NCBI GenBank assembly: GCA_944388965.1 | Contig: CALXKL010000006.1 | Coordinates: 62,001-126,000 of the forward strand | Reading direction: 5' to 3' | Origin: an uncultured Spirochaetales bacterium | GTDB lineage: Bacteria; Spirochaetota; Spirochaetia; Sphaerochaetales; Sphaerochaetaceae | Length of the DNA stretch: 64,000 nucleotides | Shown: piece after piece, positions 1 to 64,000 of the stretch | Numbering within the stretch: position 1 is the stretch's first letter | Layout of the letters: every line of letters begins with the position of its first letter | Made by a program: the position numbers and the translations under genes | Notes under the pieces: model-generated | What the model was told of the DNA's origin: nothing | The model's input: the letters and a program-made list of their open reading frames with translations, nothing else | The model's database searches: none

Positions 1-7
1 TTAAAGT

Positions 8-20
8 GGAATCATGTTTC
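8..20. promoter_or_regulatory. Candidate KdgR-like operator upstream of uxaBAC
   Basis: GGAAT-CAT-GTTTC followed by ATTTCGG. The right half and the following bases match the better palindrome between kdgK and eda (GAAAC-ATC-GTTTC then ATTTTCGG). The left half matches only 3 of 5 positions. A TGGACA hexamer begins 11 bases after the right arm, at 31, and could be a -35 element, but no convincing -10 follows. The window starts just upstream, so the full promoter may not be visible. Confidence 0.4.
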
Positions 21-156
21 ATTTCGGGTCTGGACAGCATTTCGACTACATGTCGCATATCATCGGAGAACTCCCGTGTCCACCCGTCTCCAACAGTCCA
101 TGCGCCGGATCTGTCCGGCAGATGAATACACAACGCATCCACATCAGGAGGATAAG

Positions 157-1638
157 ATGAAAGGCATAGTCGAAACAGTGAAGACAGTCGACAGGCCCAT
201 AAGGGTCCTGCAGTTCGGAGAGGGCAACTTCCTCAGGGCGTTCGTCGACTGGATCGTCGACAATCTCAACGAAAAGGCGGGCTTCGACGGCAACGTCATG
301 ATGGTCCAGCCGCTTGCAAACGGCATGGGCGACATGATCAACGCCCAGAAGGGTCTGTACACCACCTGCCTCAGGGGCATCCAGAACGGAAAGCCCGTCG
401 AGGAGTTCAGGCAGATCACGTCCGTCGCGGGCTGCATCAACCCGTACAGCGACTACGACGCGTTCGCCTCCCAGGCCGAGAACCCCGACCTCAGATTCGT
501 CATCAGCAACACCACCGAGGCCGGAATCGCCTACCACGCGGGAGACAGGCTCGAGGACAGGCCTCAGGTCAGCTTCCCCGGCAAGCTGTGCGCCTTCCTC
601 TACAGACGCTACAAGGCCTTCGGCGGAGATGCCTCCAAGGGTCTGGTCATGATCCCCTGCGAGCTGATCGACAAGAACGGCGACAACCTCAGGAGGATCG
701 TCCTTCAGTACGCAGACGAGTGGAAGCTCGAGAAGGGGTTCGTCGACTGGGTCGAGAACGCCTGCGACTTCTGCAACAGCCTCGTCGACCGCATCGTCCC
801 GGGCTACCCCAGGGCCGAGGCCGACGCCATCTGCCAGAAGCTTGGCTACAAGGACAACCTGATCGACACGGCCGAGATCTTCCACCTATGGGTCATCGAG
901 TGCCACAGGAGGTCCTATGAGGACGAACTGCCCACTGCGAAGGCAGGACTCAACGTCGTGTGGACCGACGACATGACGTTCTACAGGACGCGCAAGGTGC
1001 GCATCCTCAACGGCACCCACACCATGATGTCGCTGGCATCCTATCTTTGCGGCATCGACACCGTCGAGGACTCCGTCAAGAGCCCTGTGGTCGGCCCCTT
1101 CATGCGCGATGGCCTGTTCAACGAAATCATCCCGTCCATGGACGGCGACGTCGAGGAGCTGAAGAAGTACGCATCCGACGTGCTGGAGAGGTTCGCCAAT
1201 CCGTACATCGAGCACCTGCTGCTGTCCATCTCCCTCAACAGCGTGTCCAAGTTCAAGACCCGCGACCTGCCCTCCGTGCTGGGCTACGTCCAGAAGACCG
1301 GGAGGCTGCCGCAGCACCTGGCGCTGTCGATCGCCGCGCTCATCGCCTTCTACAGGGGCACGGAGTTCGAGGGCGACGCCCTTGTCGGCGACAGGAACGG
1401 AGGAAAGTACCTGATCAAGGACAGCAGGGAGTACCTGGAGACGTTCGCCTCCATCTACGGCGCCCAGCACAAGTGCAACGGCTGCCTGTCCAAGGCCCTT
1501 TGCGACGGCATCCTCACGAAGGAGGACTGGTGGGGCATGGACCTGACGACCATCCCCGGCCTGAGGGACGCGGTCGAGGGCTACCTCGTGAAGATCTTCG
1601 ACGAAGGCATGGAAGCCGCCATCAGGAGCCTTGCATAA
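157..1638 (+). CDS. uxaB: Tagaturonate reductase (altronate oxidoreductase)
   Basis: Reduces D-tagaturonate to D-altronate with NADH in galacturonate breakdown, in the cytoplasm. The 493-residue protein belongs to the mannitol dehydrogenase superfamily. It has an N-terminal nucleotide-binding stretch (VLQFGEGNFLRAF) and the catalytic lysine/asparagine/histidine region KVRILNGTHTMMS in the C-terminal half. I chose ATG 157 because AGGAGG lies 6 bases upstream; an in-frame ATG at 76 would add 27 residues with no family character and no ribosome site. It is the first gene of uxaB-uxaA-uxaC-kdgR, transcribed together with almost no spacing. Fructuronate reductase (UxuB) is related, but the altronate dehydratase next door favours UxaB. 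Confidence 0.93.
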   Translation: MKGIVETVKTVDRPIRVLQFGEGNFLRAFVDWIVDNLNEKAGFDGNVMMVQPLANGMGDMINAQKGLYTTCLRGIQNGKPVEEFRQITSVAGCINPYSDYDAFASQAENPDLRFVISNTTEAGIAYHAGDRLEDRPQVSFPGKLCAFLYRRYKAFGGDASKGLVMIPCELIDKNGDNLRRIVLQYADEWKLEKGFVDWVENACDFCNSLVDRIVPGYPRAEADAICQKLGYKDNLIDTAEIFHLWVIECHRRSYEDELPTAKAGLNVVWTDDMTFYRTRKVRILNGTHTMMSLASYLCGIDTVEDSVKSPVVGPFMRDGLFNEIIPSMDGDVEELKKYASDVLERFANPYIEHLLLSISLNSVSKFKTRDLPSVLGYVQKTGRLPQHLALSIAALIAFYRGTEFEGDALVGDRNGGKYLIKDSREYLETFASIYGAQHKCNGCLSKALCDGILTKEDWWGMDLTTIPGLRDAVEGYLVKIFDEGMEAAIRSLA

Positions 1639-1642
1639 GACC

Positions 1643-3154
1643 ATGGAGAGACTGATAAGGATAACCCCCAGAGACAACGTCGCCGTCGCCATCGAACCGC
1701 TGTTCAAGGGCGACGTGGTGAGTGTCGAAGGCAGAAACATCACGCTGGCTTCCGACCTGCCCGCCGGGCACAAGATGGCGATTGAGGACATCAGGCAGGG
1801 TGAGAAGGTCATCAAGTACGGCTATCCGATAGGGGCCGCCACGTGCGACATCGCGAAGGGCTCGCACGTGCACGCCTTCAACATCAGGACGCTGCTGAGC
1901 GAGGATGCCAGCTACACCTACGACGAGGCCGTGGCCAAGGCTTACATCGAGGAGGCCCGCGAGCGCGAGCTCGGCTGGAAGGACAAGGTGCCCACAATCA
2001 TGGCCTACGAGAGGGCCGACGGGGACATCGGCATCCGCGACGAGATCTGGATCGTGCCGACCGTCGGCTGCGTCAACCGCATCGGGGAGAAGCTGGTCGA
2101 ATGGGCACGTGCGAACCTCGACGTCAAGGACGGCATCCACGTGTGGACGCATCCCTTCGGCTGCTCGCAGCTTGGAGGCGACCACGAGAACACCAGGAGG
2201 ATCCTGGCGGACCTGGTCCACCACCCCAACGCCGGCGGAGTGCTGGTGCTCAGCCTGGGATGCGAGAACAACACCCCCGAATCGTTCCGCGAGCTGGTGG
2301 GGGATGTCGACGAGTCGCGCGTCAAGTTCCTCACCTGCCAGAAGGTGGAGGACGAGATCGCCGAAGGCCAGAGGCTTCTTTCGCAGATCGCCGAGGCCAT
2401 GAAGGACGACAGGAGGACCAGCGTGCCGCTGTCCCGTCTGCGCGTCGGCTTCAAGTGCGGCGGATCCGACGGCTTCTCAGGCATCACTGCCAATCCTCTT
2501 GTGGGACGCTTCTGCGACGAGCTGACCGCCATGGGCGGCACGGCCATCCTCACCGAGGTACCCGAGATGTTCGGCGCCGAGCAGGTGCTCATGGACAGGG
2601 CCGCCGACCGCGGCGTCTACGAGCAGGTCGTCAAGCTCATCGAGGACTTCAAGCACTACTTCACCTCGCACGGCCAGGTGGTGTACGAGAACCCCTCCCC
2701 CGGCAACAAGGCAGGCGGCATCTCGACGCTCGAGGACAAGAGCCTGGGCTGTGTGCAGAAGGGCGGACGCAGCGTCGTCACCGGCGTCGCGCAGTACGGC
2801 GAGAGAATCACGAGACCTGGACTGAACCTGCTTTCGGGACCCGGCAACGACATCGTCTCCACCACAGTGCAGAGCGCTGCCGGAGCCCACATGATCCTCT
2901 TCACCACCGGACGCGGAACCCCGCTCGGGTCACCTGTGCCGACGGTGAAGATCGCCACGAACGACGACCTGGCCAGGAGGAAGGCCGACTGGATCGACTT
3001 CAACGCGGGGCGCGTCCTGGGCGAGGATGCCCAGAAGGTCACCAGCGACCTGCTCCAGTACATCGTGAAGGTCGCATCCGGGGACATCAGGACCCGCAAT
3101 GAAACCAACGGCTATGCCGAAATCTCGATTTTCAAGGACGGAGTAGTATTATGA
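1643..3154 (+). CDS. uxaA: Altronate dehydratase
   Basis: Dehydrates D-altronate to 2-keto-3-deoxygluconate, the step after UxaB. The 503-residue length matches full-size family members (about 495). The N-terminal part is a SAF-like domain with GSHVHAFNIRT. The long C-terminal UxaA domain carries TVGCVNRIGEKL, the cysteine-containing FGCSQLGGDH and LSLGCENN, and FKCGGSDGFSG. ATG 1643 is preferred; a TTG at 1631 lies inside uxaB and is too close to the AGGAG at 1624. The start falls 4 bases after the uxaB stop and the end overlaps uxaC in an ATGA, so translation of the three enzymes is probably coupled. Confidence 0.93.
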   Translation: MERLIRITPRDNVAVAIEPLFKGDVVSVEGRNITLASDLPAGHKMAIEDIRQGEKVIKYGYPIGAATCDIAKGSHVHAFNIRTLLSEDASYTYDEAVAKAYIEEARERELGWKDKVPTIMAYERADGDIGIRDEIWIVPTVGCVNRIGEKLVEWARANLDVKDGIHVWTHPFGCSQLGGDHENTRRILADLVHHPNAGGVLVLSLGCENNTPESFRELVGDVDESRVKFLTCQKVEDEIAEGQRLLSQIAEAMKDDRRTSVPLSRLRVGFKCGGSDGFSGITANPLVGRFCDELTAMGGTAILTEVPEMFGAEQVLMDRAADRGVYEQVVKLIEDFKHYFTSHGQVVYENPSPGNKAGGISTLEDKSLGCVQKGGRSVVTGVAQYGERITRPGLNLLSGPGNDIVSTTVQSAAGAHMILFTTGRGTPLGSPVPTVKIATNDDLARRKADWIDFNAGRVLGEDAQKVTSDLLQYIVKVASGDIRTRNETNGYAEISIFKDGVVL

Positions 3155-4554
3155 GAAAATTCATGGACAAGGATTTCCTTCTTATGAACGACACCGCGAA
3201 GGAGCTGTTCTTCAACCACGCCAAGGACATGCCCATCTTCGACTATCACTGCCATCTGATCCCATCCCAGATCGCCGAGGACAAGAGGTTCACGACGATC
3301 ACCGAGGCATGGCTCGGAGGTGACCACTACAAGTGGAGGGCGATGAGGAGCAACGGCGTCAACGAGGAGCTGATCACCGGCAATGCGGACCCCTTCGACA
3401 AGTTCATGGCCTGGGCCGGCACGATGGAGAACCTCATCGGCAATCCGCTCTACCACTGGACACATCTGGAGCTGCAGCGCTACTTCGGCATCTACGACGT
3501 GCTCAACAGGAAGAACGCCAGGAAGATCTACGACGAGGCCAACGAGAAGTTCGCAGACGACCCCGAGCTGTCGGTCTTCGGAATCATGAAGAAGTTCAAC
3601 GTCTATGCAGTCGGAACGACGGACGACCCGGCCGACGACCTGGCCATGCACCAGAAGATCATCGCCGAGGGCAAGTGCCCGGCCAAGGTCATCCCGTCCT
3701 TCCGCCCCGACAAGGCCATCCACATCGAGAAGGACGACTTCGTGGAGTACCTGCCAAAGCTCGCCGCCGCCGCGGGAGTCGAGATCAAGAGCGTCGACGA
3801 CGTCGTCGAGGCACTGGTGAAAAGGCTCGAGTTCTTCGTCTCCCTCGGATGCAGGGCGACCGACCACGCGCTGGTCTACTGCCCGCACACCTTCTGGACG
3901 AAGGCCGAGGTCGACAAGGTCCTGCAGAAGAAGCTGTACGGCAACCAGCTGACGGACGAGGAGGCGGATGCCTACATCACCTACGTGCTCTACGCCATGG
4001 CCAAGGAGTACAGGAGACTGGGCATCGTCATGCAGCTGCACTTCGCGTCCATCCGCGACAACAACATCACGATGTTCCGCAAGCTCGGCCCCGACACCGG
4101 CTACGACGCCTCCTATGACGGCGAGCTGGCGAAGGACGTGTCCACCTTCTTCTCGCACCTGAGCGCCGAGGACATGGTCCCCAAGACGATCTTCTACTCC
4201 CTCAACCCGAAGGACTACTACTCGCTGGGAACCCTGATGGGCTGCTACCAGGGCGATGGAATCCCGGGCAAGATGCAGCTGGGATCCGGCTGGTGGTTCT
4301 GCGACCACAAGGACGGCATGTACGAGCAGATGAAGGTGCTTGGAAACCTCGGACTGCTCTCCCGCTTCGTCGGAATGCTGACCGACTCCAGAAGCTTCCT
4401 CTCCTACTCCAGACACGAGTACTTCAGGAGGATACTGTGCAACCTGATCGGAACCTGGGCGGAGGATGGAGAGATCTTCTACGACGAGGAGCAGACCGGA
4501 CGCATCGTCGAGGACATCTGCTTCAACAACGCGAAGAACTACTTCGAGGGCTGA
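3151..4554 (+). CDS. uxaC: Glucuronate (uronate) isomerase
   Basis: Interconverts D-galacturonate and D-tagaturonate, or D-glucuronate and D-fructuronate: the entry step of the pathway. The protein is 467 residues, the standard length (E. coli about 470). It belongs to the amidohydrolase-related UxaC family: metal-binding DYHCHLIP near residue 35, then GSGWWFCDHKDGM and LTDSRSFLSYSRHEYFRR in the C-terminal part, all hallmarks of the family. The start overlaps the uxaA stop by four bases (ATGA). With uxaB and uxaA it converts galacturonate to 2-keto-3-deoxygluconate, which KdgK and KDPG aldolase (22.7-24.8 kb) would finish. Confidence 0.95.
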   Translation: MRKFMDKDFLLMNDTAKELFFNHAKDMPIFDYHCHLIPSQIAEDKRFTTITEAWLGGDHYKWRAMRSNGVNEELITGNADPFDKFMAWAGTMENLIGNPLYHWTHLELQRYFGIYDVLNRKNARKIYDEANEKFADDPELSVFGIMKKFNVYAVGTTDDPADDLAMHQKIIAEGKCPAKVIPSFRPDKAIHIEKDDFVEYLPKLAAAAGVEIKSVDDVVEALVKRLEFFVSLGCRATDHALVYCPHTFWTKAEVDKVLQKKLYGNQLTDEEADAYITYVLYAMAKEYRRLGIVMQLHFASIRDNNITMFRKLGPDTGYDASYDGELAKDVSTFFSHLSAEDMVPKTIFYSLNPKDYYSLGTLMGCYQGDGIPGKMQLGSGWWFCDHKDGMYEQMKVLGNLGLLSRFVGMLTDSRSFLSYSRHEYFRRILCNLIGTWAEDGEIFYDEEQTGRIVEDICFNNAKNYFEG

Positions 4555-4585
4555 GCCGTTGAGAGAAGCGGAAGACAGGAACAGG

Positions 4586-5332
4586 ATGAGCGCGGTGGAG
4601 CGGACGGTCCGCATCCTCGAGGTGCTGTCCAGGGCGGGTGCCATCAATCTCGAGAACCTCTCGAGGGAGACGGACCTGCCCAAGGCCACACTGCTGCGCT
4701 TCCTGGGAACGCTTTCTGCGCTGGGCTATGTCTGCAGGGACGATGCGGACCGCTACTCGCTCACGCTCAAGCTGTTCTCGATAAGCTCCAGGGCGCTGCA
4801 GCACAGCGATCTGATCGCGAAGGCCCGCCCCTTCGCCCAGCAGCTGTGCCAGAGCCTCGGAGAGACCGTCCACATGGGCATCCTCGAAGGCGACAGGGCC
4901 GTGTACGTGCTCAAGGAGGAGTCCAGCTACACGCTGAGGATGTACTCCAGGATCGGCAAGACGATTCCGCTGTACTGCACGGCGATCGGCAAGATCTTCC
5001 TGTCGCAGATGGGCGAGGATGAACTGAAGACATACCTGGGCTCCCATGTCCTCAAGCCCTACACCACCCACACCGTGGGCAGCGTGGAGGCGCTCAGGGA
5101 CCAGCTGGAGCTCATACGCCGCCGCGGCTGGTCGATAGACGACCAGGAGCACGAGGACAGCGTGATGTGTCTCGCCAGCCCCATCAGGGACTACACCGGA
5201 CAGGTCGTTGCGGCGATGTCGGTCTCATGGCCGATCTTCCGCTTCAACCAGGCGGACTTCGAGAAGATCGTCAGCGAGATCACGAGCGCAACCGACCAGC
5301 TGTCGGCCATCATGGGATGGGAGAGATCCTAG
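4586..5332 (+). CDS. kdgR: IclR-family transcriptional regulator, KdgR-like
   Basis: Predicted regulator of uronate/pectin genes. The 248-residue protein has the usual IclR layout: a winged helix-turn-helix over about residues 1-65 (SAVERTVRILEVLS, then LPKATLLRFLGTL) and an effector-binding domain from about 75 to the end. That domain includes GETVHMGILEGDRAVYVLKEES and YCTAIGKIFLSQM. ATG 4586 has AGGA six bases upstream and gives the typical length; a TTG at 4559 is an alternative. It ends the uxaBAC operon. The name rests on family, operon position and KdgR-box-like palindromes in front of other uronate genes in this window. Its ligand is unknown, though 2-keto-3-deoxygluconate is the classical KdgR effector. 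Confidence 0.8.
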   Translation: MSAVERTVRILEVLSRAGAINLENLSRETDLPKATLLRFLGTLSALGYVCRDDADRYSLTLKLFSISSRALQHSDLIAKARPFAQQLCQSLGETVHMGILEGDRAVYVLKEESSYTLRMYSRIGKTIPLYCTAIGKIFLSQMGEDELKTYLGSHVLKPYTTHTVGSVEALRDQLELIRRRGWSIDDQEHEDSVMCLASPIRDYTGQVVAAMSVSWPIFRFNQADFEKIVSEITSATDQLSAIMGWERS

Positions 5333-5364
5333 AAAAGCCGATGTGATCGGTAAAATGGACACAA

Positions 5365-5395
5365 GGCTCCGGGCATCAGGTTCCGGAGCCTTTTT
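5365..5395 (+). terminator. Rho-independent terminator of the uxa-kdgR operon
   Basis: A perfect 8-bp stem GGCTCCGG / CCGGAGCC with a 10-base loop is followed by five T. It lies 32 bases after the kdgR stop. Confidence 0.88.
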
Positions 5396-5631
5396 CCAGG
5401 CGATGGCACAAGGTGTCACTCTTCAGGATCGTATAGTTCGTCTCCACTGAGAAACGAGCCCCGTATGACGTGGTGTCGAAATCGAAGCCGGAAGACGGGA
5501 CGAAGCCGAAATTTTGCAATCTGAAATGATGGCATCAATAATGATTGCAAAAAGCATCATTCCCGACAGGTAGATGACAGGAGCCCCGGCGACGCCGGAG
5601 CTCCTGCAGTGCTTCATGATGTCCTGTAGGC
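5396..5631. other. Non-coding gap with two hairpins
   Basis: No credible gene is seen here. It holds a 10-bp perfect inverted repeat, TTTTGCAATC at 5512-5521 and GATTGCAAAA at 5543-5552. A second GC-rich hairpin at 5580-5604 (GGAGC-CCGGC-GAC-GCCGG-GCTCC with one wobble) probably terminates the leftward symporter gene, although no strong T run follows it. Confidence 0.55.
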
Positions 5632-7062
5632 TTACTCTTCCACAGGGATGTAGGCGGATGGCGCCGCAGGCCGTCCCATCCTGTGCTCGATGACGTTCAC
5701 GATGAGGAACGTCAGGGTGCCGACAGCACAGCCGAAGACGACGGGAAGGATCCCCAGATAGAAGTCTCCGCCGGAGAGTATCTGCCAGAAGACGACGCCG
5801 ACCGTTCCCGTGATCACTGACAGCCGTCCTGCGTTCTTCGTGGCATTCGGCATTACCAGCCCCAGTCCATACGCGGCGAACGGGCCCGAACAGCGTATGG
5901 CGAAGGCGAAGGTGTTCATCATGATGATGTTGACCCCGAGGAACGAGATCAGCATGGCGATGACGCAGAAGACAACATTGGATACACGGGTGTAGAAGAT
6001 CGTCTTCCTGTCGTCCAGGTCGACATGGAAGTTCGACTTGACGATATCGTTCATGAACATCGTGGACATGCACAGCAGGTTCGAATCCGCACTGGACATC
6101 GTCGCCGAGATGATCGCGGCCGACACCAGACCGGTTATGATGGTCGGGGCGAAGTGGTTCGTCACGCTCATCATCGAAGTGGCTCCGGTCATTCCGGGCA
6201 CCATGTCCTTGACGGCGAGTGCACACAGTCCGAGCAGTGTCGGGAAGACAGCCATGGCAGCCATCAGCACGCCGGACAGCAGAGACGCCCTCATGGCGGT
6301 CTTCTCGTCCTTTGCACTCTCGAAGCGGCTGATCATCTCCGGGCCGGAGAGGAACGTACAGAAGTAGTTGAAGATGTAGCCGATGATGACCACCCAGCCT
6401 ATCTTGGTGAACGACAGCTGCTCGCCTGGAAGCGCTGCACTCACGGCATCCCAGCCTCCGCATCCGTGGACGACGAACGGCGTGGCGATCGCCAGGCCGG
6501 CGAGGATGATGATGAACTGCACCAGGTCCGAGATCTGGTCTGCTATCATACCTCCGAGGGTCGTGTAGATGATGATGACCAGACCGGCGAGGAACAGGCA
6601 GACGTTGAGCGGGATTCCGGTCAGGGTGGAGATGACTCCGCCGGATGCCGCGACCTGGCTGGAGGTCAGGCAGAACAGCGCAAGGATGTTCAGGACGGCG
6701 GAGAAGGTCGCGCTGCCCTTTCCGAAACGCCTCTCTATGACCTCGGGGATCGTGACGGCCATGGTCTTGCGGATGCGCGGGGCGAAGTACGCAAGGGGTA
6801 TCATGGCGATCGATGCGGCCAGGACGTACCAGATGGCGCTCATGCCCCAGTCCTCGAAGGCCTTCTGCGCAAGTCCGGTCGTGGACCCTCCTCCGATGTT
6901 GTTGGCGGACAGGGAGAAGGCGACCATGAAGATGCCCATCCTCCTTCCAGCGACCATGTAGTCCTCGCTGTCCTTGATCTTGAGCTTGCCGACGACGAAT
7001 CCGACCAGCAGCATGCCGACCAGATAGACGGCGACGATGACGAGAGCTCCCACGTTCGTCAT
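5632..7062 (-). CDS. Sodium:solute symporter (SSS family)
   Basis: Predicted inner-membrane Na+-coupled transporter, 476 residues with about 12-13 hydrophobic segments. The N-terminus starts directly in a membrane helix (VGALVIVAVYLVGMLLVGF). The SSS core is visible as SEDYMVAGRRMG, the sodium-site region FSLSANNIGGGST, and FNYFCTFLSGPEMISR. ATG 7062 has TCCTCC (GGAGGA on its own strand) at 7071-7076. The open frame continues upstream to 7761 but that extension lacks family features. The neighbouring uxa operon suggests a uronate or a related sugar acid as substrate, but nothing in the protein proves it. Confidence 0.85.
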   Translation of the reverse strand: MTNVGALVIVAVYLVGMLLVGFVVGKLKIKDSEDYMVAGRRMGIFMVAFSLSANNIGGGSTTGLAQKAFEDWGMSAIWYVLAASIAMIPLAYFAPRIRKTMAVTIPEVIERRFGKGSATFSAVLNILALFCLTSSQVAASGGVISTLTGIPLNVCLFLAGLVIIIYTTLGGMIADQISDLVQFIIILAGLAIATPFVVHGCGGWDAVSAALPGEQLSFTKIGWVVIIGYIFNYFCTFLSGPEMISRFESAKDEKTAMRASLLSGVLMAAMAVFPTLLGLCALAVKDMVPGMTGATSMMSVTNHFAPTIITGLVSAAIISATMSSADSNLLCMSTMFMNDIVKSNFHVDLDDRKTIFYTRVSNVVFCVIAMLISFLGVNIIMMNTFAFAIRCSGPFAAYGLGLVMPNATKNAGRLSVITGTVGVVFWQILSGGDFYLGILPVVFGCAVGTLTFLIVNVIEHRMGRPAAPSAYIPVEE

Positions 7063-7287
7063 AGGGCTTTCCTCCTTCTTCGGATATGTGATAGTCAAGT
7101 CTAACCCGCATTCCGCGACTCCATAAGGTTTTATCGTCGGGTTCTTACGATTTTCCCGTTCCCTTCGTCCGCCATTGACGGGAATGTGCACGGATCGGCA
7201 AACCTGTTGCATCGGCTTGCAGACGAAAGGCCGCTTGCGTTCCAGAAGCGGAGGCGGGAGAATGATGGACAGGAGGCTGAGGATGCC

Positions 7288-7977
7288 ATGACAGCAGTGA
7301 GGATCGACGATACGACGTACTCCATCGAGGACGGATTCGTGAGATGCTTTCTCATCATCGGAGGCGAAAGGGCGCTTCTTGTGGACAGCGGCGTCTCCGG
7401 CGACGGGGCGCTGGATGTGGCCAGGTCTCTCACATTCCTGCCGATTGAACTGGTGAACACCCATGCGGACAGGGACCACATCGCAGGCCACACCTCCTTC
7501 GGGCACTTCATGATGCACCCTGCCGAGGCCGCCAACTACTACAACGTCAACGGTGGAAAAGGAGACTTCACCCCGCTCGAGGACGGACAGGTTCTGGAGC
7601 TGGGCGGCAGGAGGATCGAGGTCGTCCTCATCCCCGGTCACACGCCGGGAAGCATCGCGTTGCTTGACGAGGACAGGAGAATGCTGTTTCCTGGAGACAG
7701 CGTACAGGACGGCGACATCTACATGTTCGGGCCCATGCGGGAGATGCACGCCTACATCCACTCACTGGAGAAGCTCGAGGCGATGTCGACACGCTTCGAC
7801 CACGTCCATCCGTCGCATGGAAGCCTAAGCGTGGACAAGAGCATCATCCCGGTTCTTGCAATGAAGGCCCGGCTCTGCCTCGAGGGGAAACTCGAGAAGA
7901 CGCCGGTCGAACTGATGGGAGGAATGCATGTCATGAGACATGATGCCGGAATCGCAGGATTCCTGATGGGCAACTAA
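7288..7977 (+). CDS. Metallo-beta-lactamase-fold hydrolase
   Basis: A 229-residue cytoplasmic metallo-hydrolase of the glyoxalase II/MBL superfamily. The metal signature THADRDH sits near residue 55. It is followed by IPGHTPGS with a metal-binding His near 115, the bridging Asp in FPGDSVQDGD, and a C-terminal HPSHG. ATG 7288 has AGGAGG at 7271-7276; the frame extends upstream to 7186 without family features. The gene stands alone, divergent from the symporter. Substrate unknown; thioester or lactone hydrolysis is typical of the fold. Confidence 0.85.
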   Translation: MTAVRIDDTTYSIEDGFVRCFLIIGGERALLVDSGVSGDGALDVARSLTFLPIELVNTHADRDHIAGHTSFGHFMMHPAEAANYYNVNGGKGDFTPLEDGQVLELGGRRIEVVLIPGHTPGSIALLDEDRRMLFPGDSVQDGDIYMFGPMREMHAYIHSLEKLEAMSTRFDHVHPSHGSLSVDKSIIPVLAMKARLCLEGKLEKTPVELMGGMHVMRHDAGIAGFLMGN

Positions 7978-8028
7978 GGCAAGAGAGCCAGCGTCATGAC
8001 ATATGGGCCATGCCCTAGACCGTATTGT

Positions 8029-8562
8029 TCATCGCGCAATCAGATCATATAAGGTCTGCTTATCGGATGTGATTGCCGAATAGTGGTGCAACACTTCTAC
8101 AAGTTCATCTACATCCTTGAAGAACGAGATGAATTCGCCTTGGTTCTTCCTGTAACCATACTTCAGTCTGCAGAACACGCTCGGCTTTATCCTGGATTTC
8201 ACCTTGCAGAACTCTTCATAGTCGCCATTCTTCAAGATAAGCAGAATTTCGATTTCAGGCCTTGTCGTCAATGTGACGACATCGAATCTGTCCCGGAAAA
8301 GCCTGTCAAGCCGGAAACTCTCCTGTCTTGAGTCGAGAATGCGCAGGATTACAAGAGGCCGGGCATAGTCCAATGACAGGAACTTCTCCTGGACATCAGC
8401 AGCAGTCATACGACGGTGGACCTTTCTGCCAACCAGGTCTTCACGGGAGAACTGAAGGCACCCGGTGTCAACAAGAGTGTCGACGATTTCCATTTCGGCA
8501 CCGCCTTCGACGAGGCAGAGCACATATTTGCCTTCGAAGGTCAACCGGAGATTCTTCTGCAC
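8029..8562 (-). CDS. TOPRIM-like nuclease partner of the upstream AAA ATPase (RloB/AbiLii/AriB-like)
   Basis: A 177-residue protein with faint TOPRIM features: a hydrophobic strand ending in acidic VEGGAE (residues 18-23), a second strand ending in ILDSR (75-79), then TRPEIEILLI, which resembles the P-x-E-x-W-LL block of RloB-like proteins. It starts at GTG 8562, with AAAGGA six bases upstream, and overlaps the ATPase gene by 22 bases, so the two are almost certainly co-translated. The ATPase + TOPRIM order is that of AbiL, RloAB and PARIS phage-defence pairs. Local base composition is poorer in G+C than the flanks. Function is inferred; the family was not confirmed by search. Confidence 0.6.
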   Translation of the reverse strand: MQKNLRLTFEGKYVLCLVEGGAEMEIVDTLVDTGCLQFSREDLVGRKVHRRMTAADVQEKFLSLDYARPLVILRILDSRQESFRLDRLFRDRFDVVTLTTRPEIEILLILKNGDYEEFCKVKSRIKPSVFCRLKYGYRKNQGEFISFFKDVDELVEVLHHYSAITSDKQTLYDLIAR

Positions 8563-9674
8563 ATGAAATCCTTTACGGCCTGCACATCCTCATATGAAGG
8601 CGCCGTCCCTTCGATGAGATTCGACAGAAGCACTTCGCTCTTTCTCACGTCGTTTCTTCCAATTACATCAGAATAACGGACCGTAGAGCACCCTCCGTCC
8701 CTGCTCTTGCGCATGACATAGATGTTGTCCTTTCTCTTGACGGAATCGACGATCTCCGCGTAATGGGTCGAGAACACAAGGACTGCTCCCTTTGTATTCA
8801 CTTCGCCATCCTGGAAGAAGTCTATTAGAAGCTGGACAAGGCGCTTGTTCAGATTGTCCTCGATCTCGTCGACCAGGAGGTATCCGCCACCAGCAAGGAC
8901 ATCGGCGGCGACATGAAAGAGCTGAGTCCCTTTTATCGTGCCGGATGACAGCAGATCGGATATCCGATCATCCCTGACACGTCTTGCCGATCCATCATTG
9001 TTGAACCGGACACGGACCATGCCATCTTCTAGGCATACCTCGTCCAGAGACCGGTCAAAGACATGAAGATACGCCGGCTCGATTGCACCATCGAGAAAGG
9101 AGAACCTCTCGCACAGATGAGAGAGGACGCCGGATATCGGACAGCTTGGGGCCGTCAGTGCCATGACTATGCTGTCATCGTCTTTCATGAATCCCCTCAG
9201 CTGAGAAACGAGATCCATTCTGGAATGGATGAGCATGTCTTCGGAATACTCAAACAGTCTGGCCCTGCTCCTCACAAGACTCATTCGCTTACCATAGAGT
9301 CTCTCATCAGCATATACGAGCCTGTCTCCATTCGAGGTGAACTCCGACTCCAACCTGTAGAACATCCCATCCTGGAAGAAGTCGACGACCATGATCGAAC
9401 CGCGGGAAAGGAACTGCGGAGCAGAAGGAATCTGGTCAAGGCTCAACCTGCTGGCAACTATCGACAAGGCCAGGTCGACAAGACGCAGAGCGCTTGTCTT
9501 GCCGGCTGCATTGATACCCACAAGTGCAACGATGTTCTGGGAACTCACGACATTTGTCACACTTGAGACATGCTGACCTGCGACGACACGATCGCTGGCA
9601 GTGAAGTCGATGACGAATTCATCCGAGAAGACACTGATGTTCCTGAACTCCAGACGGAGAAGACGAAATGGCAT
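8541..9674 (-). CDS. AAA (ABC/SMC-like) ATPase of a putative defence pair
   Basis: A 377-residue ATPase of the AAA_15/AAA_21 (COG1106-like) type. Walker A GINAAGKT is at 53-60, an ABC-like signature LSSGT at 242-246, Walker B LLVDEIED near 266-273 and the H-loop STHYAEIVD near 302. Between Walker A and the signature is a helical insert, as in RloA/AbiLi/OLD proteins. ATG 9674 has AAGGA nine bases upstream. It overlaps the TOPRIM-like gene downstream. A perfect inverted repeat lies 40-70 bases upstream. Its composition and lone position between housekeeping genes suggest horizontal transfer. The likely role is sensing phage or damaged DNA and unleashing the partner nuclease; this is inference from architecture. 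Confidence 0.8.
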   Translation of the reverse strand: MPFRLLRLEFRNISVFSDEFVIDFTASDRVVAGQHVSSVTNVVSSQNIVALVGINAAGKTSALRLVDLALSIVASRLSLDQIPSAPQFLSRGSIMVVDFFQDGMFYRLESEFTSNGDRLVYADERLYGKRMSLVRSRARLFEYSEDMLIHSRMDLVSQLRGFMKDDDSIVMALTAPSCPISGVLSHLCERFSFLDGAIEPAYLHVFDRSLDEVCLEDGMVRVRFNNDGSARRVRDDRISDLLSSGTIKGTQLFHVAADVLAGGGYLLVDEIEDNLNKRLVQLLIDFFQDGEVNTKGAVLVFSTHYAEIVDSVKRKDNIYVMRKSRDGGCSTVRYSDVIGRNDVRKSEVLLSNLIEGTAPSYEDVQAVKDFMCRRISG

Positions 9675-9714
9675 GGGCGGACTTCCTTTTGGTTCACATC
9701 TTATCCCAAGAAAA

Positions 9715-9745
9715 CAGATTTGACCAGATTATTTGTTCAAATCTG
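9715..9745. promoter_or_regulatory. Perfect 9-bp inverted repeat upstream of the ATPase/TOPRIM operon
   Basis: CAGATTTGA (9715-9723) and TCAAATCTG (9737-9745) are separated by 13 bases, a centre-to-centre distance of 22 bp or about two helical turns. The centre also carries CCAGATTA. It may be an operator of the leftward ATPase/TOPRIM genes. No regulator gene adjoins it. Confidence 0.45.
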
Positions 9746-9899
9746 ATGATAAACTGAAATATCAGCATTATTACCACAGTTTCGGCGTTGTTTTTCTACC
9801 GTAATATGATAGTAGAACGCGAACCAGAAACGAACTGCCGTGCAGTCATACATCCCTTACGGCAGCCGTTGTTTCAGCAAAATGGCCTGCAGAGGATTG

Positions 9900-11279
9900 T
9901 CATCTCGAAAAATCGCGATAATCCTCCGCAAACGGGAAGGGACGCAAGGCGCTTATGAAACCGACGATGTCACCAAGCGAATAACCCCCATCGCGAATAG
10001 TATCAAGCGACGGACCTCCGCAGCTTCGCTCCAGATAGCACCATAGTGGACTGCCCGAATCCCCGTCATAGTCACCGTTTCTGAAGAGGTAGTACTCGTA
10101 TTCAAGCGCTACAGGATAGTAGAGGGTATTTCCATCTTCAGACAACTCGAACCAGAAGAACCCATATGTTTTGTTCTTCAGATTCTCATTCTCCCGCTGG
10201 GACTTGACCCTTTCCCAGGAGACTCCACGTGGCACATCTGAAATGTCGCCATCGAACATGATTTGCCCAGGCTTGTAGAAGAATTCCTCATAGCCCGCAA
10301 GGAAAGTACCTTCGGCCTTCGGCTCAGTGTCATCTTCCTTGTATTTATCAACATCCGGAATCGGCAGCTGCCCGGCTTCGATCAGAGCGTTGATGACTGT
10401 GACATAATCATTCATCCTGGCTGCCTTCATTTCGCTGATGTTGAAGTACGTGTCCATGTACTTCCAGAATGCCTTGTCCGTAAGTCCGTTCCAATTATCG
10501 TATACCCTAAAGGCATCAAAGAGCTCCATTGGACAGAAGAGCGTCCAGTTTTCATCCAGGTAGAAGCCGTACTGGATCACGTCCTTGTATTCGGATCCTC
10601 CCTGGTTTGCGAAAGGCCCCTGGCTCTGCCAGGCGATCTCAAGCCTTCCCAATGTCCCCGTCAGAGGCTGGTCATGATGGTTGTCATATCTGATGAAGAA
10701 AAGATCTCCATCTTTGTGTTCCGGAATGACGATGGAACTTATATCCTCGTTGGAGTACTGAGACTTCCAGTCTCCGGTGACATCCGAAGCGGAAGGAATC
10801 GGCAACAGCGACCCCTTCCTGTCCAGCAGCAGGTCAAGAGCATACTCGTAGTCGTTTCTGATCTCCTTCATGCCCAGGCCGAAGTAGACGGACATGTACC
10901 ACCAGAACGGATTGCCGGTATCTGGTCTGAAGCCTCCTCCTTCCTCATAGACGGTCTGAATGTATGGCGGAATGTAGAGGATGTAGTTGTACTTCATTCC
11001 ATCTCCGTTCGTCTGGATCTCGCCATCAACAAGATACTCGACATAGAACGTGTCCGGATCGTCTTCGTTCAGCTGGAGCAGGACGCCGACGATCTCCTCA
11101 CCGACGACATATGAACTGCGTGCTGAACTAGAGGCAGCCCTTCCCGACCCTATTCTGTCCACGTTGCTTTCGACAGTGTAGCCGGAAGCAGAACCGGTTG
11201 ACGGCGTGTCCGCGGACGGGTCGCAGGAACAGACGAGCACCAGAACAATCAACGACAGAACAATGAGAACCCTCTTCAT
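9900..11279 (-). CDS. Lipoprotein built of three divergent repeats, unknown function
   Basis: A 459-residue secreted lipoprotein. The signal peptide is MKRVLIVLSLIVLVLVCSC with the probable lipidated cysteine at 19, a relaxed spirochaete-type lipobox. Three related units of about 130 residues follow. Each ends in an aromatic helix block: NPFWWYMSVYF, then DKAFWKYMDTYF, then SPLWCYLERS. Each block is followed by a helix, and in the first two by LPIP. The first half of each unit is rich in Tyr/Trp and acidic residues (beta-like). ATG 11279 has AGAGGGA upstream; the frame could begin 7 codons earlier at 11300. It precedes tRNA-Val and stands alone. No family is recognised. Confidence 0.75.
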   Translation of the reverse strand: MKRVLIVLSLIVLVLVCSCDPSADTPSTGSASGYTVESNVDRIGSGRAASSSARSSYVVGEEIVGVLLQLNEDDPDTFYVEYLVDGEIQTNGDGMKYNYILYIPPYIQTVYEEGGGFRPDTGNPFWWYMSVYFGLGMKEIRNDYEYALDLLLDRKGSLLPIPSASDVTGDWKSQYSNEDISSIVIPEHKDGDLFFIRYDNHHDQPLTGTLGRLEIAWQSQGPFANQGGSEYKDVIQYGFYLDENWTLFCPMELFDAFRVYDNWNGLTDKAFWKYMDTYFNISEMKAARMNDYVTVINALIEAGQLPIPDVDKYKEDDTEPKAEGTFLAGYEEFFYKPGQIMFDGDISDVPRGVSWERVKSQRENENLKNKTYGFFWFELSEDGNTLYYPVALEYEYYLFRNGDYDGDSGSPLWCYLERSCGGPSLDTIRDGGYSLGDIVGFISALRPFPFAEDYRDFSR

Positions 11280-11351
11280 ATCATTTCCCTCTGAGCTCAC
11301 GATACAACCGGATTCACGGGGGGGGCAATAGTCCGATGGCCCCTGTATATG

Positions 11352-11384
11352 AAAAGACCCTGAATCCTCGAGGAAACAGGGTCT
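11352..11384 (-). terminator. Terminator downstream of tRNA-Val
   Basis: On the minus strand, AGACCCTG pairs with CAGGGTCT around a loop that itself contains CCTCGAGG, followed by TTTT. It begins 12 bases after the tRNA. Confidence 0.8.
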
Positions 11385-11396
11385 GGACTGGAATCA

Positions 11397-11468
11397 TGGG
11401 CGCGAGCAGGATCGAACTGCTGACCCCCGCCGTGTGAAGGCGATGCTCTCCCGCTGAGCTACGCGCCC
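11397..11468 (-). tRNA. tRNA-Val (anticodon CAC)
   Basis: A complete cloverleaf on the minus strand: acceptor GGGCGCG/CGCGCCC, D-stem GCTC/GAGC, anticodon stem TCGCC/GGCGG with loop TTCACAC (anticodon CAC, reads GTG), T-loop TTCGATC, discriminator A. The 3' CCA is not encoded. Confidence 0.93.
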
Positions 11469-11524
11469 GTCTGTCCGATGGGATGCATTATGGCCAAAAG
11501 AAGAGGAAATGTAAAGACAGGGCA

Positions 11525-12271
11525 TCAGAGCCCCTTCTCCAGAAGATTCTCCTTTGTCGCCTTGACTATGAGCATCATGGGTCGCTCGAGCTCGCTCTCC
11601 AGCTCTGGATGTGCCTCCAGGAAGGCCTCGTCAGGCATGACCTCCCTCACTGCATCAAGATGGAATGACAGGGCTATCAGAGGCTCGAGGATCTGGCTAA
11701 GCGTATGGTGGACCTTGCGGACGCTGCATCCAAGGAAGCTCGTGTCGCGCACGGAGGGACGGAAGTAGCCCTGCACTGGCCAGAAGAGACCATCCTCGTC
11801 CTTTTTGAACTCCTGCCTGATGCCCGCCGTGTACACAGGATGCTCGATGGTAAAGAGGAGCTGCCCTTGCCGCTTCAGCGTCCTGTGGATGAGGGCATAG
11901 ACCTTGTCCAGGTCCTCGATGTAGTGCAGGGCGAGGTTCGAGAAGACCAGGTCGAAACCATCCACGGGATACCGGTAGCCGAGAATGTCCTCCTGGATGA
12001 AGTCTATGTTCCTGTCGGGGAACTTCTCTCTTGCAACGGCGAGCATGCACCCCGAAGAGTCCACTGCAGTGACGGATGCCGCCCCTTTCTGTGCGAAGAA
12101 GGCGCTGTGCCAGCCATAACCGCAGCCGAGATCCAGCACATGCCTGCCCTCCACGGAAGGAATCAAAGGCTTCAGCGTGCTCCACTCCCCGCTTGCCTCA
12201 AGCCCGCCTTGGGAGCGTTCCATCCTGCCATAGGCCGAAAAGAAGGCCTCGTCATCGTATTGCGTCTTCAT
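11525..12271 (-). CDS. Class I SAM-dependent methyltransferase
   Basis: A 248-residue Rossmann-fold methyltransferase. Motif I is VLDLGCGYGWHSAFFA (about residues 46-61), followed by the acidic motif II VTAVDSSGCML and the post-II FDLVFSNLALHYIED. The N-terminus (YDDEAFFSAYGRM) and C-terminal half resemble the UbiE/BioC-like Methyltransf_11 group with an extended C-terminal cap. ATG 12271 follows GGAGGG on its strand; the frame runs further to 12325. Substrate unknown. The gene lies between tRNA-Val and the acetylesterase and forms no clear operon. Confidence 0.85.
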   Translation of the reverse strand: MKTQYDDEAFFSAYGRMERSQGGLEASGEWSTLKPLIPSVEGRHVLDLGCGYGWHSAFFAQKGAASVTAVDSSGCMLAVAREKFPDRNIDFIQEDILGYRYPVDGFDLVFSNLALHYIEDLDKVYALIHRTLKRQGQLLFTIEHPVYTAGIRQEFKKDEDGLFWPVQGYFRPSVRDTSFLGCSVRKVHHTLSQILEPLIALSFHLDAVREVMPDEAFLEAHPELESELERPMMLIVKATKENLLEKGL

Positions 12272-12371
12272 TTCCCGCCCTCCAGCCGGTGTCGGTTTCA
12301 TGTCCAATTCCTCTTTGCATTCCATTTCCGATGTGGCCAGGAAATCGGGAGATTCCTCATGCCATGCAGAG

Positions 12372-13040
12372 TCAGAGTCCCTTTCTCAGGAAAGGAAGAT
12401 CGTAATCCCCCATCGCCTCGTACACGAGCCTTGCGATGGCACGGGCGCCCTCAGGACGCAGATGCGTGTTGTCGCTCTTGCCATTCGGATAGTTCTCATA
12501 GACGCCTGCAGGGAAGTTCATGAACCACTCCAGGCTCTTCTCCTCGCCCATGCGGTTGAGGATGGCCAAGGTGCGCTGCGTCATCTCCAGAAACGGAATC
12601 CCCTTCTCCCTTGCAACCGCCTCCATGGCCTCCGGATAGCCGAAATGGGTGTTCACCGCAACCCCGTTCTGGAAGTTGCGTCTGCTTATGGATGATGCCA
12701 GGATGACGGACACCCCCTTCTTCGAGAGGTTGTCAATCATGTAGCACAGATTCCTCCTGAAGCTTCCGTCCGGGTCGGTGTAGCGGAAGACCTCGGGCTT
12801 GTTCTCGTTGTGTCCGAACTGGATCAGGACCCAGTCGCCCTTTTGGGCCTTCCAGAAGCAGTCGTAGAAGACGCCCTCGAGGAGGATCATCTCTGTCGAG
12901 CGGCCGTTGAGGGCCATGTTGTCGAGAAGCCAGCCATCGGCAAGATAGGGCTGGAACATCTCGCCCCAGCCGGTCTCAGGACGGGCCGAAGCCTCCTTTA
13001 CCGCACAGGTGGAATCACCAAGAAGAAACAGTGTCGCCAT
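12372..13040 (-). CDS. SGNH-hydrolase, rhamnogalacturonan acetylesterase-like
   Basis: A 222-residue GDSL/SGNH hydrolase without a signal peptide. Block I FLLGDSTCAV holds the nucleophile Ser near residue 9, block II is MALNGRST, block III QFGHNEN carries the oxyanion Asn, and block V DNTHLRPEGA holds the catalytic Asp/His. The PEVFRYTDPDGSFRRNL insertion and overall length match rhamnogalacturonan acetylesterases, which remove acetyl groups from pectin. That fits the polygalacturonase and uronate genes elsewhere in the window. Lack of an export signal suggests it acts on oligosaccharides already taken up. It is divergent from hppA. Confidence 0.85.
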   Translation of the reverse strand: MATLFLLGDSTCAVKEASARPETGWGEMFQPYLADGWLLDNMALNGRSTEMILLEGVFYDCFWKAQKGDWVLIQFGHNENKPEVFRYTDPDGSFRRNLCYMIDNLSKKGVSVILASSISRRNFQNGVAVNTHFGYPEAMEAVAREKGIPFLEMTQRTLAILNRMGEEKSLEWFMNFPAGVYENYPNGKSDNTHLRPEGARAIARLVYEAMGDYDLPFLRKGL

Positions 13041-13161
13041 ATGGGAGAATCTAGCACGAAAGCATCCTTTGCGTCACTTCGCGGACACAGCAGTACAACA
13101 AGGCCCATACATTCCGTGTTTTCTTGGCACATCATCAGAATAAAGCCTGTGAATTTCCGTT

Positions 13162-13189
13162 TTGCACATTCTGAAAGCCATGATAGACT
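13162..13189 (+). promoter_or_regulatory. Candidate sigma-70 promoter for hppA
   Basis: TTGCAC and TAGACT are separated by 16 bases, about 75 bases upstream of the hppA start. The rest of the 13041-13263 intergenic stretch shows nothing else of note. Confidence 0.45.
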
Positions 13190-13263
13190 GAAAACGGAAA
13201 GACTGGTGGAGACTCCATCAGGACATCTCCACCTCCCCGCATGAATCAAAGGAGGCGGAGCAC

Positions 13264-15333
13264 ATGCAGACATTCTTCATCCTATCGTTCCTTACATCCA
13301 TACTTGCGTTCCTCTTCGCCCTGTATCTCTATCTCTGGGTGAAACGGCAGAAGGTCGTCAACGGAGAGATAGACAGGATCTCACTCCTGATCAAGAAGGG
13401 TGCCGACACCTTCATCGCCCGTGAATACAGGCTGCTTGGCATGTTCGCAGGCGTGGTGGCCCTCCTGATCCTGGTCCTGTTCCCCTCTCCCATCTGGAGT
13501 GGCAGACCTGTGGACAACATCATGACCGCAGTGGCCTATCTGGCGGGAACTGCACTGTCCGCACTGGCCGGCAAGATCGGCATACTCGTGGCCACGCTCT
13601 CCAACGGCAGGTGTGCCGAGAGCGCCCAGAATGGTCTCAAGGACGCCTTCCTGGTCGGCTTCAGAGGAGGAGCGGTCATGGGACTCCTGGTCGTGGGCTG
13701 CTGCCTGTTCGGCGTCGCGGCCGTGCTGATGATCGCCGGCGACACGAGCGTGCTCCTGGGCTTCTCTTTCGGCGCAAGCTCCCTTGCCCTCTTCGCAAAG
13801 GCAGGAGGTGGAATCTTCACCAAGACGGCGGACGTCTCGGCAGACCTGACGGGAAAGGTAGAGCTTGGAATCGCGGAGGACGATCCACGCAACCCGGCGG
13901 TCATAGCGGACAACGTGGGAGACAATGTCGGTGACGTCGCAGGAATGGGGGCGGACCTGTTCGACTCGAACGTGGCGGCCATGACCAGCGCCCTGGTCAT
14001 CGCACAGGGGCTGGCAATGCCCGGCCTGGCCGCGATGGAGATGGTGCTGTGCTACTCCCTCCTCGGGCTCTTCGCCTCGATAATAGGAATCGCAACGGCG
14101 CGTGTCGGAAAGGACGGCAATCCGACAAGGGCGCTGAACAGCTCCACCTATGTCACGACCGCGATCTTCCTGGCGCTTACGGCCGGGGCCACGGTCCTGT
14201 TCGAAGGCTTCTCCTGGAGAATCTGGCTGTCGTCTGCCACGGGCCTGATCGTCGGACTGGTCATCGGACTGACCACAGACTACTTCACCGACGACACGAA
14301 GCCCATCGTGAAGAGGGTCGCGCATGCCTCGGCGTCGGGACCCGCCTTCACCATCCTGTCGGGAACCAGCTACGGCTTCATCTCGTGTCTGCCGGCCATG
14401 GTCGGCATCGCGCTGTCCGCCCTCATCTCATACCAGCTTTGCGCTCCCATGGGTGACGGCTGCGCGATCTTCGGCATCGCGATGTCGGCGGTCGGAATGC
14501 TATCGATCGTCGGTATGATCATCTCCAACGACGCATACGGACCGATCGTCGACAACGCCAGGGGCCTGGCGGAGATGGGAGGCCTTGGAGAGGACACCAT
14601 AAGGACCGCGGACGAACTTGACAGCGCCGGCAACACGGTCAAGGCCGTCACAAAGGGCTTCTCGATCGGAGCGGCCGGTCTCACGGTCATCTCCCTGCTG
14701 GGAGCATTCATGTCGGAGACCAACGTCGCGCTTGCCCAGCTGGGCAAGGAGGCGATCACGGGATTCGACATCATGGATCCGACTGTGTTCTTCGGCCTCC
14801 TGGTCGGAGCCTCGATACCCGCCGTCTTCTCCGCCATGCTCATCCTCGGCGTCGACAAGAACGCACAGCGCATGGTCGCAGAGATACACCGCCAGTTCGA
14901 CACCATCGTGGGCCTGAAGGAGGGAAAGGCGGATCCCGACTATTCGAAGTGCATCGACATCGCCACGCGCGGTGCGCTTCGCGAGCTGATTCCGGCAGGC
15001 ATGGTCGCGATCGTCACCACCCTTCTGGTCGGCTTCATCGCCGGTCCCGCGGCAATCGGCGGCTTCCTGGTGGGCAACATAGTAAGCGGCCTCCTGCTCG
15101 CACTGTTCATGTCGAACGCCGGCGGGCTGTGGGACAACTCGAAGAAGTACGTCGAATCAGGTGCGGAGGGTGGCAAGGGCAGCGACGCCCACAAGGCCGC
15201 CGTCATCGGCGACACGGTGGGAGATCCGTACAAGGACACCGCAGGACCTTCGATAAACACCCAGATCACGGTCGTATCGCTGGTGGCATCCCTGGCATCG
15301 GCGCTCTTCGCATCGTTCTCGCTCTTCGGCTGA
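13264..15333 (+). CDS. hppA: Membrane-bound ion-pumping pyrophosphatase
   Basis: Couples pyrophosphate hydrolysis to outward ion pumping. The 689-residue protein with about 16 membrane helices has the canonical catalytic blocks: FTKTADVSADLTGKVE, EDDPRNPAVIADNVGDNVGD with its pyrophosphate/Mg-binding Asp cluster, MGADLFDSNVAA, and the C-terminal DTVGDPYKDTAGPS. The GNTVKA sequence has Lys where K+-dependent enzymes have Ala, so this should be a K+-independent form, most of which pump protons. ATG 13264 has an AAAGGAGG ribosome site. A single-gene unit with its own terminator. It would save energy by using pyrophosphate from biosynthesis, as in other anaerobic spirochaetes. Confidence 0.96.
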   Translation: MQTFFILSFLTSILAFLFALYLYLWVKRQKVVNGEIDRISLLIKKGADTFIAREYRLLGMFAGVVALLILVLFPSPIWSGRPVDNIMTAVAYLAGTALSALAGKIGILVATLSNGRCAESAQNGLKDAFLVGFRGGAVMGLLVVGCCLFGVAAVLMIAGDTSVLLGFSFGASSLALFAKAGGGIFTKTADVSADLTGKVELGIAEDDPRNPAVIADNVGDNVGDVAGMGADLFDSNVAAMTSALVIAQGLAMPGLAAMEMVLCYSLLGLFASIIGIATARVGKDGNPTRALNSSTYVTTAIFLALTAGATVLFEGFSWRIWLSSATGLIVGLVIGLTTDYFTDDTKPIVKRVAHASASGPAFTILSGTSYGFISCLPAMVGIALSALISYQLCAPMGDGCAIFGIAMSAVGMLSIVGMIISNDAYGPIVDNARGLAEMGGLGEDTIRTADELDSAGNTVKAVTKGFSIGAAGLTVISLLGAFMSETNVALAQLGKEAITGFDIMDPTVFFGLLVGASIPAVFSAMLILGVDKNAQRMVAEIHRQFDTIVGLKEGKADPDYSKCIDIATRGALRELIPAGMVAIVTTLLVGFIAGPAAIGGFLVGNIVSGLLLALFMSNAGGLWDNSKKYVESGAEGGKGSDAHKAAVIGDTVGDPYKDTAGPSINTQITVVSLVASLASALFASFSLFG

Positions 15334-15357
15334 CGAAGTCTTCGGATTCATTCGACA

Positions 15358-15386
15358 GGACCGGGCCTCAAAAGCCTGGTCCTTTT
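15358..15386 (+). terminator. Terminator of hppA
   Basis: GGACCGGGC pairs with GCCTGGTCC (one G-U pair), followed by TTTT, 24 bases after the stop. Confidence 0.85.
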
Positions 15387-15457
15387 GACATGACAGCCTT
15401 CCCTCTTGTCTGACAAAATGCTAATGTTTGTCGAAGACCAATCCAGGGAGGCGCATC

Positions 15458-16195
15458 TTGTCCTATCTCGAAAGCGCGAACTCGCTGCCGCTGTACCTCA
15501 TAGTCGGCGTCGTACTTCTCTTCATAGCAGGGCTTTGCCTGCTGTTCATCGTCAAAAGCTATCGTGCAGGTCTCGCGATCGGCATGGACAGAAAGGTCCT
15601 CATCAAGGCCGTGACGTCATCCGCATCGTTCACCGTCCTGCCGTCCATCTCCATACTTCTTGGCGTCATCGCCCTAGCGGGAAGTCTCGGTGTGCCTGTG
15701 GCCTGGCTCCGTCTGTCGGTCATAGGCAATCTGCAGTACGAGGCCACCGTGGCCGAGATGGCGGCAGAGAACATGGGCACCTCGCTTGACAGCTCGCTGC
15801 TCACGCTGGACCATCTGGTGACCATACTCGCCGTGATGACATTCGGCATCATCTGGGGCTGCCTCCTGTCGATCTTCACGATGAAGAAGTACTCCTCGAA
15901 GCTGGCCATCGGCCGCAGGTCCTCCGCGAAAGGCGGTGGCTTCGCCTCGATCGCCATGACGGCCATGATGATAGGACTGTGCTCGACATTCGTGGGCAGC
16001 TACCTGTCACAGGCGCTGAGGACGACGACGTTCGTGCCCTTCCTCACGGCCCTGGTGTCGGCACTCTTCATGGCGCTGTTCGACGCACTCTCCAGGAGAC
16101 GGTCGCTGCAGTTCCTGGACAGCTTCTCGCTGGCCCTCTCGATGCTTGCAGGCATGATCGGCAGCATCATCTTCACCGCGGGAGGCATCAGATGA
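15458..16195 (+). CDS. DUF5058-like membrane protein
   Basis: A 245-residue integral membrane protein with about six predicted helices, starting at once with a helix (LPLYLIVGVVLLFIAGLCLLFIVKSY). The pattern RAGLAIGMDRKVLIKAVTSSASFTVLPSISILLGVIAL and its partner gene are those I associate with the DUF5058 family; I am fairly but not fully sure of the name. The start is TTG 15458, with AGGGAGG six bases upstream; a TTG at 15428 has no ribosome site. It overlaps the next gene by 4 bases (ATGA). With that gene and the M20 peptidase it forms a tight three-gene operon, possibly a transporter feeding peptides or acyl-amino acids to the peptidase. That role is inferred. Confidence 0.78.
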   Translation: MSYLESANSLPLYLIVGVVLLFIAGLCLLFIVKSYRAGLAIGMDRKVLIKAVTSSASFTVLPSISILLGVIALAGSLGVPVAWLRLSVIGNLQYEATVAEMAAENMGTSLDSSLLTLDHLVTILAVMTFGIIWGCLLSIFTMKKYSSKLAIGRRSSAKGGGFASIAMTAMMIGLCSTFVGSYLSQALRTTTFVPFLTALVSALFMALFDALSRRRSLQFLDSFSLALSMLAGMIGSIIFTAGGIR

Positions 16196-16887
16196 ACATC
16201 AAGGAAGGGACATTCTCATACGAGGACTACACGGCCTCGATTCACAAAAGCGGTCGCATCGGGCTGTCCATCGCCCTGGTCATGCTGCTTGCCGCACCGT
16301 TCGTCTTCAGCCTCGTCACAGGAGCATCGATCCAGTGGGACGGCTTCGCCAAGGCGTCCATAGCGGTGTGCATAATCTATATCCCGTCGTGCATCGTCGA
16401 GTACCTGATCTACGTTCCTCTGCTTGGACCGGGTGCAAGCTATCTGGCATTCATCACGGGAAACATCACGAACCTGAAGCTTCCATGCGCCTTCAACGCA
16501 AGGGAGACGGCCGGAGCAGAGGTCGGCTCTAAGGAGAACGAGATCGTCTCCACCCTGTCTGTTGCCACGAGCAGCCTCGTGACGATGCTCGTCATCTTCA
16601 TCGGAGTCCTGGCCCTCATACCGCTGACACCGCTTCTGGAGAACCCCGTCCTCAAGCCGGCCTTCGACAACGTCATCCCCGCCCTCTTCGGAGCCCTGGG
16701 CTTCCAGTACTTCCGAAAGAGCCTGAAGCTGACCGCGATTCCGCTGGTCTTCATGACGGCGCTGTGCGTGGCCGTACCCTCGATGACAGGTTCGACGAGT
16801 TTCCTGATAATAGCATGTGGCGCCCTGGCAATCGGAGCTAGATACGTCTTTTTCCGCAAGGGTTGGATCAGTGAGGTGAAGCGATGA
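16192..16887 (+). CDS. Integral membrane protein, partner of the DUF5058-like protein
   Basis: A 231-residue membrane protein with about six helices. It has a short cytosolic N-terminus (NIKEGTFSYEDYTAS) and a conserved-looking central loop ITGNITNLKLPCAFNARETAG between helices 3 and 4. It overlaps the preceding and following genes by 4 bases each (ATGA at both ends), so it is translationally coupled to both. No enzymatic motif is seen. Two unlike membrane proteins with no ATPase suggest a two-subunit secondary transporter, with the peptidase acting on the imported compound. Function unknown. Confidence 0.75.
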   Translation: MNIKEGTFSYEDYTASIHKSGRIGLSIALVMLLAAPFVFSLVTGASIQWDGFAKASIAVCIIYIPSCIVEYLIYVPLLGPGASYLAFITGNITNLKLPCAFNARETAGAEVGSKENEIVSTLSVATSSLVTMLVIFIGVLALIPLTPLLENPVLKPAFDNVIPALFGALGFQYFRKSLKLTAIPLVFMTALCVAVPSMTGSTSFLIIACGALAIGARYVFFRKGWISEVKR

Positions 16888-18188
16888 AGCTGGAAGAGAA
16901 GCTTTCAAGGATGATACAGTGCGAGACCGTCAGCCAGGCAGGTGTCGACAACAGCGCGAAGTTCCTGGCATTCCATGAAGTGCTCAGGCAGCTGTTCCCG
17001 AACGTATTCGCTCATTGCCAGGTCGAGAAGTTCGGCCAGGCCCTTCTCGTCAGATGGCAGGGCAAGGCCCATCATGATCAGCCCATAGTCCTAATGAGCC
17101 ATCAGGATGTCGTGGAGGCAAGCGGCAAGTGGTCACATGAGCCCTTCTCCGGCGATATCGCGGACGGTCGGGTCTGGGGACGCGGAACCGTCGACACGAA
17201 GGGCTCCCTCATGTGCATCTTCGAAGCCCTGGACGAACTCATCGGACAGGGATACGAACCCGGGAGGGACATCTACATCTCCTCATCCGACGGCGAGGAG
17301 GTCAGCGGAGAGGGGGCACTGCTTGCGGCGAAGGCCCTCGAGGAGCGCGGCATAAGGCCCCTCCTCGTCCTTGACGAAGGCGGCATGATCAAGGCAGAGC
17401 CCATAAATGGCGCCAAGGGGCGCTTCGCGATGATGGGCACTCTCGAGAAGGGAACCTGCAACTTCCGCTTCGTCGCACGCGGCATGGGCGGACACGCCTC
17501 CGCACCCGGCAGGAACACCCCGCTGGTAAGACTTGGGGAGTTCATGAGCGACATCGAGCACCACGATCCCTTCAGGGCGAAGATGAATGCGACCACCATC
17601 GAGATGTTCCGTCGCCTGGGTCCGACGATGAACGGACCTCTGGGCTTCATACTCACGCATGCGAAGGCGTTCTCTCCGCTTCTGGAAAGGCTTCTGCCTA
17701 AAGTGAACAGGCTCGCCACCGCCATGATAAAGACGACATGCGCCTTCACCACGGCACATGGAGCCGAAGGGCTTAACGTGCTGCCCGAAAAGGCGTACGT
17801 GACGGCCAACTGCCGTGTCATCCATCATCAGGATGCGGAGGAGACGTACAGGATACTCGCCGAGAAGGCGAGGAAGTACGATCTCGAGACCGAGGTCATC
17901 AACACAGGCAGAGCCTGCCCTGTGGTGGACCATGACAGTCATGTGTTCCACAAGGTCGAGGATGCCATCCGTCAGTCATTCCCCGGCGTCATCCCCTGCC
18001 CTTACGCGATGACAGGAGGAACGGACGCGAAGCATTTCTCCTCGATATGCGACAACGTCATACGCTTCGCTCCGCTGGAGATCGACGACCAGCAGTACGG
18101 ATCGATCCACGGCATCGACGAGAACATCTCGATATCCACGTTGAAGGGCGGAGTCGAATTCTACAAGCTCATCGTGAAGTCGTTCTGA
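16884..18188 (+). CDS. M20-family metallopeptidase
   Basis: A 434-residue cytoplasmic dizinc peptidase/deacylase of the ArgE/DapE/carboxypeptidase-S group. Zinc ligands and catalytic residues are visible: SHQDVVE with the first His-x-Asp, WGRGTVDTKGS with the bridging Asp, SDGEEVSGEGA with the catalytic Glu pair, and a C-terminal GGTDAKHF His. The lid/dimerisation domain spans roughly residues 190-320 (FVARGMGGHASAPGRNTPL). The start overlaps the upstream membrane gene. The operon suggests hydrolysis of a peptide or N-acyl amino acid brought in by the two membrane proteins. Exact substrate unknown. Confidence 0.88.
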   Translation: MKLEEKLSRMIQCETVSQAGVDNSAKFLAFHEVLRQLFPNVFAHCQVEKFGQALLVRWQGKAHHDQPIVLMSHQDVVEASGKWSHEPFSGDIADGRVWGRGTVDTKGSLMCIFEALDELIGQGYEPGRDIYISSSDGEEVSGEGALLAAKALEERGIRPLLVLDEGGMIKAEPINGAKGRFAMMGTLEKGTCNFRFVARGMGGHASAPGRNTPLVRLGEFMSDIEHHDPFRAKMNATTIEMFRRLGPTMNGPLGFILTHAKAFSPLLERLLPKVNRLATAMIKTTCAFTTAHGAEGLNVLPEKAYVTANCRVIHHQDAEETYRILAEKARKYDLETEVINTGRACPVVDHDSHVFHKVEDAIRQSFPGVIPCPYAMTGGTDAKHFSSICDNVIRFAPLEIDDQQYGSIHGIDENISISTLKGGVEFYKLIVKSF

Positions 18189-18205
18189 GAGAAAAACAAA
18201 GACAA

Positions 18206-18247
18206 AACGTAGGACGGGTTGGTGGTGTAATCAATCCATCCTGCGTT
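18206..18247. terminator. Bidirectional terminator between the M20 peptidase and Sau3AI-like gene
   Basis: AACGTAGGACGG can pair with CCATCCTGCGTT (one wobble, one mismatch) around an 18-base loop. On the minus strand T-rich sequence follows the stem, so it serves best as terminator of the leftward nuclease gene. Confidence 0.55.
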
Positions 18248-18261
18248 TCACTGCAGAGTGG

Positions 18262-19749
18262 TCAGATATCTATCCCAAGTCCTTTGACGACGGAAACCAT
18301 GTACCGCTGGTTTAACCAGAAGGATTGCTTAGTCATCCAGTCTCCGTTTGGTAGCTTGAATGCAAACTCTGGACCGGCCTTGTAATTATTGGCGTAAACA
18401 TGTCCCTTGATTTCGTGATACGAGTATTTCGAGTGAGGGCGGACATGAGCAATCGACCCAGGAATTCCCATGCCAGGCAAGTCGTTTTCTATACGCACGC
18501 TACCATTGTTTAGAAATGTTGGAATGAGTGTGACTCCATTTGTCAGCTTGGCCTTTGTTCGCAACCAGCAATCCTGTAAGCCTCCGTAAATGTCTGTCTC
18601 GCTCATGGCCCAGAACCCGGATCCCAGGAAACGGCATACTTCGGAACCATCCACCTTCTCTTTTCGCCAAATCGACAACAGGAACCTTGTCCCTTCAAAG
18701 TAGTCACAAAGGGCGGAATTCTCAAAAGAATCTTCATCGAAGACGCTTAGGAAATCTGATACGGGAAGAGATATGGACTCTTTCAAGGTTCCGTTCTCCT
18801 CAAAACGGATAGTCTTCAGAACAATATTCGCCTTCAGGAACTCTTCGCATCGGTTGGAACGGACACCAAGCATGCGGAAAGAAAGATTTGACCATGAACT
18901 CCTTGCCGAAATCTCATATCCGACTTGCTCAGCTATTTCAATGTCGGTCATTCCGATGAATCTTGACATCCGCTTGAGTGCTACAGTCTCAAAATCCCCA
19001 CCTATCCTCTCCGCACGAACATAAGTGTCGCGGTCGTTCATGATGTAATTGTTCTGCAGATAAGTCATATATGATGTCTTCAGACAAAAGGCCCGAGGTT
19101 TGGCCAAGGCAAACGGAGGATACCCTTGTCGTTTCATGGAAGAACCGTCTGCACCTTTGGTACAGGCTCCCAGATATTTCGTCATAGCCTCCGAAAGCTC
19201 GTTCGCCCTTCCCTGATAGACATAAGACATGATATCCGTCCAGTCCTGGCGGATTGTGGGCAAGTCTTCTGCTGGAACTGTGAACATAGTGACTTTGCAG
19301 AACGGAAAATCACCTCGATCTAGTCCCTTATGTTCGGATGGCCGCTTGTAGACACATAAAAGAATCCTTGCAAGCTTCTGCGCCAAGTGCGTCTCTTCGA
19401 ATCGCTTGTTCCGACCTTCAATCTCATTGTCCTTGGGCTGATAACTGATCATCGTTATGACAAGTCTCTCTCCAGCCTTCCACTTCTGCGTCGTAGTCTC
19501 TTCAACAGGAGTCGCTTTCAGTTCGACACCAAGCTCCTTGAAATCCGGACTTTGATTGTTGTTGACCTTCAAACCAAGCGCCTCTTCGACGATATTTCCA
19601 ATATTCCCCTTGTGGTTGATTGACTCCAGAAGCTTGCTTGCTTTTTCCGCATCCGGCGCATATGAAGCAACTTCACGCACCGTCTCTCCCAGAATCAGAC
19701 TGCGTACTGAAAACTCCAATGCTTCGACAGACGTCAAATCGACTTTCAC
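18262..19749 (-). CDS. Sau3AI-like type II restriction endonuclease (MutH fold)
   Basis: A 495-residue nuclease, close to Sau3AI in length (about 490). The MutH-type catalytic core is clear near the N-terminus: KGNIGNIVEEALGL with Glu 55, SPDF with Asp 69, and GVELKATP with Glu 76 and Lys 78, giving the D-x6-E-x-K spacing of MutH. In Sau3AI the C-terminal half is a second, inactive MutH-like domain used as an allosteric site, and the length here allows the same. GTG 19749 follows GGGGAGG. Sau3AI cuts GATC; that specificity is likely but not certain here. The cognate C5 methylase lies immediately upstream, in the same direction. Lower G+C than the flanks suggests transfer. Confidence 0.88.
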   Translation of the reverse strand: MKVDLTSVEALEFSVRSLILGETVREVASYAPDAEKASKLLESINHKGNIGNIVEEALGLKVNNNQSPDFKELGVELKATPVEETTTQKWKAGERLVITMISYQPKDNEIEGRNKRFEETHLAQKLARILLCVYKRPSEHKGLDRGDFPFCKVTMFTVPAEDLPTIRQDWTDIMSYVYQGRANELSEAMTKYLGACTKGADGSSMKRQGYPPFALAKPRAFCLKTSYMTYLQNNYIMNDRDTYVRAERIGGDFETVALKRMSRFIGMTDIEIAEQVGYEISARSSWSNLSFRMLGVRSNRCEEFLKANIVLKTIRFEENGTLKESISLPVSDFLSVFDEDSFENSALCDYFEGTRFLLSIWRKEKVDGSEVCRFLGSGFWAMSETDIYGGLQDCWLRTKAKLTNGVTLIPTFLNNGSVRIENDLPGMGIPGSIAHVRPHSKYSYHEIKGHVYANNYKAGPEFAFKLPNGDWMTKQSFWLNQRYMVSVVKGLGIDI

Positions 19750-19866
19750 CCGGTAGCCTCCCCATGTTCACAAGTAGACTACCACAATCAGGCAAACACT
19801 ACCAAATCAGAATTTGATAAAACCCATATCTCAGCATGAAATAGCGACAGCGTAGGTTTTAGGATA

Positions 19867-21078
19867 TCAGTCTTTGATTTCCTGGATGCGTCTGCCCATG
19901 ATTGCAATCAGGCCAACAACAAGAGCGTTTCCCATGCAGAAATACCTGAAATTCTGAGGCATGCCTGTGTTGGTCCAGTTATCAGGAAAACCATCAAGCC
20001 TTTCGCATTCCACTGGTGTAAGCAGCCTGAGTCTACCTGTCTCCGGATCCTTTACCACATGAGTCGACCTGTTCTTGGAGGATTCCCCTGTCAGCATTGT
20101 CCGACTGGGCTTATCCAGGTAATCGGGATAGGCTATCGGGCCTTCGGAATAGTTATACTCATGTCCATTTGCAGACACGCGCTTCTCCTTCTTAGCACCC
20201 TTCATGTAGGCCCATTTGGGCTCATCTTCCGCCTTTATGTAGAAGCTTTCATCCACATTGTGCTCAAGGCACTCCCCAAGCGTCTTGCGAGGACCGTCAT
20301 AGACAGCCTCGACACGCAGAGTCTGGATTGTGGATCCAATGCAATAGCCGCTGTTCTCGAATGCGGCGTGGAATCTGTCGGAAACGGCCTGGATATCATC
20401 TGGAATTTCTACTGTTTCGACACGGCAGATTTCCTCATATCGTCTGCAATGGAAAGCCGGAGCAAAGAAACCATCCTTCAGAAGAATCTCATCTCCCGTC
20501 TTCCTACCATAAAGCTTCTTCTGAATGTTCTTGTCCCTCGTGGCGAAGATGAAAGTCCTTCTTCTCCTCTGTGGGAAGCCATAGTCGGCAGCGTTGATGA
20601 CACGCCATTCTATGGAATAGCCTAGAGAGGAAAGACAGGCCAGGATGATACCGAAATCACGACCACGCTGCTTTGCAGGCGATTTGAGGAGCCGGTCCAC
20701 GTTTTCAAGCAGAATGAATCTCGGCCTCTTGTCTGTAGCGATTCTGTAGATTTCCCACCACAGCACACCTTTTTTCCCTTGGATGCCCTTGGAGTTTATC
20801 AGAGTTGATGCGACGGAATAGTCCTGACATGGAAAACCACCCACAAGAAGCTCATGGCCGGGGATGTCCTTGCTGTCGACGGTTGCGACATCGACGTTGA
20901 GGTTCGTGCTTTCAGGGAAGTGTTCATTGTAGCAATCGAATGCCCACTGGCTTTTCTTGCCAGGCTCCCACTGGTTTGCAAATATGGTCTTCCATCCGGA
21001 CTCGCCAAGCCCCAGATTGAACCCCCCTACTCCAGCAAAGAGCTCCACTACGGTATTTTCTTGAACCTTCGTCGCCAT
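19867..21078 (-). CDS. DNA (cytosine-5) methyltransferase of the R-M system
   Basis: A 403-residue C5-cytosine methylase that should protect host DNA from the Sau3AI-like enzyme. All main motifs are present in order: I VELFAGVGGFNLGL (11-24), IV GGFPCQDYS with catalytic Cys 84, VI ENVDRL (125-130), VIII QRRRRTFIFA (170-179) and the C-terminal X GNALVVGL. The target-recognition region lies between about 215 and 330. Its size matches M.Sau3AI-type enzymes. ATG 21078 has a weak AAGGG site. The gene precedes the nuclease on the same strand with a 117-base gap and is divergent from the HNH gene. Confidence 0.92.
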   Translation of the reverse strand: MATKVQENTVVELFAGVGGFNLGLGESGWKTIFANQWEPGKKSQWAFDCYNEHFPESTNLNVDVATVDSKDIPGHELLVGGFPCQDYSVASTLINSKGIQGKKGVLWWEIYRIATDKRPRFILLENVDRLLKSPAKQRGRDFGIILACLSSLGYSIEWRVINAADYGFPQRRRRTFIFATRDKNIQKKLYGRKTGDEILLKDGFFAPAFHCRRYEEICRVETVEIPDDIQAVSDRFHAAFENSGYCIGSTIQTLRVEAVYDGPRKTLGECLEHNVDESFYIKAEDEPKWAYMKGAKKEKRVSANGHEYNYSEGPIAYPDYLDKPSRTMLTGESSKNRSTHVVKDPETGRLRLLTPVECERLDGFPDNWTNTGMPQNFRYFCMGNALVVGLIAIMGRRIQEIKD

Positions 21079-21235
21079 ATTTTCTGTACCCTTACATCAC
21101 AATCTTAGTTGAAAAGAACCATCTTGAAAAGATCGATTCGGAGCTTAGCAGAAAAAAGATTTTCGATCAATCGCACCAGCCACTAGTCTGGAAGACTGTC
21201 GACTTGCCTGGTATCCTGGAGACAAGTATACGGAA

Positions 21236-22036
21236 ATGAGCAGAAACCCGAACTGGACAGAAGAGGAACTCATACTGGCATTATGTCTTTACTATGAGCT
21301 TCCATCCGGACAGCATCATCAGAGCAATAAGGAAGTCGAGAATCTTGCAACAAAGCTTGGGAGAAGAACGCCTAGTTCCGTTGCCTATAAGCTCGGAAAT
21401 TTTAAATCGCTGGATGACCGTTATACAGGAAAAGGCATGACTAATCATTCCAAGCAGGATGAAAACATTTGGAACAAGTACCTTGACCATCCTGCCGAAC
21501 TGTTCGAAAGACGCAATCAAATTCTAGCCCGACACCATGTCGACAGTGCTTCCGAACCGTCTGCGGACTATTGCCCTCTTCCCGATTCGGAGTTAGACAA
21601 GCTTGTCCATGAGATTGATTTCAGTGTCGAAGACAGAAAGAAACTACAGAACTGGCGAGAGAGCCAATGGGCTTTCCGCCTGTCTCTACTCAAAGGCTAT
21701 GATTCACATTGCTGCCTTTCGGGGATAAGCAACACAGACTTTCTGGTAGCATCCCACATTGTCCCTTGGAGCATCGACAAGGAGAACAGGCTCAATCCAA
21801 GAAACGGACTGTTGCTGAACGTGTTCCTAGACAAGGCCTTTGACAAAGGATATATCTCCATACGCAGCAACGACTACAAAGTACTGGTGAGCCCTTCGAT
21901 AAGAGACGAGAAGCTGAAGTCGCAACTAGTACGTTATGAAGGGCAGACCATTGCATTACCACGAAACCCAGCAAGAAGGCCCGACAACAGGTTCCTCGAA
22001 TACCACAATGATGTAATATTCCGTCATCACATTTGA
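21236..22036 (+). CDS. HNH endonuclease with N-terminal SANT/Myb-like domain
   Basis: A 266-residue probable restriction-type nuclease. The N-terminal 60 residues (NWTEEELILALCLYYELPSG and RTPSSVAYKLGNF) resemble the DNA-binding module common in HNH restriction-like proteins. The C-terminal half is an HNH_2 nuclease: CLSGISNTDFLVASHIVPW with His 174, RLNPRNGLLL with Asn 190, and LDKAFDKGYIS. It is divergent from the methylase by 157 bases, so one intergenic region may control both. A second nuclease next to a complete Sau3AI-like pair is unusual: it may back up the R-M system or act on differently modified DNA. Confidence 0.85.
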   Translation: MSRNPNWTEEELILALCLYYELPSGQHHQSNKEVENLATKLGRRTPSSVAYKLGNFKSLDDRYTGKGMTNHSKQDENIWNKYLDHPAELFERRNQILARHHVDSASEPSADYCPLPDSELDKLVHEIDFSVEDRKKLQNWRESQWAFRLSLLKGYDSHCCLSGISNTDFLVASHIVPWSIDKENRLNPRNGLLLNVFLDKAFDKGYISIRSNDYKVLVSPSIRDEKLKSQLVRYEGQTIALPRNPARRPDNRFLEYHNDVIFRHHI

Positions 22037-22078
22037 ATCTACATGTGTTGCGACAAGCAATCATGCTATCCTTGAGCA

Positions 22079-22554
22079 ATGCAACTGAAACTCCACATCG
22101 ACGGAATCCTCTTCTCTCCGGATAAGCAATTTCAACCCGGACTATGACAATTCACAACTGATTGATTACTTTGATGCCTGGTGCAAAGTCTCGATTAGAA
22201 TCGAATACAAAGGAACTCTACTGTACGAGCTCAAAAATGACGAGGCCATGCTCTCCGGAGAGGTTGTAATACTGGCCAATGCGTTGCAGGACCTGGTTGA
22301 CGAGCATGTCGAGAAAAAAAAGGACACTTGAGAATCTTGAACCGATAATCAAGTTCATCATCAAGAAGCACTGCGCAAAGATGCATGTCTATCTATGGGA
22401 TGGCCCTGCACCGACACTGAACAAGATTGTTCTCGACTTCTATGACGAACATGTCCAGATGCTTCTGTATTACCTACAGCTTGTTACAGGCAGGATATCG
22501 GAGTCGGACGAGCGAATCGCCAAGATGATTTCCGGTGGCTGTCTTTTAAACTGA
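22079..22554 (+). pseudogene. Small unknown gene broken by two +1 frameshifts
   Basis: Three overlapping reading frames join into one plausible protein of about 155 residues. Frame 1 (22079-22147) gives MQLKLHIDGILFSPD. Frame 2, from about 22128 to 22331, gives NFNPDYDNSQLIDYFDAW onward to DEHVEKKKDT. Frame 3 (ATG 22306 to 22554) gives a good 82-residue C-terminal part containing HVYLWDGPAPTLNKIV. The second shift coincides with a run of eight A at 22314-22321; seven A would restore the frame. Both shifts are one extra base. It is either a pseudogene at the edge of the R-M island, a product of slippage, or a sequencing error. No family is recognised. Confidence 0.5.
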
Positions 22555-22597
22555 AACCTGCCTGTGATGTGATATAAGCCAGAAGAAGGCAACGCAG

Positions 22598-22636
22598 AAA
22601 AAAGTCTCCGGGACAGGCATCGTCCTATCCCGGAGA
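22598..22636 (-). terminator. Terminator of kdgK
   Basis: On the minus strand a 9-bp stem TCTCCGGGA / TCCCGGAGA is followed by a six-T run after AC. It lies about 50 bases beyond the kdgK stop. Confidence 0.85.
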
Positions 22637-22685
22637 GAAACGATTTATTTTCCAAGGAGAATCTTCATCTCTCGATGAACATGTG

Positions 22686-23720
22686 TCATCTCTGGACGCG
22701 TCCAGATCCGTCTCCCTTGCACAGGGCCTCGACCTCGCTGAGCCTGGTCAGGTTGAAGTCTCCGTCGATGGAGTGCTTCAGACAGGACGAAGCGACTGCG
22801 AAGTTGATGGCGTACTGCTCGTCGTCGTAGTGGCTCAGAGCATAGATGATGCCTGCTGCGAAGGAGTCTCCACCGCCGACGCGGTCGACGATGTCGGTGA
22901 TCTCGTAGTGTCTGGAGAGGTAGAAGCCGGTCTTGCCGCTGAGCGCTGCGCTCCAGCCGTTCCTGTCCGCGGACTTGCTCTCGCGAAGAGTGATGGCGAC
23001 GACGCTGACGTTGGGGAACTGCTTCTTGACCTCGGCTGCCAGGGCCTCGTAGACCTTGGTGTCGAGCTCGCCCTTGGTGACATCGCTGTCGGCCTCGATT
23101 CCAAGGCACTTCTGGATGTCCTCCTCGTTGGCGATGATGACGTCTGCGTACTTGGCAAGCTCCCTCATGACCTCGGGTGCCTTCTTGCCGTAGTTCCACA
23201 GCTTCTTCCTGTAGTTGAGGTCGATGGAGACCGTGGCTCCTGCGGCCTTGGCCTGCTTCATCGCCTCGAGGGCGCAGTCGGCGGCCTCCTGGCTGACTGC
23301 CGGGGTGATGCCGGTGGTATGGAACCATGTGGCGCCCTTCATGATGGAGGCGAAGTCGAAATCCTTGACGGTGGACTTGGCGATGGCGCTCTCGGCCCTG
23401 TCGTAGACGACCAGGGAAGGTCTCTGGTTGGCGCCGGTCTCGAGGTAGTAGACACCGAGGCGTCCTCCCTTGACGCGGTTGATCGACTTCGTGTCGACGC
23501 CGTACTTCATGAGCTCCCTGACGCATGCCTCGCCGACAGCGTTGTCGGGGACTGCGGAGACGAACTTCGCATCCTCTCCGAAGATCGAGAGGGAGACGGC
23601 GACGTTGGCCTCTCCGCCACCGAACGTGGCCTCGAGTGTCGGGCTCTGGAAGAGTCTCTGCCTCTCCGGGCTCTTCAGACGCAGCATGATCTCACCGAAT
23701 GTGACGTATTTGTTAGCCAT
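22686..23720 (-). CDS. kdgK: 2-keto-3-deoxygluconate kinase
   Basis: Phosphorylates 2-keto-3-deoxygluconate to KDPG, linking the uxa pathway to the aldolase encoded divergently. The 344-residue protein is of the PfkB/ribokinase family. Residues near 30-40 ([13 protein letters not shown]) form the N-terminal substrate motif. The C-terminal PfkB signature [12 protein letters not shown] contains the catalytic Asp and anion hole. The [16 protein letters not shown] block fits KdgK-like members. ATG 23720 follows GGAGG; an upstream ATG at 23774 is not supported. It has its own promoter (23753-23781) and a KdgR-like operator 9 bases upstream of the -35. Confidence 0.92.
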
Positions 23721-23752
23721 GGATTTGCCTCCAATTGTGTTCGTATAGCACG

Positions 23753-23781
23753 ATTGTAGGTCATAAAAATCCATCCGTCAA
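23753..23781 (-). promoter_or_regulatory. Promoter of kdgK
   Basis: On the minus strand TTGACG (23781-23776) and TACAAT (23758-23753) have a 17-base spacer, 32 bases from the start codon. Confidence 0.7.
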
Positions 23782-23790
23782 CAAAATTTC

Positions 23791-23803
23791 GAAACATCGT
23801 TTC
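23791..23803. promoter_or_regulatory. KdgR-like operator between kdgK and eda
   Basis: Perfect palindrome GAAAC-ATC-GTTTC flanked by AATTTC and ATTTTC, strongly reminiscent of the enterobacterial KdgR box (AATGAAAC-N-GTTTCATT type). It sits 9 bases upstream of the kdgK -35 and overlaps the predicted eda -35. The likely binder is the IclR-family protein encoded at 4586-5332. Confidence 0.65.
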
Positions 23804-23828
23804 ATTTTCGGAAAACCCATGTTATACT
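23800..23828 (+). promoter_or_regulatory. Promoter of the KDPG aldolase gene
   Basis: Extended -10 TGTTATACT (TATACT at 23823-23828). The best -35 position (TTTCAT, 23800-23805) coincides with the right arm of the palindrome, 17 bases upstream. Confidence 0.55.
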
Positions 23829-23859
23829 GTTCTCACCTTAGACGAAAAAGGAGTGGAAC

Positions 23860-24825
23860 ATGACCAAAACAGAACTCTTCAAGTTCTTCCATGACCTTGC
23901 GATCGTGCCTGTCGTCAAGATCGACGACGCCGCAAAGGCGGTCCCTCTTGCAAAGGCCATGATCAAGGGTGGAATCAACACGGCGGAAATCACATTCCGC
24001 ACAGATGCGGCGGAGGAGGCCATCAGGCGCATCAGCGAGGCCTGCCCCGAGATGGTCGTAGGTGCAGGAACCGTCATCAACCCCTCTCTTGCCGAGAAGG
24101 CGGTCAAGGCCGGCGCCCAGTTCATCGTGTCGGCAGGACTCAACCCCGAGACGGTCAGGTGGTGCAATGAGCATGACGTGCCCTGCTGCCCCGGCGTATG
24201 CACCCCCAGCGAGATCGAGATGGGTCTCTCTCTCGGACTTGATACGCTCAAGTTCTTCCCTGCCGAGACCAGCGGCGGCGTGAAGATGCTCAAGGACCTC
24301 GGAGGCCCCTTCCCCAAGCTGAAGTTCATGACCACCGGCGGCATCAACCCCGCCAACGTCCAGGACTATGCCAGGACGCCCAACGTCATGGCCATCGGCG
24401 GCAGCTGGATGGTCAAGGCCGACCTCATCGAGAACGAGAAGTGGGATGAGATCACCAGACTGTGCGAAGAGGCCCTCAGGCTCGTCCAGTGCATGGAGCT
24501 GGTCCATGTGGGAATCAACACGGCCGACGCCGCGGAGGCAAAGAAGGTCGCAGACACCTTTACCGCATTCGGCATGACGCTCAACGACGGCAATTCGTCC
24601 ATCTTCATGGACAAGTCCATCGAGGTCATGAAGAGCCCGTTCTACGGCGCAAAGGGCCACCTTGCATTCAAGTGCCCTGACCTCGAGAGAACGGTCAGCT
24701 ACCTTGGCAAGAAGGGCTTCACGGTCAAGGAAGAAAGCGTGAAGTACGATGCCAAGGGCAAGATGAAGGTCTGCTACTTCAACGAGGAGGTCGGCGGCTT
24801 CGCCATCCATCTCGTGAAGGGCTGA
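23860..24825 (+). CDS. eda: KDPG/KHG aldolase fused to a VOC-like domain
   Basis: Splits 2-keto-3-deoxy-6-phosphogluconate into pyruvate and glyceraldehyde 3-phosphate, the last step of uronate breakdown. Residues 1-205 are a class I KDPG aldolase: EITFRTDAA with the catalytic Glu 43, GAGTV, CPGVCTPSE, and LKFFPAE with the Schiff-base Lys 131, then TTGGI. Residues from about 212 (MELVHVGINTADAAEA) to 321 look like a glyoxalase/VOC domain (SIEVMKSPFYGAKGHLAFKC, then GGFAIHLVKG). The usual aldolase is only about 210 residues. Divergent from kdgK with a shared operator; followed by its own terminator. The second domain's role is unknown. Confidence 0.9.
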   Translation: MTKTELFKFFHDLAIVPVVKIDDAAKAVPLAKAMIKGGINTAEITFRTDAAEEAIRRISEACPEMVVGAGTVINPSLAEKAVKAGAQFIVSAGLNPETVRWCNEHDVPCCPGVCTPSEIEMGLSLGLDTLKFFPAETSGGVKMLKDLGGPFPKLKFMTTGGINPANVQDYARTPNVMAIGGSWMVKADLIENEKWDEITRLCEEALRLVQCMELVHVGINTADAAEAKKVADTFTAFGMTLNDGNSSIFMDKSIEVMKSPFYGAKGHLAFKCPDLERTVSYLGKKGFTVKEESVKYDAKGKMKVCYFNEEVGGFAIHLVKG

Positions 24826-24850
24826 TCGCCATCACACATCGCTTCACACG

Positions 24851-24875
24851 GGCGGCAGGGGACTGCCGCCTTTTT
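24851..24875 (+). terminator. Terminator of the KDPG aldolase gene
   Basis: GGCGGCAG / CTGCCGCC stem with a four-base loop followed by five T. Confidence 0.88.
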
Positions 24876-24917
24876 CATGTCCGGCGAAGAGACCATGCAG
24901 ACGGACAGCCAGCTTAT

Positions 24918-24981
24918 GAAAATCAAAAGTGCAATCTTTGAATTTCATCGAAAATCAAAAGTGGAACTTGCGAATTTCATC
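24918..24981. repeat. Two tandem 32-bp direct repeats before the DUF4143 ATPase
   Basis: Copies at 24918-24949 and 24950-24981 begin with GAAAATCAAAAGTG and end with GAATTTCATC; 27 of 32 positions agree. The second copy carries TTGCGA (24968-24973), a possible -35 paired with TAGAAT (24992-24997) just before the ATPase start. Confidence 0.7.
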
Positions 24982-25003
24982 GCTTTCATCATAGAATGCA
25001 GAT

Positions 25004-26182
25004 ATGAAGAAACAATATGTCCGCAGAGTGCTGAATATGACCGGCAGCCTTGCGCGAAAATCACAGTTTCTGTTCGGCCCTCGCCAGACAGGAAAGACAA
25101 TGTGGATGGACAACGAGCTCACGACAGCCGCATTCCGCTTCAACCTGCTTGAATCGAATACCTATCAGCGCCTGGCGGTCGACCCATCATACCTGAGACA
25201 GGTTCTGCGCCGGGACTCATCGGAACAAGGACTGGTCATAATCGACGAAATCCAGAAGCTTCCCTCTCTGCTGGACGAGGTGCACAACCTGATCGAAACC
25301 ACTGGATTCAGATTCCTTCTGACAGGCTCGAGCGCCAGAAAACTTCGCGCGCAAGGAGTGAACCTGCTTGGTGGGAGAGCGGGATGGAAGGAAATGTATC
25401 CATTCGTCTATCCGGAGATCAGAGACATGGGCTATTCCCTGGACCGGATCTTCTCGAGCGGACTGGTTCCTTCCTGCTATCTGTCTGCGGCACCGGACGA
25501 AGAGCTTTCGGATTACATAGGTCTATATTTAAGTCAGGAGATTCAGCAGGAGGGGCTGGTCAGGAACCTGCCGGCGTTCTCTCGTTTTCTGGAAGTCGCC
25601 GCACTGGCCAATGCGGAGATGATCAACTGTGCAAACATCTCCAAGGAAGTCGGGATAAGTGCAACGGGAATATCAGAATGGTTCCGCATTCTCTACGATA
25701 CACTGGTCGGATTCGAAGTTCCGGCATTTCAGAAGACGAAGAAGAGGAAGACCTATGCTACATCGAAGTTCTATTTCTTCGATGTCGGGATTGTCCGTAG
25801 AATACTCGGGTTGGAAAGGATCCAGGAGAACACCGTCGAATTCGGAAAGTTCTTCGAATCCTACATCGCACATGAACTGAGAGCGTTCCTCGGATACGTC
25901 CTCGGCTACCATGACAAGGATGGACGTCTATGCTACTGGAGGACACTGTCGAATCAGGAAGTCGACTTCATCGTCGATGGCAAGCTGGCAATAGAGACGA
26001 AGACGACAAGACGCTATTCGAACTCCGACCTGAAAGGATTGAGAGCCTTGAAGGAAGAAGGAATCTGTCAGCGCCATATCCTCGTATGCAGGGAGGAGCA
26101 GCCGCTGATGAGCGATGATGGAATCGAGATTCTGCCATATAAGACGTTCCTCGAGGAGTTGTGGAGCCGCAGGTTTCTATGA
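25004..26182 (+). CDS. AAA_14/DUF4143 ATPase
   Basis: A 392-residue ATPase of the large, poorly understood AAA_14-DUF4143 family. Walker A FGPRQTGKT is near residues 24-32, Walker B LVIIDEIQKL near 77, sensor LLTGSSARKL near 105. The C-terminal DUF4143 region includes KFYFFDVGIVRRILG and FGKFFESYIAHELRAFL, and ends in a nuclease-like QEVDFIVDGKLAIETKTT (D-x-ExK pattern). Members are often in multiple copies and scattered as accessory genes. No ribosome site precedes ATG 25004; TAGAAT at 24992 suggests a leaderless message. Tandem repeats precede it, and a decayed copy of the aldolase 3' end follows it. Confidence 0.88.
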   Translation: MKKQYVRRVLNMTGSLARKSQFLFGPRQTGKTMWMDNELTTAAFRFNLLESNTYQRLAVDPSYLRQVLRRDSSEQGLVIIDEIQKLPSLLDEVHNLIETTGFRFLLTGSSARKLRAQGVNLLGGRAGWKEMYPFVYPEIRDMGYSLDRIFSSGLVPSCYLSAAPDEELSDYIGLYLSQEIQQEGLVRNLPAFSRFLEVAALANAEMINCANISKEVGISATGISEWFRILYDTLVGFEVPAFQKTKKRKTYATSKFYFFDVGIVRRILGLERIQENTVEFGKFFESYIAHELRAFLGYVLGYHDKDGRLCYWRTLSNQEVDFIVDGKLAIETKTTRRYSNSDLKGLRALKEEGICQRHILVCREEQPLMSDDGIEILPYKTFLEELWSRRFL

Positions 26183-26445
26183 CAGACATTGCAGCCTCAC
26201 GGCATTGGAATCAATCCGGCGCCTGAAACAGGACGTGTCGGGATCTTCGCCATCACTCTTTTCACAGGCTGATGGCCATCACCCGGCTTTCACACGGACG
26301 GCAGAGGATTGCCGACTGTTCTGTTTTCAACATTCCTATCCAGGAGTCTCCATCATCTAAGCGAAGCGAAAGGTGGAGAGGAATGGAGATTTGCCTGGCT
26401 GTACGGACAGCTCTCCTGTCCGGAATCAAGGCGATGGCGGCATGA
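26183..26445. other. Gap with aldolase fossil and hairpins
   Basis: No intact gene is seen. It contains the aldolase fossil (listed separately), a loose inverted repeat TCTCCA/TGGAGA (26347-26352 and 26374-26379), and a hairpin CGGACAG/CTGTCCG (26404-26422) lying 3' of the XRE gene but without a T run. Confidence 0.5.
26231..26323 (+). pseudogene. Decayed duplicate of the aldolase 3' end and terminator
   Basis: Bases 26231-26272 translate as GRVGIFAITLFTG-stop, matching the last codons of the aldolase (EEVGGFAIHLVKG-stop) at 8 of 13 residues. The match continues beyond the stop through GCTGAT-GCCATCAC and TTCACACGG into a mutated terminator (ACGGCAG-AGGAT-TGCCG) corresponding to 24850-24875. 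It is a fossil of a second aldolase copy or of a duplication when the DUF4143 gene arrived. Confidence 0.6.
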
Positions 26446-26862
26446 TTACAGATACCGCCTCTTGAGATCCGCGACCATCTGCTCTCCAAGGGTGGCGCCC
26501 TCGTCATCCATGACATAGCGTACCCCACTGGTCTCCTTCATGGACTCGGCAATCCTCACGAGCAGCACGACGTCCTCGTCACGGAGGCCTCTTGCAGCAC
26601 CGGCAAGAACATCCGTCATCGGGCCCGTGCTTTCCTCATGTACATGGCCTTCGCTTGAAAGCGACTCGACGTCCGTTCCAAGCGCACCTGCTATCTCAAG
26701 TGCGAACTCGAACGAGGGCGTCCTGTTCATCGCCTTCATGCTCATCAACGTATGGCTGCCATGCCCGCACTCACGTCCGAGCTCCTCCCAGGTCATGCCG
26801 CGGGCGTTTCTCACCTCATTGACGTTGTTCCAGAAGATTCTGGTGATGTCCTTGCCTTCCAT
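26446..26862 (-). CDS. XRE-family helix-turn-helix regulator
   Basis: A 138-residue DNA-binding protein. Residues about 10-65 form a lambda-repressor-like HTH (WNNVNEVRNARGMTWEELGRE, then SHTLMSMKAMNRTPSFEFALEIAGALG). The C-terminal 70 residues (VLAGAARGLRDEDVVLLVRIAESM) are helical and could mediate dimerisation. ATG 26862 is on the minus strand, head to head with the TnpB promoter 35 bases away, so it may repress that promoter or its own. Targets unknown. Confidence 0.75.
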   Translation of the reverse strand: MEGKDITRIFWNNVNEVRNARGMTWEELGRECGHGSHTLMSMKAMNRTPSFEFALEIAGALGTDVESLSSEGHVHEESTGPMTDVLAGAARGLRDEDVVLLVRIAESMKETSGVRYVMDDEGATLGEQMVADLKRRYL

Positions 26863-26896
26863 ACCATGGATGATAACATGGAATGCTGAACATGTG

Positions 26897-26925
26897 TTGA
26901 CATCATGTGTGAAGCAGTCTATATT
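26897..26925 (+). promoter_or_regulatory. Strong sigma-70 promoter upstream of tnpB
   Basis: TTGACA (26897-26902) and TATATT (26920-26925) with the optimal 17-base spacer, 55 bases before the tnpB start. Confidence 0.75.
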
Positions 26926-26932
26926 AATTATC

Positions 26933-26952
26933 GTTGATATGTTGTTATCAAC
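26933..26952. repeat. Hairpin in the tnpB leader, candidate IS left-end structure or operator
   Basis: Perfect 7-bp inverted repeat GTTGATA / TATCAAC with a six-base loop, between the promoter and the tnpB ribosome site. IS200/IS605 elements carry subterminal hairpins; an operator for the divergent XRE protein is the alternative. Confidence 0.45.
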
Positions 26953-26980
26953 AGAGATTCCCGTGGTCAGGAGGTTCCAG

Positions 26981-28231
26981 ATGGACGGTTGTCATCCGGA
27001 TTCCGTGGTGGTATCCAAGTGCATGGAATTCCGTATAAGGCCGACCATTGAGCAGAAGATCCTCATCTGGAAGACCTTCGGATGCTGCCGCTTCGTCTGG
27101 AATCATCTCCTTGATGAGCGCATCAGCCATGAGAAGGTTAACAAAGGCAAGCTCCTCAATACTACTCCTGCACATCTGAAGAAGGATAACCCATTCCTTT
27201 CAGAAGTTGATTCGATGGCTCTCTGCAATGTACAGCTGAATCTTAACCAGGCATGCAGAAGGCTCTTCCCGAAAGGAAGGGCTCCGAAGTTCAGAGCCAA
27301 GGGAAAGGATAAAAGGTCATACACCACCAACTGGATAAACAACAACATCGAGATAGTTCACAAGAGCGATATAGAGAACTATATCAAGCTGCCGAAACTC
27401 GGAAGAGTGCGCATCATACTCCACCGTAGCATACCGGATGAGTGGAGGATGAAGCATGCGACGATAAAGGAGACGGCAAGCGGGAAGTTCTTCATATCCC
27501 TCACCTTCGATGTGGAGATAAGACCAAAGGAGCCGATGAAGGAGTTCGACAAGGTCGAGGCCTTCGATTATTCCCTGCCTTCTCTTGTCGTCTCTGCATC
27601 AGGGGAGAATGACATCACATCCGATGACATCCGCTGGTACCGCAATCTTGAGAATAGGATTGCAAAGGAGCAGAGGAAGCTTTCGAGGATGCAGTATGGC
27701 TCAAGGAATTACTGGGAGCAGAAACACAAGATCGGGAAGCTTCACGAGAAGGCGAGGAACAGGAGGAAGGACTTCCTGCACAAGCTCTCCCGGAAGGTCT
27801 CCGATTCCTTCGATGCCGTAGTGGTGGAGGACATCAATCTCCAGCACATGTCTCAGGCCCTGAACTTCGGCAAGAGCGTATACGACAACGGCTACGGGCT
27901 GCTGAGAAACATGCTTGCCTACAAGCTTGAGGAACAGGGAGAGGTGCTTGTGAAGGTGGACAGGTTCTTCCCCTCCTCAAAGCGCTGTTCCGTGTGTCAT
28001 GAAGTGAACCATGATCTCAAGCTCTCGGACAGGCAGTGGACATGCCCATCCTGCGGTACACATCACGACAGAGACAAGAACAGTTGTAAGAACCTGCTGG
28101 ATGAGGGTAAAGACATCCTTAACCGCTGGACTGGCGGGGATAGCTCATTGATACTGGCACCATCAGGGGTCTTGAGTGGGAAGAAGCTCCATCCTCAGGC
28201 TCGCTACAATGTGAGACAGGATGGAGAGTAG
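26981..28231 (+). CDS. tnpB: TnpB (IS605 OrfB-like RNA-guided nuclease), no TnpA
   Basis: A 416-residue TnpB. The N-terminal helix region EFRIRPTIEQKILIWKTFG is typical. RuvC catalytic residues can be placed: Asp 196 (AFDYS, where GIDLG is usual), Glu 283 (VVVEDIN) and Asp 363 (HHDRDKN). A zinc ribbon CSVC / CPSC at 336-339 and 355-358 sits before the last. It therefore looks intact. ATG 26981 follows CAGGAGG; a later ATG at 27023 lacks a ribosome site. TnpB proteins are guided by an omega RNA overlapping the 3' end of the gene; a hairpin is present there (28187-28226). No TnpA transposase is nearby, so it is a solo or immobilised copy. Confidence 0.9.
   Translation: MDGCHPDSVVVSKCMEFRIRPTIEQKILIWKTFGCCRFVWNHLLDERISHEKVNKGKLLNTTPAHLKKDNPFLSEVDSMALCNVQLNLNQACRRLFPKGRAPKFRAKGKDKRSYTTNWINNNIEIVHKSDIENYIKLPKLGRVRIILHRSIPDEWRMKHATIKETASGKFFISLTFDVEIRPKEPMKEFDKVEAFDYSLPSLVVSASGENDITSDDIRWYRNLENRIAKEQRKLSRMQYGSRNYWEQKHKIGKLHEKARNRRKDFLHKLSRKVSDSFDAVVVEDINLQHMSQALNFGKSVYDNGYGLLRNMLAYKLEEQGEVLVKVDRFFPSSKRCSVCHEVNHDLKLSDRQWTCPSCGTHHDRDKNSCKNLLDEGKDILNRWTGGDSSLILAPSGVLSGKKLHPQARYNVRQDGE
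28187..28226 (+). ncRNA. Candidate omega RNA 3' hairpin at the tnpB end
   Basis: CTCCATCCT (28187-28195) and AGGATGGAG (28218-28226) form a perfect 9-bp stem inside the last codons of tnpB, with a short inner CTC/GAG pairing. Its place fits the right-end structure of IS605-type elements, where the omega RNA scaffold ends and the guide follows. The exact element boundary cannot be fixed by eye. Confidence 0.45.
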
Positions 28232-28387
28232 GTCACCATTTTCCAAGCCAGGAGGAATCCACCTCGCCACCGAATTCCCGAACCCCCTGCCTGTGCAAAA
28301 TGACCGGAAAAAGTCATGTGAAAACAAGAGCGCGACAGTCATCCCGTTGCGCTCTATTCATGTCCACAAGTACATGGTGGAAGAATC

Positions 28388-29707
28388 TCAGTCCTCCATC
28401 ACGATCTCCTGTTCGACGCCGTCGACATGCACGTTCTCCAGCTCGAGGTTCTCTACGAAGCGCAGCCTTATTCCGCGCTGGTCTATCTCGGGCAGGCCGA
28501 GGAACATGTCACTCTGCGACACCGGCACCAGATTCTGTGAAGCGACGGCGAAATGGCAGTCGCGGATCTTCACGTTGGACACCTTCATCTCGGGCAGGCC
28601 TACTATCATGGCGGCGGATGCACGGGCACCGGTGCCATGACAGCCCGTGATCTCGAGGTTGTACAGGCTGGGCGTCTCGTCCGTCACGGGCTGAGGATCG
28701 AGCGAGAAGCACGACATGTCGTTGCAGCCGCAGCGGTAGTACATGTTCACGGCCAGAGGGCACAGGTTGTCGTTCATCGTCAGATTCCTGAAGACCAGGT
28801 CGTGGATGTTTCCGCCCCGCCCTCTTCTCGACTTGATCCTGATGCCACGGTCGGTTCCGTCGAAGATGCAGTCGCTGACCTCGATGTGGTCGATTCCCGC
28901 GGCGGTCTCGCTTCCGATGACGGCGCCTCCGTGGGCGGCCTTGACCGTGCATCCACGGATCACGACGCGTGATGTCGGGGCGGCGTCCTCGATGCCGCTC
29001 CTGCCCGAGCCGCTCTTGAGCGCGATGCCGTCGTCACCGACATGGACGAAGCAGGACTCGACGACCACATCCGTGCAGCTCTCGATGTCGATGCCATCCG
29101 TGTTAGGTGCATCGGCAGGATTCTCTATCCTGAGGTCCCTGAGCACGATGTGGTCGGAGAACACGGGATGGATGGTCCAGAACGGGCTGTCGACTATCGT
29201 GAGGCCCTCGATCGTCACGCCGCTGGACTCGTGGATCTGCACCAGAGGCGGCCTGAGGAACTGGACCTGACGGCCACCGCCACCTCCGGGCTGGTCCTCG
29301 TAGCCGGGGTTGAGGGATGCGAACATCCTCTCGATGTCGGTCTGCGGACCGTCTGCGGCATTGCGCCTGAGGTTCGCCTGGTCCCACCAGGCCTGGCCGC
29401 TTCCGTCTATCGTGCCCTTTCCCGTGATGGTGACGTTCCTCGCCCCGTCGATGTAGAGGCAGGGGTGCATGCAGTGGCACTTCACTCCCTCCCAGCGGGT
29501 GTACACGGGTCCGTAGAGGGAAAAGTCCGGGATGAACTTCAGCACGGCCCCCTCCTCGAACTCGATGCGGGTGTCTTCGTGGACCGTCAGCGGGCCCGTC
29601 ATGTAGACGCCCTTGAGAAGGACGAGCGTCCCCTTCATGTCAAGCAGCTCCTGCAGTGCGGCGGTGTTGTCCGTCCTGCCGTCTCCGTAAAGTCTGTATT
29701 CCTTCAT
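28388..29707 (-). CDS. GH28 polygalacturonase (probable exo-type)
   Basis: A 439-residue right-handed beta-helix glycosidase that hydrolyses galacturonan. GH28 catalytic motifs in order: APNTDGIDIES with the first Asp, HVGDDGIALKSG with the Asp pair, AHGGAVIGSE in place of GHG, and RGIRIKSRRGRGG. No signal peptide is seen, so it probably acts on imported oligogalacturonides, consistent with exo-polygalacturonases of gut bacteria. ATG 29707 follows GGAGGG. It is divergent from a sugar isomerase, sharing an intergenic palindrome at 29739. It supplies galacturonate to UxaC. Confidence 0.93.
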   Translation of the reverse strand: MKEYRLYGDGRTDNTAALQELLDMKGTLVLLKGVYMTGPLTVHEDTRIEFEEGAVLKFIPDFSLYGPVYTRWEGVKCHCMHPCLYIDGARNVTITGKGTIDGSGQAWWDQANLRRNAADGPQTDIERMFASLNPGYEDQPGGGGGRQVQFLRPPLVQIHESSGVTIEGLTIVDSPFWTIHPVFSDHIVLRDLRIENPADAPNTDGIDIESCTDVVVESCFVHVGDDGIALKSGSGRSGIEDAAPTSRVVIRGCTVKAAHGGAVIGSETAAGIDHIEVSDCIFDGTDRGIRIKSRRGRGGNIHDLVFRNLTMNDNLCPLAVNMYYRCGCNDMSCFSLDPQPVTDETPSLYNLEITGCHGTGARASAAMIVGLPEMKVSNVKIRDCHFAVASQNLVPVSQSDMFLGLPEIDQRGIRLRFVENLELENVHVDGVEQEIVMED

Positions 29708-29738
29708 CTCGGACCCCCTCCTGGAAGGTCGTTCCTTT

Positions 29739-29754
29739 ACAAGGCAAGCCTTGT
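29739..29754. promoter_or_regulatory. Palindrome between the polygalacturonase and isomerase genes
   Basis: ACAAGGC-AA-GCCTTGT, a perfect 7-bp inverted repeat centred between the two divergent genes (start codons 63 bases apart). A candidate operator. It does not resemble the GAAAC-N3-GTTTC motif, so a different regulator is implied. Confidence 0.45.
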
Positions 29755-29770
29755 GAAATATTCTTCATTC

Positions 29771-30649
29771 ATGAACGAAATCGGATTCCGAGCCCATGAC
29801 TTCGGATCCTTCGCAAGCGCGAAGGAACTCGCATCGTGCGTCTCGTCGGTGAAGTCTCCGGCGACCATACAGCTGGCCATCGGCAAGGTCCTCAAGCCCT
29901 CCAGGGCCTGGAGGGAATGGGACGAGGAGTACATCTCGTCCATCAGGGACGACCTCGCCTCTTATGGCGTGCATGTCGCAGTCGTGGGCTGCTACATCAA
30001 CCCCGTGCATCCGGATGAGGACGAAAGACGGGCGAACATCGAACGCTTCACCCGCTCGCTCGAACTCAACCGTGCCTTCGGCTGCCGCATAGTCGGCACC
30101 GAGACGGGAAGCTGGAGCCCCGACATCTCCTACAGCTGCAGGACCTATGACGAGAAGGTCTTCTCCGTCTTCATGGACTCCCTCGAGCAGATGGTCGCCT
30201 CCGCCGAGGCAAACGATGCCATATGCGCGATAGAGGCCGTCAGCCACAGGCATACGATCTGCTCCGTCGAGAGGATGGCCAGAGTGCTCGAGCTGGTTCC
30301 AAGCGACCACCTGAAGGTGATCTACGACCCGGTGAACCTCGTCCCGATAGACGGCATCGCCGAGAAGGACGGAAGCCATCGCGAAAGGCCTTCGGCCGAA
30401 GCCCAGACGGACTTCGTGCGCCAGGCTCTCGACGCCTTCGGCGACAGGATCTGCGCAATCCACTGCAAGGACTACGTCCTGGACGACAACGGGTTCAAGA
30501 AGGGGGACATCCCTGCCCTGACCGGTGTCTTCGACTGGCAAGACGCTTTCAAAGAACTCGCAGCAAGGTCCATCGATGTGCCGGTGCTCCTGGAGAACCA
30601 CAATCCGGCTACACTGCCAGAGACATTGTGCGCCCTAGGTAGATTCTAA
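29771..30649 (+). CDS. Sugar phosphate isomerase/epimerase-like TIM-barrel protein
   Basis: A 292-residue protein of the xylose-isomerase-like/AP-endonuclease-2 superfamily. Metal-ligand positions are suggested by RIVGTETGSW, ICAIEAVSHRH, KVIYDPVNLVP, ICAIHCKDYVL and PVLLENHNP, spaced as in a TIM barrel. ATG 29771 gives the expected N-terminus (MNEIGFRAHDFG); the frame runs on upstream as antisense to the polygalacturonase. No ribosome site is evident. Paired divergently with GH28, it may handle a sugar from pectin, but the reaction cannot be told from sequence. Confidence 0.83.
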   Translation: MNEIGFRAHDFGSFASAKELASCVSSVKSPATIQLAIGKVLKPSRAWREWDEEYISSIRDDLASYGVHVAVVGCYINPVHPDEDERRANIERFTRSLELNRAFGCRIVGTETGSWSPDISYSCRTYDEKVFSVFMDSLEQMVASAEANDAICAIEAVSHRHTICSVERMARVLELVPSDHLKVIYDPVNLVPIDGIAEKDGSHRERPSAEAQTDFVRQALDAFGDRICAIHCKDYVLDDNGFKKGDIPALTGVFDWQDAFKELAARSIDVPVLLENHNPATLPETLCALGRF

Positions 30650-30690
30650 CCCCCGGGTGCGAATCCTAAGCATACCTTGTTTTGCACTTT

Positions 30691-31839
30691 TCAGTACTGG
30701 AACAGGTCCGGCTGGGAGAACGTCACCGGCCTCCTGTTGTCCGCAAGCGTCTTCTCCATGTACGGAATGTCGAGTTCGAGGTCGAAAACGATCCTGTTCA
30801 GTAGCTGCTCGGAGATCAGGTTCTGCTCGCAGAACAGATAGCACAGGGCCTTCTCGGCGATGAAGCCGGGTCGCAGGCTGTTCATGTACCTCTCCCCCTC
30901 CTCGTCGTCTCCGTAGCGCATCTCCAGGTTCCTGTACAGCTGCGAGGTGCGTATCGACGAGTGCAACGCCTCCATCTCACGGAGCAGTGGAGCCGTATCG
31001 CCACGGCTGGCGCTCTCGCCCAGAGGCTTCAGCGTGAAGAACGTGTATTCCTTGCCAGGCAGGTAGTGGTGCCTGTCGCAACGTGACGCGTAGTTGGGCT
31101 CGGCCATGCTCTGCTTGACCCTGTCTCCACCCACGACGATCAGGGGGTCGAAGAACAGCGCCGGACATTCCAGTCCGTCGACGCTGTAGTAGCGGTATGT
31201 GTAGAAGGCCGCGTCCATGCAGTCCGGATGCTCGCAGTATGCGGTCAGCGGGATGACGTCCGTGGCGATGTCCAGCATGAGACGGGCCGTGTTGTTGAAC
31301 AGGTCGCGTCTGAAGTTCAGCACCAGCGTGGGGAAGATGAACATGCAGCCCTTCTCCATCGAGGCGTTGCGCACCACGTATGCAAGGCGCTCGTCGAAGA
31401 ACGAGGCCTCGTCTATGATGTAAGTCCCAACCGTCGGGTTGTCGCGGATGACCTGCTCCAGGCCGAACGAGTCGCGGATGCGTGCGATGTTCTCGCCGCA
31501 GCGCACGTAGCCGCTACGGTATGCAAGAGCGTCGTCAGGGTAGTCCGTGAAGCGCGTGCCGTCTATCTCGGAGCGGATGAAGAATATGTTCCTGCGGTCC
31601 ACGTCCCCGGTGCTGGTCAGCTGTCCGACCCTCCCGCTCTTGGTCTGGGCGACGGCGGCGTCGCGCCACACCCTGGCTGCGAACTCCGTCTTGCCTGAAC
31701 CCATCGGTCCTATCAGCAGGACGCGGCGGCCGGGCTTCGTGAAGTCGAAGTGGGTGAACGTGTCATGCACGCTGAGAGTCGGAAAGCCCAGCGACTTGAG
31801 GAAGTCCTCGCTGGAGGGCTGTCGCTCAATAGTCGGCAT
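30691..31839 (-). CDS. Thymidine-kinase-like P-loop protein with long C-terminal extension
   Basis: A 382-residue protein resembling type II thymidine kinases: P-loop [14 protein letters not shown] near residues 44-57, Walker B-like [15 protein letters not shown], and a zinc-ribbon-like [17 protein letters not shown] followed later by [10 protein letters not shown]. Classical enzymes are about 190-220 residues. Here loops are enlarged and about 120 residues follow the zinc region ([18 protein letters not shown] onward). ATG 31839 with AGGGGAG lies inside the end of deoC (14-base overlap), so the two are coupled. deoC supports deoxynucleoside salvage, but kinase activity is an inference and it may be a distinct P-loop family. 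Confidence 0.68.
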
Positions 31840-32488
31840 CGGACGACTCCCCTTTCGCGATGGCGACACCTGCAGAGCAGCCCAGACGGCTGGCCCCCGC
31901 CTCCACCATCGCCCTTGCGCTCTCGGCGTCCCTTATTCCGCCGGAAGCCTTGACGCCGACATCGGCGCCGACGGTACTCCTCATCAGGGAGACTGCATGC
32001 ACGGTGGCTCCGCCCTTGGAGAAGCCCGTGCTGGTCTTGACGAAGTCGGCACCGGCCCTGACGGCTGTCCGGCATGCCCTGACGATCTCGTCGTCGGTGA
32101 GCAGACAGGTCTCGAGTATGACCTTCAGGACCTTGCCCTTGCAGGCTTCGCGCACGGCCATGATGTCGTCCAGAACGCCATCCCAGTCGCCGTCCTTGAC
32201 ATAGCCCACGTTGATGACCATGTCGATCTCGTCCGCACCGTCCTCGACGGCAGACCTGGTCTCATCCGCCTTGGCGCGGGTCGACATGGCTCCAAGAGGG
32301 AAGCCCACGACGGTGCACACCTTCACGGGACAGCCTTCGAGAAGCGTCCGGGCCTGGGCCACGCGGCACGAGTTCACGCAAACGGATGCGAAGGAGTATT
32401 CACGCGCCTCCTGGCACAGTCTGGCGATCTGGGCGGATGTGGCATCCGCCGCAAGCAGGGTATGGTCGATGATGGATGTGAGCTTCAT
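31826..32488 (-). CDS. deoC: Deoxyribose-phosphate aldolase
   Basis: Cleaves 2-deoxyribose 5-phosphate to acetaldehyde and glyceraldehyde 3-phosphate in deoxynucleoside breakdown. The 220-residue length is standard. [11 protein letters not shown] at the start, [11 protein letters not shown] with the catalytic Asp, and [14 protein letters not shown] with Schiff-base Lys 151 are diagnostic. ATG 32488 follows GGAGGA. The thymidine-kinase-like gene overlaps its 3' end, suggesting a two-gene salvage operon. Confidence 0.96.
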
Positions 32489-32576
32489 GGCTGTTCCTCC
32501 TTGGCAGGGTCCTTTCAGGCTACTTCAAAAGAGTGAGGCTTGCAACTGGAATCCAAGCTGACTTATTCTTTGTGCC

Positions 32577-33551
32577 ATGCTCTCATTCCTTACGAACAAC
32601 TACACCTGGATACTCGTCCTCATACTCCTGATCAACATGTCGCAACGCAGGATCCCCGACAGCGGCAGGAAGCGCGTCGCGCTTATCTGGATCGCCGCGA
32701 TCACGCTGGTGTACTACATGATAGTCGTGGTCAGCGCCATGTTCGCCGAGCCGTGGCCGACCATCGGCGTATGGGGCGGCCTTGCGCTCATGCTGGTGGC
32801 GATCATCGTCTTCCGCGACCGCGTATGGCCGTTCAGGCTCCACTGCAGGGACTGCAGAAAGAGGCTGAAATGGGAGTTCGTCATCGGGCATGACGACAAC
32901 CTGTGCCAGGACTGCCACGACAAGCGGCATCCCGAGGAGGCGGAGGCCAGGAAGGAGCGCGAGAGGCAGAAGCAGGAAGCGGCAAGACCCCGCGAGGAGG
33001 TCCTCAACGAATCCTACTCGAAGGCCAAAAGCGTAGAGGAGATCGACTGGGACATCTGGGAGCCCAACCACCGCTGTGTCATCACATACGTCCAGCGTGG
33101 CGACCAGCTGCTGTTCATAGAGAAGAAACGCGGCCTGGGAGACGGCTATTTCAACGCCCCGGGCGGCCACATCGAGGAGACCGAGACGGCGGACGAGGCC
33201 GCCGTGAGGGAGACGAAGGAGGAGACCGGCGTCGACATCAAGGACCTGGACTACCGGGGCACGCTGCGCTTCCAGTTCAGCGACGGCACCAGGGAGATCG
33301 GCTACGTCTACTTCGCCACCTACGCAGGAGGCGAGCTTGCCGAATGCGACGAGGCACGCCCGTTCTGGGTGTCCAGAGACGCCATTCCCTACGAGAACAT
33401 GTGGGAGGACGACCGGCTCTGGCTGCCTGCGGCCCTCGAGGGCAGACGCTTCGACGCACAGTTCATCTTCGACGACAGGAAGATGATCTCGAACCGCGTG
33501 GAGATCCTCGACGAAGGGGACGGCGATGAAGAGACTTCTGGAGAGGGCTGA
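32577..33551 (+). CDS. Nudix hydrolase with N-terminal membrane helices and zinc-ribbon-like linker
   Basis: A 324-residue three-part protein. Residues 1-80 have three hydrophobic helices (YTWILVLILLINM, VALIWIAAITLVYYMIVVVSAM, VWGGLALMLVAIIVF). Residues about 88-115 hold paired CRDC and CQDC, a likely zinc ribbon, then a charged helical linker. Residues from about 165 form a Nudix domain, with the box starting GGHIEETETADEAAVR and ending ETKEETGVD, like MutT/8-oxo-dGTPase members. Membrane-tethered Nudix enzymes are uncommon. ATG 32577 has no clear ribosome site. The stop overlaps yigZ by 26 bases. Confidence 0.82.
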   Translation: MLSFLTNNYTWILVLILLINMSQRRIPDSGRKRVALIWIAAITLVYYMIVVVSAMFAEPWPTIGVWGGLALMLVAIIVFRDRVWPFRLHCRDCRKRLKWEFVIGHDDNLCQDCHDKRHPEEAEARKERERQKQEAARPREEVLNESYSKAKSVEEIDWDIWEPNHRCVITYVQRGDQLLFIEKKRGLGDGYFNAPGGHIEETETADEAAVRETKEETGVDIKDLDYRGTLRFQFSDGTREIGYVYFATYAGGELAECDEARPFWVSRDAIPYENMWEDDRLWLPAALEGRRFDAQFIFDDRKMISNRVEILDEGDGDEETSGEG

Positions 33552-34119
33552 GGCCGAGATCGTCGTCAGGAAGTCGCGCTTCATCGCGATCGCGATTCCA
33601 ATCTCCTCGCTGGAGCAGGTCAAGGACATCGTCAAGGGCGTCTGGAAAGAGCATGAGGGGGCCACGCACGTGGTCCATGCCGCAGTCGCAGGGCCGTCCG
33701 GCACGATGTACTCATGCTCTGACGACAGGGAGCCGAAGAACACGGCGGGTCGCCCCGCCCTGGAGGTGCTCAAGGGCAGCGGAATAACCGACATCGTGGT
33801 GTGCATAGTGCGCTACTTCGGCGGTACGCTGCTCGGAACAGGCGGCCTGGTGAAGGCCTACGGGGACAGCGTCAAAGAGGTCCTCAAGGTCGTCAGATGC
33901 GAACAGATAGTCCCCCGTTCCACATTCTCGATACTCACGGGATACGAGTTCTACGACAGGCTGAAGCGCTCTCTGGGCGAGTGGGACATCACCGGTCTCG
34001 AGGAGGACTTCGCACAGGGCATAACGATCACAGGAAACATCGCCGACGCCCAGAAGGACGACTTCGAGAAGACCTTCGGCGCCATCACGATGGGACGCTC
34101 CTCCCTGCGCTGGCTCTAG
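33526..34119 (+). CDS. yigZ: YigZ/IMPACT family protein
   Basis: A 197-residue member of the UPF0029/IMPACT family, of uncertain cellular role and linked in other organisms to translation or stress. Signature pieces: KSRFIAIAIPISS, ATHVVHAAVAG, SDDREPKNTAGRPALEVLKG and VCIVRYFGGTLLGTGGLVKAYGDS. The C-terminal ferredoxin-like domain covers about residues 135-197. It starts within the Nudix gene (26-base overlap) and ends 4 bases into the convergent M28 gene. Confidence 0.93.
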   Translation: MKRLLERAEAEIVVRKSRFIAIAIPISSLEQVKDIVKGVWKEHEGATHVVHAAVAGPSGTMYSCSDDREPKNTAGRPALEVLKGSGITDIVVCIVRYFGGTLLGTGGLVKAYGDSVKEVLKVVRCEQIVPRSTFSILTGYEFYDRLKRSLGEWDITGLEEDFAQGITITGNIADAQKDDFEKTFGAITMGRSSLRWL

Positions 34120-35495
34120 CGCAGGCTGAAGCGGCGGCTCTGGTCCTGCAACGCCGGAGCCTTCGCATCCTCCGTATCCTCAAGTGAGCCTGCCCTGCTC
34201 TCCACGAACTTTATGCAGATCGAGACGACCTCCTCCAGGGTATGCTGATCCAGCTTGTCCAGCGTGTCCTCCTTCGTGTGGATGATGTCGGAGGCGGCAC
34301 CGGAGAGCGGGATGCCCATGAGCGTCACGGCCTCGAGTCCGGCCCTTGCGGCGCTGGCCGCATCGCTCGCTCCTCCCATGAGCGGCAGAGAACCGGTCCT
34401 TACCTCGTAGCCCATGCTTCCGGCGACCTGGCACACCTCGCCGGCAAGCGATGAGGAGAGGTCGACCAGCCCGTTTACGTCCTTCGTCAGGACCACCAGG
34501 TCCGATGCCCTGAGCGGACTGTCGATGTTCAGCACCACGGCATCGCGGCACAGGTCCCGGTGGCTCCCGTACCAGGCATTAGAACCGCATAGCCCGCACT
34601 CCTCCCCGTCGAACGAGGCGAAGACGAGGCGGGTGTCCTCCAGCCCGTGTCCGCCCTCCTTGCGCCAGTGGAAGTAGCGGGCCAGGGTGCACAGGATGGC
34701 GCAGGAGACGAGGTTGTCCCCGGCCCCGGGGGAGCATTGTCCTCCGACCAGGGTGAAGAGCCTCCAGTGAAGCGGAGCCGAAATCGTCAGCAGCGCAAGC
34801 AGCACACCCATGGAAAGCGGCGGGAGGTTGAACCTGAGAAGATCGCCGGAAAAGACCTCGCTGACAAACAGGCTCAGCGATGTCATGGCCAGGACGATGA
34901 AGTGGACCAGAGGTGCGTACAATGACAGGAGCATGGCGTTCCTGTCGCCTGGCGGGACGTTCATCATCCGGGCGCTGTCGTGATGGGCGCTGAAGACTAT
35001 CGTATGCCTGGCCTCGCCCTCGGGTTCGATCGTGGCATGGACGTTTGTCATGTCGACCCTTCGCTCCAGGATGCGGCGGGTCGGACGGCACAGGAAGAAC
35101 ACGTTCCACAGATAAAGAGACGAGAGAAGCGCGACCAGCAGCGCGATGGACGGAAAACCAATCCAGCACAGAATGAGCATGACCGGTGCGCATATCGCGA
35201 TCAGGCGCAGACAGCCCATGTAGCCACGCTCGTCGCATCTCACGCTCGTGATCAAGCAGTCGTCGCTCTGATCGGCCAGGATGTCGCGGATCATGTGGGC
35301 CGCGGTGCGGCTCGAGGCGCTTCCCGCCATCCTCTGGGGACAGGCGGCCAGGATGTCACGGCAGTGCTCCAGTGCAAGGGCGGCAAGACGCGAAGCCTTG
35401 AGCGTCTCGACTCCTTCGATCCGCTTCGCCTTCACATCCACATCGAAAAGGCTTCCGTCCTTCTTCTCTTCCTTGCGCTTCCAGGGCATCTTCAT
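34116..35495 (-). CDS. Membrane-embedded M28-family metallopeptidase
   Basis: A 459-residue protein with a zinc aminopeptidase-like domain and two helix groups. Zinc ligands expected for M28 are seen: FSAHHDSAR, SPGAGDNLVS, SFDGEECGLCG with the catalytic Glu pair, LNIDSPLR, and SDIIHTKEDT with the last His. One hairpin of helices (GCLRLIAICAPVMLILCWIGF and the following stretch) precedes the domain. A second group (APLVHFIVLAMTSLSLFVSEVF, LSMGVLLALLTIS) lies between the His and Asp ligands. ATG 35495 is chosen because the upstream codons look non-coding; no strong ribosome site. Convergent with yigZ. Substrate unknown. Confidence 0.82.
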   Translation of the reverse strand: MKMPWKRKEEKKDGSLFDVDVKAKRIEGVETLKASRLAALALEHCRDILAACPQRMAGSASSRTAAHMIRDILADQSDDCLITSVRCDERGYMGCLRLIAICAPVMLILCWIGFPSIALLVALLSSLYLWNVFFLCRPTRRILERRVDMTNVHATIEPEGEARHTIVFSAHHDSARMMNVPPGDRNAMLLSLYAPLVHFIVLAMTSLSLFVSEVFSGDLLRFNLPPLSMGVLLALLTISAPLHWRLFTLVGGQCSPGAGDNLVSCAILCTLARYFHWRKEGGHGLEDTRLVFASFDGEECGLCGSNAWYGSHRDLCRDAVVLNIDSPLRASDLVVLTKDVNGLVDLSSSLAGEVCQVAGSMGYEVRTGSLPLMGGASDAASAARAGLEAVTLMGIPLSGAASDIIHTKEDTLDKLDQHTLEEVVSICIKFVESRAGSLEDTEDAKAPALQDQSRRFSLR

Positions 35496-35549
35496 CGCTG
35501 GAAATGTTAATGTAAAAGGGGCCGTCTGGCAAATGCGACGGAGCCTGTA

Positions 35550-35564
35550 CGCCACTACGTGGCG
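35550..35564. promoter_or_regulatory. Palindrome immediately upstream of the leuS promoter
   Basis: CGCCAC-TAC-GTGGCG, a perfect 6-bp inverted repeat ending 2 bases before the leuS -35. It may be an operator. Confidence 0.4.
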
Positions 35565-35566
35565 CC

Positions 35567-35595
35567 TTGAACAGAGCCATGGCGATGGTTATGAT
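35567..35595 (+). promoter_or_regulatory. leuS promoter implying a leaderless mRNA
   Basis: TTGAAC (35567-35572), a 17-base spacer, then TATGAT (35590-35595). The leuS ATG begins 8 bases after the -10, about where transcription would start, and no ribosome site is present. Confidence 0.6.
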
Positions 35596-35603
35596 ATGTT
35601 GCC

Positions 35604-38120
35604 ATGAGCAAGTACCCGTTCACCGACATAGAGAAGAAATGGCAGCGATACTGGGAGGAGCACGACACCTTCCACGTCACCGAGGACCCCTCCTACCCGA
35701 AGGACAGGAGACTGTACGTCCTCGACATGTTCCCATACCCGTCGGGTGCCGGACTCCATGTCGGCCACCCGGAGGGCTACACCGCCACCGACATATTCTC
35801 GCGCTTCTACAGGATGCGCGGCTACAACGTGCTTCATCCGATGGGATTCGACTCCTTCGGCCTTCCCGCCGAGAACTACGCCATCAAGACAGGCACGCAC
35901 CCCAGGGTGACCACCAGGAAGAACATCGAGAACTTCACCCGCCAGATAAAAAGCCTGGGCATGTGCTACGACTGGGACCGCGAGATCAGCACCTGCGAGG
36001 AGGACTACTACCACTGGACGCAGTGGATCTTCCTCCAGCTCTACAAGAAGGGTCTTGCCTACGAGGCACACACCCCGATCAACTGGTGTCCCTCCTGCAA
36101 GACGGGACTTGCCAACGAAGAGGTCAAGGAAGGCATGTGCGAGCGCTGCGGCACCCCCGTCGAGCGCAAGAACATCAGACAGTGGATGCTGAAGATAACC
36201 GCCTACGCCGACGAGCTGCTCAAGGGTCTGGACGAACTCGACTGGCCCGAATCGGTCAAGCTGATGCAGCGCAACTGGATCGGCAGGAGCGAAGGCGCCG
36301 CGGTCTTCTTCGACCTGGAGGGCATGGACGAGAAGCTGGAGGTCTACACCACCCGCTGCGACACGCTCTTCGGCGCCACCTACATGGTCATAGCCCCGGA
36401 GCACCCCCTTGTGGGCAGGCTGACCACGAGCGGTCAGAAGGCCGCCGTGGAGGAGTACGTCAGGCAGGCCAGCCACAAGAGCGACCTTGACAGGACCGAC
36501 CTTGCAAAGGAGAAGACCGGCGTCTTCTCCGGCAGCTACGCCATCAACCCGGTCAACGGCAAGAGGATTCCCATCTGGATCGCGGACTACGTCCTGATCA
36601 GCTACGGCACCGGCGCAATCATGGCCGTGCCCGCCCACGACACGAGGGACTGGGAGTTCGCCAAGAAGTTCGACCTTCCGATCGTCGAGGTCCTGAAAGG
36701 GGACGTGGACGTGCAGACCCAGGCCTGGACGGAGGACGGCATCCACGTCAACTCCGGCTTCCTGGACGGTCTGGACAAGGCGGAGGCCATACAGAGGATG
36801 CTCTCCTTCCTCGAGGAGCACAAGTGCGGCCACAAGGCCGTCAACTACAAGCTGCGCGACTGGGTCTTCTCCCGCCAGCGCTACTGGGGGGAGCCGATCC
36901 CTCTGGTGCACTGCGAGCACTGCGGCACGGTCCCCGTGCCCGAGGACCAGCTTCCCCTCACCCTACCGGAGGTCACGAAGTACGAGCCGTCGGGAACCGG
37001 CGAGAGTCCGCTGGTGAACATCCCCGAGTGGGTGGACACCACCTGTCCCGTATGCGGCCGCCCAGCCAGGAGGGAGACGAACACGATGCCCCAGTGGGCC
37101 GGATCCTGCTGGTACTACCTCCGATACATCGACCCGAAGAACGACAAGGCGTTCGTCGATCCGGACAAGGAGAAGTACTGGATGCCGGTGGACCTCTACA
37201 TCGGAGGTGCGGAGCATGCCGTCCTCCATCTCCTGTATGCCCGCTTCTGGCACCATGTCCTGTACGACCTGGGTCTGGTCTCGACGAAAGAGCCCTTCCA
37301 CAAGCTGGTAAACCAGGGCATGATCACATCCTTCGCCTACAAGAAGAGCAACGGCGTGGTCATCGCCACCGACAAGGTGGAGGAGACGGCGAACGGTAAG
37401 TTCGTGGAGAAGGAGACCGGGGAGCCGGTCGAGCAGGTCGTGACCAAGATGTCGAAGAGCCTGAAGAACGTCATCAACCCCGACAACGTCATCCGCGACT
37501 ACGGTGCCGACACGATGAGGGTGTACGAGATGTTCATGGGACCGCTGACGATGTCCAAGCCATGGTCCACACAGGGCACGATCGGCGTCTACCGCTTCCT
37601 CGACAGGATCTGGCGCATCGCGAGCGAGAAGAGGATCGAGGACGTCGCCATCCCCGGCGAGCTGGAGAAGCTGGTGCACAAGACGGTCAGGAAGGTCACC
37701 ATCGACACCGAGACGCTGAACTTCAACACCGCGATCAGCCAGATGATGGTGCTGGTCAACGAGCTCAACAGGCTGGATGTCATCCCGAAGTCCGTCATGG
37801 AGACGCTCGCCCTGCTCCTGTCGCCGTACGCCCCGCATCTTGCAGAGGAGATGTGGGAGATGCTCGGCCACGAGCCCAGCATCGCAAACGAGAGCTGGCC
37901 GACCTGGGACGAGGCACTCTGCGCCGAGGACACGATCGAGATGGTCGTGCAGGTCAACGGCAAGCTCCGCGCCAGGATTCCGATGCCGGCTGCGGCCTCG
38001 AAGGAGGAGATGCTGGAGGTGGCGAAGAAGGACGCCAAGATCGTCCCCTACCTCGACGGAAGGACGCTGGTCAAGGAGATCGTCGTACCGGGCAAGCTCG
38101 TCAACCTGGTCGTGAAATAG
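35604..38120 (+). CDS. leuS: Leucyl-tRNA synthetase
   Basis: Class I aminoacyl-tRNA synthetase charging tRNA-Leu. The 838-residue length is normal. The HIGH motif reads [10 protein letters not shown] near residues 49-58, followed by the zinc domain, the editing (CP1) domain with [17 protein letters not shown], and KMSKS in [15 protein letters not shown] near residue 617. The C-terminal anticodon-binding and DUF-like domains end in REIV-type [17 protein letters not shown]. No ribosome site precedes ATG 35604; a promoter just upstream suggests leaderless expression. Single gene with a strong terminator. Confidence 0.98.
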
Positions 38121-38144
38121 AGCACAGGGACAACCGTTCCAAAG

Positions 38145-38175
38145 GGGGAGGATTCCAGGCGAATCCTCCCCTTTT
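38145..38175 (+). terminator. Terminator of leuS
   Basis: A 10-bp stem GGGGAGGATT / AATCCTCCCC is followed by TTTT, 25 bases after the stop. Confidence 0.9.
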
Positions 38176-38279
38176 CCATATCCGGCCAGGCCCTTGACCT
38201 TCGCCCCCCCCGTGGCAGAATTCTCCTGTCCGGCAAAACGAAATCAGGATGCCGGACATCTTATAGGGAGGGAATTTTC

Positions 38280-38945
38280 ATGAAGAAGATCTTCATTGCT
38301 CTTGTTGCGCTCATGGCAGCCGTCTGCCCGCTCTTCGCAGGAGAGTCCTGGGTCGGCCTGGCAACCGGTCCTGCCTTCGAGACCTTGTCCGACGACGATT
38401 ATGCGGTTGGAACCACCAACTGGGTCATCGGCGTCGAAGGCGCCTACTACTTCAACGAGGCCGAGACCATCGGTATCGGTGGCAAGCTCGGCTTCGGCCT
38501 GACGCTCGAAACCTCGGCCATGTACCAGGGCAGGCCGGTGTCCGGCTCAAGCATGTATTCTTCGCAATTCCTCATTGCCCCGGCCCTGACCTTCCAGTAC
38601 AGGCTTGGTATCACGGACCATATGGACCTGAGGCTTGGTGCAGGACTGCAGTATGTCCACATTTTCGGCAATGAGTCGTTCATCGGTTCCACGGACTATT
38701 CCACACGTTCCAGGACCAGCTTCGACAACCTGGACTTCCTGGCCAATGCCGATCTCGTATTCGGCGGCGAGAGCTTCCAGTTCTTCGGCGGCATCGAACT
38801 CGCCTTCAACATGGTGAGCAACATGACCAGCAAAACCACGACAACCCAGAAAGACAAGACCGACACATACAAGTACTCCGATACGGTTGATGGGGTGTTC
38901 AGGATGTCCATAACTCCGAGGCTCGGCTTCTCCTACGCCTTCTAG
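38280..38945 (+). CDS. Outer-membrane beta-barrel protein
   Basis: A 221-residue exported protein. The signal peptide MKKIFIALVALMAAVCPLFA is cleaved after LFA. The mature part alternates amphipathic strands (WVIGVEGAYYF, IGIGGKLGFGLTLET, LIAPALTFQYRLGI, DLRLGAGLQYVHIF, FFGGIELAFNMVS) and ends in SYAF, the terminal Phe typical of BAM-assembled barrels. About eight to ten strands are predicted, as in OmpA/OmpX-sized porins. AGGGAGG lies before ATG 38280. Single gene with its own terminator. Exact role unknown. Confidence 0.83.
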   Translation: MKKIFIALVALMAAVCPLFAGESWVGLATGPAFETLSDDDYAVGTTNWVIGVEGAYYFNEAETIGIGGKLGFGLTLETSAMYQGRPVSGSSMYSSQFLIAPALTFQYRLGITDHMDLRLGAGLQYVHIFGNESFIGSTDYSTRSRTSFDNLDFLANADLVFGGESFQFFGGIELAFNMVSNMTSKTTTTQKDKTDTYKYSDTVDGVFRMSITPRLGFSYAF

Positions 38946-38974
38946 GCTCCGGCATCTCCAACCATCCACTGCAA

Positions 38975-39001
38975 GGCTCCGGCAACAAGCCGGGGCCTTT
39001 T
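38975..39001 (+). terminator. Terminator of the outer-membrane protein gene
   Basis: GGCTCCGGC / GCCGGGGCC stem (one G-U) with a five-base loop, followed by TTTT. Confidence 0.85.
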
Positions 39002-39106
39002 GCTTGTTCCCGTAAGTAAAGAGAAATCCGAAAAGGCTGGAAGAACGATTTTCTGTGCACAAGGAATCCATGTTCTTTCCGCACAGGCCCGCCGCAGTCA
39101 CAGCCA

Positions 39107-40315
39107 TCACTTGATGAGGGCGAGGCCTCCCATGCTGGTCTCCCGGTACAGGCTGGGCAACGCCTGGCCTGTCTCCATCATGACCTCCACCGCCGCGTCG
39201 AAGGACACCTTGTGCCGTCCGTCGCTCATGAGGGCGTACAGGGCATGGTCCAGCGCCCTCATGCTGGCAAGCGCATTGCGCTCGATGCACGGTATCTGCA
39301 CAAGCCCCTTCATCGGGTCGCAGGTCAGTCCCAGATGATGCTCCAGGCCCATCTCAGCCGCGTACTCTATCTGGTAGATGCTCCCGCCCAGGAGCTGGGC
39401 CGCGGCGCCTCCTGCCATGGCGCAGGCCACGCCTACCTCGCCCTGGCAGCCGACCTCGGCTCCCGAGATCGAACCGTTGGTCTTCACTATGTTGCCGATC
39501 ATGCCGGCGGTCAGAAGAGCCCTGATCACGCGGATTTCGGCCAGGTCGTTCTCCTTCATCAGGTAGTACAGCACCGCTGGAAGGACCCCGCAGCTTCCGC
39601 AGGTCGGGGCCGTCACGATCTCGCCGCCTCCGGCGTTCTCCTCGCTGACCGCGAGGGCGTATGCAATCGGCAATGCATTGCCACCGATGGAACCGCTGAA
39701 GTCGCGGGCCTTGGCGTAGTACTGGGCGGCCTTCCTCTGGAGCTTGAGTCCTCCCGGAAGCACGCCCTCGTTGTTCAGGCCGCGCTGTATGGCGACCTTC
39801 ATCGTCTGCCAGACCTCGGTGATGTACTCGACGATCCCCTCCCCCTCGACCTCCAGCACGACCTCCCAGATCTGCAGCCCTTCGCTGCTGCAGTACTGCA
39901 GGAGCTTCGCGAAGGAGCCGCACCTGTCGGCAGGGTACACATCCATGGGGCTAAGGTCGTTGTCCTCCTCGGTGACGATGCGCCCTCCGCCTGTCGAATA
40001 ATAGGTCTTCGACGCCATCTCGACACCGTTGTCGTCCAGACCGCGGATCGTGATCGCGTTGGGATGGAAAGGCTTGAACTCGTCGGGGAACCAGCGTATC
40101 TCGACGCTCCTGTTGAACTTGTGGGCCGCCTCCCTGATCGCCTTGTCGGTCAGGTGGCCCTTCCCGGTGGCGGCGAGGGAGCCGTACAGCTCGGCGACGT
40201 AGCTCGCGCACTCCCCATGACGCGAGCAGAAGCGCTCCATGGCGGCACGGGGACCCATTGTATGCGATGACGACGGCCCATAGCCGATCCTGTAAAGCTC
40301 TCTGAGCGACTCCAT
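39107..40315 (-). CDS. sdaA: L-serine ammonia-lyase, iron-sulfur dependent, single chain
   Basis: Deaminates L-serine to pyruvate and ammonia. The 402-residue protein carries the alpha and beta parts in one chain: the beta-like N-terminus has GPSSSHTMGPRAAM and the alpha part TAPTCGSCGVLPAVL, EVGCQGEVGVACAM and GLTCDPMKGLVQIPC. The cysteines supply [4Fe-4S] cluster ligands, so the enzyme should be oxygen sensitive, consistent with an anaerobe. It ends in the family-typical TSMGGLALIK. ATG 40315 has a poorly placed AGGGA. The gene lies 3 bases downstream of a lipoprotein gene on the same strand. Confidence 0.95.
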   Translation of the reverse strand: MESLRELYRIGYGPSSSHTMGPRAAMERFCSRHGECASYVAELYGSLAATGKGHLTDKAIREAAHKFNRSVEIRWFPDEFKPFHPNAITIRGLDDNGVEMASKTYYSTGGGRIVTEEDNDLSPMDVYPADRCGSFAKLLQYCSSEGLQIWEVVLEVEGEGIVEYITEVWQTMKVAIQRGLNNEGVLPGGLKLQRKAAQYYAKARDFSGSIGGNALPIAYALAVSEENAGGGEIVTAPTCGSCGVLPAVLYYLMKENDLAEIRVIRALLTAGMIGNIVKTNGSISGAEVGCQGEVGVACAMAGGAAAQLLGGSIYQIEYAAEMGLEHHLGLTCDPMKGLVQIPCIERNALASMRALDHALYALMSDGRHKVSFDAAVEVMMETGQALPSLYRETSMGGLALIK

Positions 40316-40318
40316 TCC

Positions 40319-41041
40319 CTACCAGCCTGACAATCTGTAGTCATAGTAGCTGTTTTTGCCATCCGGATAAAGTGCAACCACATGAACCAGATCCTTTGAG
40401 TTGTTGTAGAAGCGGTGGATGCCGGCCCTGAGGCGTACAGTGATGCTCTGCCCATGCTCCACGTCGAAGTGGGGGCCTTCGTCGTCCTCCGCAAGATAGC
40501 GACCCTCCGGCAGGTCGTCCATGACCACGTCGAAGGTCTTCGCCTTAGGGATCCTTCCATCGCCCAGGCTGCCGTCCAGGAACGCGTTGTAGAGCGCATC
40601 CTCGTCGAAGTCGTCGTCGATGAGCTTCTCGAGGGCATGGAAGGAGAGCGAGTCGACGAGGGTGGGATTGTACGACACGACATCGAGCAGGACGTCCGCC
40701 ACACGTCCGTCCTCGAACGACAGGGCCAGGGCATCGCCGTCGCCCGGCTCGTAGACGCCTCCCATCGGACAGAGGCTGTCCAGAGGGTATGCAGCGAAGA
40801 TACACGTACGACCGCTCCGGATGCGTATGTCGACCTGTCTGACGGTCTTGGCGATGGTCTTCCTGTACACGCCCGTGCCATCGTACCAGACAAGGGTGTA
40901 CCACATGGGCTCCGCATCCCTCCATTCCCACAGGTGGACGTCCGCAAGGCGGACCTGAATGGTGCGGCTCGGCTGATAGGAGCACGAGACGGCAAGCACA
41001 AGGGATAGGGACATGATCATGACAAGCTTCATGCCCTGCAT
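40319..41041 (-). CDS. Small lipoprotein, unknown function
   Basis: A 240-residue exported protein (237 if started at the second ATG, 41032). The hydrophobic signal MKLVMIMSLSLVLAVSC gives a lipobox LAVSC with the lipidated Cys. The mature part is acidic and rich in aromatic residues with beta-strand character (MWYTLVWYDGTGVYRKTIAKT, TFDVVMDDLPEGRYL, FYNNSKDLVHVVALYPDG), perhaps an immunoglobulin-like fold. Neither start has a convincing ribosome site. It precedes sdaA by 3 bases, perhaps co-transcribed. No family recognised. Confidence 0.72.
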   Translation of the reverse strand: MQGMKLVMIMSLSLVLAVSCSYQPSRTIQVRLADVHLWEWRDAEPMWYTLVWYDGTGVYRKTIAKTVRQVDIRIRSGRTCIFAAYPLDSLCPMGGVYEPGDGDALALSFEDGRVADVLLDVVSYNPTLVDSLSFHALEKLIDDDFDEDALYNAFLDGSLGDGRIPKAKTFDVVMDDLPEGRYLAEDDEGPHFDVEHGQSITVRLRAGIHRFYNNSKDLVHVVALYPDGKNSYYDYRLSGW

Positions 41042-41107
41042 ATACGGGAATGCAGGGTTCTGTCCAAAAAAGGAAGGGAGCGGTCCCCCGCTCCCCTCCG
41101 GGGTTCG

Positions 41108-43027
41108 TCAGTGTGCGCTCCTGTATTCGCCCAGGACGGCCAGGCTGCTGGTCTGGTCCCTGAGCTCCTCCAGGGCCTTCTCCAGGTCCTCCTGGCTGTG
41201 CAGCTCCAGCTCGGCGAAGAAGAAGTACTCCCAGGGTTTTCCGGCAATCGGACGAGACTCGAGCTTCTTCATGTTCAACCCGTACCGCTTGAGCACCTCG
41301 AGTGCGTCGAACAGCGCTCCCGGCTTGTCCGATACTGTGAAGGAGACGGCGACGCGGTCCGGGGTGTTGGACGAGCGGAATACGTCAGCGTTCTCCTCGC
41401 GGGAGAGCACGAAGAACCTGGTGTAGTTCCTCGGATTGGTCTCGATGCCCTGTCTGAGGACCTCCATGTCGTTGTAGACGGCCGCAGGGGACCCCGCGAT
41501 GGCGGCGATGGACCTGTCCCCCGTCTGCTTCACGTACGAGACGGCGCCTGCGGTGTCGAAGAACGGGATCGCCTCGGCCTGGGGAAGCTCGCGCTCCAGG
41601 AACCCGCGGCACTGAGCAAGCCCCTGGGGATGGGAGTAGACCTTCCTGATGTCCTCCATTCTGGTGCCAGGGTTGACGATGAGGTTGTGTATGATGCGTA
41701 CCTGCACCTCGCCTACTATCGTGATGTTCGGATAGCGCGTCAGCAGGTCTATGTTGTCCACGATCGTTCCGCCCAGGGTGTTCTCTATTGGAAGCACAGC
41801 GTACTTCACAAGCCCCTTGTTCAGCGCCTCGAACGAGTCGTGGAACGTCTTGCAGGGCATGACCTTCACATCCTCGTCGAAGACGCGGCGCACGGCCAGC
41901 TCGCTGAACGCACCCCTCTCGCCCTGAAAGGCCACGACGAGATCTCCTCCGGAAGATGCGGTGTCCGCCTGGGCGCTCTCGTCCTTCATGTTCGCCGGGA
42001 TGATCCTCGGCACGCTCTCCAGCGACTTGCCCACCACAGGACAAAGGGCCTGCACGTCGCGCACCAGCTTCTCGAACTGCTCGGGAAGCAGGGACTGAGG
42101 GCCGTCGGAGAGGGCCTTGTCCGGATGGTTGTGCACCTCGACGATGAGACCGGAGGCGCCGGCGGCGACAAGGGCAAGGCCCATGGGCGCCACCAGGTCC
42201 CTCATGCCGGTCGCGTGAGACGGGTCTCCGATGACGGGAAGATGGGTGAGCTTCTGCACCACGGGGACGGCGGAGCAGTCCAGCGTGTTGCGCGTCGCCT
42301 TCTCGTATGTCCTGATTCCGCGTTCGCACAGCACGACCTGGTCCGTGCCGTTGGCCATGAGGTATTCGGCGGCCATCAGCCACTCCTCGATGGTCGCGGC
42401 AAGCCCCCTCTTGAGGAGCACGGGCATTCCCGTCTTGCCGACCTCCTTGAGAAGCTCGAAGTTCTGCATGTTGCGCGCCCCGATCTGGAACATGTCGATG
42501 TAGTCGGCCATCATCGCGACATCGCGTGGGGAGACGACCTCGGTGGTGACGGGCATGCCGAATTCATCACCTGCCTTGCGCAGATACTTCAGGCCCTCCT
42601 CTCCGAGGCCCTGGAATGAATACGGACTGGTGCGCGGCTTGAAGGCGCCGCCACGCAGGATGACGGCTCCCGCCTCCCTGACCAGAGATGCGATCTCCAT
42701 GATCTGCCGCTCGCTCTCGACCGCACAGGGGCCGGCCATCATCACGACGCGGTTGCCGCCTATCTTCACGCCACCAACGGTGACGATCGTGTCCTCCTTC
42801 TTCAGCTCGCGGGAAGCCAGCTTGTAGGGCTTGGAGATCGGCACGACCGAGGCCACGCCGTCCATCAGCTCGATCTGGCGCGGATCCATGCGGTTGACGC
42901 CCACGGCGCCGAGGACGGTGTCCTCCTTGCCTTTTATCTCCCTGACGATCAGGCCGTTGGTCTTGAGAAGAGTCTTTATGTCATCCTTCTGCTTGGGGGT
43001 TATATCCTGTCTGAGAACGATTATCAT
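41108..43027 (-). CDS. DAHP synthase fused to prephenate dehydratase
   Basis: A 639-residue bifunctional aromatic-pathway enzyme. Residues 1-68 form the ferredoxin-like regulatory domain of type I-beta DAHP synthases. Residues 70-340 are the catalytic barrel: MAGPCAVESERQ, GGAFKPRTSPYSFQGLG, LKRGLAATIEEW, CERGIRTYE, IGDPSHATG and VEVHNHPDKALSDGPQSL. From about 365 follows prephenate dehydratase: VAFQGERGAFSELAV, LPIENTLGGTIVDN, HPQGLAQCRGFL, NYTRFFVLS. An ACT domain (VSFTVSDKPGALFDAL) ends the protein. It joins the first step of the shikimate pathway with the phenylalanine branch; the ACT domain should give Phe feedback on one or both. ATG 43027 has no ribosome site. Confidence 0.93.
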   Translation of the reverse strand: MIIVLRQDITPKQKDDIKTLLKTNGLIVREIKGKEDTVLGAVGVNRMDPRQIELMDGVASVVPISKPYKLASRELKKEDTIVTVGGVKIGGNRVVMMAGPCAVESERQIMEIASLVREAGAVILRGGAFKPRTSPYSFQGLGEEGLKYLRKAGDEFGMPVTTEVVSPRDVAMMADYIDMFQIGARNMQNFELLKEVGKTGMPVLLKRGLAATIEEWLMAAEYLMANGTDQVVLCERGIRTYEKATRNTLDCSAVPVVQKLTHLPVIGDPSHATGMRDLVAPMGLALVAAGASGLIVEVHNHPDKALSDGPQSLLPEQFEKLVRDVQALCPVVGKSLESVPRIIPANMKDESAQADTASSGGDLVVAFQGERGAFSELAVRRVFDEDVKVMPCKTFHDSFEALNKGLVKYAVLPIENTLGGTIVDNIDLLTRYPNITIVGEVQVRIIHNLIVNPGTRMEDIRKVYSHPQGLAQCRGFLERELPQAEAIPFFDTAGAVSYVKQTGDRSIAAIAGSPAAVYNDMEVLRQGIETNPRNYTRFFVLSREENADVFRSSNTPDRVAVSFTVSDKPGALFDALEVLKRYGLNMKKLESRPIAGKPWEYFFFAELELHSQEDLEKALEELRDQTSSLAVLGEYRSAH

Positions 43028-43033
43028 GGTGCA

Positions 43034-43062
43034 ATGCTAGTTTGAAGCGCTGTTTTTTGCAA
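43034..43062 (-). promoter_or_regulatory. Promoter of the DAHP synthase-dehydratase gene (leaderless)
   Basis: On the minus strand TTGCAA (43062-43057), a 17-base spacer and TAGCAT (43039-43034), six bases before the ATG. There is no ribosome site, so transcription would start at or next to the ATG. Confidence 0.55.
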
Positions 43063-43086
43063 TGGATTTGTGATAATCATGATCAT

Positions 43087-43752
43087 ATGGACGAAAAGTA
43101 CTGGGACAGGATATTCGAGGAGTTCTCCGCCGAGGTCGGCAGGAGTCCGAAGAGGCTGCCATCCGTCAGCATCGTGGCATCGCAGGTGCATAGCGACCCC
43201 TATGCCGTCCTCGTCAGCACGATCCTCTCGCTGAGGACGAAGGACGAGGTCACACTGGCCGCATCGAAGAGGCTCCTGGAGATCGCCCCCGACATAAGAA
43301 GTCTGGATGCCCTGGACGAGGAGACGATCCAGAGCGCCATCTACCCTGCCGGCTTCTACAAGAGGAAGGCCGGTCAACTCAAGGCGGTCGCCCGCGCCAT
43401 CATAGAGCGTTTCGACAGACAGGTTCCCTCCTGTGCCGAGGACCTCATGTCCCTTCCCGGCGTCGGCATCAAGACGGCGAACCTTACGTTGAATCTGGGC
43501 TTCGGGATTCCCGCCATCTGTGTGGACTGCCATGTACACCAGATCGCCAACCGCATGGGCTGGATAAGCACGAAGACGCCCGAGGAGAGCGTGAAGGCGC
43601 TCGAGGCCATCATGCCAGAGCGCTTCTGGATAGGTCTCAACGAGCTTCTGGTCTCGTACGGACAGACCGTATGCCTGTCCGTCTCCCCGCTGTGCTCCAG
43701 ATGCCCCGAGAACGGAAGCTGTCCCAAGGTCGGTGTCGTCCGGCACCGCTGA
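43087..43752 (+). CDS. nth: Endonuclease III-type DNA glycosylase
   Basis: Base-excision repair glycosylase/AP lyase for oxidised pyrimidines. The 221-residue protein has the helix-hairpin-helix LPGVGIKTANL with catalytic Lys and the catalytic Asp in VDCHVHQIANRMGW. The C-terminal [4Fe-4S] loop is C-x6-C-x2-C-x5-C (CLSVSPLCSRCPENGSC). ATG 43087 is the likely start; it lacks a ribosome site, and an extended -10-like TGTGATAAT lies 9 bases upstream, so this may be another leaderless gene. Divergent from the DAHP synthase fusion. Confidence 0.94.
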   Translation: MDEKYWDRIFEEFSAEVGRSPKRLPSVSIVASQVHSDPYAVLVSTILSLRTKDEVTLAASKRLLEIAPDIRSLDALDEETIQSAIYPAGFYKRKAGQLKAVARAIIERFDRQVPSCAEDLMSLPGVGIKTANLTLNLGFGIPAICVDCHVHQIANRMGWISTKTPEESVKALEAIMPERFWIGLNELLVSYGQTVCLSVSPLCSRCPENGSCPKVGVVRHR

Positions 43753-43778
43753 CCTGCCAAGTGGAATGGAGGTGAGTC

Positions 43779-44783
43779 ATGATTGCTCCCAAGCTGAACA
43801 AGGGAGACGCCATCGGGGTGTTCTCTCCATCGTCGCCGGCGACGGCCACAGCCAGAGTGCGTTACGGGCGCGGCAAGGCCTACCTCGAATCGAAGGGCTA
43901 CAGAATCGTCGAAGGTGACCTCACAGGCCGGAAGGACTTCTACCGCTCGGGTTCCATCGCCCAGAGGGTCGATGAGCTCAACGCCCTGATCCGTGACCCG
44001 GATGTGCGCTGCATCATGTCGTCGATCGGAGGCATGAACTCCAATTCCCTGCTTCCATACATCGACTACGAGGCCCTTGCGAAGGACCCGAAGATCGTCA
44101 TCGGCTACTCCGATGTGACGGCGATCCTCTTCGCAATATACACCAGGACGGGACTGGTAACCTATTACGGACCTGCACTCGTGGCCTCGTTCGGCGAGCT
44201 GCCGCCGTTCGTGGACGAGACGTTCGGCTACTTCGAATCCATCGTGGCGAATAAAGCATCATTTCCTCACGTCCTGCCCACTCCGGATGCGTGGACGGAC
44301 GAATTCCTCGACTGGGAGACGCAGGACAGGGAGAAGAGACCTGTAGCGAACGCCCTCGTCACTGTTTGTGGCGGCAAGGCGGAATGCAGACTGGTCGCAG
44401 GAAACCTCAACACGATGGAAGGTTTCTGGGGGACCAGGTACTTCCCCGCGATTCTGGAAGGGGACATCCTCATGATAGAGGACTCCATGAAGGACGCCTC
44501 GACGATCGAGCGCAGCTTCGCCATGCTGAAGCTGAACGGGGTCTTCGAGCGCATCGGAGGACTCGTGCTGGGCAAGCACGAGAAGTTCGACGACCGGGGA
44601 AGCGGCCGCATGCCCTACGACATACTCGTGGAGGTCATGGGGGATGTACGCTTCCCCGTGCTTGCCCAGTTCGACTGTTGCCACACCCACCCGATGCTGA
44701 CGCTCCCGATCGGCTCCCGTGTCGGATTGGATGCGGATGCGCAGAGGCTGACCATCCTCCGGGAGGACGACGAAGGCATCTGA
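43779..44783 (+). CDS. S66-family LD-carboxypeptidase (LdcA/MccF-like)
   Basis: A 334-residue serine peptidase. The nucleophile region is VIGYSDVTAILFAIY (near residue 110), the Glu of the triad is in ILMIEDSMKDAS, and the His in CCHTHPMLTLPIG. Family members trim murein tetrapeptides (LdcA) or cleave microcin C-type antibiotics (MccF). The insert around residues 145-200 is longer than in minimal LdcA and resembles MccF-like proteins. GGAGGTGA precedes ATG 43779. It follows nth by 26 bases and may be co-transcribed. Confidence 0.9.
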   Translation: MIAPKLNKGDAIGVFSPSSPATATARVRYGRGKAYLESKGYRIVEGDLTGRKDFYRSGSIAQRVDELNALIRDPDVRCIMSSIGGMNSNSLLPYIDYEALAKDPKIVIGYSDVTAILFAIYTRTGLVTYYGPALVASFGELPPFVDETFGYFESIVANKASFPHVLPTPDAWTDEFLDWETQDREKRPVANALVTVCGGKAECRLVAGNLNTMEGFWGTRYFPAILEGDILMIEDSMKDASTIERSFAMLKLNGVFERIGGLVLGKHEKFDDRGSGRMPYDILVEVMGDVRFPVLAQFDCCHTHPMLTLPIGSRVGLDADAQRLTILREDDEGI

Positions 44784-44848
44784 CGAACGGCATCGGCCCA
44801 CTTGCACAAAGCACTGTTTTACATTAAGCTAGCCGGTGTTTCATCACT

Positions 44849-44934
44849 GGAGAGGTGTCCGAGTGGTCGAAGGTGCACGATTGGAAGTCGTGTAAGGTCA
44901 AAAGCCTTCGGGGGTTCGAATCCCCCCCTCTCCG
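44849..44934 (+). tRNA. tRNA-Ser (anticodon GGA)
   Basis: Class II cloverleaf with acceptor GGAGAGG/CCTCTCC, anticodon stem CACGA/TCGTG with loop TTGGAAG (anticodon GGA, reads TCC/TCT), a long variable arm (AAGG...CCTT) and T-loop TTCGAAT. Discriminator G; CCA not encoded. Confidence 0.95.
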
Positions 44935-44939
44935 TAATT

Positions 44940-45042
44940 CCGGTGACAGATACCAGGCAATGGATGCCTCCCAACCCCGCCAGGACAGGAATGTAGCAAC
45001 GGTCAGAGGACGTTTCATGTGACCAGGACCATTTGTCGCCGG
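44940..45042 (+). ncRNA. ffs: Signal recognition particle RNA (bacterial small type, 4.5S-like)
   Basis: A roughly 103-base RNA. The ends pair (CCGGTGACA at 44940-44948 with TGTCGCCGG at 45034-45042, one wobble). The apical domain shows the universal SRP features: CCAGG, the ACA-GGAA-TGT tetraloop stem, and AGCAAC completing the symmetric and asymmetric loops that bind Ffh. A T-rich tract follows. It sits between tRNA-Ser and dnaX, the same order as in Bacillus subtilis, which supports the call. Confidence 0.85.
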
Positions 45043-45066
45043 TTTCTATTTCCAGGCCCCCTGTGC

Positions 45067-45072
45067 TATAAT
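45067..45072 (+). promoter_or_regulatory. Extended -10 of dnaX
   Basis: TGCTATAAT, an extended -10 with a perfect TATAAT, 28 bases before dnaX. No clear -35 at the right distance. Confidence 0.55.
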
Positions 45073-45100
45073 TCCGCCTGATTCATCATAGGAGACCGCA

Positions 45101-46846
45101 ATGGCATACGAAGTCACCGCAACAAGGAAGAGACCACAGGTATTCGAGAAGCTCGTGGGTCAGCAGTTCGTGGTCTCCACGATAGAGAACGCGATAGAAA
45201 GCGGCAGGATAGCGCATGCATATCTCTTTTCCGGCCCGCGAGGCGTCGGAAAGACGACATCGGCCCGTCTGCTGGCCAAGGCGCTCAACTGCGAGAAGGG
45301 TCCGACCGCGCACCCATGCGGTGAGTGCGCCTCTTGCCGCGAGATCGCATCGGGCTCGAGCGTCGACGTCATAGAGATCGACGGTGCGTCCAACACCTCG
45401 GTCAACGACATAAGGGTCATCAAGGACGAGGTCCTCTTCCCTCCTCAGGCATCCCGATACAAGATCTACATCATAGACGAGGTGCACATGCTCTCCAACT
45501 CGGCCTTCAACGCCCTGCTGAAGACCATCGAGGAGCCGCCCGAGTACATCATCTTCATATTCGCCACCACGGAGCTGCAGAAGGTGCCTGCGACGATCCG
45601 CAGCCGCTGCCAGCAGTTCCACTTCCAGCTCATCGGTCTTGATGACATCAGGGCCTGCCTGAAGGAGGCATGCACCGAGATGGACATACAGGCGGACGAG
45701 GATGCGCTCTTCTGGATCGCAAAGGAGGCGGCCGGTTCCATGAGGGACGCCTACACGCTCTTCGACCAGGTCGCCTCGTTCTCAGGAGACCATATCACCC
45801 TTGCCGCGATACGCGACAAGCTCGGCCTCGTGTCAGGCGACCAGATCGCCTCGCTCGTCGCCACAGCGGTCTCGGGCGACAGGAGGAAGGCCCAGGAGGA
45901 CCTCGCCTCCATTCTCTCCAGAGGCGTGTCCGTCGAGCAGTGCATCCGCGACTTCTCAGACTTCTTCCGCTGTGTCCTCCTGGTCAAGGAAGGCATCGAC
46001 AGCGAGGAGATTCTTGGGATGCGGAGACAGGACATCCCCAGACAGATCGTCGACTCGCTGTCCTCGGCCCAGGTGGAGGCGACGCTGCGCTTCCTCATGC
46101 AGAGCTACCGGGAGATACGCTATTCGATATCTCCACGCTTCGAACTCGAGCTGTTCGTGTCTCGTCTTTCGTCCCTGCGCTTCCTCACGAGCCCCGAGGA
46201 GCTCGTGCAGCGTCTGGAGGCGATGAAGGACGACATCGCGAAGGGAAAGGCGACTGTCGTGAAGGAGGTGCAGACCCTCCAGGTTACACAACCCGCTTCT
46301 GCTCCTGTGCAGAGACCGGATGAGAGCAAGGCGGACCCTGATGGGGAGGAATCCCCACAGCAGGTCCGACAGGAGGATCCGGCCCCGGAGACGGAGCGCC
46401 CTTTTGAACCAGCCACAGCCGACACGAATGAAGGCTGTGGAGACATGAGGAAGAAGAATGAAGACGCTGCGCCTGCAGCAGGAGACAAGGAAGCCGTACC
46501 CGCCATCGCATCCGGCACTTCATTCCGCGACCGGCTGGGTGCCCTCGTCGAAGCCGGCGACGAGTGCGGCGTATTCGCCCTGGGCAACTGTCTTGCGGAA
46601 GTGCAGGAGGCCGTCGTCAGGGATGGCGTGCTATGTCTCGAGACCTCATCCTCATACGCACACCGCGTGCTTGGCCAGAACATCGCGGTCGTGACCAGCC
46701 TGGTCGAGGACGTCACGGGCTTCCACGGAAAGGTGGAGGTTCTCCTGAAGCAGGTGGAGGAAGACACCCACGACCCGCTCCTGGACACGCTCGCCAAGGC
46801 GTTCAGAGGCCAGATAATCATGGAAAGGGACGAGGAAGGCAGATGA
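45101..46846 (+). CDS. dnaX: DNA polymerase III gamma/tau subunit
   Basis: Clamp-loader ATPase of the replisome. The 581-residue protein has Walker A SGPRGVGKTTSARLL near residue 45, a zinc module C-x8-C-x2-C-x2-C (CEKGPTAHPCGECASC), Walker B YIIDEVHML, sensor 1 FATTELQKVPATIRSRC, and domain III to about residue 360. The tail (about 370-470) is acidic, Pro/Glu-rich and low complexity, followed by a structured tau-like end. AGGAGA precedes ATG 45101. It heads the dnaX-membrane protein-ybaB-recR unit. Confidence 0.97.
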   Translation: MAYEVTATRKRPQVFEKLVGQQFVVSTIENAIESGRIAHAYLFSGPRGVGKTTSARLLAKALNCEKGPTAHPCGECASCREIASGSSVDVIEIDGASNTSVNDIRVIKDEVLFPPQASRYKIYIIDEVHMLSNSAFNALLKTIEEPPEYIIFIFATTELQKVPATIRSRCQQFHFQLIGLDDIRACLKEACTEMDIQADEDALFWIAKEAAGSMRDAYTLFDQVASFSGDHITLAAIRDKLGLVSGDQIASLVATAVSGDRRKAQEDLASILSRGVSVEQCIRDFSDFFRCVLLVKEGIDSEEILGMRRQDIPRQIVDSLSSAQVEATLRFLMQSYREIRYSISPRFELELFVSRLSSLRFLTSPEELVQRLEAMKDDIAKGKATVVKEVQTLQVTQPASAPVQRPDESKADPDGEESPQQVRQEDPAPETERPFEPATADTNEGCGDMRKKNEDAAPAAGDKEAVPAIASGTSFRDRLGALVEAGDECGVFALGNCLAEVQEAVVRDGVLCLETSSSYAHRVLGQNIAVVTSLVEDVTGFHGKVEVLLKQVEEDTHDPLLDTLAKAFRGQIIMERDEEGR

Positions 46847-47544
46847 TCCGGGCATGGACGGTGCGTCTTGCCGTGTATCTTGCGGGGCTCGTGGTCCTGG
46901 CCTTGGGCATCACGCTCAATGTAAAGACAGGGCTTGGCGTCTCCCCTCTGGTGTCGACGGCCCATGTGGCGGCTCTCGCCATCCCCGCGCCGATCGGGGA
47001 CACGACCTTCGTGCTGTATTCGTCGTTCGTCGTCGTCCAGATCGTCATACATGTTCTCATGTACTGCAGGAACAGGGACCTTCAGATTGCATCCACCATC
47101 GCGAAGGACATCCTGCAGCTTCCACTGTCGATGGTCTTCACCAGGCTGATGAACGTCTTCGAAGCCGCCATGCCGATGATGACGGATCTCGTGCAGGGAT
47201 CCTTCTTCGCCTCGATGGCAGGCAGGCTGCTGGTGCTCCTTGCGGCGATCGTCTGCACTGGTGTTGGAGCCGCCGCATCCCTGGACATGCGCCTGATACC
47301 AAATCCGGGCGACGGCATCGTCCAGACCATTGCGGACGTCTCGCATCTGGAGACGGGACTGGTGAAGAACATCTTCGACGGCTGCAGCGTCGTCCTGACG
47401 CTGGTCATGTCATACGCTCTGCTCGGATGCAACATGACCATAGGCGTGGGAACCCTTGCGGCCTTTCTCGGCATAGGACGCGTCATGGCCCTCTTCGACC
47501 GGTTCGTCTTGCCACATCTTCCCCGTGTCGGATATATTTCCTGA
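46843..47544 (+). CDS. YczE/YitT-like integral membrane protein (DUF6198 type)
   Basis: A 233-residue membrane protein with five to six helices, beginning in a helix (VRLAVYLAGLVVLALGITLNVKTGLGVSPL). The G-L-G-V-S-P-L block after helix 1 and the late IPNPGDGIVQTIAD block are typical of YczE/YitT-like proteins. It overlaps the dnaX stop by 4 bases (ATGA), so it is translationally coupled, yet it interrupts the otherwise conserved dnaX-ybaB-recR order. Function unknown; membrane transport is the usual guess. Confidence 0.82.
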   Translation: MIRAWTVRLAVYLAGLVVLALGITLNVKTGLGVSPLVSTAHVAALAIPAPIGDTTFVLYSSFVVVQIVIHVLMYCRNRDLQIASTIAKDILQLPLSMVFTRLMNVFEAAMPMMTDLVQGSFFASMAGRLLVLLAAIVCTGVGAAASLDMRLIPNPGDGIVQTIADVSHLETGLVKNIFDGCSVVLTLVMSYALLGCNMTIGVGTLAAFLGIGRVMALFDRFVLPHLPRVGYIS

Positions 47545-47568
47545 CGGGTGAAGACCCGGGAGAAGAAA

Positions 47569-47874
47569 GTGAACAACCCGTTTGGAATCGACTTCGGCGA
47601 CATCGCGAAGATGAAGAAGGAGTTCGACAGGATGAAGAGCGCGATGGACGGAATCAGCGCCACCGGAAGCGCCGGCGGCGACATGGTGTCCATCACGATA
47701 GACGGCAACAACCAGGTCAGGGACGTGAAGATCAGCCAGGAGGCCTACGACCTGGGATCACAGGCGCTGCAGACACTCGTCTCGGCGGCCCTTTCCGACA
47801 CCCTCGGAAGGCTGGACGAGGCCAGGCAGGAGAAGCAGAAGGAGCTTGCCATGGACCTGCTTGCCAACCGGTGA
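47569..47874 (+). CDS. ybaB: YbaB/EbfC nucleoid-associated protein
   Basis: A 101-residue DNA-binding protein of the YbaB/EbfC family, which forms tweezer-like dimers. Features: FGDIAKMKKEFDRMKSAM, VSITIDGNNQVRDVKIS and the Glu-rich C-terminal helix. The start is GTG 47569, with GGGAG six bases upstream. It lies between dnaX and recR as in most bacteria; the gap to recR is 4 bases. Confidence 0.93.
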   Translation: MNNPFGIDFGDIAKMKKEFDRMKSAMDGISATGSAGGDMVSITIDGNNQVRDVKISQEAYDLGSQALQTLVSAALSDTLGRLDEARQEKQKELAMDLLANR

Positions 47875-47878
47875 GCCA

Positions 47879-48466
47879 ATGGAAGCGATAGATTCCCTCG
47901 TCAAGCTGCTCAGCAGGCTTCCCGGCATCGGGGGCAAGAGCGCCTCGCGCATAGCATACCACCTGATCTCGGCGGACGAGGACTACGACAGGCGGCTTGG
48001 TCAGGCGATCGCCGAGATCAAGGGAAGGATCCACTTCTGCCCACGTTGCGGCGCCTATGCCGAGGACGATCTTTGCGAGTTCTGCAGCGATACGAGAAGG
48101 GACCAGAGCCTGCTGTGCGTCGTCGAGCAGCCACAGGACGCGATCACCATCGCCTCCTCCGGCATATACGGAGGGCTGTTCCATGTGCTTGGCGGTGCGA
48201 TCGACCCGATGAACGGGACCGGCCCTGACCAGCTGACGCTCTCACAGCTGAAGAGAAGAGTGCAGGAAGGGTTGTTCAAGGAGGTCATCATCGCCACGAA
48301 CCCCACGGAAGAGGGCGATACGACCGCTTTGTATATCAGGCAGATGCTCAAGGGCATGGACGTCACGGTAAGCCGTCTGGCCGCAGGCCTTCCGATCGGA
48401 GGTGACCTGGAGTACGCGGACAGGCTGACCCTCGCCCGCTCGATCAGGGGAAGGGTCAGCTACTGA
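47879..48466 (+). CDS. recR: Recombination protein RecR
   Basis: Works with RecO/RecF to load RecA at gaps. The 195-residue length is standard. N-terminal helix-hairpin-helix LPGIGGKSASRIAYHL, zinc finger CPRCGAYAEDDLCEFC, TOPRIM domain starting LLCVVEQPQDAITIASS, and C-terminal LPIGGDLEYADRLTLARSIRGR. ATG 47879 is 4 bases after ybaB. Its last 11 bases overlap the convergent solute-binding protein gene. Confidence 0.97.
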   Translation: MEAIDSLVKLLSRLPGIGGKSASRIAYHLISADEDYDRRLGQAIAEIKGRIHFCPRCGAYAEDDLCEFCSDTRRDQSLLCVVEQPQDAITIASSGIYGGLFHVLGGAIDPMNGTGPDQLTLSQLKRRVQEGLFKEVIIATNPTEEGDTTALYIRQMLKGMDVTVSRLAAGLPIGGDLEYADRLTLARSIRGRVSY

Positions 48467-49988
48467 CGATCCGGCTGTTGTAGAAATGGAAGCCGTAGTA
48501 TTCGTCCACATCCACCAGGTCGGCGCTGTACAGATAACCTGACTGGTAGTGCCCGCACACTATCGCCGGAAGATAGTCGTAGCAGTAGTCCTGGATCTGG
48601 GCCCATATCTCCTGGGCCTCCTCCAATGACGTGCACGAAGAGAGTTGCTCCATCATGGACTGCAGCTGCTCATCGTCGCTCCATCCGGCGTAGTCGGGAG
48701 ACAGGAACAGCTTGAGAGTCGGCACGGGGACCATGGTCATGGCCGTGATGCACACATCCCACATCGCAGGGTCGCTCCTGTATGCCATCATCGTAGCCCA
48801 GTCGACTATGACGAGATCGACGACGAATCCCGCCTCCTCCAGCTCCTGGGCAAGGGCGATGGCGCTGCGGTCCATGTTGGACAGGTTGCTGGACAGTATC
48901 CTGACAGGTGTGCCGTCATAGCCGTTCTCCTCCAGCATCCTGGCCGCCGCCTCCTTGTCTCCGATATCGTATCGCGGCTCTTCATCGCTCACATGCCAGA
49001 GCCTCTGGCCGCTCTCCATGTAGTCGGGATGCATCACGTAGCCGGAGTCTCCATAGCAGGCCGCCATGACGACATCCAGGTCCACGGCCGTGTTTATTGC
49101 ACTTCTGATGTACTGCCTGCTGGCAGGCCCCTGCCTCTTGTTGAACAGGATGACAAGCGACCCGGCCTCGTCGCCTAGCGACACCACCAGGTCCTCGTCG
49201 CGGCTCAGACGCCGGACATCGTCGCTCATCAGGTCGTTGATGAACATATATCTTCCGCTCTCGCATCCCGAAGTCCTGGCGAAGGCGTCGGGGACGAAAT
49301 GGTAGACGATTGTGGGGATATATGCATTCTTGCGTCCGGCAAGACCATTCATCGGACCACCATAGGCGCAGTAGTCGTCGAAGCGGACGAGGGTAATGCT
49401 CTCCCCCCTTCTCCACTCCTGCACCATGTACGGACCGGTTCCGATGTACTGGGTGACAAGACCGTCGCCGTCAAGCGTGGACAGCATTTCGCGTGCGTAC
49501 ACGACCGCACTCTGCGGGCTGGCGGCCATCATTTCCGGAAGAAGAAGCATGGAGCGATCGGCATCGATTCTGACTGTGTGCTCGTCCACGGCCTGGAAGC
49601 GGGCTTCGCCGACCATCGTCCGGACTGATGAGTTGTAGTCTATCCACCGGTTGAGGGAGAGTACGACATCCTCGCTCGTCATCACGCGTCCGTTGTGGAA
49701 CAGGACGTCGTCCCTGAGATGGAACACCCAGCTGCGACACTCGTCAAGGGACTCGAAGGATGAGCACAGCTCAGGAACGGGACGGCCCTGCGAGTCCAGC
49801 GTCACCAGCTGTTCGAAGACGTTTCCCGTCATCACGAGGCGCGCCACCTGCGACGAGTTGACATGGACATCGAAAGTCGGCGGCTCCTGCGACACGGCGA
49901 CATCCAGCACATCACCTGGAGAAGGGGATGAGCATGACGACAGGAAAAGCGACAAGGAAAGCAGTATGGACAGGATTTGAAGCTTCAT
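48456..49988 (-). CDS. ABC-type peptide/nickel solute-binding lipoprotein (family 5)
   Basis: A 510-residue exported binding protein. The signal MKLQILSILLSLSLFLSSCS has a lipobox with Cys 19. The SBP_bac_5 fold is indicated by NVFEQLVTLDSQGRPVPELCSSFE, SWVFHLRDDVLFHNGRVMTSEDVVLSLNR, GTGPYMVQEW, and the C-terminal HYQSGYLYSADLVDVDEYYGFHFYN. No permease or ATPase genes adjoin, so it is an orphan receptor. No ribosome site immediately precedes ATG 49988; the nearest GGAGG lies inside the terminator hairpin of the upstream gene. Confidence 0.88.
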   Translation of the reverse strand: MKLQILSILLSLSLFLSSCSSPSPGDVLDVAVSQEPPTFDVHVNSSQVARLVMTGNVFEQLVTLDSQGRPVPELCSSFESLDECRSWVFHLRDDVLFHNGRVMTSEDVVLSLNRWIDYNSSVRTMVGEARFQAVDEHTVRIDADRSMLLLPEMMAASPQSAVVYAREMLSTLDGDGLVTQYIGTGPYMVQEWRRGESITLVRFDDYCAYGGPMNGLAGRKNAYIPTIVYHFVPDAFARTSGCESGRYMFINDLMSDDVRRLSRDEDLVVSLGDEAGSLVILFNKRQGPASRQYIRSAINTAVDLDVVMAACYGDSGYVMHPDYMESGQRLWHVSDEEPRYDIGDKEAAARMLEENGYDGTPVRILSSNLSNMDRSAIALAQELEEAGFVVDLVIVDWATMMAYRSDPAMWDVCITAMTMVPVPTLKLFLSPDYAGWSDDEQLQSMMEQLSSCTSLEEAQEIWAQIQDYCYDYLPAIVCGHYQSGYLYSADLVDVDEYYGFHFYNSRIVSS

Positions 49989-49999
49989 GGATACAAGAA

Positions 50000-50023
50000 G
50001 AGGAGGGAAACGCTTCCCTCCTC
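50000..50023 (-). terminator. Hairpin terminating the kduD-like gene
   Basis: A perfect 10-bp stem GAGGAGGGAA / TTCCCTCCTC with a four-base loop, then TTCTTG on the minus strand. It lies between the kduD-like stop and the downstream lipoprotein start. Confidence 0.7.
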
Positions 50024-50042
50024 ATGTTCTGTCAGCAGGGAC

Positions 50043-50843
50043 TTACTGGGGCTGCTTGCCGATATAGGCGAGGATGCCTCCATCGACATACAGGATGTGT
50101 CCGTTGATGAAGTTGGACGCATCCGACGCCAGGAAGACGGCAGGTCCCTGGAGGTCCGCAGTGGTACCCCAGCGGGCGGCCGGCGTCTTGGAGACGATGA
50201 ACTGGTCGAACGGATGGCGGCTTCCATCAGGCTGCCTCTCCCTCAGAGGAGCGGTCTGCGGTGTCTCGATGTAGCCCGGCCCGATGCCGTTGCACTGGAT
50301 GTTGTACTCGCCGTACTCGGATGCGATGTTCCTGGTGAGCATCTTGAGTCCGCCCTTGGCCGCAGCGTATGCGCTGACGGTCTCGCGTCCCAGCTCGCTC
50401 ATCATGGAGCAGATGTTGATGATCTTTCCATGGCCCTGCTTGATCATGCCGGGGATGACGGCCTTGGACACGATGAACGGGGCGTTGAGGTCGACGTCGA
50501 TGACCTGACGGAACTCGGAGGCCTTCATGTCGCACATCGGAATCCTCTTGATGATTCCTGCGTTGTTGACGAGGATGTCGATCTTGCCGAAGTCCTTGAT
50601 GATCTGTGCGGTGGTGGCGTTGACGGCCTCCTCGTCGGTGACGTCGCACACATATCCCTTGACGGGGATTCCGGCTTCCTTGTAGCTGGCCAGACCTCTG
50701 TCGACGGCAGCCTGGTTGATATCATTGAAACAGATCTGCGCACCTGCGGTATGGAGAGCGGAAGCGATCGCGAATCCGATTCCATAAGAAGCGCCGGTGA
50801 CCCATGCAACCTTTCCCTCGAGGGAGAAATCCTTCATTTCCAT
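50043..50843 (-). CDS. kduD: SDR dehydrogenase, KduD / gluconate 5-dehydrogenase type
   Basis: A 266-residue short-chain dehydrogenase. NAD-binding TGASYGIGFAIA (18-29), NNAG near 93, catalytic Ser-Tyr-Lys in SMMSELGRETVSAYAAAKGG. It closely resembles the proteins annotated as gluconate 5-dehydrogenase in Bacteroides-type gut bacteria (LVNNAGIIKRIPM, GEYNIQCNGIGPGYI). In pectin pathways KduD makes 2-keto-3-deoxygluconate from 2,5-diketo-3-deoxygluconate. The KdgR-like operator upstream supports a uronate role, so I favour KduD; gluconate dehydrogenation remains possible. ATG 50843 has AGGAGG on its strand. Confidence 0.85.
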   Translation of the reverse strand: MEMKDFSLEGKVAWVTGASYGIGFAIASALHTAGAQICFNDINQAAVDRGLASYKEAGIPVKGYVCDVTDEEAVNATTAQIIKDFGKIDILVNNAGIIKRIPMCDMKASEFRQVIDVDLNAPFIVSKAVIPGMIKQGHGKIINICSMMSELGRETVSAYAAAKGGLKMLTRNIASEYGEYNIQCNGIGPGYIETPQTAPLRERQPDGSRHPFDQFIVSKTPAARWGTTADLQGPAVFLASDASNFINGHILYVDGGILAYIGKQPQ

Positions 50844-50877
50844 AAGAGAAGACCTCCTGATTCTTCGTTATGATTCA

Positions 50878-50906
50878 AATATACGGCGAGAGCGGCAAAC
50901 GCGCAA
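50878..50906 (-). promoter_or_regulatory. Promoter of the kduD-like gene
   Basis: On the minus strand TTGCGC (50906-50901) and TATATT (50883-50878) with a 17-base spacer. Confidence 0.6.
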
Positions 50907-50915
50907 GCGGAAAAT

Positions 50916-50928
50916 GAAACCGGGTTCC
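50916..50928. promoter_or_regulatory. KdgR-like operator upstream of the kduD-like gene
   Basis: GAAAC-CGG-GTTCC inside AAAATGAAAC...GTTCCATTTTT, a near match to the kdgK/eda palindrome and to classical KdgR boxes. It lies 9 bases upstream of the -35, exactly as at kdgK. Confidence 0.6.
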
Positions 50929-50936
50929 ATTTTTCA

Positions 50937-52364
50937 TCACAGCTTGTCGATCAGCATGCTGCACTTGCCGCTGGGGATCGGCAGAGTCTTCTTCTTCTGC
51001 TCATCGAGGATCTCGATGGTGAAGTAGTACAGCTTCTCGCTTTCAAGCCTTATCTCCCAGCCACGCAGGTTCTTGTTGGACAGAATCGTGATGAAGTTCC
51101 TTTTGAGAGACAGGTTCTCGATACCCATCGCCTCCAGGGAAGGCATCATCCACTCCACCGTCTTGCGCGGCAGCGAGATGTCCAGCCCTATTATGTTCTC
51201 CACCATGAGCGTGACCGTGATGAGACCGAGCATTGGAAGATACCGTCTTCTATTTGTAAAAGACGGGTCTCTGGAGATGGACGGCCCCTCGCTCGTGGGC
51301 TTGTATACCTCCCAGACCTCCCCTACCGTGTCCTCGTCCGGATGAAGCGTGTCCAGGATGAAGTACATGTGGCGTATCGCGCATTCGCGGGCGAAGATGC
51401 TGGTCGTGTACTTCACCAGCCCCTTTATGACCATATAGGTGAAGAAGGGGACCACTCCTCCCCTGTATCCGTCGCCGTTGGGCGAATAGTCGGGGTTGGA
51501 CACGGGAAGACAAGGGAACGGATTGTCCGTACCGAACTCCTGCGGGTCCTTGAGCTGGTTGATCAGGAACTCGGCGTATTCGAAGTTGGGGATTTCTGCG
51601 AGCATCGTCCAGTAGCAGCCGATGTGCTTGTTGCAGACTATCCGCTCCTCCTTGTCGTCGAGGTCGAAGTAGAACCGGCTCTCGCCGTCCCACATCATGC
51701 TGTTGATGCGGGTCTTCAGGGAGAAGTAGACCCTCTTGTACCTGAAGCTGAGCTCCTTGTCGTTGAGTATGTCCCCTATGTTGGACATGTACAGGGCGGC
51801 AAGGGCCATGACCGCGTTGAAGTCGACCGTGTATCTGGCACCATGCCTGTCGATGTTGCCCATTCTGCAGGCTTCATACGGGACGCAGAACAGGCCGTTC
51901 TCGTCCTGCCAGTTGGCGCATATCCAGTTCATGTAGCGCTCGAGATGTTCGACGACGTCCTTGAGCCTCTTCTTGTTTCCGATCTTGTGATAGAAGCAGT
52001 ACTCGACGTATGGAAGCAGAGGAAGCGTCAGGCCCAGGGGATTGTCCTCGCTGACGACAGGCTGGTTCGTGGTGGCATCGTACCGCTCGCTTATCCTGCC
52101 GTCGGGCTGCTGGACCGAATAGAAGTAGTCGATCTGGGGACATGGGTCGAACTTCTGGTTGCTGTAGACGAGGAACAGCGATTCGAGGCAGCAGTCGAAC
52201 AGGCTGATGGAATTGTCCTCGCCTGTATGCAGGAACCCCTGAGGAAAGGGGGCGGGCCTCATGTTCTCCTTCCAGTTCTCCTCGATCCACACCCAGGTCC
52301 GGTCATACATGTCGACAAAATCCTGGTCATAGAAATGGACGCAGGGTACAAAATCTCTTACCAA
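50937..52364 (-). CDS. (alpha/alpha)6-barrel glycosidase, trehalase/GH63-like
   Basis: A 475-residue protein of the six-hairpin glycosidase type: DRTWVWIEENWKENMRP near the start, YMNWICANWQDENGLF, DFNAVMALAALYMSNIG, and GYRGGVVPFFTYMVIKGL, which parallels the YRGP-W-P-N-YL-GL block of GH37/GH63 enzymes. About 400 residues form the barrel; the last 70 are beta-rich (LRGWEIRLESEKLYYFTIEIL). No signal peptide, so cytoplasmic. The start is TTG 52364, with GGGGAG about 8 bases upstream. Located upstream of the kduD-like gene on the same strand. Exact family and substrate uncertain. Confidence 0.75.
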   Translation of the reverse strand: MVRDFVPCVHFYDQDFVDMYDRTWVWIEENWKENMRPAPFPQGFLHTGEDNSISLFDCCLESLFLVYSNQKFDPCPQIDYFYSVQQPDGRISERYDATTNQPVVSEDNPLGLTLPLLPYVEYCFYHKIGNKKRLKDVVEHLERYMNWICANWQDENGLFCVPYEACRMGNIDRHGARYTVDFNAVMALAALYMSNIGDILNDKELSFRYKRVYFSLKTRINSMMWDGESRFYFDLDDKEERIVCNKHIGCYWTMLAEIPNFEYAEFLINQLKDPQEFGTDNPFPCLPVSNPDYSPNGDGYRGGVVPFFTYMVIKGLVKYTTSIFARECAIRHMYFILDTLHPDEDTVGEVWEVYKPTSEGPSISRDPSFTNRRRYLPMLGLITVTLMVENIIGLDISLPRKTVEWMMPSLEAMGIENLSLKRNFITILSNKNLRGWEIRLESEKLYYFTIEILDEQKKKTLPIPSGKCSMLIDKL

Positions 52365-52470
52365 AGCAAAACTCCCCAGAAATCTGTGAAAAACCGCAAT
52401 TTTCCGCCTATAATCTCAGTCTATACAATAAACCAGAACAGGCAGGATGTCAAACTCTTTTTATATCGTA

Positions 52471-53469
52471 TTATTCTTTTGTACAAAAGCAGTTACGGCT
52501 CGATTGTGATGGTTGACGCGGTTTTCGCAAAGCCGGAGACGGACCGCAGAACAGGGAAAGACCTGCAGGTATGAGCGAGATGGCGCACCTGTTCGCCTCA
52601 TGGCTGACCAGTTCACCGTCGGTGTGGATCTGCATGTCCGCCCTGGCGCTCTCGACCACGACGTGCCTACCCCGTTTCTGCGCCATGAAAGGACACTTCT
52701 CCAGCTGTGTTCCGCGGAAGAAGGAAAGGACCATCGGGACGACCTGTCTCCTCATGACCGGCCTGCTGGCGTACACGACATCGAGAAGTCCGTCGTCCAG
52801 CTCCGCATGCGGTGCAAGGATGAACGCGGAGCCCATCCGGCGCCCGTTGCACACGGACACCTGCTGGCTCTTCAGTTCGAAAGGACTTCCGTCTATCGTG
52901 ATCTTCAGCTCATAAGGTCTTGGCAGGTGCATGAGGCAATGGAAGAACGCGACTATGTAGCTCGGCATCCCGTTGAGATGCCGGTACTCCCCCGCCTTGA
53001 AGTTTATGGAAGGCTCGAAGCCGAAACCCGTTCCGTTCAGGAAATAGCGGCCCTGTGGATACAGGCCTCCCTCGAGATACCCGACGTCGATGCGCTTGGC
53101 ACATCCCCGGGCGACCAGGGAGACGGCCGACGGGATGTCATGCGGAATTCCGGCTATCCATGCGAAGTCGTTTCCCCTCCCGATGGGGATGATGCCCATC
53201 GACACGTCCCGTCCGCTTCTCATGATGCCGTTCACGACCTCGTTCACGGTCCCGTCGCCACCGGCGACCACGACGACGTCATATCCTTCCCCGCAGGCCT
53301 GCAAGGCCAGCATCTCCGCCTGTCCAGCCCTTTCGGTCACCAGGATGCGGACATCGGCTCCGTGAGACATGAACGCCTTCTGGATGCGCACCCGGCTACG
53401 TGCACCACGCCCCTTCGAGGCGTTCGGATTGAGTATGACACAGATCCTTCTCCCATCCATGCGCGTCAT
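52471..53469 (-). CDS. Diacylglycerol kinase-like lipid kinase
   Basis: A 332-residue member of the DagK/YegS/BmrU family. The nucleotide-binding VILNPNASKGRGA lies near residues 10-25, the catalytic VVVAGGDGTVNEVVNGI near 65 and MGIIPIGRGNDFAWIAGIP near 92; the C-terminal beta-sandwich carries LNGTGFGFEP and APHAELDDGLLDVV. It should phosphorylate diacylglycerol or a related lipid at the membrane surface. ATG 53469 chosen; ATG 53460 (MDGRR) is equally possible, neither with a strong ribosome site. Divergent from nagA. Confidence 0.88.
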   Translation of the reverse strand: MTRMDGRRICVILNPNASKGRGARSRVRIQKAFMSHGADVRILVTERAGQAEMLALQACGEGYDVVVVAGGDGTVNEVVNGIMRSGRDVSMGIIPIGRGNDFAWIAGIPHDIPSAVSLVARGCAKRIDVGYLEGGLYPQGRYFLNGTGFGFEPSINFKAGEYRHLNGMPSYIVAFFHCLMHLPRPYELKITIDGSPFELKSQQVSVCNGRRMGSAFILAPHAELDDGLLDVVYASRPVMRRQVVPMVLSFFRGTQLEKCPFMAQKRGRHVVVESARADMQIHTDGELVSHEANRCAISLIPAGLSLFCGPSPALRKPRQPSQSSRNCFCTKE

Positions 53470-53540
53470 GATAGCCACAAACCGGCAGGCTGTGAAGCGT
53501 CGCATGGCATCATGGGCGCGTGACATCTTTCACACTCTGA

Positions 53541-53546
53541 TATAAT
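53541..53546 (+). promoter_or_regulatory. Extended -10 of nagA
   Basis: TGATATAAT, a perfect extended -10, 22 bases before the nagA start and ahead of AAGGAGG. Confidence 0.6.
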
Positions 53547-53567
53547 CTTTCAGCAGAAGGAGGACAC

Positions 53568-54779
53568 ATGGGCGAAATGAACATCAGGTACGTCCTTATC
53601 AACGGCACGATACTCTCAGGAGTGGCCAAGATCGAGAACTGCGCCCTCGCGATCGACGAGGAGGGCAGAATAGACGACGTCTTCAGGATGAAGCGTCTTG
53701 CGGAGAAGAACTATCCGGCATCGACCACGCTGATAGATGTAAAGGGCGCATATATTACGCCCGGTCTCATAGACACCCATCTGCACGGAATCGGCGGCTA
53801 TGGCACCGAGGACTGTTCGGTCGACTCCATTCTGGGCATGAGCGAGCGGCTTGCCGATTTCGGCGTCACATCCTTCCTTCCCGCAGTGTACACCGACAGG
53901 CTGGACAAGATGATAGCCTCCGTGAAGGCGATCGTCCAGGCGATGGGCAAGGAACGCGGCGCGACCATCGAGGGGGTGAACCTGGAGGGCCCGTTCATCT
54001 CTCCCAAGAGAATCGGAGCCCAGTCTCCGGACGGACTGCAGGAGGTCAATCTCGACACCTTCTACAAGCTGTACGAGGCGGGAGAGGGCAGAATCGTCTG
54101 CATGACGGTCGCACCGGAGCTCAAGCACATGAGGACGCTCGCCCTGGAGGCGCAGAAGAAGGGCATCGTGCTCCTTGCGGGCCACACCGATGCCGCATAT
54201 GAGAACATCATCGAAGGCATGCAGTGCGGAATTCTGCATTCCACCCACTTCTTCAACGCCATGAGCCGTCTGCACCACCGCAACCCAGGCTGCGTGGGAG
54301 CGATCATGATCCAGCAGGACATGAAGGCCGAGATAATCTGCGACGGTATCCATGTACACCCGGAGCTGGTGAAGCTGCTGCTCAGGGAGAAGCCGATCAG
54401 CAACATCGTGATGGTCACAGACTCCCTCAAGCCCACCATGCAGAAGGAAGGCCAGCTGACCGCCAACGGCATGCCCGCGATGCTTCACGAAGGGGCGTTC
54501 GTCTCCGCGGAGAATCCGGAGCTGTTCCTCGGATCGGGACTCACTCTCCTGAAGGGTGTCCAGAACGTGGTCGAATGGGGCATCCCCATCGACCAGGCGA
54601 TACAGATGGCCTGTTCAAATCCGGCCAGAATCTACAATTTCCAGAAGAAAGGAGCGCTCATCCCTGGCTATGTCGCGAATGTCGCCATCATCAACAAGGA
54701 CTTCTCGCTTGGTGGCCTGTTCATAAACGGCAGACTGGCCAGGGGCCAATTAAGCAAGGAGTTCATAAATGTGGTATGA
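53568..54779 (+). CDS. nagA: N-acetylglucosamine-6-phosphate deacetylase
   Basis: Deacetylates GlcNAc-6-phosphate in amino-sugar catabolism and murein recycling. The 403-residue amidohydrolase has PGLIDTHLHGIGGYGTED with the HxH site, EGVNLEGPFISPKRIGAQ with the metal-binding Glu, AGHTDA and HSTHFFNAMSRLHHRNPG with metal/substrate His residues, and MVTDSLKP with the catalytic Asp. AAGGAGG precedes ATG 53568. pepD begins inside its last codons (11-base overlap). No nagB is seen. Confidence 0.94.
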   Translation: MGEMNIRYVLINGTILSGVAKIENCALAIDEEGRIDDVFRMKRLAEKNYPASTTLIDVKGAYITPGLIDTHLHGIGGYGTEDCSVDSILGMSERLADFGVTSFLPAVYTDRLDKMIASVKAIVQAMGKERGATIEGVNLEGPFISPKRIGAQSPDGLQEVNLDTFYKLYEAGEGRIVCMTVAPELKHMRTLALEAQKKGIVLLAGHTDAAYENIIEGMQCGILHSTHFFNAMSRLHHRNPGCVGAIMIQQDMKAEIICDGIHVHPELVKLLLREKPISNIVMVTDSLKPTMQKEGQLTANGMPAMLHEGAFVSAENPELFLGSGLTLLKGVQNVVEWGIPIDQAIQMACSNPARIYNFQKKGALIPGYVANVAIINKDFSLGGLFINGRLARGQLSKEFINVV

Positions 54780-56211
54780 CGAACTGAAAGAAAAGACCAT
54801 GTGGCGGATATTCCAGGACATCTCCGCCATTCCAAGGGAATCCGGTAACGAGGAGGGGATCCGCAATCACCTCATGTCATGGGCGAAGGAGAATGGCCTG
54901 GAGGCGAAGAAGGACAAGGTCGGCAACGTGTTCATCTATGTGCCGGCATCACCCGGCCGCGAGGACGACGCCCCGATATGTCTGCAGGGCCACATGGACA
55001 TGGTATGCGTGAAGAGGGAGGGAAGCTCCCATGACTTCACCAAGGACCCGATAGAGATCGTATGCGACGGCGGCACGGTGAGGGCGAAGGATACCTCCCT
55101 GGGCGCCGACAACGGCATTGCGATCGCCATGGCGCTGGCCATCGCCTGCAACAAGGATCTGTCCCATCCTCCTCTGGAGCTGCTGTTCACGGTCAGCGAG
55201 GAGACCGGTCTGACCGGTGCATTCGGCCTCGACGGCAGGAAGCTTGCATCCAGACGCCTGATCAACCTCGACAGCGAAGAGGAGGGCATCATCTATACAG
55301 GATGCGCCGGAGGAATAGAGATAGACGCCGGAGCAAAGGTCCGTCTGAAGGACGTCGACCCATCGGATGTCGTCCACTACCGCCTGACCGTATCCGGACT
55401 GCTGGGAGGGCACAGCGGAGGCGAGATACACAAGGGCAGAGCCAATGCGATCAAGATCGCGGCCCGTGTCATGCATCGTCTTCCCGACTTCAACCTCACC
55501 GGCCTGGATGGCGGCACGAGACGCAACGTCATTCCCTCCGCATGCCGCGTGAGCTTCCTCGTGGGCAAGGATGCGGCAGCGACGGTGGAGAGCATCACGG
55601 ACCAGGTGAGACAGGAGGTCTCGAACGAGTACAGGACGAAGGACCCCGGAATCACGCTGACGCTTGAGAGGCTTGAAGACGTCCCCTGCCAGGCTGTGAA
55701 GACCAGGATGTCGCTCTCCTTCATGGAGGCTCTCTATCTGACACCGCATGGACCGGTTTCGATGAGCGCGGACTTCCCGGGCATTGTCGAGACATCCAAC
55801 AATCTCGCCATTGCATCCCTTCATGACGGCAGGCTGTCGGCCGTATCGTCGACCAGGTCGCTTGTGGAGAGCGCCAGGAACGAATGCGCATACACTGTCG
55901 CGGCCGTCTATGAGGACTTCGGCTTCAAGGTGAAATATGAAGGGGCCTACCCTTCCTGGGAGCCCGACCCCTCATCACCTCTTGTGAAGAAGGCCGCAAG
56001 CCTCTACAAGGCCTACTGCAGGAAGAAGGCGGTGGTCACGACGATCCATGCCGGACTTGAATGCGGAATAATCAATTCCGTCGTCGAGGGTATGGATTCG
56101 ATCTCCATCGGACCGAACCTGTTCGATGTGCATTCGGTCAACGAACACATCGAGGTCGAATCGGCTGAACGGACCCTCGGCTTCGTGAGATATCTGGTCG
56201 AGAAGCTGTGA
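54769..56211 (+). CDS. pepD: Aminoacyl-histidine dipeptidase (PepD)
   Basis: A 480-residue M20 dipeptidase releasing amino acids from Xaa-His and other dipeptides. Zinc ligands: LQGHMDMVCVK, DTSLGADNGIAIAMALA, FTVSEETGLTGAFGLD, INLDSEEEG, and C-terminal TIHAGLECGII. The long lid domain (about 205-400) is typical of PepD. ATG 54769 overlaps nagA by 11 bases, so it is co-transcribed. Confidence 0.94.
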   Translation: MWYDELKEKTMWRIFQDISAIPRESGNEEGIRNHLMSWAKENGLEAKKDKVGNVFIYVPASPGREDDAPICLQGHMDMVCVKREGSSHDFTKDPIEIVCDGGTVRAKDTSLGADNGIAIAMALAIACNKDLSHPPLELLFTVSEETGLTGAFGLDGRKLASRRLINLDSEEEGIIYTGCAGGIEIDAGAKVRLKDVDPSDVVHYRLTVSGLLGGHSGGEIHKGRANAIKIAARVMHRLPDFNLTGLDGGTRRNVIPSACRVSFLVGKDAAATVESITDQVRQEVSNEYRTKDPGITLTLERLEDVPCQAVKTRMSLSFMEALYLTPHGPVSMSADFPGIVETSNNLAIASLHDGRLSAVSSTRSLVESARNECAYTVAAVYEDFGFKVKYEGAYPSWEPDPSSPLVKKAASLYKAYCRKKAVVTTIHAGLECGIINSVVEGMDSISIGPNLFDVHSVNEHIEVESAERTLGFVRYLVEKL

Positions 56212-56221
56212 CAATATGATG

Positions 56222-56251
56222 CGACCCTGTGCCTTCTGTGGTACAGGGTCG
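56222..56251. terminator. Hairpin between convergent pepD and outer-membrane protein genes
   Basis: A 9-bp inverted repeat CGACCCTGT / ACAGGGTCG with a 12-base loop; no long T run on either side, so termination is probable but not certain. Confidence 0.5.
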
Positions 56252-56280
56252 TATGATATCCGGCTTCGATCCGCACTCCT

Positions 56281-56838
56281 TTAGAAGAAATTCACCAGCA
56301 CAGAGGCCGATATGGTGGTCTCCTTCCAGCTGGGCATCGCATCGAAATGGCGGAAGCTGCCTTCGGTCGGAATCGATGCGGCCAGCCCGATGCCGAAGAA
56401 GCCGACATTGAAAGTGGCGGCCGCCCTGTAGAACAGGTTCGCGTTCATGAACACATCGCCGAAGCCGTCTATGGAGGAGCCGTTCACAAGCCAGGTGTCA
56501 TCATGACATGAGAATGTGAGCCTCGTGCCCAGGCCTATGGCGATGTCCAGAAAATCCGCAACAGGTAGATTGAGATTCAGACTCGGCATCGTCCCGAGCG
56601 AGACCAGGTCGTCTCCGAAACCGATGGTCACAGGCAAGGCGAGAGAGGCCCAGTCGAGTATGTTCAGCCTGGCCTCGACGCCGAAGCCGAAATTGTCCAG
56701 ATCGGACAGCTCGTCCACCCATGCCTCGTCGCTTACCATCCTCTCATAGAAGACAGTGCCTCCGAGCTGGAGCGTAGGCGTCGCATATGCCGAAAGCGAT
56801 ACCACAAGAACAAGAAGCAAAAGCGCCGTTTTCCTCAT
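56281..56838 (-). CDS. Small outer-membrane beta-barrel protein
   Basis: A 185-residue exported protein. The signal peptide MRKTALLLLVLVVSLSAYA is cleaved near AYA-TP. The mature protein alternates strands (LQLGGTVFYERMV, FGFGVEARLNILDWASLALPVTIGFG, DIAIGLGTRLTFSC, FFGIGLAASIP) and ends SVLVNFF with a terminal Phe. Probably an eight-stranded barrel. Single gene, convergent with pepD. Role unknown. Confidence 0.8.
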   Translation of the reverse strand: MRKTALLLLVLVVSLSAYATPTLQLGGTVFYERMVSDEAWVDELSDLDNFGFGVEARLNILDWASLALPVTIGFGDDLVSLGTMPSLNLNLPVADFLDIAIGLGTRLTFSCHDDTWLVNGSSIDGFGDVFMNANLFYRAAATFNVGFFGIGLAASIPTEGSFRHFDAMPSWKETTISASVLVNFF

Positions 56839-56981
56839 ACTGCATCATCCTCTTCGCAATCCGTTTTCCACTCGATTATATCCCATGGCAGAGAAATACA
56901 ACAACGGATTCCCTTCAAGGTTACAAAAAAGGCACCGACGCATCCGCATCAGTGCCCTGGACAGATGCAGGCAAGAACTCT

Positions 56982-58175
56982 TCAGTCCGCCTTGACCCGT
57001 TCGATGAGACGGGCGAATGCATCCATTATGCGGCTGCGGTCCTCGTCTGTGCCCCGGCCTCTGAAGTCGAAGGTGTCGATCACATCAAGCTGCATCTTCT
57101 CGGCATAGCTCTTGAATTCCGCACTTGCGCCTCCTGACCAGAGCGAAGAGCCGAAATGCATCGCGATGCGCCCCTTCACGTCCTTTCTGACAAGCCAGTC
57201 GAGGCAGTGTGCCATCGGAGGGAACATCTCCTTCTCGTAAGTAGGTGCGGCGACGACAAGACCCTTGCTCCTCCAGACCTTCTCGATGGCATAGGAAGAG
57301 CTGGTATCCGGTATCCGGACCGTATGGGTCACGACGCCGGCATCCTTGGCCATCCTCTCCAGTGCCGCGACATAGGAGAGCGTGTTGCCGTACATGCTGG
57401 AGACGAGAATGGTTATCTCCTTCTCCCTCTGTCCTGCCGCATAGCCTGCCATCCTGGAATACCAGTTCACTACATGGCCGGGGTCCTTCCTCCACACCAG
57501 TCCATGGCTTGGACAGATGGTCTTTATCGGAAGGGATGCAAGAGCCCCTATTCCGCGCAGCACGAAGCTGGAGAAGCTGGCGACGATGTTGGCGTAGTAG
57601 CGCTCCGTCTCCGTCCTGAGCAGCGCCCATTCGCTCTCCGTGAGCTCGTCGTCGTAGACGCTCTGATAGGCACCGAAGGCACCGAAGGCGTCACAGGAGA
57701 AGAGGATTCCATCCTCCTTGAGGAACGTCATCATCGTGTCGGGCCAATGAATGTTCGGCGTGGCATAGAACACCAGGGTCATTCCTCCGATGTCGAGCTC
57801 CTCGCCGTTTGTTATGACATGCACGTTTCCATGTCCGTAGAGCGTCTCCGTCTCGGTCGCCCCGAGTCTGGTCGCATATACCTCGATGTCGGGATTCCTG
57901 GCGAAGAGTGTCGAGAGGGCACCGGTATGGTCAGGCTCCATGTGGTTCAGGACGAGGACGTCGATGTCCTCGAGTCTGAGGCCGAGACGTGCCAGGTCGT
58001 CGTCGAAGGAGGCACCCGACTCCACATAGTCGATCAGCACCTTCCTGCTGCTTCCGGTGAGGCAGTATGAATTGATCGAGACGCCCTTGTTGATGGGCCA
58101 GCAGCCCTCGAACAGGTCGTCATGGTTCTTTCCGTAGCGTAAGAGGTGGACATTGTCCTTTATCGTACTAAGCAT
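56982..58175 (-). CDS. Flavodiiron protein (A-type flavoprotein, FprA-like)
   Basis: Reduces O2 and/or NO to protect an anaerobe. The 397-residue protein has an N-terminal metallo-beta-lactamase-like diiron domain with LNHMEPDHTGAL (H-x-E-x-D-H), IHWPDTMMTF, SCDAFGAFG and CPSHGLVWR ligands, and a C-terminal flavodoxin domain from about 250 (ILVSSMYGNTLSYVAALERMA) binding FMN. ATG 58175 gives the usual N-terminus; the frame extends 12 codons upstream. No ribosome site; TATGAT lies 6 bases upstream, suggesting a leaderless message. Electron donor not encoded nearby. Confidence 0.92.
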   Translation of the reverse strand: MLSTIKDNVHLLRYGKNHDDLFEGCWPINKGVSINSYCLTGSSRKVLIDYVESGASFDDDLARLGLRLEDIDVLVLNHMEPDHTGALSTLFARNPDIEVYATRLGATETETLYGHGNVHVITNGEELDIGGMTLVFYATPNIHWPDTMMTFLKEDGILFSCDAFGAFGAYQSVYDDELTESEWALLRTETERYYANIVASFSSFVLRGIGALASLPIKTICPSHGLVWRKDPGHVVNWYSRMAGYAAGQREKEITILVSSMYGNTLSYVAALERMAKDAGVVTHTVRIPDTSSSYAIEKVWRSKGLVVAAPTYEKEMFPPMAHCLDWLVRKDVKGRIAMHFGSSLWSGGASAEFKSYAEKMQLDVIDTFDFRGRGTDEDRSRIMDAFARLIERVKAD

Positions 58176-58181
58176 GGCACA

Positions 58182-58187
58182 ATCATA
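58182..58187 (-). promoter_or_regulatory. -10 element of the flavodiiron gene
   Basis: TATGAT on the minus strand, six bases before the ATG, the same geometry as at leuS and the DAHP synthase fusion. A weak TTGTTC about 18 bases upstream lies within the divergent gene. Confidence 0.45.
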
Positions 58188-58202
58188 TCCCGAAAGGGCG
58201 AA

Positions 58203-58685
58203 ATGGAACAAGTTGTTGTTCCTGCCGGAGAAAGCGAATATGCTTTGGCCATGCTGTTTTCACTCAACCTGTCCAATCCCATCTCGTACATCCGCCAGGA
58301 CCATGGTCTGGGCGACATACTGGTCATGATCCCGGGAAGCGAGGTCTGCTTCCGCTATGACTTCGACTACGATGATGTGATATTCCGCATATCGAGAAGA
58401 TGGAGCGCATTCCGGGCCCCGTACTCGGATGAGGAGAAGAGGATAATAGAAGCGGGAGGGATTCCGCCTGAAAGGTGCGGATACGGGCTTTCCATCCCCG
58501 CAGGGGACTACTCCCTGCTCCAGACCGTCCCGGTCGAGGACGAGAAGGAGCTGAGGTCCGTCGCCATGACCATAGCAGGCAGATACAGGTGCGGAACCAT
58601 GTATGTCAGGATGTTCAAGGAGAATCCCCTTGAATGCGTCATGCAGATATTCGTGCCCGGGAGATTGCCACAAGACCTCGATTAG
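58203..58685 (+). CDS. Conserved-looking hypothetical protein
   Basis: A 160-residue soluble protein with mixed alpha/beta character (VVVPAGESEYALAMLFSL, VMIPGSEVCFRYDFDYDDVIFRISRRWSAF, SVAMTIAGRYRCGTMYVRMFKENPLECVMQIFVPG). No signal, membrane segment or recognised motif. ATG 58203 has AAAGGG upstream; the frame extends to 58146 antisense to the flavodiiron gene. Its start is only 27 bases from the divergent flavodiiron start. It is followed 15 bases later by the TraB-like gene, probably in one operon. Confidence 0.65.
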   Translation: MEQVVVPAGESEYALAMLFSLNLSNPISYIRQDHGLGDILVMIPGSEVCFRYDFDYDDVIFRISRRWSAFRAPYSDEEKRIIEAGGIPPERCGYGLSIPAGDYSLLQTVPVEDEKELRSVAMTIAGRYRCGTMYVRMFKENPLECVMQIFVPGRLPQDLD

Positions 58686-58700
58686 GATAGCTTTTCCATC

Positions 58701-59888
58701 ATGACGGTAGATTCGATAAGCGACACGATACACAGACTGGTCCTAGCCGACCAGGAGATCCTCCTCGTCGGGACCGCGCATGTCAGCCAGACCAGTGTAG
58801 AGGAGGTCGCCGCAATCATCGAGCGGGAGCAGCCGGATAGGATCTGCATAGAGCTGGATGAAGGAAGGATGAAGTCCAAGACACAGAAGAACAGCTGGGA
58901 GTCGATGGACATAAGAAAGGTCATCAAGGAAGGCCGAGGCTTCTTTCTTCTGGCCAACACGGCCCTTGCCTCCTTCCAGCGCAGAATGGGCGCCCAGACC
59001 GGAATCAAGCCCGGAGAGGAGATTCTAAAGGCTTCCGACATCGCAAAGGAGAGGTCGATTCCACTGTCGTTGTGCGACAGGGACATCCAGACCACGTTCA
59101 AGCGGGCATGGGCGAAGAGCTCGCTGTGGAACAAATGCAAGCTGATGGCGACTCTTCTCTCCGCCGCATTCTCCAACGAGGAGATAAGCGCCGAGGAGCT
59201 GGAGGATCTCAAGAAGCAGGACACGCTGCAGGCTATGATGAACGAGATGGCCAAGGAGCTTCCGACTGTCAAGGAGGTGCTGATAGACGAGCGGGACCAG
59301 TACCTTGCACGCTCGATATTCGAGGCACCCGGACACAGGAAGGTCGCAGTCATCGGCGCAGGACATACCAGCGGAGTCATAAGCACGATCGCCGCCCTGG
59401 ACGAGGGAAGGGATACGCCTTCCCTTGAGAGCCTGGAGGATATACCCAAAGGCAGGCCGGTCGGAAAGATCGTTGCGTATGCCATCCCGCTGCTGATAAT
59501 CGCGATCCTGGCATACGGCTTCCTGTCCACAGGATGGGACCAGGGCCTCAGGATGTTCCTGCTGTGGGTAGCCGTCAACTGCTCGTGCACACTCGTCGCC
59601 ACGCTGCTTTCCCTTGCACATCCGCTGAACATTATCGCGTGCTCGATAACGGCTCCTTTCTTCGCGCTTCATCCTGCACTTGGAGTCGGCATGCTCGGCG
59701 GAGTGCTCGAGGCCACTCTGCGTAAGCCCAAGGTCAAGGATTTCGAAAGGATCAACGATGACGCGATGAGACTTTCCGGCTGGTATAGGAACAGGATCCT
59801 GCATGCGCTGGTTGTGTTCCTGTTCTCTTCGCTAGGGAGCATGTTCGGCACGCTCATCGCCTTCCCTCTTCTCATCAGCAGGATGTAG
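58701..59888 (+). CDS. TraB/PrgY-family membrane protein
   Basis: A 395-residue protein of the TraB/PrgY (GumN-like) family. The N-terminal catalytic-like domain has LVGTAHVSQTSVEEVAAII, RICIELDEGRMKS, SLCDRDIQTTFKRAW and AVIGAGHTSG, the GxxH and ExxR-type signatures of TIKI-like metalloproteases. The C-terminal 150 residues hold about four to five membrane helices (IVAYAIPLLIIAILAYGF onward). In enterococci such proteins moderate peptide pheromones; the role here is unknown. It is followed closely by a small membrane protein gene. Confidence 0.85.
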   Translation: MTVDSISDTIHRLVLADQEILLVGTAHVSQTSVEEVAAIIEREQPDRICIELDEGRMKSKTQKNSWESMDIRKVIKEGRGFFLLANTALASFQRRMGAQTGIKPGEEILKASDIAKERSIPLSLCDRDIQTTFKRAWAKSSLWNKCKLMATLLSAAFSNEEISAEELEDLKKQDTLQAMMNEMAKELPTVKEVLIDERDQYLARSIFEAPGHRKVAVIGAGHTSGVISTIAALDEGRDTPSLESLEDIPKGRPVGKIVAYAIPLLIIAILAYGFLSTGWDQGLRMFLLWVAVNCSCTLVATLLSLAHPLNIIACSITAPFFALHPALGVGMLGGVLEATLRKPKVKDFERINDDAMRLSGWYRNRILHALVVFLFSSLGSMFGTLIAFPLLISRM

Positions 59889-59890
59889 CG

Positions 59891-60085
59891 ATGATCGGTG
59901 ATGGAAACAGGAAGAGGAACCTGTGGGCGCTTGCCATCGCCATAGGGATCTGCGTGGCGGCCATGCTTCTGGACGGGGCTGGGGTGACAATCGATCCGGC
60001 ACTGTCCGGCCTTCTGCTGATAGTCGCCGCGGTTCTGATGATCGTCTATGTGGTATCCAACTACACTGGCGGCAGAAAGGATTGA
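59891..60085 (+). CDS. Small two-helix membrane protein
   Basis: A 64-residue protein with two hydrophobic helices (LWALAIAIGICVAAMLL and LSGLLLIVAAVLMIVYVV) and a charged tail. ATG 59891 is 3 bases after the TraB-like stop, so it is probably co-translated. It ends exactly next to the convergent radA stop. Function unknown; it might assist the TraB-like protein. Confidence 0.6.
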   Translation: MIGDGNRKRNLWALAIAIGICVAAMLLDGAGVTIDPALSGLLLIVAAVLMIVYVVSNYTGGRKD

Positions 60086-61456
60086 TCAGTCCTGCTTACA
60101 AAAGGCTCTGCTGATCATTATCGCCTGTTTGATGTTCCTGCAGGTGGATATCCGCTCATCGGAGACAGGAGAGACGGCTGGAGCCAGAATCCTGTCGAAG
60201 CCCATATCGAGGGCGGCCTTCACCCGACGCTCCAGAAACGACACGGGGCGGACCTCCCCTGCAAGCGAAAGCTCGCCGAAGCACACCTGCTTGCCATGCA
60301 AAGGAGTATCGGTCCTGGCGGACCACAACGCCATGGCGAGGGCAAGCTCCGTCGACACATCGTTTATCCGTATTCCACCGGCCACATTGATATAAGTATC
60401 GCAATCTGACAGGACCAGTCCTGCATGACGCTCGAGAATCGCAGCCACACGGTTGACCCTGGCTGCGTCGACACGGTCCGAATAGACACGAGGGGATCCT
60501 CCTCTGCATGGAACCGTAAGCGCCTGTATCTCGACCAGGAAAGTCCTGCTGCCCTCCGTCACCGCAGTGTATGCTATTCCAGAAGGAAGGCCTCCCTCCT
60601 GTCTGTCCGAAATGAAGAACAGACTGGGGTCCCTGACCGGGGTCAGTCCTGTAGCGTCCATGCTGAAGATACCGATCTCGTCGACCGAACCGAAACGGTT
60701 CTTGATGCTCCTGAGTATTCTGACGCCTGTCTGCGCGCTTTCGAAGTAGAGCACGGTGTCGACCAGATGCTCCACGATCTTCGGACCGGCGAGCATGCCG
60801 TCCTTCGTCACATGTCCAATGAAGAACATTGCGATGTTCCTTGCCTTTGCGACAAGAGAGAGGGCCATGCAGCATGTCCGTATCTGATTGACGCTGCCGG
60901 CCATGGATGACACCTCACCGGAGGCAAGCGTCTGGAGCGAGTCTATGACGACGACGGCCGGGGATGTCCTCTCGATGGCATCCATCAGGCTTTCAAGCCG
61001 GGTGTCGCACAGGATGTCTATCCGTGATGCATCAAGCCCGAGACGCTGAGCCCTCAGCTTCACCTGGGACGGGCTCTCCTCTCCCGAGACGTAGAGTACA
61101 GGTCCGACAGAAGCGCACGACGAAGCCAGCTGAAGCATCAGCGTGGATTTCCCGATTCCCGGCTCTCCACCGACCAGCACGGAGCTGGGACGCATCACGC
61201 CGCCGCCGAGCACCCTGTCCAGCTCGTCTATTCCGGAAGAGAAGCGGACCGAATCCGCAACGACAACTTCGGAAAGCTTCCTGATCCTGTCGTCCACGGC
61301 AGAGGATGCAGGAGCGACGGCGGAGCGTGGGGCAGACTGGATCTTCTCCTCCTCGAAGCTGTTCCAGGCTCCGCAGGATGGACAGCGGCCGAGCCATTTG
61401 CTCTCCACCCGTCCACATGCAGAGCATACGAATCTGGTCTGAAGTCCCTTCGTCAC
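60086..61456 (-). CDS. radA: DNA repair protein RadA (Sms)
   Basis: RecA-related branch-migration helicase. The 456-residue protein has the N-terminal zinc finger [24 protein letters not shown], Walker [17 protein letters not shown], the RadA-specific [11 protein letters not shown], Walker [11 protein letters not shown], and a C-terminal Lon-protease-like domain ([22 protein letters not shown]). The start is GTG 61456 overlapping the upstream isomerase stop (GTGA), so the two are coupled. Confidence 0.97.
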
Positions 61457-62412
61457 TTGTGCTCGAAATCCAGAAGCTCCACGTCGAACACCAGCGTCGC
61501 ATTGGGAGGAATCACACCGGGAACACCATGGATTCCGTATGCAAGCTCCGGCGGGATTATAAGGGTGCGCTTCTCTCCTTTGCTCATCTCGACAAGCGCC
61601 TCGTTCCAGCCGTCTATCACCTGGCCAACCCTGAATGTCGCAGGCTGCCTTCTGGCGATGGAGGAATCGAAGACCTTTCCATCAAGCAGAGTGCCATGAT
61701 AGTGGACCTTGACCTTGTCCCCCATGCCGGGATGGTCCTTGCCATCACCCTCCTTCTCGACCAGATACCACAGGCCGGAAGGCTTCTTCACTGCACCAGG
61801 ATAGCGGTTGTCCAGCTCTCTGAGCAGCTTCCTGCGCTCCTCGAGCTCCTTTTCCATCTGACGCCTGTCGCAATCCTCCACAAGGCGTGCGAAGTCCTCC
61901 TTGGTGGCCTTGTAGTCCTTGACGGCATCGCCGACGCGGACGATCTCCACAGACTCCATCCTGTCGCCTGCCTGTATGGAATCAACCACGTCCTGGCCCT
62001 CGACCACATGGCCGAACACAGAGTGCTTTCCGTCAAGCCAAGGCGTTGCGACATGCGTTATGAAGAACTGGCTTCCATTCGTGCCGGGACCGGCATTCGC
62101 CATGGACAGCACACCTGGACCATCATGCTTGAGCGACGGGTCGAACTCGTCCGGGAATCGATATCCAGGACCACCGGTCCCGGTACCCTTGGGACAGCCT
62201 CCCTGTATCATGAAGTCGGGGATGACACGGTGGAACATCAGCCCATCATAGAACGGTTCACCTGGATCCTCTATGTTGAGCACCCCCTCTGCAAGACCGA
62301 CGAAGTTCATGACGGTCATCGGCGCCTTCTCGTATTCCAGACGTAGCGTGATATCGCCTTTCTCAGTATGGATGATGGCATAAAGGCCATCCTTCAGTGT
62401 TTCCTTTCCCAT
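61453..62412 (-). CDS. Dual peptidyl-prolyl isomerase: cyclophilin fused to FKBP
   Basis: A 319-residue cytosolic protein-folding enzyme with two isomerase families in one chain. Residues about 10-165 are cyclophilin ([49 protein letters not shown]). A charged helical linker (about 175-215) follows, then FKBP from about 220 ([40 protein letters not shown]). Cyclophilin-then-FKBP immunophilins (CFBP) have been described in Treponema and Flavobacterium. ATG 62412 has AAGGA 8 bases upstream; ATG 62418 is too close to it. The stop overlaps radA. Confidence 0.93.
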
Positions 62413-62435
62413 TTTCATAATCCTTAAACAAAATG

Positions 62436-63485
62436 TCATTCCTCGCTGAACAGAGGTTCATCCCTGAGAAGCGAATATATCCTCTCCAGTTCCCTTGTGG
62501 TTCTAAACGGTATGACAAGTCGACCCTTCTTCAGCGAGCCCTTCAGCTCGACACGGGTACCGAATGCATCCAGGAACCTGTCCTCCACATCCTGAAGGTC
62601 GGGATCCCTGTCCTTCTGCCCGCTTTTCTTCCTGAGTATCAGCTTCTTTCCCTGGTTGAGAGCCTCGGCCTCCGCTTCCGCAGCCCTGACAGATAGGTCC
62701 TTCTCCACTATCCTGTTGCGCAGAACGATCCTGTCGGATGGATTTGTGCATGACAGTATTGCCCGTGCATGACCGGGTGTGATGACACCGGATACGAGAT
62801 CGTCCTTCATTCCATCAGGAAGCTGTAGGAGTCTCAGACTGTTGGTTATCGCGGATCGGCTTCGTCCGACACGGCCGGCAAGCTCCTCCTGTGTGAATCC
62901 CGACCTCTGTATCAGGAACTGATATGCATAGGCTTCGTCGATCGGATTGAGATCCTCCCTCTGGATGTTCTCTATCAGGGCGACCTCCAGTCTCTGTATC
63001 TCGGTAAGCCTTCTGACCAGCACCGGCACGCTCTTCAGACCTGCCATACGTGCAGCCCGATAACGCCGTTCTCCGGCGATTATGGAATATCTGCCAGGCG
63101 AGACCTCCTCAACAAGAAGAGGTTGCAGGATGCCTTGTCTCCGAATGGATTCCGACAAATCCTTCAGGCCTTCCTCGTCAAAGGATTTCCTGGGCTGGTC
63201 AGGATTCGGAATGACGGCGTCAATTGCAACCGAAAGAACCTTGTCCTTCGTCTCGTCCTGTGCATCATGACGGCTCTTGTTCAATCCAGAGACCGTATCT
63301 TCAGGGCTATAATCCTGAGGGGCCTTCATGACAATCTTGTCTGTACTGAGCGTCTCGACAGGAGTCGAGCTCTTCTTCTCGAGCTCGCTCAGCATCTGGC
63401 TTATGTCCACATTGTCGACATGACCGCCCAGAAGAGACTCCATGCCTTTCCCGAGTCTATGTTTCCTGTCAATCTTCGAAGACAC
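62436..63485 (-). CDS. parB: Chromosome partitioning protein ParB
   Basis: CTPase/DNA-binding protein that loads at parS and aids segregation. The 349-residue protein has a variable N-terminus with the ParA-interacting basic start ([12 protein letters not shown]), the CTP-binding [15 protein letters not shown] and [18 protein letters not shown], an HTH ([24 protein letters not shown]), and a C-terminal dimer domain with basic residues. The start is GTG 63485 with AAGGAGG nine bases upstream, inside the end of parA (17-base overlap). The N-terminal spacer (about residues 20-85) is longer than average. Confidence 0.96.
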
Positions 63486-64000
63486 GCTTCACCACCTCCT
63501 TGGCAAGGGCCATGTACGCCTTGCTACCAACATTGGATGCATCATAGACATTGATCGGAAGACCGAAAGATGGCGCCTCGGCCAGCCTCACCGTCCTGGG
63601 TATGACGGTCTTGAAGACAAGCTCCGGCAGATAGCTCCCCGTATCCTGCACAACATCGGCATTGAGCCTGTTGCGCTTGCTGAACATCGTAAAGACTATT
63701 CCGAGTATTCTGATGTCTGGATTGATCGTCTTCCTCACATCGGCGACAGTGCGCATGAGCATGTTGAGGCCTTCCATCGAGAAGTACTCGCACTGCATCG
63801 GGATGAGTATGTCCTGAGCCCAGGCAAGTGCGTTCATCGTCAGAACGCCGAGAGAAGGCGGACAATCAACGAAGATGAAATCGAACTGGCTGTCAAGGAC
63901 GACAAGCCGCTCTCTAAGGAAGAAATTCATCCCCTCTTCGCCTACAAGCTCCACATTCAGACCGGCAAGATCTATCGAACCGGGAATGAGATAGAGATTC
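63469..64000 (-). CDS. parA: Chromosome partitioning ATPase ParA/Soj (5' part outside window)
   Basis: Partial: the N-terminal third with the P-loop lies beyond base 64000. Visible parts of the ParA/MinD fold include LIPGSIDLAGLNVELVGEEG, FDFIFVDCPPSLGVLTMNAL (Walker B region), IPMQCEYFSMEGLNML, and VIPRTVRLAEAPSFGLPI. It ends by overlapping parB. The parAB order and coupling are those of chromosomal loci near the replication origin. Confidence 0.95.
   Translation of the reverse strand, partial: NLYLIPGSIDLAGLNVELVGEEGMNFFLRERLVVLDSQFDFIFVDCPPSLGVLTMNALAWAQDILIPMQCEYFSMEGLNMLMRTVADVRKTINPDIRILGIVFTMFSKRNRLNADVVQDTGSYLPELVFKTVIPRTVRLAEAPSFGLPINVYDASNVGSKAYMALAKEVVKRVFED

Follow-up and report, generated by a model that had tools for sequence, protein, structure and literature searches.

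AAA-TOPRIM gene pairs from other bacteria with the architecture treated here act as toxin–antitoxin pairs in E. coli, where the TOPRIM protein is toxic and is neutralised by the ATPase, and AbiL, a system of this architecture, is abortive (PMC10440598). The NetFlax authors tied AbiLii to RloB and to OLD_TOPRIM (PMC10440598). In the PARIS system, AriA sequesters AriB, a TOPRIM tRNase, until a trigger frees it (PMC12409363, PMC11455837). For the OLD nucleases, the two-metal site of BpOLD consists of E400, D455, and D457 for metal A and E404, T506, and E508 for metal B (PMC6755086); TsOLD is treated in PMC7049728.

The window, that is, the whole stretch of 64,000 nucleotides analysed from an uncultured Spirochaetales bacterium, carries a pair of genes that is probably a two-gene anti-phage module of the toxin–antitoxin-like, abortive-infection type, similar to AbiL, RloAB, and PARIS and forming a separate subfamily. 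The pair and its surroundings are composed as follows.

8029..8562, minus strand: gene for a divergent TOPRIM-like protein of 177 aa, the proposed nuclease effector (AlphaFold, PDB matches, invariant metal-site residues); start codon GTG
8541..9674, minus strand: gene for an ABC-type ATPase of 377 aa, AbiLi/RloA-like, proposed to act as a sensor and to hold the partner in check (PADLOC, Pfam, AlphaFold); start codon ATG
8541..8562, minus strand: overlap of the two genes, 22 bp; tight coupling is general across the family
7989..11321, unstranded: low-GC cassette, GC 0.506, missing from congener G002

The two overlapping genes noticed in the sequence-only reading were thus confirmed as open reading frames, and the overlap of 22 bp implies co-translation. 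Both are real genes and not chance reading frames, since the partner is matched in length by about 100 homologues, which share invariant residues, and 97 of the 100 are encoded directly behind the same ATPase. No sigma-70 promoter for the ATPase was found in the gap upstream of its gene. The GC content of the pair is 0.51 against 0.59 on both flanks, in agreement with the low G+C noted earlier, and its GC3 is 0.615, the neighbouring genes ranging from 0.75 to 0.91; the low-GC unit is, however, larger than the pair, extending over about 7989-11321. In the congener G002, which is 97-98% identical on either side, 323 bp of unrelated sequence replaces 7989-11321, indicating that the low-GC block is a cassette beside tRNA-Val, which adjoins the site. 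The variable cassette also includes, upstream of the ATPase, a reading frame for a lipoprotein-like protein of 466 aa (9900-11300, minus strand).

The partner was carried by only six of the 393 genomes of the phylum, and the copies in two other congener species fall in a different deep clade, which shows that transfer has been frequent. This distribution bears on the reading of the pair as a nuclease that works with a Rad50-like protein in DNA repair or some other task of cell maintenance. The ATPase fold is of the Rad50/SMC type (see below), and an archaeal member of the OLD family, Cran1, has a role in the cell cycle (PMC12796447), but such a function is hard to reconcile with the patchy occurrence, the empty site in a near-identical congener, the pattern of horizontal transfer, and the carriage by phages, and we regard it as highly improbable. 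A housekeeping role was rejected because of the patchiness and the empty site.

The ATPase was best matched among PADLOC models by AbiLi (4e-33, 113 bits), the match to AriA being far weaker (9.7e-11), and in Pfam by AAA_21 (2.3e-10). The ATPases of eight relatives also matched AbiLi, at 1.7e-27 to 5.7e-37. The following motifs were identified, and all are conserved in the family.

9495..9518, minus strand: Walker A, G53-x-N-A-A-G-K59-T60; G, K, and T invariant
8928..8948, minus strand: ABC signature-like sequence, S243-S-G-T-I-K-G249; S243, S244, G245, T246, and G249 invariant
8865..8870, minus strand: Walker B, D269-E270; invariant
8763..8765, minus strand: H-loop, H304, within the motif STHY; invariant

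At Z 14-17, the AlphaFold model of the ATPase (pLDDT 85.6) resembles Rad50, PtuA, and the ATPases of retrons. Based on the profile matches, the invariant ABC motifs, and the structural matches of the model, the protein belongs with the ABC-type ATPases of the group that includes OLD, PtuA, and RloA. The earlier designation "AAA ATPase" therefore needs correction in that the protein is ABC/Rad50-like (AAA_21) and not an AAA+ ATPase.

The 177-aa partner gave no match to Pfam, PADLOC, NCBIfam, or PHROG models, and its sequence gave none among PDB sequences. Membership of the Pfam families DUF4276 and OLD-like_TOPRIM was rejected for lack of matches to the partner, a search of the present genome for DUF4276 having given no match at all and so carrying no weight, and the PADLOC model NsnC was unconvincing as a home, being matched by four of 42 members, at best at 0.0004 and over a central stretch only. 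The structure predicted by AlphaFold from 39 family rows had a pLDDT of 92.6, with strands and helices in parallel beta-alpha order. In a Foldseek search of this model against PDB, nothing significant was found, with no match at E < 1e-3. By VIA-align against PDB, ranks 1-4 were all C-terminal TOPRIM regions of OLD proteins, with Z 6.2-5.8, that is, below 8, over 139-145 aligned residues, the aligned length for most unrelated rows being about 80-100 residues; TsOLD and GajA were also included in the list. AriB was absent from it, an absence that carries no weight in either direction. In the viral structure library BFVD, an RloB-like phage protein took the second rank, and its probability of 0.63 was the highest of those shown. 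Comparison of the partner and RloB profiles was weak when local (0.8% probability), and when global gave P 0.005, the reversed controls giving 0.18-0.24; in the global alignment, the first motif and the last were in register. The partner thus probably has a TOPRIM-like fold of the OLD type, as judged from the moderate scores of the predicted model (Z ~6) together with the following motifs.

8494..8508, minus strand: motif I, E19-G-x-A-E23; E19 in 98/98 and E23 in 97/98 sequences; spacing equal to E400/E404 of BpOLD
8320..8334, minus strand: motif II, D77-S-R79-x-E81, a DxD with the second Asp replaced; D77 in 98/98
8248..8265, minus strand: motif III, T100-x-P-E-I-E105; T100 and E105 in 98/98; resembles S-N-P-C-F-E of RloB and T506/E508 of BpOLD

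In the model, E19 follows strand 1, D77 follows the long strand that comes next, and T100 and E105 follow the last strand. Among the 98 readable partner sequences, E19, G20, D77, T100, and E105 were invariant, E23 being replaced in a single sequence. As estimated from motif order and spacing, not from superposition of coordinates, equivalents of all the metal ligands of BpOLD except D457 are kept in the family, including the metal-B ligands E404, T506, and E508 (E23, T100, and E105). The motifs VEGGAE and ILDSR, which had been described as only loosely conserved, are accordingly family-invariant, with a single departure, DSR for DxD. At position 79 (n=98), R was found in 81 sequences, H in six, D in five, K in four, and E and P in one each; the present partner has D77-S-R79 in place of DxD, while DSD is retained in bifidobacterial members and DRD in locus L047.

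The proposal of a TOPRIM-like partner is thus supported by the top four PDB matches of the model, all of them OLD TOPRIM domains, and by the E..E / D / T..E set. The sequence-only reading was to be abandoned if the predicted structure lacked a TOPRIM fold or if the pair belonged clearly to a non-defence family; neither outcome arose, although the fold match is moderate (Z ~6). With AbiLi as the best model for the ATPase, and with OLD TOPRIM-like matches and the metal-site set for the partner, the architecture is of the AbiL/RloAB/PARIS type, as had been suggested.

Within this architecture, it is possible, though we consider it the less probable course, that the pair is a true but divergent AbiL/RloAB, the partner being an ordinary RloB/AbiLii protein missed by profile models. 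The AbiLi match of the ATPase and the motif order EGxxE - D - [ST]xPxxE, which is that of RloB, agree with such an assignment, and one of the 42 family members examined did give Pfam RloB (E 0.011). The AbiLii model of PADLOC, however, recognised RloB proteins of distant bacteria, and also one from the same genome, at 70-110 bits, but did not match this partner at E 10 nor any of the 42 members at E 1. The AbiLi model gave 297-337 bits for true RloA but 94-125 bits for the ATPases of this family. When 65 ATPases were placed in a tree, all 34 from this family grouped together in a single clade (100/99), separate from OLD and from 22 of the 23 RloA (99/99). In addition, the second Asp of DxD, invariant in RloB (D93), is mostly a basic residue here. 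The absence of any model match for the partner, the failure of AbiLii on 42/42 members, and the separate ATPase clade altogether favour the new subfamily that had been put forward as a possibility.

A total of 160 relatives of the partner were identified by the genome scan, of which 80 were kept; they originated from Bacillota, Spirochaetota, Actinomycetota, Fusobacteriota, Campylobacterota, Pseudomonadota, Synergistota, and one MAG labelled Muribaculaceae. Further copies were found on three plasmids and on nine viral contigs (IMG/VR, 9 loci). The homologues, plasmids and proviruses included, number about 100 from at least seven phyla. The phage records searched for the family gave no match. 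One plasmid member, of Ligilactobacillus (L090 8986-9528), carries the annotation "N-6 DNA methylase," which seems to be a misnomer. Linkage to the ATPase is near-obligatory: in 97 of 100 loci, the partner gene is immediately preceded by the ATPase gene in the same orientation, and the two mostly overlap or lie no more than 20 bp apart. The remaining three comprise a locus at a contig edge, a remnant in the present genome, and a pair split by an IS transposase gene. In the last case (genome G058, L169 1370-4895), the transposase gene lies between the ATPase and TOPRIM genes, and both reading frames are still open.

Because copies occur on plasmids and proviruses, the pair might be considered a toxin–antitoxin for plasmid or phage addiction, serving selfish stability without an anti-phage role, the more so as AAA-TOPRIM pairs behave as toxin–antitoxin in E. 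coli (PMC10440598). In the congener G011 (L005 1489-1614), moreover, the TOPRIM gene is shortened and the ATPase gene is not, which would be expected of a pair whose toxic component is the TOPRIM protein. Most family copies, however, were found on chromosomal or unassigned contigs, and the invariance of all the ABC motifs suggests a regulated sensor over a simple antitoxin. Addiction as the sole function is thus unlikely, and toxin–antitoxin behaviour and defence are not mutually exclusive.

In two proviruses, the pair is located between a similar late-regulator-like gene and packaging genes (terminase/portal), at L123 6776-8492 and L121 6770-8507, and its presence at the same spot in both suggests a cargo hotspot. 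The carriage beside packaging genes suggests that the pair is also used in phage–phage conflict. At other family loci, the neighbours include type IIG and type IV restriction, DRT, MADS, and DISARM-type proteins, while many family members sit among ordinary genes; these are observations on the family loci only.

Two further regions of the same genome were noted. On contig C17 (L167, G000:C17:24000-43999), the broken remnant of a second copy of the partner gene lies in a defence-like island, together with two RloA/RloB-type pairs, a PrimPol-helicase protein, and a pair of AAA and S8 peptidase proteins. In the window itself, about 9 kb from the pair, a second low-GC block (18262-22036) carries what on reading of the sequences is an apparent type II restriction-modification set: a Sau3AI/MutH-like protein of 495 aa, a C5 DNA methyltransferase of 403 aa, and an HNH-like protein of 266 aa.

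No phage or toxicity assay of any family member was found in the literature. For the abortive-infection module preferred here, we propose by analogy the scheme of restraint and release known from PARIS and from AAA-neutralised TOPRIM toxins. In the resting cell, the ABC-type ATPase would bind and restrain the small TOPRIM-like protein. The ATPase might then sense some sign of phage infection, and an ATP-dependent change or release would free the TOPRIM protein, which may cut nucleic acid, either tRNA or other RNA, or DNA, using two metal ions presumably held by E19, E23, D77, T100, and E105. Growth would thereby stop before the phage multiplies, leading to abortive infection.

A further reading, which we regard as rather doubtful, sets the family apart as a class of its own among two-gene OLD-like systems, responding to a phage trigger of its own. 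The basic residue in place of the second DxD aspartate would then reflect an altered chemistry or substrate, such as cleavage with one metal ion that is specific for RNA or tRNA. With its motifs nearly invariant and one metal ligand replaced, the family could be used to test directly how TOPRIM effectors choose between RNA and DNA. In addition, the pair is lacking as a system from the current defence catalogues: the AbiLi model picks up the ATPase only weakly, and no model picks up the effector, so that a caller requiring both AbiL genes would miss this widespread family.

Among the known systems, AbiL of Lactococcus (AbiLi and AbiLii) and RloA-RloB share with the present pair the order of an ATPase gene followed by a small TOPRIM-like gene, the AbiLi match, and the same order of three motifs, but the AbiLii and RloB models miss the partner, the ATPase clade is separate from RloA, and the partners are mostly of 172-186 aa, the RloB proteins taken for comparison having 185-256 aa. 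Since the partner is not recognised as an AbiLii/RloB-family protein, a defining feature of AbiL, the pair is not classed as AbiL, although it would work like AbiL. PARIS (AriA and AriB) likewise has the ABC ATPase and the TOPRIM protein as separate genes, and AriA matches weakly; PARIS proper was rejected based on the better match of the ATPase to AbiLi than to AriA and the absence of any AriB/DUF4435 match, in Pfam or PADLOC, among the 42 members. The OLD nucleases of classes 1 and 2 and GajA of Gabija are the best solved-structure matches of the partner and share the metal-site residues E, E/D, D, T/S, and E, but each of them is encoded as one polypeptide and has the complete DxD, while here two genes and DSR are found; the one-polypeptide ATPase-TOPRIM arrangement of OLD classes 1-3 is thus absent. 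In the NetFlax pair TOPRIM_OLD D60:AAA D29 of Streptococcus agalactiae 2603V/R, the TOPRIM_OLD toxin lies outside the RloB node and is neutralised by the AAA protein (PMC10440598), and by this description the pair could belong to the same family as the one described here.
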